Below are positions 1 to 34,894 of a stretch of 34,894 bases of DNA, piece after piece. Within the stretch, counting starts at the first letter, position 1, and each line of letters opens with the position of its first letter. Origin of the DNA: Paludibacter sp. (GTDB lineage Bacteria > Bacteroidota > Bacteroidia > Bacteroidales > Paludibacteraceae). Below the pieces are notes generated by a model. The model searched no databases. It was not told the DNA's origin and saw only the letters and a program-made list of their open reading frames with translations. A program made the translations under genes and the position numbers. The DNA lies in contig JAQUWU010000047.1 of assembly GCA_028692715.1 (NCBI GenBank), positions 1 to 34,894 of the forward strand, written 5' to 3'.

Positions 1-67
1 GTGTTTTAAAGTGTTCAATACAGGATTCCTCATTTGGAAAATAATTACTAAAGTCAAGTAAATTCAT
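1..67 (-). CDS. IS1595-like transposase, N-terminal fragment cut by window edge
   Basis: Reading leftward from the ATG at 67-65, 22 codons stay open to the window edge. The peptide starts MNLLDFSNYFPNEESC and continues IEHFKT. This fits the start of IS1595/ISPna2-type DDE transposases, which begin M-[ND]-L, then an aromatic residue, [FY]-P-[ND]-E-x-x-C and x-x-[HF]-[FL]-K, followed by a zinc ribbon; that part would lie outside the window. The family call is from memory and rests on 22 residues. A well-formed promoter lies just upstream, so the copy may be expressed. The insertion sequence end should lie somewhere to the right of base 90; I could not fix a target duplication. Confidence 0.55.
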   Translation of the reverse strand, partial: MNLLDFSNYFPNEESCIEHFKT

Positions 68-81
68 GATTTTTTTACTTG

Positions 82-111
82 CAAAGTTAATAATTTTCTA
101 TTGGGTGCAAA
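82..111 (-). promoter_or_regulatory. Bacteroidota-type promoter of the edge transposase
   Basis: On the minus strand a TAACTTTG box (plus-strand CAAAGTTA, 82-89) is preceded by TTTG (plus CAAA, 108-111) with an 18-bp gap. This matches the Bacteroidota -33/-7 pattern and sits 14 bp before the ATG at 67. Confidence 0.5.
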
Positions 112-120
112 AGCCGATAG
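98..120. repeat. Short inverted repeat beside the transposase promoter
   Basis: CTATTGG (98-104) and CCGATAG (114-120) are inverted with one mismatch around a 9-base centre. It overlaps the -33 element of the transposase promoter. It could be part of the insertion sequence end or a binding site; nothing else in 121-379 looks like a gene. Confidence 0.3.
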
Positions 121-379
121 TCATTTAGAATAATTCTTTTTTAATTTAGATTTTTGGGAAAGGGGTGGAGCAAGTTTGTTTCACCTTTTTTTTTTAGCAA
201 AAAATCAGCAGCTACACCATTTTCCCAGTAACGTAAATCGGTTTTCTGAAACATAAAACAATTTCCAGATCATAGAATGTTACATTTTGTGCAGATATTT
301 CTGTTATTGAAAATGCTAGAATGAATATTGAGAAAAGTGTTTTTTCATTATTCCAAAATTTATTTAGAATGAAAAAAAC

Positions 380-2284
380 TTAAGATAGTGCTTCGATATT
401 AATTTTGTTTACGATATCTTTTGCTCCGTTTGAATATAAACCTTCAATTCTTGATGCATAACGTTCTTCTACTTTGCCACGCATAATTTTCATAGTAGTA
501 TTCACCAACCCATTTTGTTCGGAAAACGGTTCTCCAATTACGGCTATTGCTGTGGGTAGCCAGCGTTCAGGGAAAATCCCTTCGAACTTACCTCCTTTTT
601 TATATTCATTAATTTCTTCCTGAAGTATTAATAAGGCAGTTTCTTTGGCTTCAATAGAATCCCATGAAATATGATTCTTTCTGTGTTGAACATGCCTTTT
701 TAGTGCTTCTTTGTTCGGAACGATCAAAGCTGAGGTGTATGGTTTTTGGTTGTTGTATAGGATTACTTGTTCGATCAATTTTGAATTGTCAGCTAATGAT
801 TCTTCTATTCCTTCAGGACTATATTTTTCCCCATCATTTGAAATCAAAAGACATTTAAAACGTCCCACCACGTAAAGATAACCATCATTATCCATGTAGC
901 CCATATCGCCGGTATGTAACCAACCATCTTTAATCGTTTCGGCAGTTGTTTTTTCATTTTTATAATATCCAGCCATTACATTTTCTCCTTTGATAACAAT
1001 TTCACCTTTTTCATAATTTGGGAGTATATTGTCATCGTAATCACAAATTTTTAAATCCATTGGTTTTACTAAATAACCCGAAGAACCGAGTTTGTGATGT
1101 TTCATACCATTAGAAGAAATAATTGGCGTGGCTTCAGAAAGCCCATAACCCTGAAACATGGGCATTCCAATTGCATAAAAAAATCGTTGCAAATCAATAT
1201 CCAACAAAGCACCGCCACCAATAAAAAAATCTATTTTACCGCCAAATCCCTCTCTTATTTTAGAAAATAATATTTTATCAAATAAGTTCAATAATGGCTT
1301 TTTCAGTATTTGAAGTCCTTTTCCTTTATTGTAACCTTCTTTATTATAAGAGTATGACATATTGATGGCAGTATCAAATAACCAACTTGCCACAGACCCT
1401 TTTGCTTTAATATTTGTTTCAATACTTTTTTTGAAATTTTTTGCTAAAGCTGGAACACTTAACAATAAGTTAGGTTTTAACTCATTTATATTAATAGGTA
1501 TATTTTTCAATGTCTCCATACCTGTTTTTCCAGTCTGAACCGTTCCCACACTTGCTCCACTAGCCATAAAGCTATAAAATCCTGCTACATGTGCAAAGCA
1601 ATGATCTAAAGGTAAAATTAACAGTGTTCGATAATAAGTAGGAATAGTCATTAACGTGAGTGCTTGCTCAACGTTGGCTGTATAATTGCGATGAGTGAGC
1701 ATAATCCCTTTTGGGTCAGCGGTGGTGCCTGAAGTATAGCTTATATTTGCTAAATCATCGGGTTTAATTTCGGAAGAAATTTTTTCGATAATGTCGGGTT
1801 GTTTGTTCAATAACTCCGTACCTTTCAAAAGGACTTCAACCATGCTGATTTCTTTTGGTTCAAACTCAGTAGGTATGTCAAAAACAATTATTTTTTTAAT
1901 TTCTGGCAATTCTTTTGAAATAGCTCTGATTTTTTTTAATTGTCCACCAGACACCAATATGTATTTTGCTTCAGAATGTTTTAATCTGAAAATTAAGTCA
2001 TTGCTTTCCTCGAGTTTAATTGATAAAGGAACATTTATTGCTCCGGTATGTAATATGCCTAATTCACCAATAATCCATGCGTTTCTGCCTTCAGATAATA
2101 ATGCAACTTTATCCCCTTTTTTCAAGCCGAGTTCTAATAAACCGGCAGCCAAAAGTTGCACCTGTTTTTTTGTTTCGGAATAAGTAGTAGGAGTAAATTT
2201 ATTTGAAGTTTTTTCCCAAAGGAAAGGATTGTTTGCGAATTTTTTTACGCTATCGTTTAGCAAGTCAATGATTGTTGATTTCAT
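380..2284 (-). CDS. Long-chain fatty acid-CoA ligase (AMP-forming)
   Basis: An adenylate-forming enzyme that activates fatty acids to acyl-CoA through an acyl-AMP intermediate. The 634-residue length fits bacterial and plant-type long-chain acyl-CoA synthetases (COG1022). The phosphate-binding motif TSGTTADPKGIMLTHRN lies near residue 185, the adenine-binding motif GYGLSEATP near 380, and the hinge stretch GWLHTGDMGYMDNDGY followed by GRFK near 450-475. The C-terminal domain is complete. There is no signal peptide or membrane segment, so it is probably cytosolic or peripheral. The start is the ATG at 2284. An imperfect -7 box, TATCTTTA, lies at 2335-2328. The gene seems to stand alone, between the OmpA-gene terminator upstream and a 300-base non-coding stretch downstream. 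The exact chain-length preference cannot be read from the sequence. Confidence 0.88.
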   Translation of the reverse strand: MKSTIIDLLNDSVKKFANNPFLWEKTSNKFTPTTYSETKKQVQLLAAGLLELGLKKGDKVALLSEGRNAWIIGELGILHTGAINVPLSIKLEESNDLIFRLKHSEAKYILVSGGQLKKIRAISKELPEIKKIIVFDIPTEFEPKEISMVEVLLKGTELLNKQPDIIEKISSEIKPDDLANISYTSGTTADPKGIMLTHRNYTANVEQALTLMTIPTYYRTLLILPLDHCFAHVAGFYSFMASGASVGTVQTGKTGMETLKNIPININELKPNLLLSVPALAKNFKKSIETNIKAKGSVASWLFDTAINMSYSYNKEGYNKGKGLQILKKPLLNLFDKILFSKIREGFGGKIDFFIGGGALLDIDLQRFFYAIGMPMFQGYGLSEATPIISSNGMKHHKLGSSGYLVKPMDLKICDYDDNILPNYEKGEIVIKGENVMAGYYKNEKTTAETIKDGWLHTGDMGYMDNDGYLYVVGRFKCLLISNDGEKYSPEGIEESLADNSKLIEQVILYNNQKPYTSALIVPNKEALKRHVQHRKNHISWDSIEAKETALLILQEEINEYKKGGKFEGIFPERWLPTAIAVIGEPFSEQNGLVNTTMKIMRGKVEERYASRIEGLYSNGAKDIVNKINIEALS

Positions 2285-2380
2285 GGATCAGTTTTTTGAA
2301 TTTGAAAATTTTTATAAAAAACGTTGGTAAAGATAAGCCTTTTTTTATTTGTAAAAGTTTTTTAGCTGGCATTTAACTGC

Positions 2381-2417
2381 AAAAAAAAATAAGCCTGCTG
2401 TTTTTGCCTGCTTATTA
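2381..2417 (-). terminator. Rho-independent terminator of the OmpA-family gene
   Basis: On the minus strand AATAAGC and GCTTATT pair around a short loop and are followed by a run of nine T (plus-strand A run at 2381-2389). It begins 22 bases after the stop codon of the OmpA-family gene. Confidence 0.7.
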
Positions 2418-2438
2418 AATGTGTTGTATGTCATAGTT

Positions 2439-3812
2439 TTACAGCCTTCCAAAAAAGAAGTCGCATCGCCTGTTTGGACGGTATTTTATACGTGGTTCAA
2501 TTATTTTGCCTTTTCCGTTAGAAATGATGTGATCAAATGGAATGCCCCAAACCTTTACTAATTCAGCTTTTACGCGGTCTGATCTTCGTTGACTTAATAA
2601 GTTGTTGTACGGATTATTGCCCATATAATCGCAATAACCTCTTACTTCAACAGTAAGCGTAGTATCAGCTTTCATTTTCTTAGCAATTCTTTGGATGGTT
2701 ACTAATGCGTCATTGTCCAAATCTATCTGATCAAAATCAAAATATACTGCCGGAATGTCTTCGGGAAGTTCGTTGATTGCTAAAGCTCGTCCTTTTGTAG
2801 CGACAGGAATTGGAAGAGGTTTCCCCCAAAAATCCACCGCTGTGTTGTTTGCAGTGTTTGGCGACAGGTCTCTCACATCTGGAACTCCATCTCCATCACT
2901 ATCCGGACCATCGTTTGATAAGATCTTTTCAAGCTTAGCAATGCGTGGCATTATACTGTCCACTTTGGTTTCCAATGTGTCGACTCTTCCTGCCAAATCG
3001 TCTAACTTTTTTTCTATCTTTTTTGCTAACTCCAATCCTTTATCTGGTTCGAAGTCATCCCAAATTATATTTCTTAAATGATTTTTGCTCAGTGAATTAA
3101 ACTTAAACCGTAAAAACAGAGTTCCAGCACCTATATAATCATTGGTAACACCGTCCCAGTTTAGATATGTAGCTCCTTCTAGATTATCCTTAGTGTATGC
3201 ACGGTAATGAACTTTTGCCCCAATTGCCAATGGTTTCGAAAAATTATATTCTACCGAAAAAGTGACTGGAACTGAAACGGCAACCCCGAATGTCATTGGT
3301 GCTCCGTTTTCATATTTGTGTATATATTGTGTGGTACCATCATATTTTCTGTCTATATAAGTGTCGGTTGCGGGCACAGAAACATCGTTAAAATATCGTA
3401 AGTCATATGTATAGTACGCATAACCTAAGCCAATAGACCCATTGAAATATATTTTTGATTTTGTATTAGGGAAAATCCAACGGGTGAAATTGATGGTTGC
3501 ATTAATGTCGCTTGTAATAAGGTCGGTATAAATTTTTATTGCGCAGGGACTATTATTTACTGCTCTAAGCGGGAAAAAATAACCATCAAGAGCAAGTCCC
3601 CAAACCGGAGTCAGTGCATACTCAATAGTTCCGCCATAAGTAACGTCGCGAATAGAAGTTGGGAAGATATTTAGAAGAGTTTGATTGATGTCACCATCAA
3701 AGAAATTGTATCCATATTCAGCGGTGATTGACCATCTCGAAAAACCATCATTTTTCGAAAAACCATAAACAAAAATAGATGTAAAAATAAATACTAGTAA
3801 AAATCTTTTCAT
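2439..3812 (-). CDS. OmpA-family outer-membrane protein with TSP3-like linker
   Basis: A 457-residue cell-envelope protein. Residues 1-19 are a signal peptide (MKRFLLVFIFTSIFVYGFS). Roughly residues 20-240 are rich in alternating aromatic and polar strands, as expected for an outer-membrane beta-barrel. A short heptad-like segment (about 255-295, KKIEKKLDDLAGRVDTLET) follows, then a calcium-binding thrombospondin-3-like motif DSDGDGVPDVRD near 305. The C-terminal OmpA/MotB domain begins at VYFDFDQIDLDNDA near 355. It keeps the peptidoglycan-contact signature, an Asp in YCDYMG and Arg residues in NNLLSQRRSDRV. The protein probably anchors the outer membrane to the cell wall. It has its own promoter and terminator, so it is monocistronic. 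Confidence 0.88.
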   Translation of the reverse strand: MKRFLLVFIFTSIFVYGFSKNDGFSRWSITAEYGYNFFDGDINQTLLNIFPTSIRDVTYGGTIEYALTPVWGLALDGYFFPLRAVNNSPCAIKIYTDLITSDINATINFTRWIFPNTKSKIYFNGSIGLGYAYYTYDLRYFNDVSVPATDTYIDRKYDGTTQYIHKYENGAPMTFGVAVSVPVTFSVEYNFSKPLAIGAKVHYRAYTKDNLEGATYLNWDGVTNDYIGAGTLFLRFKFNSLSKNHLRNIIWDDFEPDKGLELAKKIEKKLDDLAGRVDTLETKVDSIMPRIAKLEKILSNDGPDSDGDGVPDVRDLSPNTANNTAVDFWGKPLPIPVATKGRALAINELPEDIPAVYFDFDQIDLDNDALVTIQRIAKKMKADTTLTVEVRGYCDYMGNNPYNNLLSQRRSDRVKAELVKVWGIPFDHIISNGKGKIIEPRIKYRPNRRCDFFFGRL

Positions 3813-3880
3813 TTGTCAGGAAAGATTAAAACTCAAATAATATTAGTCAGTTAACATCACTGAATTTTTAATATTTAGGT

Positions 3881-3911
3881 CAAAGTTATGAGAAAAAAAT
3901 AAATTTACAAA
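3881..3911 (-). promoter_or_regulatory. Promoter of the OmpA-family gene
   Basis: Minus-strand TAACTTTG (plus CAAAGTTA, 3881-3888) with TTTG (plus CAAA, 3908-3911) exactly 19 bp upstream. This is one of the two best matches to the Bacteroidota consensus in the window. It lies 69 bp before the ATG at 3812. The rest of the gap 3813-4145 holds only this promoter and the mrp terminator. Confidence 0.75.
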
Positions 3912-4077
3912 ACAAATAGAGTAAAATATCTAAAATAACAATTAAATTTATTTTAGGTATTTGTAAGGTGCTGTATTCTATGCAAATAAAAAATAATCTA
4001 TTGATTTTATTTGTATCGTATACCAATAAAGTTTTCTAAATGAGTATTCTTATAAAGTAAATTCTTACAAAATTAAA

Positions 4078-4118
4078 CAAAAAAAATCAAATGACCATAT
4101 TCTTTTTCGTCATTTGAT
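4078..4118 (-). terminator. Rho-independent terminator after mrp
   Basis: Minus-strand ATCAAATGAC (4118-4109) pairs perfectly with GTCATTTGAT (4095-4086) over a 13-base loop. A T run follows (plus-strand A run 4079-4086). It closes the holB-to-mrp gene cluster. Confidence 0.85.
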
Positions 4119-4145
4119 TGTTTTATTTGGAAAAGTTATCAACAA

Positions 4146-5252
4146 TTATTTTATCATTTCTACTTTTTTTGTAGGATCTTTTGTCTTATTTCTTGTTTCA
4201 ACCTGATAAACAACATTTTGTGCTAAACTCAGGAAAGCTTGTGAAAGTATACTTTCATCATTTAACGCAATCGGACGACCGGCGTCTCCACCTTCACGAA
4301 TGCTCTGAACTAAAGGAATTTGACCTAGAAGTTTTACATTTAATTCTTCAGCTAATTTTTTTCCGCCATCTTTTCCGAAAATATAATATTTATTTTCAGG
4401 CAATTCTGCCGGTGTAAACCAGGACATGTTTTCAACCAATCCGAGAACAGGTACATTTACTTTTTCACCGGTAAACATATTTATTCCTTTGCGGGCATCA
4501 GCTAATGCTACATCTTGTGGAGTTGTAACCACAACAACACCTGTAATCCCAAGCGTTTGAACCAATGTAAGATGAATATCACCGGTACCTGGCGGCAAGT
4601 CTAGAACAAAGAAATCAAGTTCACCCCAATCAGCATCGGTTATCAATTGTTTTAAGGCATTACTTGAAACACTTCCACGCCATACTAATGCCTGATTTGG
4701 ATCAACAAAAAATCCAATTGACAACAGTTTAATTCCATATTTTTCTATTGGTTTAATGATGTGTCGTCCCTCATTTTCGACCACTTCGGGATGTGCATCT
4801 TCCAATCCAAACATTTTTGGAAGAGATGGTCCGTGAATATCTGCATCCAATAACCCAACTTTATATCCCAACGAGGCTAATGCTATCGCTAAATTTGATG
4901 ATATAGTTGATTTTCCAACACCTCCTTTTCCTGAAGATACAGCAATTATATTTTTTACTTTTTCAAGAATTGGAGTTGCTTTAGGTTTTGGAGCTTCATG
5001 TGAAATTATTTCTATATTTCCTTTAATTTCTGCATTTTCACTGACATAGGTAAGTATCGCTTGTTCGGCAGCTTTTACTACAGATTTTGCAAAAGGATCA
5101 TTTAATTTTTCAAATAAAATGGAAAAGGAAATCTTATTGCCTTCAATTTGTATGTTATTTTGTACCATTCCGGTGGAAACAATATCTTTCCCTGTTCCCG
5201 GATAGCGTACATGTACCAATGCATCGAGTATGTTCTGAGGAGTAATGTTCAT
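4146..5252 (-). CDS. mrp: Mrp/NBP35-family P-loop ATPase (iron-sulfur carrier family), cysteine-free
   Basis: A 368-residue member of the Mrp/ApbC family, which in other bacteria carries and delivers iron-sulfur clusters. Residues 1-85 form a MIP18/DUF59-like domain. The ATPase domain starts with the deviant Walker A motif GKGGVGKST at 108-116, followed by DADIHGPSLP and the switch motif DLPPGTGD. The usual cluster-binding CxxC after NMS is replaced by NMSWFTPAELPENKYY, and the whole protein contains no cysteine. As far as I recall, Bacteroidota homologues share this replacement, so it is probably a lineage trait and not a local loss. Start ATG at 5252, 39 bp after trmB and separated from it by three copies of a 9-base repeat. 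Probably cotranscribed with trmB. Confidence 0.88.
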   Translation of the reverse strand: MNITPQNILDALVHVRYPGTGKDIVSTGMVQNNIQIEGNKISFSILFEKLNDPFAKSVVKAAEQAILTYVSENAEIKGNIEIISHEAPKPKATPILEKVKNIIAVSSGKGGVGKSTISSNLAIALASLGYKVGLLDADIHGPSLPKMFGLEDAHPEVVENEGRHIIKPIEKYGIKLLSIGFFVDPNQALVWRGSVSSNALKQLITDADWGELDFFVLDLPPGTGDIHLTLVQTLGITGVVVVTTPQDVALADARKGINMFTGEKVNVPVLGLVENMSWFTPAELPENKYYIFGKDGGKKLAEELNVKLLGQIPLVQSIREGGDAGRPIALNDESILSQAFLSLAQNVVYQVETRNKTKDPTKKVEMIK

Positions 5253-5257
5253 TTTAG

Positions 5258-5284
5258 TTTGTAAAGTTTGTAAAGTTCTTAAAG
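5258..5284. repeat. Tandem 9-bp repeat between trmB and mrp
   Basis: Three consecutive 9-base units: TTTGTAAAG (5258-5266), TTTGTAAAG (5267-5275) and TTCTTAAAG (5276-5284). Nearly the same unit recurs at 7821-7863, in another gap of the same gene cluster. Confidence 0.7.
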
Positions 5285-5291
5285 TTTTATA

Positions 5292-6041
5292 TTATTCTGG
5301 AATCACGGCATTTCGACCGAAACTTCTGTAACTATCGTGTTCAATTTCAATATCCGGTTCTATAAATTCTTGCTTGTTTGTTAACAAAAACTGAATATAT
5401 TTTATACTTAAACCTCTGCTGAGCCATTGTTGCTCATAGTAAGTTTTGATATTTAAGATTTCATCCTGTAAGTCCGATTCGTAAAGATTGTCGGTTGAGA
5501 AAACAACCGGGAGTTGATTAATGTTCACCATTTCACAGGTATAAGTAAACATGAAGTTGCTGTCTGTTTTGAGATGAATTTTACCATCCTGCTTTAAAAA
5601 CTGTTGGTAGTTTTTCATAAAATTGGTAGCAGTCAAGCGTTTGGTTGTCTTTTTCATTTGAGGATCAGGGAAGGTCAACCAAATTTCACTTACTTCATTT
5701 TTCTCAAAAAAATGATGAATCATTTCAATGTTGGTGCGAAGAAAGGCTACATTTTTCATCTCTTTCTGAAAAGAATCTTTAGCACCAGTCCACATACGAG
5801 CACCTTTTATATCAATGCCAATAAAATTCTTTTCAGGATAAAGTTGACCTAAACCAACGGTGTATTCTCCTTTTCCGCAACCAAGTTCTAATACAATAGG
5901 ATGATCGTTTTTAAAAAACAGTTCATTCCACTTTCCCTTCATTTCGAAGCAATTACCTTCTCTCACCAAGTGCGATGAAACCTGAAACACATGAGGGAAT
6001 TCCTCCATATCTGCAAATTTCGCCAATTTATTTTTACCCAC
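5292..6041 (-). CDS. trmB: tRNA (guanine-N7)-methyltransferase
   Basis: TrmB puts the 7-methyl group on G46 of the tRNA variable loop, using S-adenosylmethionine. The 249-residue length is normal. The SAM-binding motif [15 protein letters not shown] lies near residue 51, followed by [16 protein letters not shown], and the substrate-binding signature [17 protein letters not shown] lies near 120-135. The start is a GTG at 6041: the next in-frame ATG is at codon 12 and would remove the [11 protein letters not shown] start that is typical of the family. No Shine-Dalgarno sequence is visible, as is usual in this phylum. It lies 92 bp downstream of gldH and upstream of mrp. Confidence 0.92.
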
Positions 6042-6133
6042 TTATTTATTTACGAATTTATGAATTACTATTTTGCGATTGGTATCAGAACTCATTTTGT
6101 AACCAGTATTATGTTAAAAAATCCACCAAAAAT

Positions 6134-6616
6134 TCAGTTTACCTTCTCAAGTCTCATTCCAATATCATTAATGCCAATTAAAACTGAATCACGCATTCCA
6201 TGTTGTATTTTATATTCATAATTCCCTTTCAAAAGGAATTGGATATTCTGATTATACAACACGGGCATTTCGAGTATTGAACCAAGTCCCGAACCTAACC
6301 ATTTTCCTCGTTGATCGGCAAGATATAGTTCTATTGAATCTTTTGTAATGATACTATCCGGTGTCATTTTCTGTAGGAATAACCACAAGTTTTGATATGG
6401 ATACTCGCCTCTGTTTCTAATGTTTACATACAAGTTATAGGTAGAAATTGTATCTGTTATTGGAATGTCAAATATCAAAACACTGTCTTTGCACCAACCC
6501 TGAGGCGATACGGATTGATACTGAAAATAGGCATCGTTATTGACACAGGATACAAAAAAGAATATTCCTGCAATTAGCAAAAAATGAATTTTATTCCGTT
6601 TTATTTTCTCCGGCAT
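6134..6616 (-). CDS. gldH: GldH-type lipoprotein
   Basis: A 160-residue secreted lipoprotein. The signal peptide ends at the lipobox FFFVSC (Cys near residue 24), after which residues VNNDAYFQYQSV begin the mature chain. The central GWCKDSVLIFDIPI block and the closing HGMRDSVLIGINDIGMRLEKV match the GldH family. GldH is needed for gliding motility in Flavobacterium; homologues also occur widely in non-gliding Bacteroidales, so motility should not be inferred here. The ATG overlaps the last 26 bp of the upstream PSP1 gene in a different frame, which suggests translational coupling. The position after a holB-PSP1 pair is the usual arrangement in Bacteroidales. Confidence 0.78.
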   Translation of the reverse strand: MPEKIKRNKIHFLLIAGIFFFVSCVNNDAYFQYQSVSPQGWCKDSVLIFDIPITDTISTYNLYVNIRNRGEYPYQNLWLFLQKMTPDSIITKDSIELYLADQRGKWLGSGLGSILEMPVLYNQNIQFLLKGNYEYKIQHGMRDSVLIGINDIGMRLEKVN

Positions 6617-7811
6617 CTTTTTTCTTTATTGGTTTTTGGAATCGCGGCTTTTTTTCGCTATTTTCCGTTGGTTGATTTGGGTTATTCAATTGAGGTCGGT
6701 TATTATTGTTCGATCGTTTGTTTTTGTTTGTACGTTTTTTGGTCGTATCAAAACGGGTTAAACTATCCTGACCAACACCGTTTTCATAGTCAACAACAAC
6801 TGCTTTTGGAGCATCTTCCGAATGATCATCTAGCAAATCAGGTTTCTCTCCTTTCCGATTTAGTGCAATTACTTCTTTGGCACGTTTCGCCGAAATGGTT
6901 ACAATATTAGCCCCAAAATTCTGGGAGGTAGAATATGAAATCAGTCCTTTGAAAACATCCGTTTTAAAATGATAATAGGTATTGTCAATTGTTTCCAGTT
7001 GAATTTCTTTTGAAGGAAAATCTTTGATTGCATCCATATACGAATCAAGTTCGTAGTTCATACAACATTTCAGTTTTGCGCATTGTCCGGCGAGTTTTTG
7101 AGGATTTAGCGAAATATCCTGATAGCGCGCAGCACTAGTTGAAACAGAATTAAAATTCGTCATCCAGCCCGAGCAACACAACTCCCGTCCGCATGGACCA
7201 ATTCCGCCAATCCGACCCGCTTCCTGACGGGCACCAATTTGTTTCATCTCAATTCGAATACGGAAAGTCTCTGCAAAAACTTTGATCAATTGTCTGAAGT
7301 CAACACGTTCATCAGCAATATAATAGAAGATAGCTTTGTTCCCATCACCCTGAAATTCTACATCGCCAATTTTCATATTCAGTTTAAGGCTATCGGCAAT
7401 CTGACGCGATTTTATCATCGTTTCTTGTTCCCGTGCTTTAGCTTCCTGATATTTTTCCATATCGTTTTCCTTGGCTTTGCGGTAAACCCTACGAATCTCT
7501 ATCTTCTCAGAATTCACATTGTTTTTTTGCATTTGAAGTAAAACCAGTTTTCCAACAAGTGAAACCTGACCAATATCGTGACCCGGCGAAGACTCAACCG
7601 CAACCATATCGCCTTTCTCAAGAGGAATTTTTGTGCTGTTCAGGAAATAACCTTTACGTGTGTTTTTAAACTGAATTTCAACGAAATCAGTTTCTTTTTG
7701 TGTTTCAGGCAGGTCGCATAACCAATCAAAAGTAGCGAGTTTTTGATTAGAGTTACCATTACAGCCTTTTTTATTCATGCGGCAACCGCCTTTATTGAGT
7801 GTGTAATCCAT
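6591..7811 (-). CDS. PSP1-domain protein, RicT/YaaT-like
   Basis: A 406-residue cytosolic protein with a PSP1 domain. In Bacillus subtilis the homologue RicT (YaaT) works in a complex that influences RNase Y-dependent RNA processing; the role in Bacteroidota is not established. Cysteine-rich blocks are visible: Cys residues in GGCRMNKKGCNG at the N-terminus, GPCGRELCC near residue 205 and GQCAKLKCCMNYE near 240, the last two being the family core. After about residue 345 the chain becomes low-complexity and basic (TTKKRTNKNKRSNNNN), probably a disordered nucleic-acid-binding tail. The start is the ATG at 7811, 107 bp downstream of holB. The 3' end overlaps gldH by 26 bp. Confidence 0.82.
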   Translation of the reverse strand: MDYTLNKGGCRMNKKGCNGNSNQKLATFDWLCDLPETQKETDFVEIQFKNTRKGYFLNSTKIPLEKGDMVAVESSPGHDIGQVSLVGKLVLLQMQKNNVNSEKIEIRRVYRKAKENDMEKYQEAKAREQETMIKSRQIADSLKLNMKIGDVEFQGDGNKAIFYYIADERVDFRQLIKVFAETFRIRIEMKQIGARQEAGRIGGIGPCGRELCCSGWMTNFNSVSTSAARYQDISLNPQKLAGQCAKLKCCMNYELDSYMDAIKDFPSKEIQLETIDNTYYHFKTDVFKGLISYSTSQNFGANIVTISAKRAKEVIALNRKGEKPDLLDDHSEDAPKAVVVDYENGVGQDSLTRFDTTKKRTNKNKRSNNNNRPQLNNPNQPTENSEKKPRFQKPIKKKDAGENKTE

Positions 7812-7820
7812 TTTTTTTAG

Positions 7821-7863
7821 TTTGTAAAGTTTTTTAGTTTGAAAGTTTATAAAGTTTATAAAG
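7821..7863. repeat. Imperfect tandem 9-bp repeats between holB and the PSP1 gene
   Basis: TTTGTAAAG (7821-7829), TTTGAAAG (7838-7845), TTTATAAAG (7846-7854) and TTTATAAAG (7855-7863). The units resemble those at 5258-5284. They occupy the 107-bp gap of the operon. Confidence 0.6.
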
Positions 7864-7918
7864 TTTAAAGGTGAGAGCCTTATGAACTTTTAATTTTATA
7901 AACCTTACCAACTGAGTC

Positions 7919-9076
7919 CTATTTTTTAAGTAGCATAATGACTTTCAAGGTTAAATCGAAGAAAATCATTTTTGCATTTACATTTTGTTCTATTTGTTTT
8001 TCGGCTAATGCGAATTCATTCATTAAATCTTCCACATTGCGCTCGTTGATAAAAGGTGAAAATCGCTGCGAGAAATCAGCTTCATAACTTGTGAGATAAT
8101 TTAAATCTCTTTGTTGCAGGTTTCGGATAAAATTTTCACGTGTCATGTGTTGCGCATAATTCAGAAAGTTTTTCTGTCGTTCCCTTCCAATTGTACTCGA
8201 AGCCATTTCATCTGACCATTTTCTTAATGTTTTAAGCGAAGCATGATCTTTTTTGTTCCCAACTTGCCATGCTAAACGCATTATCATTACAAAGCGTTCA
8301 AAATTCACTTTGTTCTCATCACCATCATTCAATACCGCCAAAGCGGCTAAATAACTACCGTTTGCAATTCGGGCAATATTTTCAGCACCTATCTCAGTTA
8401 CATCCAATTCATCATTTTTCAATAATTTGTCAATGATTTCACTGTCGTTTAATTTAGGAATGTGAATATGTTGAGTTCTCGAAAGAATGGTTGTAATAAT
8501 TTTGTCCGGTTCGTTCGAAACCATTAAGAAAACCGTTTTTTCAGGTGGTTCTTCCAAAATTTTCAACAATTTATTGGAGCAGGTACTATTCATTTTCTCT
8601 GGCAGCCAGATAATCATGACTTTATATTCTGACTCGTATGTTTTCAAACTCAACTTTCGTAGAATTTCTTCACTCTCATTTCCATAAATCATTCCCTGTT
8701 TTGCATCTCCCGAAATTTCGGCATACCATTCATTTTGTCCGAAATATGGACTTTTCAGTATTTGAGCTCTGAATTCGGCAATAAAATCGTCGCAAACCAC
8801 AGAACTTTTGTTAGAAGGTTTAATGACCGGAAACACAAAATGTAGATCGGGGTGAGCCAGTTTTTTGTACTTTATACACGAAGGACAAACGCCGCAAGAA
8901 TCTTTCTCGGTGCGGTTTTCGCAACATATATATTGAGCGTAGGCAATTGCAAGGCCTAATTTTCCTACACCTTCGGGTCCACGAAAAAGCTGAGCGTGCG
9001 GTATACGTTGCTCTGTGACGGTACGTATCAGTCGTTTTTTTATATCGTGTTGACCTATAATTTCGGAGAATAACAT
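7919..9076 (-). CDS. holB: DNA polymerase III delta' subunit
   Basis: Clamp-loader AAA+ subunit of the replicase. The 385-residue protein starts with the usual IIGQHDIKKRL segment. A P-loop-like GPEGVGKL (33-40) carries Leu where ATP-hydrolysing subunits have Thr/Ser, in agreement with a delta' subunit that does not hydrolyse ATP. A zinc module is present (Cys51/52, Cys61, Cys64, Cys67 in DSCGVCPSC). The arginine-finger SRTQ motif is kept near residue 200. The start ATG at 9076 lies 43 bp downstream of a TATATTTG box. This is probably the first gene of the holB-PSP1-gldH-trmB-mrp cluster. It is not gamma/tau (dnaX), because the chain lacks the domain III extension and has a degenerate P-loop. 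Confidence 0.87.
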   Translation of the reverse strand: MLFSEIIGQHDIKKRLIRTVTEQRIPHAQLFRGPEGVGKLGLAIAYAQYICCENRTEKDSCGVCPSCIKYKKLAHPDLHFVFPVIKPSNKSSVVCDDFIAEFRAQILKSPYFGQNEWYAEISGDAKQGMIYGNESEEILRKLSLKTYESEYKVMIIWLPEKMNSTCSNKLLKILEEPPEKTVFLMVSNEPDKIITTILSRTQHIHIPKLNDSEIIDKLLKNDELDVTEIGAENIARIANGSYLAALAVLNDGDENKVNFERFVMIMRLAWQVGNKKDHASLKTLRKWSDEMASSTIGRERQKNFLNYAQHMTRENFIRNLQQRDLNYLTSYEADFSQRFSPFINERNVEDLMNEFALAEKQIEQNVNAKMIFFDLTLKVIMLLKK

Positions 9077-9118
9077 TCAGTGCAATTATCTATTTTTCGC
9101 CCAATTTGGTACGATGTG

Positions 9119-9126
9119 CAAATATA
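9119..9126 (-). promoter_or_regulatory. -7 box upstream of holB
   Basis: Minus-strand TATATTTG (plus CAAATATA) fits TAnnTTTG. No well-spaced -33 element is visible, so the support is moderate. Confidence 0.45.
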
Positions 9127-9351
9127 CAAAAAAAGTTCTATGTGTTTGTAAGCAATAAAAGTTTGAAAAAAATTTTCAATTAATAAAAAAAATCGACTTT
9201 GAGTAGTATTTATCTAAATTATTATTTCAGGCTAGACTTTTAAATTGTTAACTAATATTTCTAATGGTTTTTTATAACTTCTTAGGTGTGTTTTTTTTTC
9301 TAAAATTATAGTAAGTAAATGGAACAAATTAATGTACCATTTAGAAACATT

Positions 9352-9524
9352 AATAGAACGCTGATTTTCGCTGATTTATCGGAAAATGAAGGATAAAACA
9401 AAACGGATTTTTCTTGCCTTCGGCAAGATGATTAAGACACAACTATCTGTAAATCATTCCGATTTATCGAAATTCAAATCCGTTTTTTCAAATCCACTCT
9501 ATCAGTGAAAATCAGCGTTCTATT
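9352..9524. repeat. Nested inverted repeat, MITE-like
   Basis: The arms 9352-9375 and 9501-9524 are inverted copies matching at 23 of 24 positions; the left arm begins AATAGAACGCTGATTTTCGC. A second, inner pair AAACGGATTT (9401-9410) and AAATCCGTTT (9476-9485) is perfect, and a small hairpin CTTGCC-TTC-GGCAAG lies at 9413-9427. There is no coding potential. This element occupies most of the 580-bp gap between holB and the NigD-like gene. Its form suggests a non-autonomous mobile element or a folded intergenic repeat. A matching second copy was not seen in this window. Confidence 0.75.
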
Positions 9525-9658
9525 CTTAAATATTTTCATGCAAAATACGACATTATTTGTTTTCAATTACTTATGTCGATTTTTCATGCAACATTTTCTC
9601 TCAAAATATCATCAATCAAATAGATTATAAAATACAGGTTTAAAAATTGATTTGTGAT

Positions 9659-10387
9659 ATGAAAAAATTGTTTTTATTTATGTTTATTATTGTATTGGTG
9701 ACATCTTGTATGGACAATGATGATACTTATAACGATAACACCGAAGTGAGTATTGCCACAGTTGAAAATCCCGATAGCGCTACACAGTTTTATCTCAGAT
9801 TGGATAATAATATCAGGTTGTACTGCTCCGATTCAGAATTAATGAATTATCGTCCAAAAGATGGACAGCGTATAATTGCAAATTACAGAATTCTTACAAG
9901 TAAAAGTGATACAAGTTATTACCAGTATGATATTCAGTTGATTGATGTGTATGAAGTCCTCACGAAAGATGTTTTAAATATTCAACCGGAACAGCAGGAT
10001 AGCATAGGAAATGATGTGATTAGCATCCGAAATATGTGGATAGGTAGCGATTATCTGAACGTGGAATTTAATTATCCCGGATATAATAAAATCCATTTTA
10101 TAAATCTTATATGGGACTCTTCAAAAACCTACGATGATGCTAAATTGCATTATGAATTCCGTCACAATGCCAACAATGATGATCCTACTAATTCTAAATG
10201 GGGAATGGCTTCGTTCGACTTGAGTTATCTGAAGTTGACCAATTTTGTTGACTCAATAAATATCGTTGTACATACAAAAGAATTTACAAAAGATGAAACC
10301 TACGAACTTACTTACAAACCGAATCCCCTAATGTGGCTCAGTTCACAAAAAATGACATTAAAAAAAACATCTGATAAATTAGAATAA
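9659..10387 (+). CDS. NigD-like lipoprotein
   Basis: A 242-residue exported lipoprotein. The ATG at 9659 is preferred over an in-frame TTG at 9647 because it directly starts the signal peptide MKKLFLFMFIIVLVTSC, whose lipobox Cys is residue 17 and is followed by an acidic MDNDD export signal. The body shows the NigD-like layout. The first half is a small beta domain (DGQRIIANYRI, YQYDIQLIDVYEVLTKD). The C-terminal domain has the signature DSIGNDVISIRNMWIGSDYLNVEFNYP (quoted in two parts: DSIGNDVISIRNMW and IGSDYLNVEFNYP) and HYEFRHNANND. NigD-like proteins are common Bacteroidales surface or periplasmic lipoproteins of unknown biochemical role. The gene appears monocistronic, with a terminator directly downstream. 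Confidence 0.78.
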   Translation: MKKLFLFMFIIVLVTSCMDNDDTYNDNTEVSIATVENPDSATQFYLRLDNNIRLYCSDSELMNYRPKDGQRIIANYRILTSKSDTSYYQYDIQLIDVYEVLTKDVLNIQPEQQDSIGNDVISIRNMWIGSDYLNVEFNYPGYNKIHFINLIWDSSKTYDDAKLHYEFRHNANNDDPTNSKWGMASFDLSYLKLTNFVDSINIVVHTKEFTKDETYELTYKPNPLMWLSSQKMTLKKTSDKLE

Positions 10388-10414
10388 TATAGTTTTTGAT
10401 TTAATTTTGCAGGA

Positions 10415-10448
10415 AAGTCCGGTCATATCTTTTTGAACGGACTTTTTT
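10415..10448 (+). terminator. Terminator after the NigD-like gene
   Basis: AAGTCCG (10415-10421) pairs with CGGACTT (10438-10444) across a 16-base loop. A six-T run follows. Confidence 0.8.
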
Positions 10449-10502
10449 GATTTTTGATTTTGCTAATTACATTGATTGATTATTAATTTGACATTTAATC
10501 AT

Positions 10503-10510
10503 TACCTTTG
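10503..10510 (+). promoter_or_regulatory. -7 box upstream of the histidine kinase
   Basis: TACCTTTG matches TAnnTTTG and leaves a leader of about 85 bp before the ATG at 10602. TTTG at 10487 is too close and TTG at 10476 rather far, so the -33 element is uncertain. The 22-bp-spaced repeats seen at the two later promoters are absent here. Confidence 0.45.
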
Positions 10511-10601
10511 TGTTTTGTTAAATAAATATATTTTTTCATTCTTATCAACCGTTACATAAAGGTGATTCTTTTCAATATCTCTTTCGAATAATTAGTCAAT
10601 A

Positions 10602-12734
10602 ATGGAAAAAATTTACAATAATATCGCAAATAACATCCTCAAAAATGCTGAAGAATTTCTATCATCTCATTCAAATGAGACTGAAATAAATGAATCATTG
10701 TCGGGTGCTATCGAAATTATTCAAAATCTTCTATCCCTTCAATCGGAAACAGAAACCCAGAATATTGAACTACAAAATTCTCAGGAACGATTTCAAAAGG
10801 AACGTGAATTCTATCAGGATATTTTAAATAATCATCCTGCCGGTTTATATCGTATCTGTGTTTTATCACTTGAGAAATGGGGAAACAAAAGTTGGGCAAA
10901 TTCTGACAATCCACCCTATACAGTAGAATTTATGAGTGACCGTTTCTCTGAAATCTTAGAAATATCACGTAAGGAGTTTGAACAAAATTTCTTTATTATA
11001 AGCGATTTGATATTTGCTGACGATAAAGGATCTTTTGTGAAAGAAAATAAAATTGCGAATAAAAAGATCATTCCATTTCGTTGGGAAGGTCGTATAGTAG
11101 TTAATAAAAAAATAAAATGGATTCGATTAGAGTCTATCCCACAAAAACTTAATAATAATGATGTTCAATGGACCGGTATTTTATACGATTTAACGGAAAG
11201 AATAAATAATGAAGAAGAATTAAATAAAACCAGAGTTCAATTAGAAGATGTTTTAAGTGGTGCTAATATTGGAACGTTGGAGTGGAATATTCAAACCGGT
11301 AAAATAAAGTTCAATGACATTTGGGCAAAAAATCTTGGTTATTCTGTTACAGAACTCAAAATAGGATCAGTTTTATTTGGGTCAAAGGGCTGGAAAAAAC
11401 TCACTCATCCTGATGATATTGCTTACGCCGACGAAATGCTACTTCGACATTTTTCTGGAGAAATGCCCAATTATATTATTGAGGTGAGGATGCGACATAA
11501 AAAGGGACACTGGGTTTGGATGAGGCAGATGGGAAAGGTTAAAACCTGGACACAAGATGGAAAACCTCTGTTGATGTACGGAATACATACCAATATTGAC
11601 GACAGAAAAAGATCTGAAATTGAATTAAGCAATATCAATAATGAATTAGAAAAACGGGTCCAAAAACGTACCCTTGAACTTGAAACACTTAATACTGAGT
11701 TATTGCTGTCTGAACAAAAATTTAGGACAATCAGTGATTTTACCTATGACTGGGAATATTGGAAAAGCCCTGAAAATAAGATTATTTTCATGTCTCCTTC
11801 TGTTGTAAGGATTACGGGTTATTCAATCAGTGAATTTGAAAATAATCCCGGTTTATTGGATGAGATAGTTTATATAAGCGACCAGGATATTTGGAAAAAT
11901 CATATAACAAAACGCACAGAAGACACAAAAGAAGGAGACAGTGTAGAACTAACTTTCAGGATAGTAACTAAAAAAGGGGAAATTCGTTCGATTGGACATG
12001 TGTGTCGGTCAATATATGTCAATGGTATGTGTCTGGGTATAAGAGTCTCGAATAGGGATATTACAGACAAAATGAATGCTGAAAAAGAACTGCTCGCTGT
12101 TACTATTAATGTAGAAGAAAAAGAGAGAAATAGATTCTCTTCCGAATTGCACGATGGCATGGGTCCATTGTTATCGACCATAAAACTCTATTTTCAGTGG
12201 TTATCGGAGAATGAAGATAAACAGAAAAATATACTGATAACCGAGAAAGGTAATCAATGCATTGAAGCAGCTATTCAAACGGCCCGAGAGCTTTCGCGTG
12301 GATTGAGTTCACAACTTCTTGCAAAATCAGGATATGTTGTAGCAATAAAGGATTTCTGCAATCGAATTAACGATACAGGCAAAATTAAGGTTGTTTTCAA
12401 GACTAATACGAATAAAATTTTTCATCAGTTTCTGGAAATAACTTTATATCGTATTACTACTGAGTTGTTGAAAAATACAATTACCTATGCAAATGCAAGT
12501 TTAATAGAAATTGATTTTGAATTCAATAAAGATTACAATAAAGTGATTTTGACCTATTCTGATAATGGAATTGGTTTCGATTATGAAACAATAAAGAGTA
12601 GAAATACTGGACTAGGATTAATGAATATTCAACATCGGGTGCAGATTCTCAAGGGGACAATTAAGATAGAATCGAGCACTAATGATGGAATGAAGGCAAA
12701 TATACATTTTCCAATAGACGAACTAATAGACTGA
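10602..12734 (+). CDS. Soluble PAS-domain sensor histidine kinase, NarL-partner type
   Basis: A 710-residue kinase with no signal peptide and no hydrophobic membrane segment, so it senses something inside the cell. Three PAS-type regions are visible. The first is about 68-205, ending in GILYDLTERINNEEEL. The second is about 212-338, with HPDD, GHWVWMRQMGKV and YGIHTNIDDRKR. The third is about 370-492, ending in RVSNRDITDKMNAEKEL. A coiled segment (about 340-368) separates the last two. The HisKA_3 dimerisation domain carries the phospho-acceptor His517 in SSELHDGMGPLLSTI. The HATPase domain has its N-box in YRITTELLKNTITYANA, the G1 box in SDNGIGFD and the G2 box in GLGLMNIQHRV. The response regulator gene follows after 31 bp. 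The ligand is unknown; a bound cofactor cannot be recognised. Confidence 0.88.
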   Translation: MEKIYNNIANNILKNAEEFLSSHSNETEINESLSGAIEIIQNLLSLQSETETQNIELQNSQERFQKEREFYQDILNNHPAGLYRICVLSLEKWGNKSWANSDNPPYTVEFMSDRFSEILEISRKEFEQNFFIISDLIFADDKGSFVKENKIANKKIIPFRWEGRIVVNKKIKWIRLESIPQKLNNNDVQWTGILYDLTERINNEEELNKTRVQLEDVLSGANIGTLEWNIQTGKIKFNDIWAKNLGYSVTELKIGSVLFGSKGWKKLTHPDDIAYADEMLLRHFSGEMPNYIIEVRMRHKKGHWVWMRQMGKVKTWTQDGKPLLMYGIHTNIDDRKRSEIELSNINNELEKRVQKRTLELETLNTELLLSEQKFRTISDFTYDWEYWKSPENKIIFMSPSVVRITGYSISEFENNPGLLDEIVYISDQDIWKNHITKRTEDTKEGDSVELTFRIVTKKGEIRSIGHVCRSIYVNGMCLGIRVSNRDITDKMNAEKELLAVTINVEEKERNRFSSELHDGMGPLLSTIKLYFQWLSENEDKQKNILITEKGNQCIEAAIQTARELSRGLSSQLLAKSGYVVAIKDFCNRINDTGKIKVVFKTNTNKIFHQFLEITLYRITTELLKNTITYANASLIEIDFEFNKDYNKVILTYSDNGIGFDYETIKSRNTGLGLMNIQHRVQILKGTIKIESSTNDGMKANIHFPIDELID

Positions 12735-12765
12735 TAATTACATTTACTTTTTTTAAAATATAAAA

Positions 12766-13422
12766 ATGAATAAAATTATTCTTGTTGATGATCATTCATT
12801 ATTTAGAGAAGGAATAAAACTATTGATTGAAAATAACGGCATGGGCGAAGTAATTGCTGAAGCCGACAATGGTAAGGTTTTTCTCGAGAAATTGAATTTG
12901 TTTAAACCCGATTTAGTCATTATGGACATTGAAATGCCTGTTATGAATGGATTGGATGCAACAAAAAAGGCTTTAGAAATATATCCTGATTTAAAAGTGT
13001 TGGTTTTGACAATGCTAAGCGACAAAGAAAATTATCAGGAAATGATTCAAGCAGGGGCAATTGGGTTTGTTCTGAAGACATCTGGTAAGAAAGAATTTGA
13101 AAAAGCTATTCAAACGGTGATGTCAGGTGAAAGTTATTTTTCTAATGATCTGTTACGTCAGATTATTTTTAATATTGATCCAAAAGCTTCAAATTCAGTT
13201 AATATCGACAAAAAAGCTTCAAAAATAAAATTTACTTTGAGGGAAAAAGAAGTTCTCATGTATTTTTGTCAGGGATTAACTGTCAGTGAAATTGCAGACA
13301 AGCTGTTTCTTAGTCCAAAAACCATTGAAACTCATCGTTCAACATTGTTAAGAAAGACAAAAGCAAAAAACACATTAAACTTAGTTCTACTTGCAATAAA
13401 AAATAAAATGGTAGAAATATAA
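12766..13422 (+). CDS. NarL/FixJ-family response regulator
   Basis: A 218-residue transcription regulator and the obvious partner of the kinase just upstream. The receiver domain (1-120) has the acidic pair Asp8-Asp9, phospho-acceptor Asp54 in VIMDIEMP, switch Thr82 in LVLTMLSD and Lys104 in FVLKTSGKKE. A linker of about 30 residues leads to a LuxR-type helix-turn-helix at about 155-215 (FTLREKEVLMYFCQGL, then SEIADKLFLSPKTIETHRST). A strong terminator follows. A receiver-only paralogue lies 1.5 kb downstream, at 14928. Probable targets by proximity are the two promoters with GGrTTTACACT repeats at 13494 and 14835; that link is inferred. Confidence 0.92.
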   Translation: MNKIILVDDHSLFREGIKLLIENNGMGEVIAEADNGKVFLEKLNLFKPDLVIMDIEMPVMNGLDATKKALEIYPDLKVLVLTMLSDKENYQEMIQAGAIGFVLKTSGKKEFEKAIQTVMSGESYFSNDLLRQIIFNIDPKASNSVNIDKKASKIKFTLREKEVLMYFCQGLTVSEIADKLFLSPKTIETHRSTLLRKTKAKNTLNLVLLAIKNKMVEI

Positions 13423-13448
13423 ATAACGTATGTTGATTAATAAACAAC

Positions 13449-13486
13449 AAGCCTGTGTTCGAGAAATTGGATGCAGGCTTTTTTTT
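13449..13486 (+). terminator. Terminator of the kinase/regulator operon
   Basis: AAGCCTG (13449-13455) and CAGGCTT (13474-13480) form the stem, followed by a run of T to 13486. Confidence 0.85.
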
Positions 13487-13490
13487 GTAA

Positions 13491-13578
13491 TGGTTTACAC
13501 TGAAAAAAAATAAGGATTTACTCTCATTAAAATCAGTGTTTACACTTAAAAAATATATTTACTTAAAATATAACTTTG
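13491..13578 (+). promoter_or_regulatory. Promoter with three phased direct repeats (copy A)
   Basis: Three copies of a GGrTTTACACT-like motif have their TTTAC at 13494 (TTTACACT), 13517 (TTTACTCT) and 13539 (TTTACACT). They are 23 and 22 bp apart, about two helical turns. A TAACTTTG -7 box lies at 13571-13578, exactly 32 bp after the start of the last copy. The same layout occurs at copy B (14835-14896). It is most simply read as an operator with three sites on one DNA face for an activator. The bound regulator is not known; the upstream response regulator is the nearest candidate. Confidence 0.65.
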
Positions 13579-13589
13579 CAAAAAATATA

Positions 13590-13742
13590 GTGGAGTTGTT
13601 GGTAATATGCTTTTATCACTCTTGGACAATGTATGTTTCAACCCTTGCTTTTGGTAGAATGAAACTTTTTACCATTGGAAATGCTGCTACATTTGGAATT
13701 CCGGTAGCTGATATTTTAATGGCTGTTAATCAGGAAGTTTAA
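13590..13742 (+). CDS. Doubtful small ORF behind repeat promoter A
   Basis: An open frame ending at the TAA of 13740-13742. Possible starts after the predicted transcript start (about 13585) are GTG at 13590 (50 residues), ATG at 13629 (37) and ATG at 13659 (27). The C-terminal part reads MKLFTIGNAATFGIPVADIL and then MAVNQEV. I do not recognise a family, and no signal peptide or convincing membrane segment is clear. It may be a small protein, a leader, or the remnant of a larger gene; the transcript could equally be non-coding. The only real support is the strong promoter architecture in front of it. The stretch from 13743 to 14006 shows no gene. Confidence 0.25.
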   Translation: MELLVICFYHSWTMYVSTLAFGRMKLFTIGNAATFGIPVADILMAVNQEV

Positions 13743-14006
13743 AAGTAATTTGATTTGTTATTGTTCAGAAATATGTTAATGATAATTGTCATTTATTTCT
13801 ATATTATCTGCTATTATAAAACAACCCAAAGCTTTTATTATAATTCTACATACACTTGGGAAATATACAATCAATAAAACGGTTCAATAAGTAAAATTAA
13901 ATTGGGGAATCACCAAAGTTATAAAAGTGGAGTCCAGAAACCACATATGCAAACGGGGCGAATTCTGAAAAGCCACATGAGTAGGAAAAAATAATATATA
14001 TAAAAT

Positions 14007-14450
14007 ATGAAACTTAATTTTTCAAAAATCCTGTTGATTGTAGCTTTTGTTGTTGCATTTTCAAGTTGCACCACATTGAACACAAGTCTGAGAGAGCCAA
14101 ATGTAAGAGTAGAATTAAACAAAAGCGACTTTGTTCTTTCAGGTCAGGTTAGTGCCGAAGCCACTTCAACTACCTATTTTGGAATTGATTTTGAACGTTT
14201 GTTCACTAAAAAAACAGCAACTGTTGATGGTGCTGAGCCAATTATTAGTGTGGCAAAAGTTCCTGTTGTAGGCGAAGTGTTGGGTGACAGAACCGCAAAC
14301 TATGCTTTGTATGAAATGGTTAGTAAAAACGCCGGTTATGACGTTATTTTTTATCCAAGCTACGAGAAAAAAGTTGTAAAACCGATTCTACTTGGTATTT
14401 ATAAAATTACAACAGTGAAAGTAACAGGTAGGTTAGGAAAATTGAAATAA
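14007..14450 (+). CDS. Small lipoprotein of unknown function
   Basis: A 147-residue lipoprotein. The signal peptide MKLNFSKILLIVAFVVAFSSC places the modified Cys at residue 21. Residues TTLNTSLREPNVRVELNKSD start the mature part, a mixed sequence with a short LSGQVSAEATSTTYFGIDF segment and a closing YALYEMVSKNAGYDVIFYP followed by a short basic tail. It resembles small Bacteroidota lipoproteins with an NAGYDVIFYP-type block whose function is unknown; I cannot name the family with certainty. It sits between the two repeat-containing promoters. No clear -7 box of its own is visible, so it may belong to the transcript starting at 13585. A 59-bp inverted repeat follows its stop. Confidence 0.75.
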   Translation: MKLNFSKILLIVAFVVAFSSCTTLNTSLREPNVRVELNKSDFVLSGQVSAEATSTTYFGIDFERLFTKKTATVDGAEPIISVAKVPVVGEVLGDRTANYALYEMVSKNAGYDVIFYPSYEKKVVKPILLGIYKITTVKVTGRLGKLK

Positions 14451-14481
14451 TATTTATCTCCATAACAATTCATTGGTTCCT

Positions 14482-14540
14482 ATAAGCAGACTTATTTTGA
14501 GGCTTGGCATTAAATTAAAAGCCACTTATAAGTCTGCTAT
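14482..14540. repeat. Nested inverted repeat after the small lipoprotein gene
   Basis: ATAAGCAGACTTAT (14482-14495) is inverted as ATAAGTCTGCTAT (14528-14540) with a one-base gap. An inner pair GGCTT/AAGCC (14501-14505 and 14519-14523) stacks inside it. No T run follows, so it is a poor Rho-independent terminator but could stabilise the 3' end. The remaining gap up to the promoter at 14835 holds nothing recognisable. Confidence 0.6.
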
Positions 14541-14812
14541 GTGATAGCTAAATAGTTAGTTAAATGCTACTGAAACTGTTATTTCTAGTTGTCCTCTAAA
14601 CACAAACGTCGTATTATATTGTTTAAATTGTTGCTCTAGAAACAACAATAAGTAGTCTCAAATATTTAATGATAAGTTTTATCACAGAAGTACATTTAGG
14701 AGAATAAAATGAAAGAAAACCTAGAGCACATTGTAAATAATATTTGAAGATTCAGCGTAGATTTTAACTCGATAAAAGGGAATATCTTTTATTAAAACGG
14801 CATTTTCTATGA

Positions 14813-14896
14813 TTTTCCCTTATCATTTTCAGGGTTTACACTTATAATAATCAGGATTTACACTCACATTATTCTGGTTTTAATCCGTTACTTTTG
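14813..14896 (+). promoter_or_regulatory. Promoter with phased direct repeats (copy B)
   Basis: Two clear GGrTTTACACT motifs (TTTACACT at 14835 and 14857, 22 bp apart) are flanked by degenerate copies in the same phase, near 14813 (ATGATTTTCCCT) and 14879 (GGTTTTAATCC). A TACTTTTG -7 box lies at 14889-14896, 32 bp after the start of the 14857 copy, the same distance as in copy A. Translation of the receiver-only gene begins 32 bp after the box. Confidence 0.68.
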
Positions 14897-14927
14897 TTTA
14901 TATATTTTCTTTAAAAATACCTTAGCT

Positions 14928-15311
14928 ATGAATAAAATTATCATTGTAGATGATCATTTATTATTTCGTGAAGGAATAAAACTCTTGATCGAAAATGAAG
15001 GTTTTGGACAAGTGATTGGAGAAGCTGAAAATGGACTTGATTTTTTGGTTTTGCTAAAAACACTTAAGCCTGATTTGGTGATTATGGATATTGAAATGCC
15101 CTATATGAATGGATTGGAAGCAACAAGTATAGCTGTAAAATCTCAACCTGATTTAAAAGTTTTGGTGCTTCGTATGATGAGTGAATATGTGAATTTAGCT
15201 GATATTAGAATTGCTGGTGCTTCAGGTTCAATTATGAAATCAGCCGGTAAAAAAGAATTAGAAAAGGCTTTTCGTGCAATTTTAAATGGTGAAAAGTATT
15301 TTTTAAATTAA
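14928..15311 (+). CDS. Receiver-only response regulator paralogue, lacking the DNA-binding domain
   Basis: A 127-residue protein aligning without gaps to the receiver domain of the regulator at 12766, starting MNKIIIVDDHLLFREGIKLL. Asp8, Asp9, phospho-acceptor Asp54 (VIMDIEMPYMNGL) and Lys104 (IMKSAGKKE) are kept. The switch Thr82 is Arg here (LVLRMMSE), which should disturb the phosphorylation-coupled switch. The chain stops right after GEKYFLN, where the full-length copy continues with its linker. No remnant of the helix-turn-helix is visible in the 250 bp downstream, so the loss looks clean. It may act as a phosphate sink or competitor for the kinase, or it may be decaying; both are inferences. 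It has its own promoter (copy B) and terminator. Confidence 0.85.
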   Translation: MNKIIIVDDHLLFREGIKLLIENEGFGQVIGEAENGLDFLVLLKTLKPDLVIMDIEMPYMNGLEATSIAVKSQPDLKVLVLRMMSEYVNLADIRIAGASGSIMKSAGKKELEKAFRAILNGEKYFLN

Positions 15312-15412
15312 TAATTATTTTTGAGTGAAATAGTAGTATAGAATAATGTAATTAGTTTAATTATAATTAAACAAAAGGCTCACTTTTCTAAATGATTAAT
15401 CTGTTTGTTTTA

Positions 15413-15448
15413 AGCGGTAGCCTGATTTTGGGTTATCGCTTTTTTTTT
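15413..15448 (+). terminator. Terminator of the receiver-only gene
   Basis: AGCGGTAGCC (15413-15422) pairs with GGTTATCGCT (15431-15440), with two G-U pairs. An eight-T run follows. Confidence 0.82.
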
Positions 15449-15511
15449 ACATAAAAAATATTGCACAAAGGGTTTGCGTTATTCCTAAATCTCTTTCTCG
15501 TATTATGTTTC

Positions 15512-15538
15512 TTTGTTAGCATACTTTTTCTATCTTTG
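15512..15538 (+). promoter_or_regulatory. Promoter of pepD
   Basis: A TATCTTTG box lies at 15531-15538, 30 bp before the ATG. TTTG at 15512-15515 lies 15 bp upstream, closer than the usual spacing of about 19. Confidence 0.55.
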
Positions 15539-15568
15539 TAATTCACATCAATCATAAAAAAGAAGAGT

Positions 15569-17014
15569 ATGAAAAAGCTTGAACCCACATTAGTATGGAA
15601 TTTTTTTCATGATATAAATCAAATTCCACGTCCTTCGAAAAAGGAAGAAAAAATAATTGCGTATTTAAAATCATTTAGTGAAAAATTTCAATTAGAAACG
15701 AAAGTAGATGCTGCCGGTAATGTGCTGATATGCAAAAAACCAACTCCTGGATATGAAAATCGTAAAAAGATTATTTTGCAGGCACACATGGATATGGTGT
15801 GTGAGAAGAATAGTGATACCAAGTTTAATTTTGACACAGATCCAATACAAACATATATTGACGGCGATTGGGTAAAAGCAAAAGGTACAACACTCGGGGC
15901 TGATAATGGAATAGGAATGTCCTTGATGTTGGCTGTATTGGCTTCTGAGAATTTGAAACATCCAGCATTGGAATGTTTGTTTACTGTTGACGAAGAAACG
16001 GGTTTAACAGGTGCATTTGCACTGGATAATAAATTTTTGAAAGGCGAAGTGTTAATAAATCTAGACTCGGAAGACGATGGAGAAATCTTTGTAGGATGTG
16101 CCGGAGGTATTGATACAACTGCAGAACTTAGCTATATTCCCGAAAAATCCATTGAAGGATATTTTGCATTTTCGGTTACTGTAAAAGGGTTGACTGGAGG
16201 ACATTCTGGTGATGATATTGAAAAAGGACGTGGAAATGCCAATAAAATTCTGAATCGTTATTTGTGGAAACTGAACCAAGTTATGAATGTGCGTTTACAT
16301 AAATTTGATGGTGGAAACCTTCGAAATGCTATTCCTCGTGAAGCAACTGCAATAGTTTCTGTTCCATCGTCGGAAAAAGAACCTGTGCGGGTGTTGCTCA
16401 ATCACTACATTGCTGAAATGGAAAACGAATTAGGTTCTGTTGAACCAAAGATCCAGATAATCCTTGAGTCCGAAGAATTGCCTGAATTCTCTATCGATAA
16501 AAAAACAACTGACGTTTTATTTAATGTGCTTTATGCATGTCCACACGGAGTAAAAGCAATGAGTAAAGAGATGCCAGGTCTTGTGGAAACGTCTACCAAT
16601 CTTGCTTCTATCAAAATGATGCCGAACAACAAAATATTGATTACTACCAGTCAACGCAGTTCGGTAGATTCTGAAAAATACGATATTGCTAATCAGGTGG
16701 AAGCTGTTTTGACGCTAGCCGGTGCAACAGTTACTCATGGCGATGGTTATCCGGGTTGGAAACCAAATCTGAATTCTGAGATTCTGAAAACAGCTCAGGA
16801 AAGTCATCGAAAATTATTTAAAAGCGAGCCAAAAGTGCGTGCCATTCATGCCGGATTGGAATGTGGCCTTTTTCTCGAAAAGTATCCACATCTCGATATG
16901 ATTTCCATTGGACCGCAAATGTACGGTGTTCATTCTCCTGACGAAAGACTAAGCATTAGCTCTACGCAGAAATGCTGGAAATGGTTGGTGGAAATTTTAT
17001 CTACAGCTCTCTAA
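15569..17014 (+). CDS. pepD: Aminoacyl-histidine dipeptidase / cytosol non-specific dipeptidase (M20)
   Basis: A zinc peptidase that cleaves dipeptides, including Xaa-His types, in the cytosol. The 481-residue length is typical of PepD. Metal and catalytic motifs are in place: ILQAHMDMVCEKN (metal His and catalytic Asp) near residue 77, TTLGADNGIGMSL (bridging Asp) near 115, and FTVDEETGLTGA (catalytic Glu and metal Glu) near 145. The lid domain contains GLTGGHSGDDIEKGRGNA, as expected. The C-terminal metal His lies in MYGVHSPDERLS. There is no signal peptide. The start ATG at 15569 is 30 bp from a good -7 box. Probably monocistronic, followed by a hairpin. Confidence 0.93.
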   Translation: MKKLEPTLVWNFFHDINQIPRPSKKEEKIIAYLKSFSEKFQLETKVDAAGNVLICKKPTPGYENRKKIILQAHMDMVCEKNSDTKFNFDTDPIQTYIDGDWVKAKGTTLGADNGIGMSLMLAVLASENLKHPALECLFTVDEETGLTGAFALDNKFLKGEVLINLDSEDDGEIFVGCAGGIDTTAELSYIPEKSIEGYFAFSVTVKGLTGGHSGDDIEKGRGNANKILNRYLWKLNQVMNVRLHKFDGGNLRNAIPREATAIVSVPSSEKEPVRVLLNHYIAEMENELGSVEPKIQIILESEELPEFSIDKKTTDVLFNVLYACPHGVKAMSKEMPGLVETSTNLASIKMMPNNKILITTSQRSSVDSEKYDIANQVEAVLTLAGATVTHGDGYPGWKPNLNSEILKTAQESHRKLFKSEPKVRAIHAGLECGLFLEKYPHLDMISIGPQMYGVHSPDERLSISSTQKCWKWLVEILSTAL

Positions 17015-17052
17015 TCCTCAAGAGGAACTTTAAGAATTAAACTGATAAGTGT

Positions 17053-17116
17053 ACTCCGAAAAGTGATTTTTGAATCTGCCTGTCTACAACAGGTTGGTTT
17101 GACTCTTTTTCGGAGT
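17053..17116. repeat. Inverted repeat between pepD and the HD-domain gene
   Basis: ACTCCGAAAAG (17053-17063) is inverted as CTTTTTCGGAGT (17105-17116), with a small inner hairpin CCTG/CAGG (17079-17093). It may act as a terminator or a processing hairpin. It lacks a downstream T run. Confidence 0.6.
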
Positions 17117-17181
17117 GGACTCAACTATTCTAAAACAAAACTAATCAAAAAATCCTTCCTCACAGGGAGGTTGGTGGAGCA

Positions 17182-18411
17182 ATGAAAAAACCGAACAAAC
17201 GAAAAATTATCAATGATCCTGTTTTTGGATTTATCAATATCCCGAATGATTTTTTATACGATATAATTCAGCATCCGTATTTCCAACGGTTGAACAGAAT
17301 CAAGCAGTTAGGGCTTTCATCCTTTGTTTATCCCGGAGCTCAACATACGCGTATGCAACATTCACTGGGTGCAATGCATCTTATGGGCGAAGCCATCACT
17401 CAGCTCCGAGAGGGAGGTCATGATATTACAGTATCTGAAGCCGAAGCAGTGCGAGCTTGTATCCTACTACACGATATTGGTCACGGTCCTTTTTCGCACA
17501 CGCTTGAACATAGTTTGGTTGAAGGACTCAGTCATGAAGATATTTCTTTGTGGATGATGCAACATATTAATTCGGAATTGGATGGGAAATTGGATATGGC
17601 ATTGGAAATTTTTACCAATGTGTATCCGAAAAAATTTTTACACCAGCTTGTTTCCAGTCAGTTGGATATGGATCGGTTGGATTATTTAAGCCGTGACAGT
17701 TTTTTTTCCGGTGTAAGTGAGGGAATTATTGGAGCTGCACGCATAATCAAAATGTTGAATATCCACAATGACCAGTTGGTGGTTGAAGCGAAAGGAATTT
17801 ATTCAATTGAGAAATTTTTGGTGGCACGTAGATTGATGTACTGGCAGGTCTATTTGCATAAAACTTCGGTAGCAGCAGAAATGATGTTGTTGAATATTTT
17901 AAGACGGGCAAAAGAACTGGCAAGTAAAGGAGTTGATTTATTTGGAACGCCCTCATTGCAATTTTTTCTATACAATGAGATAAACGAACAAAATTTTATG
18001 CTGAATGATGAGTCATTAGAACATTTTGCCTTATTAGATGATTCGGATGTAGTAAGTGCTATAAAAGTATGGTCGTCGCATTCCGATATCGTTTTGTCTC
18101 AACTTTGTAAAGCTTTTACTAACAGACGACTTTTTAAGGTAGAAATAGGTTCAGATAAAATTGATTCATCAAAAAGAGAAACTTTACTGCAACAGTATTC
18201 AAAATATTTCAATATAAATTTTAACGATGCTCAATACTTTTTAGGTGAAGAAACCGTTAGTACTGATACTTATAGTCCTAAAGACGATAATATAAATATT
18301 TTATTTAAAGATGGGAGCATTAAAGATATAGCAGACGCTTCTGATATGTTGAATATAAGTGTATTAACAAAAAAAGTTGAGAAAAATTATTTTTGTTATT
18401 TTAAGTTGTAA
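17182..18411 (+). CDS. HD-domain phosphohydrolase (dGTPase-like)
   Basis: A 409-residue cytosolic protein of the HD superfamily (COG1078). Metal-binding residues are visible: His in QHTRMQHSLGAMHLM near residue 55, the HD pair in ACILLHDIGHGPFSHTLEH near 95-105, and the distal Asp in DMDRLDYLSRDSFFSGV near 160. This arrangement resembles dNTP triphosphohydrolases and YwfO/YdhJ-type proteins, so a nucleotide substrate is likely but not shown. It precedes lpxD, an order often seen in Bacteroidales, yet 134 bp with a separate -7 box lie between them. The start is the ATG at 17182. Confidence 0.85.
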   Translation: MKKPNKRKIINDPVFGFINIPNDFLYDIIQHPYFQRLNRIKQLGLSSFVYPGAQHTRMQHSLGAMHLMGEAITQLREGGHDITVSEAEAVRACILLHDIGHGPFSHTLEHSLVEGLSHEDISLWMMQHINSELDGKLDMALEIFTNVYPKKFLHQLVSSQLDMDRLDYLSRDSFFSGVSEGIIGAARIIKMLNIHNDQLVVEAKGIYSIEKFLVARRLMYWQVYLHKTSVAAEMMLLNILRRAKELASKGVDLFGTPSLQFFLYNEINEQNFMLNDESLEHFALLDDSDVVSAIKVWSSHSDIVLSQLCKAFTNRRLFKVEIGSDKIDSSKRETLLQQYSKYFNINFNDAQYFLGEETVSTDTYSPKDDNINILFKDGSIKDIADASDMLNISVLTKKVEKNYFCYFKL

Positions 18412-18519
18412 TTTTATTTTTTCGTTTTTGAACTCGGCTCTAGCCGAAAAATATGCGAAAACGTCTATCGAAATCTTAATAGAATAGTGTTTTATTATCG
18501 TTTATTGGAAATTCTTTAG

Positions 18520-18527
18520 TACTTTTG
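18520..18527 (+). promoter_or_regulatory. -7 box upstream of lpxD
   Basis: TACTTTTG fits TAnnTTTG and lies 18 bp before the lpxD ATG, giving a very short leader. The nearest TTG (18505) is only 12 bp upstream. Confidence 0.45.
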
Positions 18528-18545
18528 CAACCAAATTTTTTTAAT

Positions 18546-19589
18546 ATGGAGTTTACAGCTCAACAAATTGCAGATTTTTTAGGAGGTGAAATACAGGGTA
18601 ATCCTTTAGTAAAAGTAAGTGACTTCTCCAAAATAGAGGAAGGTAAACCGGGCACTTTGAGTTTCTTGTCGAATCCAAAATATATTCATTATATTTATGA
18701 TAGTCAAGCAAGTATAGTTCTCGTAAATAACGATTTTATTGCCGAAAAAGACATATCGGCAACACTTATTCGTGTTCAGGATGCTTACACCTCATTAGCA
18801 AAACTAATGACAATAGTCGATCAGACTAAAACTAAAAAACATGGTATTTCATCACTGGCTTTTATTTCGTCAACAGCAAAAATTGGCGAAAATAGTTATA
18901 TAGCACCATTTGTATATATTGGTGATAAGGTGACTATTGGCGATAATTGTTCCATTTATTCAAATTGCAGTATTGAAGATGGAGTGATAATAGGAAATAA
19001 TGTTAATCTATATTCAGGTGTAACCATTTATAATGATTGCATTATAGGAAACAGTTGCACCCTACATTCCGGATCGGTAATTGGATCGGATGGATTTGGC
19101 TTTGCACCTAAAGAAGATGGTTCTTACGATAAAATCCCTCAAATGGGAAATGTTGTATTGGAAGATAATGTATAAATTGGTGCTAACTCAATTGTGGATC
19201 ATGCTACACTGGGAAGTACAAAGAATCGTATAGGTGTAAAAATTGACAATTTGGTTCAAATTGCACACAATGTGGAAGTGGGTGAAAATACGGTTATTGC
19301 AGCTCAATCCGGGATATCTGGTTCAACAAAACTGGGTAAAAGATGTGTTCTTGCCGGACAAGTTGGTTTAGCAGGACATTTGCAAATTGCCGATGGAACA
19401 ATTTTTGGAGCTCAAACAGGTGTTCCTAAATCAGTAAAAATTCCTAATCAAATTTTACAGGGTTATCCTGCCATTTCTATAGTGAATTTTCACAAATCGG
19501 CTATTGTACATAAAAATTTACCTGAACTTCAGAAAATGATTTATGCCATGCTGAAACGAATTGATGAATTAGAGAAAAAGATTAATTAA
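18546..19589 (+). pseudogene. lpxD: lpxD (UDP-3-O-acylglucosamine N-acyltransferase), interrupted by an in-frame TAA
   Basis: LpxD adds the second acyl chain in lipid A synthesis, using acyl-ACP. Starting from the ATG at 18546 ([14 protein letters not shown]), the frame codes for the N-terminal uridine-binding domain and the first turns of the left-handed beta-helix, then hits TAA at codon 210 (19173-19175). The same frame continues without gap or shift to the normal end at 19589, for a total of 347 codons, the usual family length. The interrupted residue sits in NV-*-IGAN, where homologues have Glu, so one G-to-T change explains it. The catalytic His (QIAHNVEVG) lies in the second part, which could only restart at GTG 19194. 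The conserved Arg of IDRA is His here (VDHA). It is either a real nonsense mutation or a sequence error. Confidence 0.85.
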
Positions 19590-19658
19590 TTATTATTATA
19601 TAATTCATATACTTCCTGATTATTACCTTCACTTTCAGTCAAGTATGAAATTTTTAGA

Positions 19659-21041
19659 ATGTCGAAACAAAATACGATTAAACAGTCCTTTACAGCAGTT
19701 GGAAAAGGATTACATTCAGGACTGGAAATTAAGCTGAATTTCCTTCCCGCTCCCGAAAATCATGGTATAAAAATCAAACGTGTTGATTTACCTGAAATGC
19801 CTGAAATGCAAGCGTTGGCTGAATATGTAAGCGAAACAACCCGTGGCACAGTTCTGAAAAAAGGTGAAATGCAGGTAAGCACTGTAGAACATGCTCTTTC
19901 AGCTCTTTATGCTTTAGGAATTGATAATTGTTTGCTTGAAGTAGATGCTCCGGAATTTCCAATATTAGATGGAAGTGCAAAATACTACGTTGAGAAAATA
20001 CAGGAAATTGGAATTGAAGAACAGCAAGATGAAAAAGATTATTATGTTGTTCGTAAGAAAATAGAATATAGTATTCCTGAAACTGGTGCCAAAATTACGA
20101 TTTTGCCCGATGATATTTTCAGTGTAGATGTACATATAGGTTTCGATTCCACGGTTTTAAATAATCAGTTTGCTAGTCTTTCTTCGTTAGAAAATTATGC
20201 AGTTGAAATTGCATCAGCACGTACTTTTGTTTTCGTTCACGAAATTGAATTTTTAGCAAAATTAAATCTTATAAAAGGTGGTGATTTAAAAAACGCAGTA
20301 GTTATTTATGATAGAGAAGTTTCGCAGGAAACATTTGATAACCTTGCTGACCTAATGGGACAGCCACATCAAGATGCTAAAAAGCTGGGCTATTTGAATG
20401 GAGGCGTGAAATTCCCGAACGAACCGGCACGTCATAAATTACTCGATATTATTGGTGATTTATCATTAATCGGGAAGCCAATAAAAGGAAAGGTAATTGC
20501 AACTTATCCAGGACATAAAGTAAATACAGATATTGCCAAAATAATTCGAAAAGAGTTGAAAAAGCAGGAAATACAAGCTCCTGTATACGATGATAGCGTA
20601 GAACCATTCTTGGACATTAATGCTATCCGTAAATTATTGCCACATCGCTGGCCGTTTTTATTGGTAGATAAGATTATTGATATCCGCGATAAAGTGGTGG
20701 TGGGATTAAAAAATGTATCCGGAAATGAAACTTTTTTTATGGGACATTTTCCTGATGAACCCGTAATGCCCGGAGTTTTGTTGGTAGAGGCAATGGCTCA
20801 AACAGGAGGTATTCTTGTCCTTAACGGATTAGAAGATCCCGAATGTTATTCAACTTATTTCTTGAAAATTGACAATGTGAAATTCCGTCATAAAGTTGTA
20901 CCGGGTGATACACTGATTTTCCATTTGGAATTGCCCGAACCAATGCGTCGTGGCTGTGCAATAATGAAAGGAACTGCATTTGTTGGCGGAAAAATTGTTT
21001 GCGAAGCCGAATTTATGGCGCAAATCGTTAGAAATAAGTAA
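19659..21041 (+). CDS. lpxC/fabZ: Fused LpxC deacetylase / FabZ dehydratase
   Basis: A 460-residue bifunctional enzyme typical of Bacteroidota. Residues 1 to about 305 are LpxC, the zinc deacetylase that commits UDP-3-O-acyl-GlcNAc to lipid A synthesis. The zinc ligands are the His of STVEHALSALYALG and the His and Asp of ARHKLLDIIGDLSLIG. Residues from about 315 are FabZ, the (3R)-hydroxyacyl-ACP dehydratase, with IRKLLPHRWPFLLVDKI and the catalytic His and Glu in GHFPDEPVMPGVLLVEAMAQ. The fusion places two enzymes competing for the same hydroxyacyl-ACP pool on one chain. It lies 69 bp after lpxD and 154 bp before lpxA, probably in one operon. Confidence 0.96.
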   Translation: MSKQNTIKQSFTAVGKGLHSGLEIKLNFLPAPENHGIKIKRVDLPEMPEMQALAEYVSETTRGTVLKKGEMQVSTVEHALSALYALGIDNCLLEVDAPEFPILDGSAKYYVEKIQEIGIEEQQDEKDYYVVRKKIEYSIPETGAKITILPDDIFSVDVHIGFDSTVLNNQFASLSSLENYAVEIASARTFVFVHEIEFLAKLNLIKGGDLKNAVVIYDREVSQETFDNLADLMGQPHQDAKKLGYLNGGVKFPNEPARHKLLDIIGDLSLIGKPIKGKVIATYPGHKVNTDIAKIIRKELKKQEIQAPVYDDSVEPFLDINAIRKLLPHRWPFLLVDKIIDIRDKVVVGLKNVSGNETFFMGHFPDEPVMPGVLLVEAMAQTGGILVLNGLEDPECYSTYFLKIDNVKFRHKVVPGDTLIFHLELPEPMRRGCAIMKGTAFVGGKIVCEAEFMAQIVRNK

Positions 21042-21195
21042 ATACATACTTTTCCCCAACTTTCCGTGCTTGCCGTTAGGCTAATCCCAAGGAAGCAACA
21101 GCAAAACTTTTAAATAATTAATGTTACAATATATATATTTTGACCTATAGTTTTTTCTTTTCCCTCAAGGGGTTAAGAAACTTAAAAAATTACAC

Positions 21196-21975
21196 ATGAA
21201 ACAACCATTAGCATATATTCATCCTGATGCAAAAATTGCAGCTACCGTAGTTATCGAGCCATTTGTAACGATTGACAAAAATGTAGTGATTGGAGAAGGA
21301 ACTCAAATTGGGTCTAATGTGACCATTTTTGAAGGAGTACGAATTGGAAAAAATTGTAAAATTTTTCCGGGTGCTGTAATCGGTGCAATTCCACAGGATC
21401 TGAAATTTAAAGGTGAAGATTCATTGGTAATTATTGGAGATAACACAACAATTCGTGAATATGTAACCGTAAACAGAGGTACTGCGGCCAAAGGAAAAAC
21501 CGTAATTGGAGATAATTGTTTGCTGATGGCATATTGTCATGTTGCACACGATTGCGTTATCGGCAACAATGTTATTATGTCAAATGCTACTCAACTTGCC
21601 GGTGAAGTAGTTGTTGATGATTTTGCCATTTTGAGTGCAGGAATTCTTGTTCATCAGTTTAGCCACATTGGATCACACGTAATGATACAGGGTGGAACAA
21701 AAATCAACAAGGATGTACCTCCATTTGTAACGGCCGGACGTGAACCGCTGTCATACGCCGGAATCAATTCCATTGGTCTTCGTCGTAGAGGATATACTAA
21801 CGAGCAAATTCGTGATATCCAAGATGTTTATCGCTATATTTTTCAATCGGGAATGAATACAACTCATGCTATTGAGCGTATTCAGGCTGAATTGCCTGCC
21901 ACTAAAGAACGTGACGAAATTTTATTATTCATTAAAAATTCACCACGAGGAATTATTAAAGGATACTTTGAATAA
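21196..21975 (+). CDS. lpxA: Acyl-ACP-UDP-N-acetylglucosamine O-acyltransferase
   Basis: First enzyme of lipid A synthesis, a cytosolic trimer. The 259-residue chain shows hexapeptide repeats (residues about 5-190, such as IGEGTQIGSNVTIFEGVRIG), the catalytic His in MAYCHVAHDCVIGNN near 118, and the C-terminal helical domain with GLRRRGYTNEQIRDIQDVYR. All key positions are intact, unlike the nearby lpxD. The start is the ATG at 21196. The 154-bp gap from lpxC-fabZ shows no promoter box I trust. Confidence 0.95.
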   Translation: MKQPLAYIHPDAKIAATVVIEPFVTIDKNVVIGEGTQIGSNVTIFEGVRIGKNCKIFPGAVIGAIPQDLKFKGEDSLVIIGDNTTIREYVTVNRGTAAKGKTVIGDNCLLMAYCHVAHDCVIGNNVIMSNATQLAGEVVVDDFAILSAGILVHQFSHIGSHVMIQGGTKINKDVPPFVTAGREPLSYAGINSIGLRRRGYTNEQIRDIQDVYRYIFQSGMNTTHAIERIQAELPATKERDEILLFIKNSPRGIIKGYFE

Positions 21976-22019
21976 AGACTTTAAACCTCTGAAGGGGATT
22001 TTTTAATCATCAATAGATT

Positions 22020-23708
22020 ATGGAAAAAATGGATGAAGCACCAAAAAAAAGCTTAAATTTTATTGAAGCTTTTGTTGAGCAAGACCTGAAAGATGGAAAA
22101 AACGACGGACGGATTCAAACTCGTTTTCCGCCTGAACCGAATGGATATCTGCACATTGGCCATGCCAAAGCTATTTGTCTGGATTTCGGTATTGCAAAAA
22201 AATACGGTGGTATTTGCAATCTTCGATTTGATGATACCAACCCGGTGAAAGAAGATGTAGAATATGTTGATTCCATTCAGGAAGATATTCAATGGCTTGG
22301 TTATAACTGGGCAAATATTTATTATGCTTCCGATTATTTTCAGCAATTATGGGATTTAACAATCGAACTTATTAAGCAAGGTAAAGCCTATATCGACGAA
22401 CAATCGGCTGAAACCATTGCTAAACAAAAAGGAACACCAACAGTTCCCGGAGTTGAAAGTCCCTATCGCAATCGCCCTATCGAAGAAAATTTGGAATTGT
22501 TCAAAAAAATGAACACCGGTGAAATTGCCGAGGGCGCCATGGTGCTGCGTGCAAAAATTGATATGTCTTCATCAAACATGCATTTTCGTGATCCATTGAT
22601 GTATCGTGTTATCAATTCGCATCCTCATCACCGTACTGGTTGGACTTGGAAAGTATATCCAATGTACGATTTCGCACACGGACAATCGGATTATTTTGAA
22701 GGAGTTACTCATTCATTGTGTACATTGGAATTCGAAGTTCATCGTCCGTTATACGATTGGTTTCTTGATCAGCTCAAAGATTCAGATTACCGTCCACGAC
22801 AAATTGAATTCAATCGTTTAAACCTGACATATACCGTAATGAGTAAACGTAAAATGTTACAACTCGTTCAGGAAGGTTTGGTAAGTGGTTGGGATGATCC
22901 ACGTATGCCGACAATTTGCGGTTTGCGTCGTCGTGGTTATACTCCCGAAGCAATACATAGTTTCATCGACAAAATTGGCTATACAAAATTCGAAGCACAG
23001 AATGATATTGGTTTATTGGAACATGCGGTTCGTGAAAACCTCAACAAAACAGCTACACGTGTAAATGCAGTTATTAATCCTGTGAAATTAATCATTACCA
23101 ATTATCCTGAAGGAAAAGTGGAAATGATGGAAACAATTAATAATCCGGAAGATGAATCTGCTGGAACACGCGAAATTGCTTTTACTAAAGAGCTTTTCAT
23201 GGAAAGGGATGACTTTATGGAAGAAGCTCCCAAGAAATTTTTCCGTATGACTCCCGGACAAGAGGTTCGACTGAAAAGTGCTTTTATTGTAAAATGTACG
23301 GGCTGTAAAAAAGATAATGAAGGAAATATCGTTGAAGTGTATGCTGAATACGATCCGCTCACCAAAAGTGGAATGCCGGAAGCCAACCGAAAAGTGAAAG
23401 GAACACTTCACTGGGTTTCTGCTACTAACTGTTTAGATGCTGAAGTTCGCTTATACGACCGACTTTTCAGTGTTGAAAATCCTTCGGCTGATGAACGTGA
23501 CTTCCGCGATTTATTAAATGCTGAATCGTTAAAAGTGTTGACGAATTGTAAAATTGAAACTTCATTGAAAGATGCTAAACCATTGGATCATTTTCAGTTC
23601 CAACGTATTGGCTATTTTAATGTAGATTATAATTCTACATCCGAAAAATTAGTTTTCAATCGTACAGTATCATTGAAAGACAGCTGGGCAAAAGAAAAAG
23701 GAAAATAA
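22020..23708 (+). CDS. glnS: Glutaminyl-tRNA synthetase
   Basis: A class I aminoacyl-tRNA synthetase that charges tRNA-Gln. The 562-residue length and the motif RFPPEPNGYLHIGHAK (HIGH at 45-48) mark GlnRS rather than GltX, which usually has a different motif before HIGH. The KMSKS-like loop is VMSKRKM near residue 273. The C-terminal anticodon-binding beta-barrel domains are complete (for example GTLHWVSATNCLDAEVRLYD). Its presence suggests direct charging with glutamine rather than reliance only on the amidotransferase route. It lies 44 bp after lpxA, and a bidirectional terminator follows. A second in-frame ATG at codon 4 could also start translation. Confidence 0.93.
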   Translation: MEKMDEAPKKSLNFIEAFVEQDLKDGKNDGRIQTRFPPEPNGYLHIGHAKAICLDFGIAKKYGGICNLRFDDTNPVKEDVEYVDSIQEDIQWLGYNWANIYYASDYFQQLWDLTIELIKQGKAYIDEQSAETIAKQKGTPTVPGVESPYRNRPIEENLELFKKMNTGEIAEGAMVLRAKIDMSSSNMHFRDPLMYRVINSHPHHRTGWTWKVYPMYDFAHGQSDYFEGVTHSLCTLEFEVHRPLYDWFLDQLKDSDYRPRQIEFNRLNLTYTVMSKRKMLQLVQEGLVSGWDDPRMPTICGLRRRGYTPEAIHSFIDKIGYTKFEAQNDIGLLEHAVRENLNKTATRVNAVINPVKLIITNYPEGKVEMMETINNPEDESAGTREIAFTKELFMERDDFMEEAPKKFFRMTPGQEVRLKSAFIVKCTGCKKDNEGNIVEVYAEYDPLTKSGMPEANRKVKGTLHWVSATNCLDAEVRLYDRLFSVENPSADERDFRDLLNAESLKVLTNCKIETSLKDAKPLDHFQFQRIGYFNVDYNSTSEKLVFNRTVSLKDSWAKEKGK

Positions 23709-23723
23709 TAACGGCTTTCCTAA

Positions 23724-23763
23724 ACAAAAAAAGCATACTAATAATTTTAGTATGCTTTTTTTT
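23724..23763. terminator. Bidirectional terminator between glnS and the prenyl synthase gene
   Basis: AAGCATACTA (23731-23740) pairs perfectly with TAGTATGCTT (23748-23757). An A run precedes it and a T run follows it, so it can end transcripts from both convergent genes. Confidence 0.9.
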
Positions 23764-23776
23764 GGGTTTAAATAGT

Positions 23777-24751
23777 TCAATATTTTCTCGATGCTACATA
23801 TTCGGCACATAATATAAGCGATTTCTTTATTTCGCTGTCAGGAAACCCATTGAGTTCTTCTATGGCTTTGTCTTTATATTCGTTCATTTTTTGAACGGCA
23901 TAATTAATTCCTCCATTATTATGGGTAAATTGTGTAATAGTATGAATATTTTCGGTTGTAAATTCTTTGTTTTTCAACAAAAGAAGAATGTCTTCTTTTA
24001 CTTCGCTATTGGTATTTTGTAAAGCGTAAATCAGTGGCAATGTGAATTTTCCATCACGAATGTCATTCCCTGTTGGTTTCCCTATATTTATATTTTCGGA
24101 GTAGTCGAAAATATCATCTTTAATCTGAAAGCTGATGCCAATGTATTCTCCATAGTTGCGTAGATGAATCAATTGTTCATTGGTGGCATTTACCGAAATT
24201 CCACCCACTTCGGTACAGGTTGAGAATAAAAGAGCAGTCTTTTTGCGAATCATGTTGAAGTAATTTTTTTCTGCATCGCTTGAGAGTTGAGTACAGGTTA
24301 ATTGCAATAATTCTCCGTCAGACAATTGCATCCCGATATTTGCCATAGCTTTTAGAATTGCTAAATTATTGGTTTTCGCAGAACTTTCAAGTGATTTTGA
24401 TAAAATATAATCACCGGAAAGTATGGCGATCTTATTTGTCCATCGTGCATTAACCGACGGTTTTCCTCTGCGTTCAAGGGTGTCATCTACCACATCATCA
24501 TGAATCAAACTAGCAGTATGAAGTAATTCAAGTGAAAGAGCTCCGTAAATGGTGGTATTGTTTATCTCTTTGCACAGCTTGGCTGCTAATAGCACTAACA
24601 TAGGTCGTAATTGCTTGCCACTTTTCTGGAGTACATACTCATTTACGCTTTCCAGCATAGGATTATCTGTACGCAGTGCTTCAGCAAATGTTTCGGTAAA
24701 CAATTGCATTTCAGGTGCTATCGATTTTCTAATCTCTTCAATAACGGTCAT
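23777..24751 (-). CDS. ispB: Long-chain polyprenyl diphosphate synthase (octaprenyl type)
   Basis: A trans-isoprenyl diphosphate synthase making the long side chain of menaquinone. The 324-residue protein has both aspartate-rich motifs, DDVVDD at 85-90 and DDIFD at 212-216 (QIKDDIFDYSEN). The residue five positions before the first motif is Ala80 (HTASLIHDD), a small residue in agreement with a long product. GKQLRP near 45-50 binds the diphosphate. The product length is inferred from family rules and cannot be fixed. The gene is convergent with glnS and starts 27 bp downstream of a TACTTTTG box. Confidence 0.88.
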   Translation of the reverse strand: MTVIEEIRKSIAPEMQLFTETFAEALRTDNPMLESVNEYVLQKSGKQLRPMLVLLAAKLCKEINNTTIYGALSLELLHTASLIHDDVVDDTLERRGKPSVNARWTNKIAILSGDYILSKSLESSAKTNNLAILKAMANIGMQLSDGELLQLTCTQLSSDAEKNYFNMIRKKTALLFSTCTEVGGISVNATNEQLIHLRNYGEYIGISFQIKDDIFDYSENINIGKPTGNDIRDGKFTLPLIYALQNTNSEVKEDILLLLKNKEFTTENIHTITQFTHNNGGINYAVQKMNEYKDKAIEELNGFPDSEIKKSLILCAEYVASRKY

Positions 24752-24777
24752 ACAGACAATTAACTATTTTTATTATG

Positions 24778-24804
24778 CAAAAGTAAACAATTTTGTTGTT
24801 TCAA
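24778..24804 (-). promoter_or_regulatory. Promoter of the polyprenyl synthase gene
   Basis: Minus-strand TACTTTTG (plus CAAAAGTA, 24778-24785) has TTG (plus CAA, 24802-24804) 16 bp upstream. The spacing is a little short. Confidence 0.5.
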
Positions 24805-24890
24805 CGAACACCTTAAACTTTCTTAAGTTTATATTTTAAATACTTTTGTGAAAAATATTCAAGGGAAAGCTATTTTGATGAGTAATATGC

Positions 24891-25673
24891 CTAAAACGCC
24901 CAATGGAGTTTTTTTGTTTTATTCATTCTGTTAAAGAACAGTTTATTGATATCTAGACTTAATGAACTTGATATGCTTTCCCGTTGATAAAAATACATTT
25001 CTTCTCCAAATTTAAATGCACGAGCATATTGAAATCTAATTTTAAAGAAATCATAGGTGAATCCAAGCGTTAATGCCGGTTCAAAGAAATAGAAACTTTT
25101 ACCATTCAAAATATCCGTTAGGTTAAAATAGGTTTTGGCCATATTTATATCATAATCAGTTCTGTTTTGAAAGAATAATGCATTGTAATTCAAACTTGTT
25201 AGTCGATATGAAATAGCCAGATCAACATGCTCAATTCTATTAAAAATCTTCATACCGAAACTTGGTTGTATAAATTGACGATTATAACCTAAATCGAAAT
25301 AGGGGTTATTTACATTAAATTCCCCAAATCCTACTCCTGCATTTAATCCGGTATAAATGCCACTTTTATAACGTTTATACAAAACGAGCTCATTATCCCA
25401 GCAAAAATCTTTAATAAATCGATTGGTATTGCCATAAATTGAAATATCAAATTTGTTGAAACTGCTATATAAACCAATATTATCAGAAAAAGAATACCCG
25501 CCCTCTACACCCATTAATCCATCTGTTGCCAAATTGCCAGTTATAAAGGCATCCCCTTTTTCCTCAAAAAGTATTACATTTTGTTTCGTTGGTAAATAGT
25601 AGGTCGGACTACAAGCGCTCAACAATAATGTAATTGTGAAAATCGTTCCTTTAATTATTGTATTTGTTTTCAT
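24891..25673 (-). CDS. Lipoprotein with predicted outer-membrane beta-barrel, unknown function
   Basis: A 260-residue protein with a lipoprotein signal ending ITLLLSAC (Cys near residue 21), then SPTYYLPTKQNVILF. The rest is made of alternating strands with many aromatic residues (for example GVEGGYSFSDNIGLYSSF and LTLGFTYDFFKIRFQYARAF), as in small outer-membrane barrels. I do not recognise a named family. Third gene of a minus-strand operon: its ATG overlaps the stop of the 146-residue gene in an ATGA (25673-25670), which argues for translational coupling. Confidence 0.75.
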   Translation of the reverse strand: MKTNTIIKGTIFTITLLLSACSPTYYLPTKQNVILFEEKGDAFITGNLATDGLMGVEGGYSFSDNIGLYSSFNKFDISIYGNTNRFIKDFCWDNELVLYKRYKSGIYTGLNAGVGFGEFNVNNPYFDLGYNRQFIQPSFGMKIFNRIEHVDLAISYRLTSLNYNALFFQNRTDYDINMAKTYFNLTDILNGKSFYFFEPALTLGFTYDFFKIRFQYARAFKFGEEMYFYQRESISSSLSLDINKLFFNRMNKTKKLHWAF

Positions 25674-26110
25674 TGTTGGAACATCTCCGGTTTAATTTCA
25701 AGAACATGATTAATAGATACATAAACTCCCATGTCAATAAACTTATCCATCGTTGAATTCCACAAATTTCTATTGTCAAAGTAAACTGGATTTACCAAAA
25801 CAGAATCATTATTTTCAATTCTATAAATCTTAAGTGTTTGAACACATTCATTAAATTGAGCCTCGTTCATCCAAAGATTATTTTCATTCGCTATTGGCTT
25901 GTTAATATACTGACAAACATTCATCATGCTGTTTACAGTATCTTTTGCAATAATAGTATCAAAATTCATAAATCCGAATTCAACAACAAATGATGTGTCT
26001 GTAAGATTAACTATAGAAAGATTTTCACTTACAGTTGGGTAGTTGTATTTTTCGGTGCAAGCTGTAAATAACAACAAAAAGATTGATAATATGGTAACAA
26101 CTTTTTTCAT
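25670..26110 (-). CDS. Small lipoprotein, unknown function
   Basis: A 146-residue exported protein. The signal peptide MKKVVTILSIFLLLFTAC gives a lipid-modified Cys at residue 18, followed by TEKYNYPTVSENLSIVNL. The mature part is short, Asn-rich and rich in predicted beta strands, with CQYINKPIANENNLWMNEAQ in the middle. I do not recognise the family. It is the middle gene of three lipoproteins in one operon, 16 bp after the 141-residue gene and overlapping the next by 4 bp, so the three products probably act together at the cell envelope. Confidence 0.75.
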   Translation of the reverse strand: MKKVVTILSIFLLLFTACTEKYNYPTVSENLSIVNLTDTSFVVEFGFMNFDTIIAKDTVNSMMNVCQYINKPIANENNLWMNEAQFNECVQTLKIYRIENNDSVLVNPVYFDNRNLWNSTMDKFIDMGVYVSINHVLEIKPEMFQQ

Positions 26111-26126
26111 AGATAATCTTCAAGTA

Positions 26127-26552
26127 TCAATATGTAAAAAGTAGAGGCATATACAATACAATGTATATGGTAGACGTAATTAGTCCTGCCCAAATCCAGA
26201 ATCCTGTACTAGATGGAGGGACAGCCACTATTTGAACTTTTTTTGTCCCGTTTTCAATTTTAAAAAAGTATTTTTCGTCTAGTTTGTCTTTATAAGATTG
26301 ATCATAACTGGAATAATGAAGGAAATAATCACCTTCTGGTAGGTTCTCAAGTGTGAGAGATTTTACATATTTCCGCTCCAGAATCAGAGAATCGTTTAAT
26401 GTGACGGAAGTGTTCTGGGTAGCTATTGTGGGCAAAAAAACGGCTTTACCCGTTACCGTTGGATTTGGCTGATAGGTATAGGTGTAATTTAATGCGCAGG
26501 ACGATAATCCTACAGCTAGAACGAATAAGATAATAAAATGTAGATTTTTCAT
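26127..26552 (-). CDS. Small lipoprotein with a C-terminal hydrophobic segment
   Basis: A 141-residue protein. The signal peptide MKNLHFIILFVLAVGLSSC puts the lipobox Cys at residue 19. The middle part (TVTGKAVFLPTIATQNTSVT, then LENLPEGDYFLHYSSYDQ) looks like a beta-sandwich with a carboxypeptidase-regulatory or PEGA-like flavour. A hydrophobic segment at about 117-139 (STGFWIWAGLITSTIYIVLY) could span or enter a membrane, which is odd for a lipoprotein. First gene of the three-gene operon, 43 bp downstream of a TAACTTTG box. I cannot name a function. Confidence 0.72.
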   Translation of the reverse strand: MKNLHFIILFVLAVGLSSCALNYTYTYQPNPTVTGKAVFLPTIATQNTSVTLNDSLILERKYVKSLTLENLPEGDYFLHYSSYDQSYKDKLDEKYFFKIENGTKKVQIVAVPPSSTGFWIWAGLITSTIYIVLYMPLLFTY

Positions 26553-26594
26553 ATTCTTTATTTTTAAGTTGGTTTAAACTCGATACAAACTGCG

Positions 26595-26602
26595 CAAAGT
26601 TA
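26595..26602 (-). promoter_or_regulatory. -7 box of the three-lipoprotein operon
   Basis: Minus-strand TAACTTTG (plus CAAAGTTA) lies 43 bp before the first gene. The nearest TTTG upstream (plus CAAA at 26631) is 28 bp away, so the -33 element is unclear. Confidence 0.5.
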
Positions 26603-26700
26603 ACTAAAAAAATGATTATTAAACATCCTCCAAATTATTTTTTTTCAGTTAATTCAGCTCAATAAATTTTCGTTCAATTCAATGGTTCAATTTAAAAATG

Positions 26701-26708
26701 TATCTTTG
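26701..26708 (+). promoter_or_regulatory. -7 box of polA
   Basis: TATCTTTG matches TAnnTTTG and lies 50 bp before the ATG at 26758. No clear TTTG is found at the usual distance. Confidence 0.5.
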
Positions 26709-26757
26709 TTTCAATAAATAAAAAAAATCGGTTTTATTGAATATCATAACTTATGCA

Positions 26758-29613
26758 ATGAAAAAACTCTTCCTTATTGATGCTTATGCCATCATCTATC
26801 GATCATATTATGCGTTTATTCGCAATCCTCGATTTAACTCAAAAGGGTTAAATACTTCTGCCATATTTGGATTTGTAAATACCTTAGAAGATGTATTGAA
26901 AAGAGAGAAACCTACTCACATTGCTGTGGCTTTCGATCCAAAAGGAAAAACGTTCCGCCATGAAGCATACGATCTTTACAAAGCGCAACGCGAAGCAACA
27001 CCTGAAGATATTCGTTTGGCTGTTCCCATTATAAAGGATTTGATAAAGGCCTATAATATCCCTGCTATTGAAGTTCCCGGATTTGAAGCCGATGATGTGA
27101 TTGGAACAATGGCGAAAATGGCTGAGAAAGAAGGTTTTGAAGTGTACATGCTTACTCCCGATAAAGATTACGGACAGTTGGTTTCGGATCATATTTACAT
27201 GTACCGACCCAAGCATACGGGTGGTTTCGAAATTATGGGACCGAATGAAATTAAAGCAAAATATGATTTGGACAGTCACGAACAAGTTATCGATCTGCTA
27301 GGATTAATGGGCGATTCCGCAGATAATATCCCGGGTTGTCCCGGTGTGGGAGAAAAAACAGCGGTGAAACTCCTGAAAGAATTTGGAAGCATTGATACCT
27401 TGCTTACCCGTACTGAGGAGCTGAAAGGTGCATTGAAAACAAAAATTGTGGAAAACAGGGAACAAATTATTTTTTCAAGATTTTTAGCCACTATAAAAAT
27501 AGATGTTCCATTAACTTTCGATGAAAAAAGTCTTGAAATTGAATCTCGTAACGAACCGGAACTGAAAGCCTTATTTGATGAATTGGAGTTCAGAACCATG
27601 TCGTCAAAAATAGGTAATGTGTTTTCGTCGCTTCCTCCTGATACAGCTACTGCAACCATTGCTTTTGCAAAACCCAAAGCGAGTCCCGCTGGTCAGATGA
27701 ATTTATTCGATGCTTTTGATGAAGCGGAGAAACAACCCGAAAAAGTTGTAAAGCCCAAAATTCAAGTCACTGAAACTGTTTATGTTGAAAATCCAAACGG
27801 ACTTCAGACTATTGAAAATATCCTTCACACTTATTTTTTGGTGGACAATAAGATCAAACGCTCCGATTTGATTTCGAAATTGTTTATGCAAAAAACTTTT
27901 TGCTTCGACACTGAAACTACCGGATTAGACATGTTTACCGACGATTTAGTGGGACTATCATTCAGTTTTGTTGAGGGTGAAGCCTATTATGTTTCGTTAC
28001 CCGAGAATAAAACCGAAGCTACAGAAGTTTTGCACGAATTCAAAGCTGTTTTTGAAAATAACCAGATTGAAAAAATTGGTCAGAATATAAAATTTGATTT
28101 ATTAATGCTGAAACAGTACGGCATTGAACTAAAAGGAAAATTTTTCGATACAATGATAGCGCATTATTTGGTTCAACCGGAATTGCGACATGGGATGGAT
28201 TATTTAGCAGAGATTTATCTGAATTACCGAACCATTCATTACGAAGATTTGGTGGGTGGGAAAGGTAAAAATCAGGCCAGCATTCGTACGGTTGATCTTA
28301 ATAAATTGTGCGATTATGCTGCGGAAGATGCGGATATAACTTTCCGTTTAAAACAAATTTTAGAAAAAGAATTAATCAATTACGATCTGGAAAAGTTGTT
28401 TTACGATATCGAAATGCCTTTGGTTGAAGTATTGGCTTCGATGGAACATACAGGAGTTCGGTTGGATAGCGAAGCATTGGCTCAAAGTTCAATTATCTTG
28501 ACTAAAGAAATGGAGCTGCTTGAAAAAGAAATCCACGAAATGGCCGGTGTGGAGTTTAATGTAAGTTCGCCTATGCAGGTGGGCGAGATTTTATTCGACA
28601 AATTAGAACTTGATAAAAAAGCCAAGAAAACAAAAACCGGACAATATTCAACAGCCGAAGATGTGTTGGAAAAAATACGTTCGAAACATCCTATTATTGG
28701 AAAAATTCTGGATTATCGCGGATTAAAAAAATTGCTCAGTACTTATATTGATGCACTTCCTCAGCTAATTAGTCCGGTTACAGGCAAAGTTCACACATCT
28801 TATAATCAAACGGTGGCAGCTACCGGTCGTTTGAGTTCCACAAATCCGAATTTGCAAAACATTCCTATCCGTGATGCTCAGGGGAAAGAAATTCGTAAAG
28901 CATTTATCCCAGATGATGGTGATGTGTTTTTAAGTGTGGATTATTCTCAAATCGAATTGAGAATTATGGCTCATTTAAGTGCTGATGCCAATATGCTCGA
29001 GGCATTTAATAACGGTCTTGATATTCACACTGCCACAGCTGCTAAAATTTTTAAAATTCCATTGGCAGAAGTTACTTCCGATATGCGGCGAAAAGCAAAA
29101 ACGGCGAATTTTGGGATAATTTATGGGATTTCTACATTCGGACTTTCCGAACGATTGGGAATTCCCCGTGCCGAAGCAAAGGAATTAATTGAGGGTTATT
29201 TCGAAACGTATCCGGATGTAAAAAAATACATGGATGCTGCTATTCAAAAAGCAAAGGAAATGGGTTATGTTGAAACGTTATTAGGTCGTAAACGATTTTT
29301 GCCTGATATTAATTCCCAAAACAGCATTGTTCGTGGTTATGCAGAACGAAATGCTATTAATGCACCTATTCAGGGTTCTGCGGCTGATATTATTAAAATT
29401 GCCATGATCAGAATTCTGAAAAGGCTGAAATTAGAAAGGCCTGATGTGAAAATGACCATTCAAGTTCACGATGAGTTGAATTTCTCTGTTCCAAAAGCAG
29501 AAATTGAAATTGTTACCAAATTAGTGAAAGACGAGATGGAAAATGCGCTGCAACTTAAAGTGCCATTAATTGCTGATTGTGGAGTGGGGGCAAACTGGCT
29601 TGAAGCTCATTGA
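26758..29613 (+). CDS. polA: DNA polymerase I
   Basis: Fills gaps in replication and repair and removes RNA primers. The ATG at 26758 (MKKLFLIDAYAIIYRSYYAF) is preferred over an in-frame TTG at 26737, giving 951 residues. The 5' nuclease domain (about 1-300) has GFEADDVIGT and LLGLMGDSADNIPG. The 3'-5' proofreading domain (about 360-540) keeps the DxE motif FDTETTGLD near 384, IGQNIKFDLLML, and YAAEDADIT, so proofreading should be active. The polymerase domain has motif A DYSQIELRIMAHLS near 727, motif B RRKAKTANFGIIYGIS and motif C QVHDEL near 903. The gene is complete. It is divergent from the lipoprotein operon. Confidence 0.96.
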   Translation: MKKLFLIDAYAIIYRSYYAFIRNPRFNSKGLNTSAIFGFVNTLEDVLKREKPTHIAVAFDPKGKTFRHEAYDLYKAQREATPEDIRLAVPIIKDLIKAYNIPAIEVPGFEADDVIGTMAKMAEKEGFEVYMLTPDKDYGQLVSDHIYMYRPKHTGGFEIMGPNEIKAKYDLDSHEQVIDLLGLMGDSADNIPGCPGVGEKTAVKLLKEFGSIDTLLTRTEELKGALKTKIVENREQIIFSRFLATIKIDVPLTFDEKSLEIESRNEPELKALFDELEFRTMSSKIGNVFSSLPPDTATATIAFAKPKASPAGQMNLFDAFDEAEKQPEKVVKPKIQVTETVYVENPNGLQTIENILHTYFLVDNKIKRSDLISKLFMQKTFCFDTETTGLDMFTDDLVGLSFSFVEGEAYYVSLPENKTEATEVLHEFKAVFENNQIEKIGQNIKFDLLMLKQYGIELKGKFFDTMIAHYLVQPELRHGMDYLAEIYLNYRTIHYEDLVGGKGKNQASIRTVDLNKLCDYAAEDADITFRLKQILEKELINYDLEKLFYDIEMPLVEVLASMEHTGVRLDSEALAQSSIILTKEMELLEKEIHEMAGVEFNVSSPMQVGEILFDKLELDKKAKKTKTGQYSTAEDVLEKIRSKHPIIGKILDYRGLKKLLSTYIDALPQLISPVTGKVHTSYNQTVAATGRLSSTNPNLQNIPIRDAQGKEIRKAFIPDDGDVFLSVDYSQIELRIMAHLSADANMLEAFNNGLDIHTATAAKIFKIPLAEVTSDMRRKAKTANFGIIYGISTFGLSERLGIPRAEAKELIEGYFETYPDVKKYMDAAIQKAKEMGYVETLLGRKRFLPDINSQNSIVRGYAERNAINAPIQGSAADIIKIAMIRILKRLKLERPDVKMTIQVHDELNFSVPKAEIEIVTKLVKDEMENALQLKVPLIADCGVGANWLEAH

Positions 29614-29880
29614 CAAGAAAAATCTATAATTTTAACACTGCCCTTAATTTTCGCAAGTGTCTTCTAAGTGACATAAGTATATGATTGTACTTTCGTAATA
29701 GCTTATAGAAAGTAACAAAATGTATTTGAATTTCTTGATAATAATATCTGTGAAAATATTGATTCGGGTATATTCATTTTAGTTTCAATGGTTCGTTATA
29801 AAACAATTTATTAGTTTAGTATTCAGGTAATTAAAACGATTAACCCTTTGAAAATATCAAATATATTTTTTTTAATTAAA

Positions 29881-30020
29881 CGCAAAGAACGCTAAGCATA
29901 ATAATTTTGTAATATACAGTACTTCAAATATATATGCAAAGAACGCAAAGAGAAAAACTTGAAGTTTTTCTTGGCGGTTTAGCATCTTAGCGCCTTTGCG
30001 CCTGCCTGCTGCAGGTAGGT
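29881..30020. repeat. Intergenic repeat element with inverted ends
   Basis: CGCAAAGAACGCTAAG (29881-29896) is inverted as CTTAGCGCCTTTGCG (29986-30000) with one small gap. A related direct copy TGCAAAGAACGCAAAG lies at 29936-29951. Inner parts form a hairpin GAAAAACTTGAAGTTTTTC (29952-29970), and the right end carries an imperfect palindrome CCTGCCTGCTGCAGGTAGG (30001-30019). Elements of this kind recur in Bacteroidota intergenic DNA as far as I know. It fills part of the 500-bp gap after polA; the rest (29614-29880) shows no gene. Confidence 0.65.
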
Positions 30021-30114
30021 TGAAAAATAAAATTTTATAACGAACGATTGAGTTTAAAATTCATACTTAAATATTTTCTACCTTTAAATTTTGAAGAAAA
30101 ACCGATTAATAATA

Positions 30115-30639
30115 ATGAGCTTAAAACCCAAATATTTACTTGTTTACTTGTTGCTTTTTTTGATGACAGCTTGTAGTAGCACCAGGAAAATTGAAAAAAA
30201 CTTTAACGAGAACGCTTATAAAGCATTGGGATTGCAACAAGAACGAAAGGATAATGTTGAACTGTATAAAGAGGCTGCTTCATGGTTACGCGTTCCTCAT
30301 CGGGGAGGTGGTCTGTCGAGAAACGGAATTGATTGTTCGGGGTTGGTGTATGTTATATATAAAAAGGTTTATGCTAAAACACTGGAACGAAACTCGGAAC
30401 AAATAATGAAAAAGAATTGCCGGAAGAAAAGGAAGGGTGCTCTGCGTGAAGGCGATTTGGTTTTCTTTAATAGTGGCAAAGGGTTGAATATTAGGAAAAA
30501 CATAAACCATGTGGGCATTTATCTGAAAGATCATAAATTTATTCATACATCAACATCCAGAGGAGTTATGGTAAGTGATTTGAACGAAGATTATTACCGT
30601 AAAACATGGGTATGCGGTGGAAGAGTAAAAAACAGATAA
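30115..30639 (+). CDS. NlpC/P60-family lipoprotein (cell-wall peptidase)
   Basis: A 174-residue exported lipoprotein that probably cleaves peptide stems of peptidoglycan. The ATG at 30115 is preferred over an in-frame TTG at 30091; it begins the signal peptide SLKPKYLLVYLLLFLMTAC. The NlpC/P60 domain shows the catalytic Cys in GIDCSGLVYVIYKK, the His in NINHVGIYLKDHK and the third polar residue, His in KFIHTSTSRGV. GDLVFFNSGKG sits between them as expected. Length and architecture match small Spr/NlpC-type lipoproteins. It appears monocistronic, with its own terminator. Confidence 0.88.
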   Translation: MSLKPKYLLVYLLLFLMTACSSTRKIEKNFNENAYKALGLQQERKDNVELYKEAASWLRVPHRGGGLSRNGIDCSGLVYVIYKKVYAKTLERNSEQIMKKNCRKKRKGALREGDLVFFNSGKGLNIRKNINHVGIYLKDHKFIHTSTSRGVMVSDLNEDYYRKTWVCGGRVKNR

Positions 30640-30683
30640 ATAATTATACTGTTCGATCAGACTGAAAATATAAAGATTTCGTG

Positions 30684-30717
30684 ACCGGTTCTATTTTAGT
30701 AGAATCGGTTTTTTTTT
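30684..30717 (+). terminator. Terminator after the NlpC/P60 gene
   Basis: ACCGGTTCTA (30684-30693) pairs with TAGAATCGGT (30700-30709), with one G-U pair. A run of T follows. Confidence 0.87.
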
Positions 30718-30840
30718 ATTCTAAAAAATGAAATTTAGCATCTCATTGTTAATTGCAAAGAAAATCAAAACCCTTAATCCTTAGTTTACAGTAATATAAT
30801 GTCCTAATGAGTTTATTTAAAAATATTTATCCATGTCCCA

Positions 30841-30870
30841 TTGTCAAATAAAATATTATGTCTATCTTTG
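30841..30870 (+). promoter_or_regulatory. Promoter of the rpsL operon
   Basis: TTG (30841-30843) and TATCTTTG (30863-30870) are exactly 19 bp apart, matching the Bacteroidota consensus. The transcript would have a leader of about 60 bases before rpsL. Confidence 0.78.
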
Positions 30871-30938
30871 CAACCCATTTTGGAATAAAACCAGAAGGAG
30901 AAAAATATTAAGAAATTAAAGTTTTAAAACAAAGTAAA

Positions 30939-31358
30939 ATGCCTACAATTCAGCAATTAGTTAGAAAAGGAAGAGTAGAAATCATCGAGAAAAGCAAATC
31001 TCGCGCATTGGATTCATGTCCTCAGCGTCGTGGTGTTTGTGTTCGTGTGTATACTACAACTCCCAAAAAACCGAACTCGGCAATGCGTAAAGTGGCTCGT
31101 GTACGTTTGACTAACCAAAAAGAAGTGAATGCTTACATTCCGGGCGAAGGACACAACTTACAAGAACACTCTATCGTACTAGTACGTGGTGGTCGTGTAA
31201 AGGACCTTCCGGGCGTACGTTATCACGTGGTTCGTGGAACTCTCGATACAGCCGGCGTAAGCGGTCGTACACAGCGTCGTTCGAAATACGGTGCTAAAAG
31301 ACCAAAAGCAGGAGCAGCCGCAGCAAAAGGTGCACCAGCAAAAGGTAAAAAGAAATAA
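30939..31358 (+). CDS. rpsL: 30S ribosomal protein S12
   Basis: Decoding-centre protein of the small ribosomal subunit. The core is fully conserved, including [15 protein letters not shown] and [19 protein letters not shown]. Both Lys residues whose change gives streptomycin resistance are wild type (the Lys pair in TPKKPNS and the Lys of GRVKDLPG). The chain is 139 residues, about 15 longer than the E. coli protein, because of a tail rich in Ala and Lys ([16 protein letters not shown]). First gene of the str operon, behind a good promoter. Confidence 0.98.
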
Positions 31359-31545
31359 TATCCTGACCCGTATGGGTTAAAAGGAGAAAATTCCCTTTCT
31401 AAACAAACTAACAAAAATCAAGTTTAAACACTTGTTTGAGTTTTAAGGTAGCAGATGAAAGGTTGAGTAAATGGCTCAGAGGAGTCGTTGAAGTAAGACT
31501 AAAAAAGCAACCAAAAAAACAAAAAACGGAAATTTTAAGTAAAAA

Positions 31546-32022
31546 ATGAGAAAATCGAAACCAAAAAAGAGGGTCGCATTACCTGATCCGGTTTTCAATG
31601 AATCAATGGTCACTAAATTTGTGAATCATTTGATGTATGATGGAAAGAAGTCAACAGCATTCGACATCTTTTATACATCTCTCGAAACTGTTAAGAATAA
31701 ACTTCCTAACGAAGAGAAATCCCCACTTGAAATTTGGAAAAAAGCCCTCGAAAACATTACTCCACTAGTAGAAGTAAAATCTCGTCGTGTGGGTGGTGCT
31801 ACATTCCAAGTTCCTACAGAAATCCGTGCAGATCGCAAGGAATCAATTTCAATGAAAAATCTTATATTGTACTCACGCAAACGTGGAGGACGTTCGATGG
31901 CCGATAAATTGGCTGCCGAAATCGTTGATGCGTTCAACAATCAGGGTGGTGCTTTCAAACGCAAGGAAGATATGCACCGTATGGCTGAAGCGAACCGTGC
32001 ATTTGCACATTTTAGATTTTAA
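31546..32022 (+). CDS. rpsG: 30S ribosomal protein S7
   Basis: Primary binding protein of the 16S rRNA 3' domain, near the tRNA exit site. The 158-residue chain shows [26 protein letters not shown] and the C-terminal [19 protein letters not shown]-type ending (here [19 protein letters not shown]). It lies 187 bp after rpsL in a gap without a recognisable gene, and is followed 136 bp later by fusA. Confidence 0.97.
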
Positions 32023-32158
32023 AATCCCTGAATCCTCTAAGGAGACTAAAGAGATGAAAATTTGAAAGAATAAAGATAATAAAGAAATTATAAAGATTAA
32101 AAAGGACTTGCTAAATTCCTCTTTGGGAGTTAGGAGTCAAAAAGGTATTAAATTTAAA

Positions 32159-34276
32159 ATGGCTAAAGGAGATTTAACTTATAATAGAAATATCGGTATC
32201 ATGGCGCATATCGACGCTGGGAAGACAACTACTTCCGAGCGTATTCTGTTTTACACCGGTTTGACTCACAAAATTGGTGAAGTACATGACGGTGCTGCTA
32301 CTATGGACTGGATGGAACAAGAGCAGGAACGCGGTATTACTATCACGTCTGCTGCTACAACAACTTCTTGGGATTATTTGGGTGAAAAATATAAAATTAA
32401 CCTAATTGATACTCCGGGACACGTTGACTTTACTGTTGAAGTAGAGCGTTCTCTTCGTATTCTTGATGGTGCAGTGGCTACTTTTTGTGCAGTTGGTGGT
32501 GTTGAACCACAATCTGAAACAGTATGGCGTCAGGCTGACAAATATAATGTGCCACGTATTGGTTTCGTAAATAAAATGGACCGTTCTGGTGCCGATTTTT
32601 ACGAAGTTGTTCGTCAAATCAAAGCAGTTCTGGGTGCAAAACCTTGTCCTATTCAAATTCCAATCGGTGCAGAAGAAAAATTCAAAGGTGTAATCGATCT
32701 AGTGAAAATGAAAGCCATTCTGTGGCATGACGAATCGATGGGCGCACAATATGATGTAGAAGAAATTCCTGCTGATTTATTGAAAGAAGCTCAGGAATGG
32801 AGAGATAAAATGCTCGAAATCGTTGCTGAGTATGACGACGTTCTGATGGAAAAATACTTTGATGATCCTTCAACAATTACTGTTGAGGAAATTCAGGTTG
32901 CTATTCGCAAGGCTACACTTTCTATGGAGATTAATCCAATAATTTGTGGTTCTGCATTTAAAAATAAAGGAGTACAAACTATGCTTGATGCCGTTTGTGC
33001 TTATTTACCAAGTCCATTAGATACACCTGAAACCATTGGTTTCGATCCTCGTGACCCTGAAAAACAAGTTGTTCGTCATCCGGATGCAAACGAACCATTG
33101 TGTGCGCTAGCATTTAAGATTGCAACTGACCCTTATGTTGGTCGTTTGTGTTTCTTCAGAGTTTATTCAGGAAAATTACCAGCAGGTTCTTACGTATATA
33201 ATACTCGTTCTGACAAGAAAGAACGTATTTCACGTATTTTTCAAATGCACTCTAACAAACAAAATGCCGTTGAATTGATTTCAGCAGGTGATATTGGTGC
33301 CGGAGTTGGATTTAAAGATATTCGTACAGGTGATACTTTGTGTGATGAAAATTATCCAATTACGCTTGAATCTATGGATTTCCCTGCACCGGTTATCGGA
33401 ATTTCTATTGAGCCTAAAACTCAGAAGGATTTGGATAAATTAGGTCTTGGACTTTCAAAACTTGCAGAAGAAGATCCAACTTTTACTGTTCATACACAAG
33501 AACAATCAGGTCAGACTATTATTAGTGGTATGGGTGAACTTCACCTTGAAATCATTATCGATCGTTTGAAACGTGAGTTTAAAGTTGAATGTAATCAGGG
33601 TCGTCCTCAGGTTTCATATAAAGAAGCTATTACAAAAGAAGTTCAGATTCGCGAAACATACAAAAAACAATCGGGTGGACGTGGTAAGTTTGCCGATATG
33701 ATTGTAAAAGTAGAGCCCGCAGATAAAGATTTTGAAGGAACTTTACAGTTTATAGATCAGGTAAAAGGTGGTAATATTCCAAAGGAATATATTCCTTCTA
33801 TACAAAAGGGATTTCAAATTGCTATGAAAAATGGCGTTTTAGCAGGTTTCCCATTGGATACGCTTAAGGTAACAGTTATTGATGGATCGTTCCACGCTGT
33901 TGACTCGGATCAGTTGTCCTTTGAAATTTGTGCCCAGATGGCCTATAAAAATGCTTGTGCCAAAGCAAAACCTGTTCTGTTGGAACCAATCATGAAAATG
34001 GAAGTGGTAACACCGGAAGAAAATATGGGTGATGTAATTGGTGACTTGAACAAACGACGTGGTCAGGTTGAAGGAATGGAATCGAGCCGTACTGGTGCTA
34101 GAATTGTAAAAGCAAAAGTTCCACTATCAGAAACATTCGGATATGTAACTGCTTTACGTACTATCAGTTCAGGTCGTGCAACTTCTTCAATGGAATTCGA
34201 TCATTATGCTGAAGTTTCCAGCTCTATTGCTAAGGAAGTAGTAGAAGAAGCAAAAGGTAAAGTTGAATTACTATAA
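32159..34276 (+). CDS. fusA: Elongation factor G
   Basis: The GTPase that moves tRNAs and mRNA during translation. The ATG at 32159 ([20 protein letters not shown]) is chosen because it gives the family N-terminus and 705 residues. The frame opens 17 codons earlier, at 32108, with unrelated residues. GTP-binding motifs are [27 protein letters not shown] and NKMD. The tail domains IV and V are complete, with [15 protein letters not shown] and [17 protein letters not shown]. This is the normal housekeeping EF-G by position in the str operon. tuf does not follow, as is usual in Bacteroidota. Confidence 0.96.
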
Positions 34277-34292
34277 GAATTACTAATTATAC

Positions 34293-34334
34293 AATTTCCA
34301 ATTCCAAATTTTCGGGAATTGGGAATTGGAAATT
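34293..34334. repeat. Inverted repeat between fusA and rpsJ
   Basis: AATTTCCAATTCC (34293-34305) and GGAATTGGAAATT (34322-34334) are perfect inverted copies around a 16-base centre. No T run follows, so this may be a folded intergenic RNA or an attenuating hairpin rather than a full terminator. Confidence 0.65.
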
Positions 34335-34420
34335 AAATAATTGAAAATTGATTCGGGGTTAGTGAATGACTCTTAACCGGAAGCATTTTCAATAACAAAC
34401 TAATAAATATATAAACGACA

Positions 34421-34726
34421 ATGAGTCAAAAAATCAGAATTAAATTAAAATCTTACGATCACAACTTGGTTGATAAGTCAGCTGAAAAAATCGTAAAGAC
34501 AGTAAAAGCTACAGGCGCAGTTGTAAGTGGTCCAATTCCACTTCCTACTCACAAACGTATCTTTACAGTAAACCGTGCTACTTTCGTAAATAAAAAGTCA
34601 CGTGAGCAGTTCCAACTTTCATCGTATAAACGTCTTATCGACATTTACAGCTCTACAGCTAAAACAGTTGATGCGTTGATGAAACTCGAATTGCCAAGTG
34701 GAGTAGAAGTAGAAATTAAAGTGTAG
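34421..34726 (+). CDS. rpsJ: 30S ribosomal protein S10
   Basis: Small-subunit protein that also serves as NusE in transcription antitermination. The 101-residue length and the sequences [20 protein letters not shown] and [16 protein letters not shown] are typical. It stands after fusA without tuf between them. rplC would normally follow closely, but the 168 bases to the window end show no start of it. Confidence 0.97.
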
Positions 34727-34894
34727 TAACAGTGATGAGTTACAAGTATTCAGTTACTAGTAACTTGATGTTGATGCCTGAATAACGTTGACCGTTTTGT
34801 TACTTATTTTTTACTTGTTTGTTTTTAAAAATAAAAAAATATGATAATGATAATGCAACCATTGTTGATTACGGGAAATAACTTTTAGCGAAGC
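34727..34894. other. Non-coding stretch at the right edge
   Basis: Contains a palindrome AGTTACTAGTAACT (34752-34765) and AT-rich DNA. I see no rplC start and no other convincing gene. Confidence 0.4.

What the first reader, a model, noticed from the sequence alone, without database searches (positions are those of the whole stretch)
13491..14896. Two promoters share phased 22-bp direct repeats at the same distance from the -7 box
Copy A has GGrTTTACACT-like motifs with TTTAC at 13494, 13517 and 13539, with TAACTTTG at 13571. Copy B has them at 14835 and 14857, plus degenerate in-phase copies near 14813 and 14879, with TACTTTTG at 14889. The offsets to the -7 box are 32 and 54 bp in both, and about 76-77 for the third. 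Two-turn spacing puts the sites on one DNA face, as expected for an activator bound in tandem next to the polymerase. I did not find this motif array at the other promoters of the window, including that of the kinase gene. Together with the adjacent response regulator it suggests a local regulon. The regulator-site link is inference.
Basis: partly seen in the sequence, partly recalled or inferred. Interest (0 to 1): 0.72.

Follow-up and report, generated by a model that had tools for sequence, protein, structure and literature searches.

The report
Tandem operator of a Paludibacter two-component regulator
Two promoters beside a sensor-kinase/regulator gene pair carry evenly spaced copies of one short DNA site at a fixed distance from the start signal, and the same arrangement recurs beside related regulators in other species, so it is very probably where that regulator binds to switch on a small set of genes.

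Summary
The two arrays are the best and second-best matches in the 4.85-Mb assembly, and the only 2 of 53 TAnnTTTG boxes in the window with two units in register. The same array, AGGGTTTACACT every 21-23 bp before TAnnTTTG, lies next to relatives of the adjacent NarL/FixJ-type response regulator: at 20 of 22 regulators of one supported clade, 0 of 29 others in the tree. From the best single unit beside each clade regulator (18 of 22 loci usable), the 14 exact TAnnTTTG boxes found all lie at 32, 53-56 or 76-79 bp. All 14 of 300 family genomes with a clade regulator have an array, against 2 of the other 286. The own genome has a third array, upstream of a secreted-protein gene. Other targets include receiver-only regulators and free-standing T9SS sorting domains. 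The layout resembles that described for BvgA (22-bp tandem dimers abutting the core promoter). Most likely it is the activating operator of the 12766 regulator. Binding, phosphorylation and transcription starts are untested.

The parts
10602..12734 (+). sensor histidine kinase (PAS domains, HisKA_3, HATPase_c)
   Evidence: Pfam
12766..13422 (+). response regulator with receiver and GerE/LuxR-type DNA-binding domain; proposed binder of the arrays
   Evidence: Pfam; clade association
13449..13480 (+). intrinsic-terminator-like hairpin after the regulator gene
13490..13501 (+). array A, distal unit ATGGTTTACACT (TTTAC at 13494)
13513..13524 (+). array A, middle unit AGGATTTACTCT (TTTAC at 13517)
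13535..13546 (+). array A, promoter-proximal unit AGTGTTTACACT (TTTAC at 13539)
13571..13578 (+). -7 box TAACTTTG of promoter A, 32 bp after the start of the proximal TTTAC
13629..13742 (+). small open frame (37 codons), first in the transcript predicted from promoter A; not shown to be a gene
   Evidence: (frame translation)
13922..13991 (+). DUF805 RNA (Rfam RF03081), just upstream of the lipoprotein-like gene
   Evidence: 77.4 bits against a gathering score of 51.1
14007..14450 (+). lipoprotein-like gene, no Pfam or NCBIfam match at E 0.001; predicted target of promoter A
14809..14820 (+). array B, weak distal unit ATGATTTTCCCT
14831..14842 (+). array B, unit AGGGTTTACACT (TTTAC at 14835)
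14853..14864 (+). array B, promoter-proximal unit AGGATTTACACT (TTTAC at 14857)
14889..14896 (+). -7 box TACTTTTG of promoter B, 32 bp after the start of the proximal TTTAC
14928..15311 (+). receiver-only response regulator (no output domain found), target of promoter B
   Evidence: Pfam

Best explanation
The arrays are the operator of the NarL/FixJ-type response regulator encoded at 12766-13422, partner of the kinase at 10602. Each 21-23-bp unit (AGGGTTTACACT, an imperfect inverted repeat) is proposed to bind one dimer. Two or three dimers sit in tandem on one face of the DNA, the last one just upstream of the core promoter (TTTAC 32 bp before TAnnTTTG), and activate transcription by touching the polymerase. 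In this genome the predicted targets are the receiver-only regulator 14928 (promoter B), a small frame plus DUF805 RNA plus lipoprotein-like gene (promoter A), and a secreted-protein gene on contig C15. Shown by sequence: the sites, phase, distance, conservation and clade association. Inferred: which protein binds, that it activates, that phosphorylation drives it, and that the receiver-only protein feeds back by competing for phosphate.
For: (1) Array adjacent to 15 of 16 clade-1 regulator genes of the genus (14 downstream, 1 upstream). Seven of the 16 were not used to make the scoring matrix; 6 of these 7 have it. (2) Units also beside 5 of 6 more distant clade members from MAGs in genome contigs (L073, L077 strongly; L078-L080 weakly). 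(3) Tree of 51 regulators: 20 of 22 in one clade (SH-aLRT 99) have arrays, 0 of 29 outside, 3 label changes against a mean of 16 in shuffles. (4) All 14 genomes with a clade-1 regulator have an array at E<=1e-3; 2 of the other 286 do (same settings). The 8 genomes with only the paralogous regulator have none at that level. The 4 regulator-bearing genomes that gave no array to the model (G148, G200, G201, G202) score 5.8e-8 to 1.5e-4. (5) Best single unit beside each of 22 clade regulators, 18 with at most 2 mismatches: the 14 exact TAnnTTTG boxes within 10-99 bp all lie at 32, 53-56 or 76-79 bp; 4 of the 18 have no exact box. (6) Pattern search by units alone: 5 of 5 hits in the genus have the box at 32 (one with 1 mismatch), 0 of 2 outside it do. 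(7) Nine off-site arrays at E<=1e-3 (G000 C15; G140 C40, C57; G178 C244, C164; G188 C188, C99, C109, C122), all in genomes with the regulator. The secreted proteins behind G000 C15 and G140 C40 are 75% identical. (8) The recognition helix differs consistently from that of the sister paralogues.
Against: No binding or expression data. Adjacency alone would make array and regulator co-occur; only the off-site arrays argue for action in trans. Two clade members lack a clear array (G188a, L076). Model R1 finds no strong match in the more distant loci L073 and L077-L080 (best E there 0.034, elsewhere in L073), so their arrays rest on the pair scan. One paralogue outside the clade, L209, has an upstream pair as strong as those of L078-L080 (13.1) and was counted as no array. 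G185, of another genus, has a perfect 22-bp pair but a box at 24, not 32, and no clade-1 regulator. Three other genomes of the order have borderline matches, not followed. The inverted repeat fails at pairs 3-10 and 6-7. G200, G188b, L077 and L080 have no exact TAnnTTTG in phase. Lack of a -33 TTTG is not distinctive against controls. In the C15 case the array ends about 540 bp before the gene. The own assembly is 5.34% contaminated, so C15 could belong to another organism.
Confidence: 0.8

Rival explanations
1. The arrays are operators of a different regulator, for example a LytTR-type protein, whose sites are direct repeats of about 21-22 bp (recalled, no call), and the NarL-type regulator is only a linked gene or itself a target.
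For: Period of 21-23 bp and direct orientation; in G188b the array lies upstream of the regulator gene itself, so the regulator can be a target.
Against: The array follows one clade of the NarL-type regulator and not its paralogues. Of the 34 genus genomes without the clade, only G194 has a strong array, and that one is cut by a contig end where the regulator would be. The regulator next to the array has a GerE domain, not LytTR. LytTR genes elsewhere in the genome were not searched.
Confidence: 0.1
2. The regulator binds the arrays to repress, not to activate, or does either depending on phosphorylation.
For: The proximal unit lies next to the place of the -33 element, where a bound protein could also block the polymerase.
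Against: The fixed phase between units and box is typical of activators that contact polymerase (established knowledge). In the 32 arrays tabulated the proximal unit starts 31-33 bp before the box by construction, 26 of them at 32, so a unit on the -7 box was not looked for there. 0 of 13 array promoters have an exact -33 TTTG, though controls rarely do either (2 of 56).
Confidence: 0.15
3. The repeats are chance or a decayed duplication with no function.
For: AT-rich intergenic DNA; A and B may be related by duplication, since the nearest relative G178 has a single array between regulator and receiver-only gene.
Against: Best two places in the genome; conserved in distance and phase next to regulators 57-75% identical, while the spacers differ.
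Confidence: 0.02

Closest known systems
BvgA at the fha and ptx promoters of Bordetella (a response regulator; membership of the NarL/FixJ family recalled); passages of PMC7250471 seen
   Same: The passages describe head-to-head dimers with centres 22 bp apart, all on one DNA face, the most promoter-proximal abutting the -35 region, a strong site furthest upstream at fha and weaker ones downstream. Here: units 21-23 bp apart, the proximal one just upstream of the core promoter and often weaker than the best upstream one (20 of 29 arrays).
   Different: Different motif (AGGGTTTACACT against TAAGAAATTTCCTA at fha), different phylum and promoter type (TAnnTTTG); no demonstrated dimers, cooperativity or phosphate dependence.
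VraR, NarL, DevR, EvgA (solved regulators with the same two domains)
   Same: Near full-length sequence matches to the 12766 protein: VraR 6.2e-33, NarL 3.6e-23, DevR 1.6e-22, EvgA 9.9e-22.
   Different: VraR is nearest, but no NCBIfam equivalog among the 25 shown reaches its cut-off, so it is not named an orthologue of any of them.
PorX/PorY regulation of type IX secretion (listing and starts of abstracts only)
   Same: A Bacteroidota two-component system connected with T9SS; here several genes behind arrays encode T9SS sorting domains.
   Different: The regulator here is a GerE-type DNA-binding protein; PorX was not compared by any search, and no functional link to T9SS was tested.

Membership tests
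NarL/FixJ (GerE output) response regulators | receiver domain plus GerE/LuxR-type helix-turn-helix | tested here: met
   Response_reg 93.2 bits, GerE 56.4 bits
NarL/FixJ (GerE output) response regulators | HisKA_3-type kinase encoded next to it | tested here: met
   HisKA_3 26.6 bits (cut-off 24) and HATPase_c in 10602-12734
BvgA-like tandem-dimer operator (as architecture) | sites about 22 bp apart (two turns), in phase, last one abutting the core promoter | tested here: met
   spacings 21-23; boxes at 32, 53-56, 76-79 bp from the best unit
BvgA-like tandem-dimer operator (as architecture) | each site an inverted repeat bound by a head-to-head dimer | tested here: inconclusive
   four of six base pairs of the 12-mer are mostly complementary (34-52 of 64 units); pairs 3-10 and 6-7 are not (11 and 3 of 64)
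BvgA-like tandem-dimer operator (as architecture) | cooperative, phosphorylation-dependent binding and activation | not testable with these tools
   needs purified protein and reporter assays
Bacteroidota sigma-ABfr promoter | -7 box TAnnTTTG | tested here: met
   13571 and 14889; also at most related arrays
Bacteroidota sigma-ABfr promoter | -33 TTTG | tested here: not met
   0 of 13 array promoters have it exactly, but only 2 of 56 control boxes do; a passage of PMC7366714 says it could not be identified in Flavobacterium johnsoniae
LytTR-type direct-repeat operator | LytTR-domain regulator at the locus | tested here: not met
   both regulators of the locus lack LytTR; the rest of the genome was not searched for LytTR

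The most novel reading that the evidence does not exclude
The kinase/regulator pair is a dedicated surveillance circuit for protein export in Paludibacter and relatives. Through this tandem operator it switches on secreted proteins together with two small brakes: a receiver-only protein that drains phosphate, and a free-standing T9SS sorting domain without a signal peptide that stays in the cell and reports or buffers the state of the type IX secretion route.
Probability: 0.12. Interest if true: 0.75.

Novelty: new member of a known kind. Interest (0 to 1): 0.5.

Why it matters
It gives a binding motif, promoter geometry and target list for a two-component regulator clade; the listings (held library only; 1, 1, 15 of 145 and 8 of 1,589 papers shown) named no paper on such an operator. 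It suggests that the tandem, two-turn activator layout known from BvgA recurs with Bacteroidota-type promoters. The geometry is rigid enough to be used as a regulon finder, and it ties a two-component system to receiver-only regulators and lone T9SS sorting domains, which makes feedback and secretion-sensing ideas directly testable.

Tried and rejected
Single-unit search: weak evidence on its own (43 against 32.7 expected). The -33 element as a sign of activator dependence: absent at array promoters but nearly as rare at controls, so not used. DUF805 RNA as part of the system: rejected as a core part. It occurs once in the own genome, with the lipoprotein-like gene in G166, which has neither a clade-1 regulator nor an array at the thresholds used, and in none of 14 regions around regulator relatives of the genus. 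A fold of that RNA stretch on its own was no better than shuffles. A tblastn for a sorting-domain remnant in the window found nothing at E 1e-3. The sigma-70-type promoter scan is not informative for this phylum. Of 33 loci from genome contigs given to model R1, only L074 (the G176 contig) matched strongly. Literature: no paper on DUF805 RNA (0 papers each).

Circularity to keep in mind: model R1 and the scoring matrix come from 11 arrays (A2). L065 was in A1 and dropped because it aligned one base off; L066 was computed but left out of A1 and A2. Held-out loci are named in the report. One search uses a consensus string and no box, but the consensus came from these arrays. Shuffles keep base composition only. 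anchors boxes picked by eye for 16 of 32 rows and tries offsets 31-33 only, so its count (26 at 32, 4 at 33, 2 at 31) is descriptive. Array labels in the tree are mine: L076 (score 9.1) and L209 (13.1, upstream) were set to 'none', L078-L080 (11-13) to 'array'; not all regulators were put in the tree.

Full report
OBSERVATION. The sequence is as described. Array A: TTTAC at 13494, 13517 and 13539 (steps 23 and 22), TAACTTTG at 13571. Array B: TTTAC at 14835 and 14857 (step 22), TACTTTTG at 14889. In both, the proximal TTTAC is 32 bp and the next one 54 bp before the box. In the 4,849,215-base assembly the two-unit pattern with up to 3 mismatches has 6 places, 4 of them in these arrays, with 0 for the reversed pattern. 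In the window 53 exact TAnnTTTG boxes exist on both strands, and only these two have two units in register (0 and 2 mismatches; next best 8).

SETTING. The order on the + strand is: kinase 10602-12734; regulator 12766-13422 with receiver and GerE domains; terminator-like hairpin 13449-13480; array A; a 37-codon frame; DUF805 RNA 13922-13991; lipoprotein-like gene 14007-14450; array B; receiver-only regulator 14928-15311. The genus is probably Paludibacter: one congeneric genome in the collection, G001, has a single contig of 3,685,504 bases, the length reported for P. propionicigenes WB4 (passages of PMC3072083).

THE ARRAY IN OTHER SPECIES. A search of 200 family genomes by units alone, with no box in the pattern (2 mismatches), gave 7 places. 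The 5 in the genus (2 in this genome, one each in G140, G178 and G188) have TAnnTTTG at exactly 32 bp (one with 1 mismatch); the 2 outside do not. Around regulator relatives of the genus (loci) the array recurs, mostly between the regulator gene and the next gene. With a matrix made from 11 arrays, 15 of 16 clade-1 regulator loci of the genus have an adjacent array (14 downstream, 1 upstream; G188a has none). Seven of the 16 loci gave nothing to the matrix (L054, L055, L061, L063, L064, L065, L066): six of them reach the smallest p possible with 200 composition shuffles, the seventh is G188a. Among 6 clade members from genome contigs, L073 and L077 have strong pairs, L078-L080 weak ones (scores 11-13) and L076 none that I count; model R1 does not find these. 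Regulators outside the clade have no downstream pair of that strength; L209 has an upstream pair scoring 13.1, and the second regulator of L078 shares the array that lies between the two.

A TEST THAT DOES NOT USE THE BOX. For each of 22 clade regulators I took only the best single unit within 450 bases and listed exact TAnnTTTG boxes 10-99 bp downstream. In 18 the unit had at most 2 mismatches. These gave 14 boxes, one per locus: one at 32, six at 53-56, seven at 76-79, none elsewhere; 4 loci (G200, G188b, L077, L080) had none. This is the phase of one, two or three units of 21-23 bp before the box. Where the distance is longer than 32, a weaker unit often stands in the expected place.

WHICH REGULATOR. 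In a tree of 51 regulators, one clade (SH-aLRT 99) of 22 holds all 20 labelled with arrays; 0 of 29 outside have the label; 3 label changes are needed against a mean of 16 in 500 shuffles. In 300 family genomes, model R1 (sequence only) hits 16 at E<=1e-3. Clade-1 regulators (57% identity or more) are in 14 genomes of a search with the same settings, all among those 16. The other two are G194, whose array lies at the very end of a contig and is followed by the same small sorting-domain gene as in its relatives, and G185, another genus, whose pair has its box at 24 bp. The 8 genus genomes that hold only the paralogous regulator (G034, G144, G166, G190, G206, G210, G212, G213) have none at that level. 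Ten of the 14 genomes gave arrays to R1; the four that did not (G148, G200, G201, G202) score 5.8e-8 to 1.5e-4, each next to the regulator. In 392 other genomes drawn from the order, 3 borderline hits (E 1.5e-4 to 9.7e-4) were found and not followed. In the recognition helix, clade members read mostly KT(I/V)E(A/T/S)HR or close variants, the sister paralogues mostly KTVK(S/T)H(K/R).

TARGETS. In this genome there are 3 strong arrays: B (8.4e-13), A (5.0e-7) and contig C15:2152-2227 (2.6e-5); the next is 0.03. The C15 array stands about 540 bp upstream of a gene for a 143-residue protein, 75% identical to the one behind the G140 C40 array, which matches Pfam Lcl_C. In between, the C15 leader shows a stop-ridden stretch with a 33-residue sorting-domain match (E 2.9e-5), apparently a decayed gene. 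Off-site arrays at E<=1e-3 number nine, in G000, G140, G178 and G188, all genomes with the regulator; G188 has four of them. Beside regulators the next gene is a receiver-only regulator (window B, G178, G140, L073, L079), or a free-standing T9SS sorting domain of about 85-100 residues with no signal peptide visible by eye (G176, G192, G202, G208a, G152, G061, G194; farther downstream in G148 and G001), followed in G176, G192 and G202 by a receiver-only regulator. Two of these proteins were scanned and match TIGR04183 and PF18962; the others were recognised by tblastn. Other genes behind arrays are, by eye, a secreted protein (G200) and a polysaccharide-export-like pair (G188 C99); by search, a protein with a sorting-domain match at its end (G140 C57) and a Thiol_cytolysin-domain protein (G208b).

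MECHANISM. The unit AGGGTTTACACT is an imperfect inverted repeat: of 64 units, pairs 1-12, 2-11, 4-9 and 5-8 are complementary in 42, 52, 34 and 41, but pairs 3-10 and 6-7 in only 11 and 3. This suits one dimer per unit without proving it. A two-turn period, a last site just upstream of the core promoter, and a proximal unit often weaker than the best one upstream (20 of 29 arrays) match what is described for BvgA: head-to-head dimers 22 bp apart on one DNA face with the last abutting the -35 region (passages of PMC7250471). I therefore infer activation by tandem dimers. An exact -33 TTTG is absent from all 13 array promoters examined, but 54 of 56 control boxes lack it too. Promoter B would raise a receiver-only relative of the regulator, which may act as a phosphate sink (inference). 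In the window's copy the residue aligned with the regulator's threonine in LVLTMLS is arginine, so it may accept phosphate without switching (inference from established knowledge).

HISTORY OF THE LOCUS. The nearest relative, G178, has a single array between regulator and receiver-only gene. In this genome the lipoprotein gene with its DUF805 RNA sits between two arrays. The same RNA-plus-gene unit occurs in G166, without clade-1 regulator or array at the thresholds used. It was probably inserted here and came under the regulator's control (inference).

VERDICT. The finding is real, non-random and conserved across species. It is best read as the operator of a NarL/FixJ-type regulator, a new member of a known kind of regulatory system. 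The protein-DNA link remains to be shown at the bench.

Noticed in passing
13922-13991; L242:1957-2025 (-): DUF805 RNA (RF03081) directly upstream of the lipoprotein-like gene; the same RNA-gene pair occurs in G166. The gene has no Pfam or NCBIfam match and is found in 3 of 48 genus genomes.
   Followed up: partly
L056:4250-4507, L057:4111-4371, L058:4340-4597, L059:2640-2909, L060:3969-4280, L062:3849-4148, L064:4251-4508, L066:6139-6411, L190:3284-3544: Free-standing T9SS sorting domains without a visible signal peptide, near the two-component genes and behind the array. Why a cell would make a sorting domain alone is unexplained.
   Followed up: partly
L189:1613-2150 (G000 contig C15, - strand): Between the third array and the secreted-protein gene lies a stop-ridden stretch resembling a sorting-domain gene (33-residue match, E 2.9e-5), apparently decayed.
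   Followed up: partly
14928-15311: Receiver-only regulator whose residue aligned with the regulator's threonine (LVLTMLS) is arginine, while the aligned relatives in G178 and G140 keep threonine.
   Followed up: no
13629-13742: 37-codon open frame first in the transcript predicted from promoter A; no relative sought.
   Followed up: no
L223:154-204 (G185): Perfect 22-bp pair AGGGTTTGCACT in another genus with a TACTTTTG box 24 bp after the start of the second TTTGC and no related regulator in the 4 kb read: a possible second architecture.
   Followed up: partly
L225 (G000 contig C10, 175000-187500): A paralogous kinase/regulator cluster with three regulator genes in the same genome, without this array.
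   Followed up: partly
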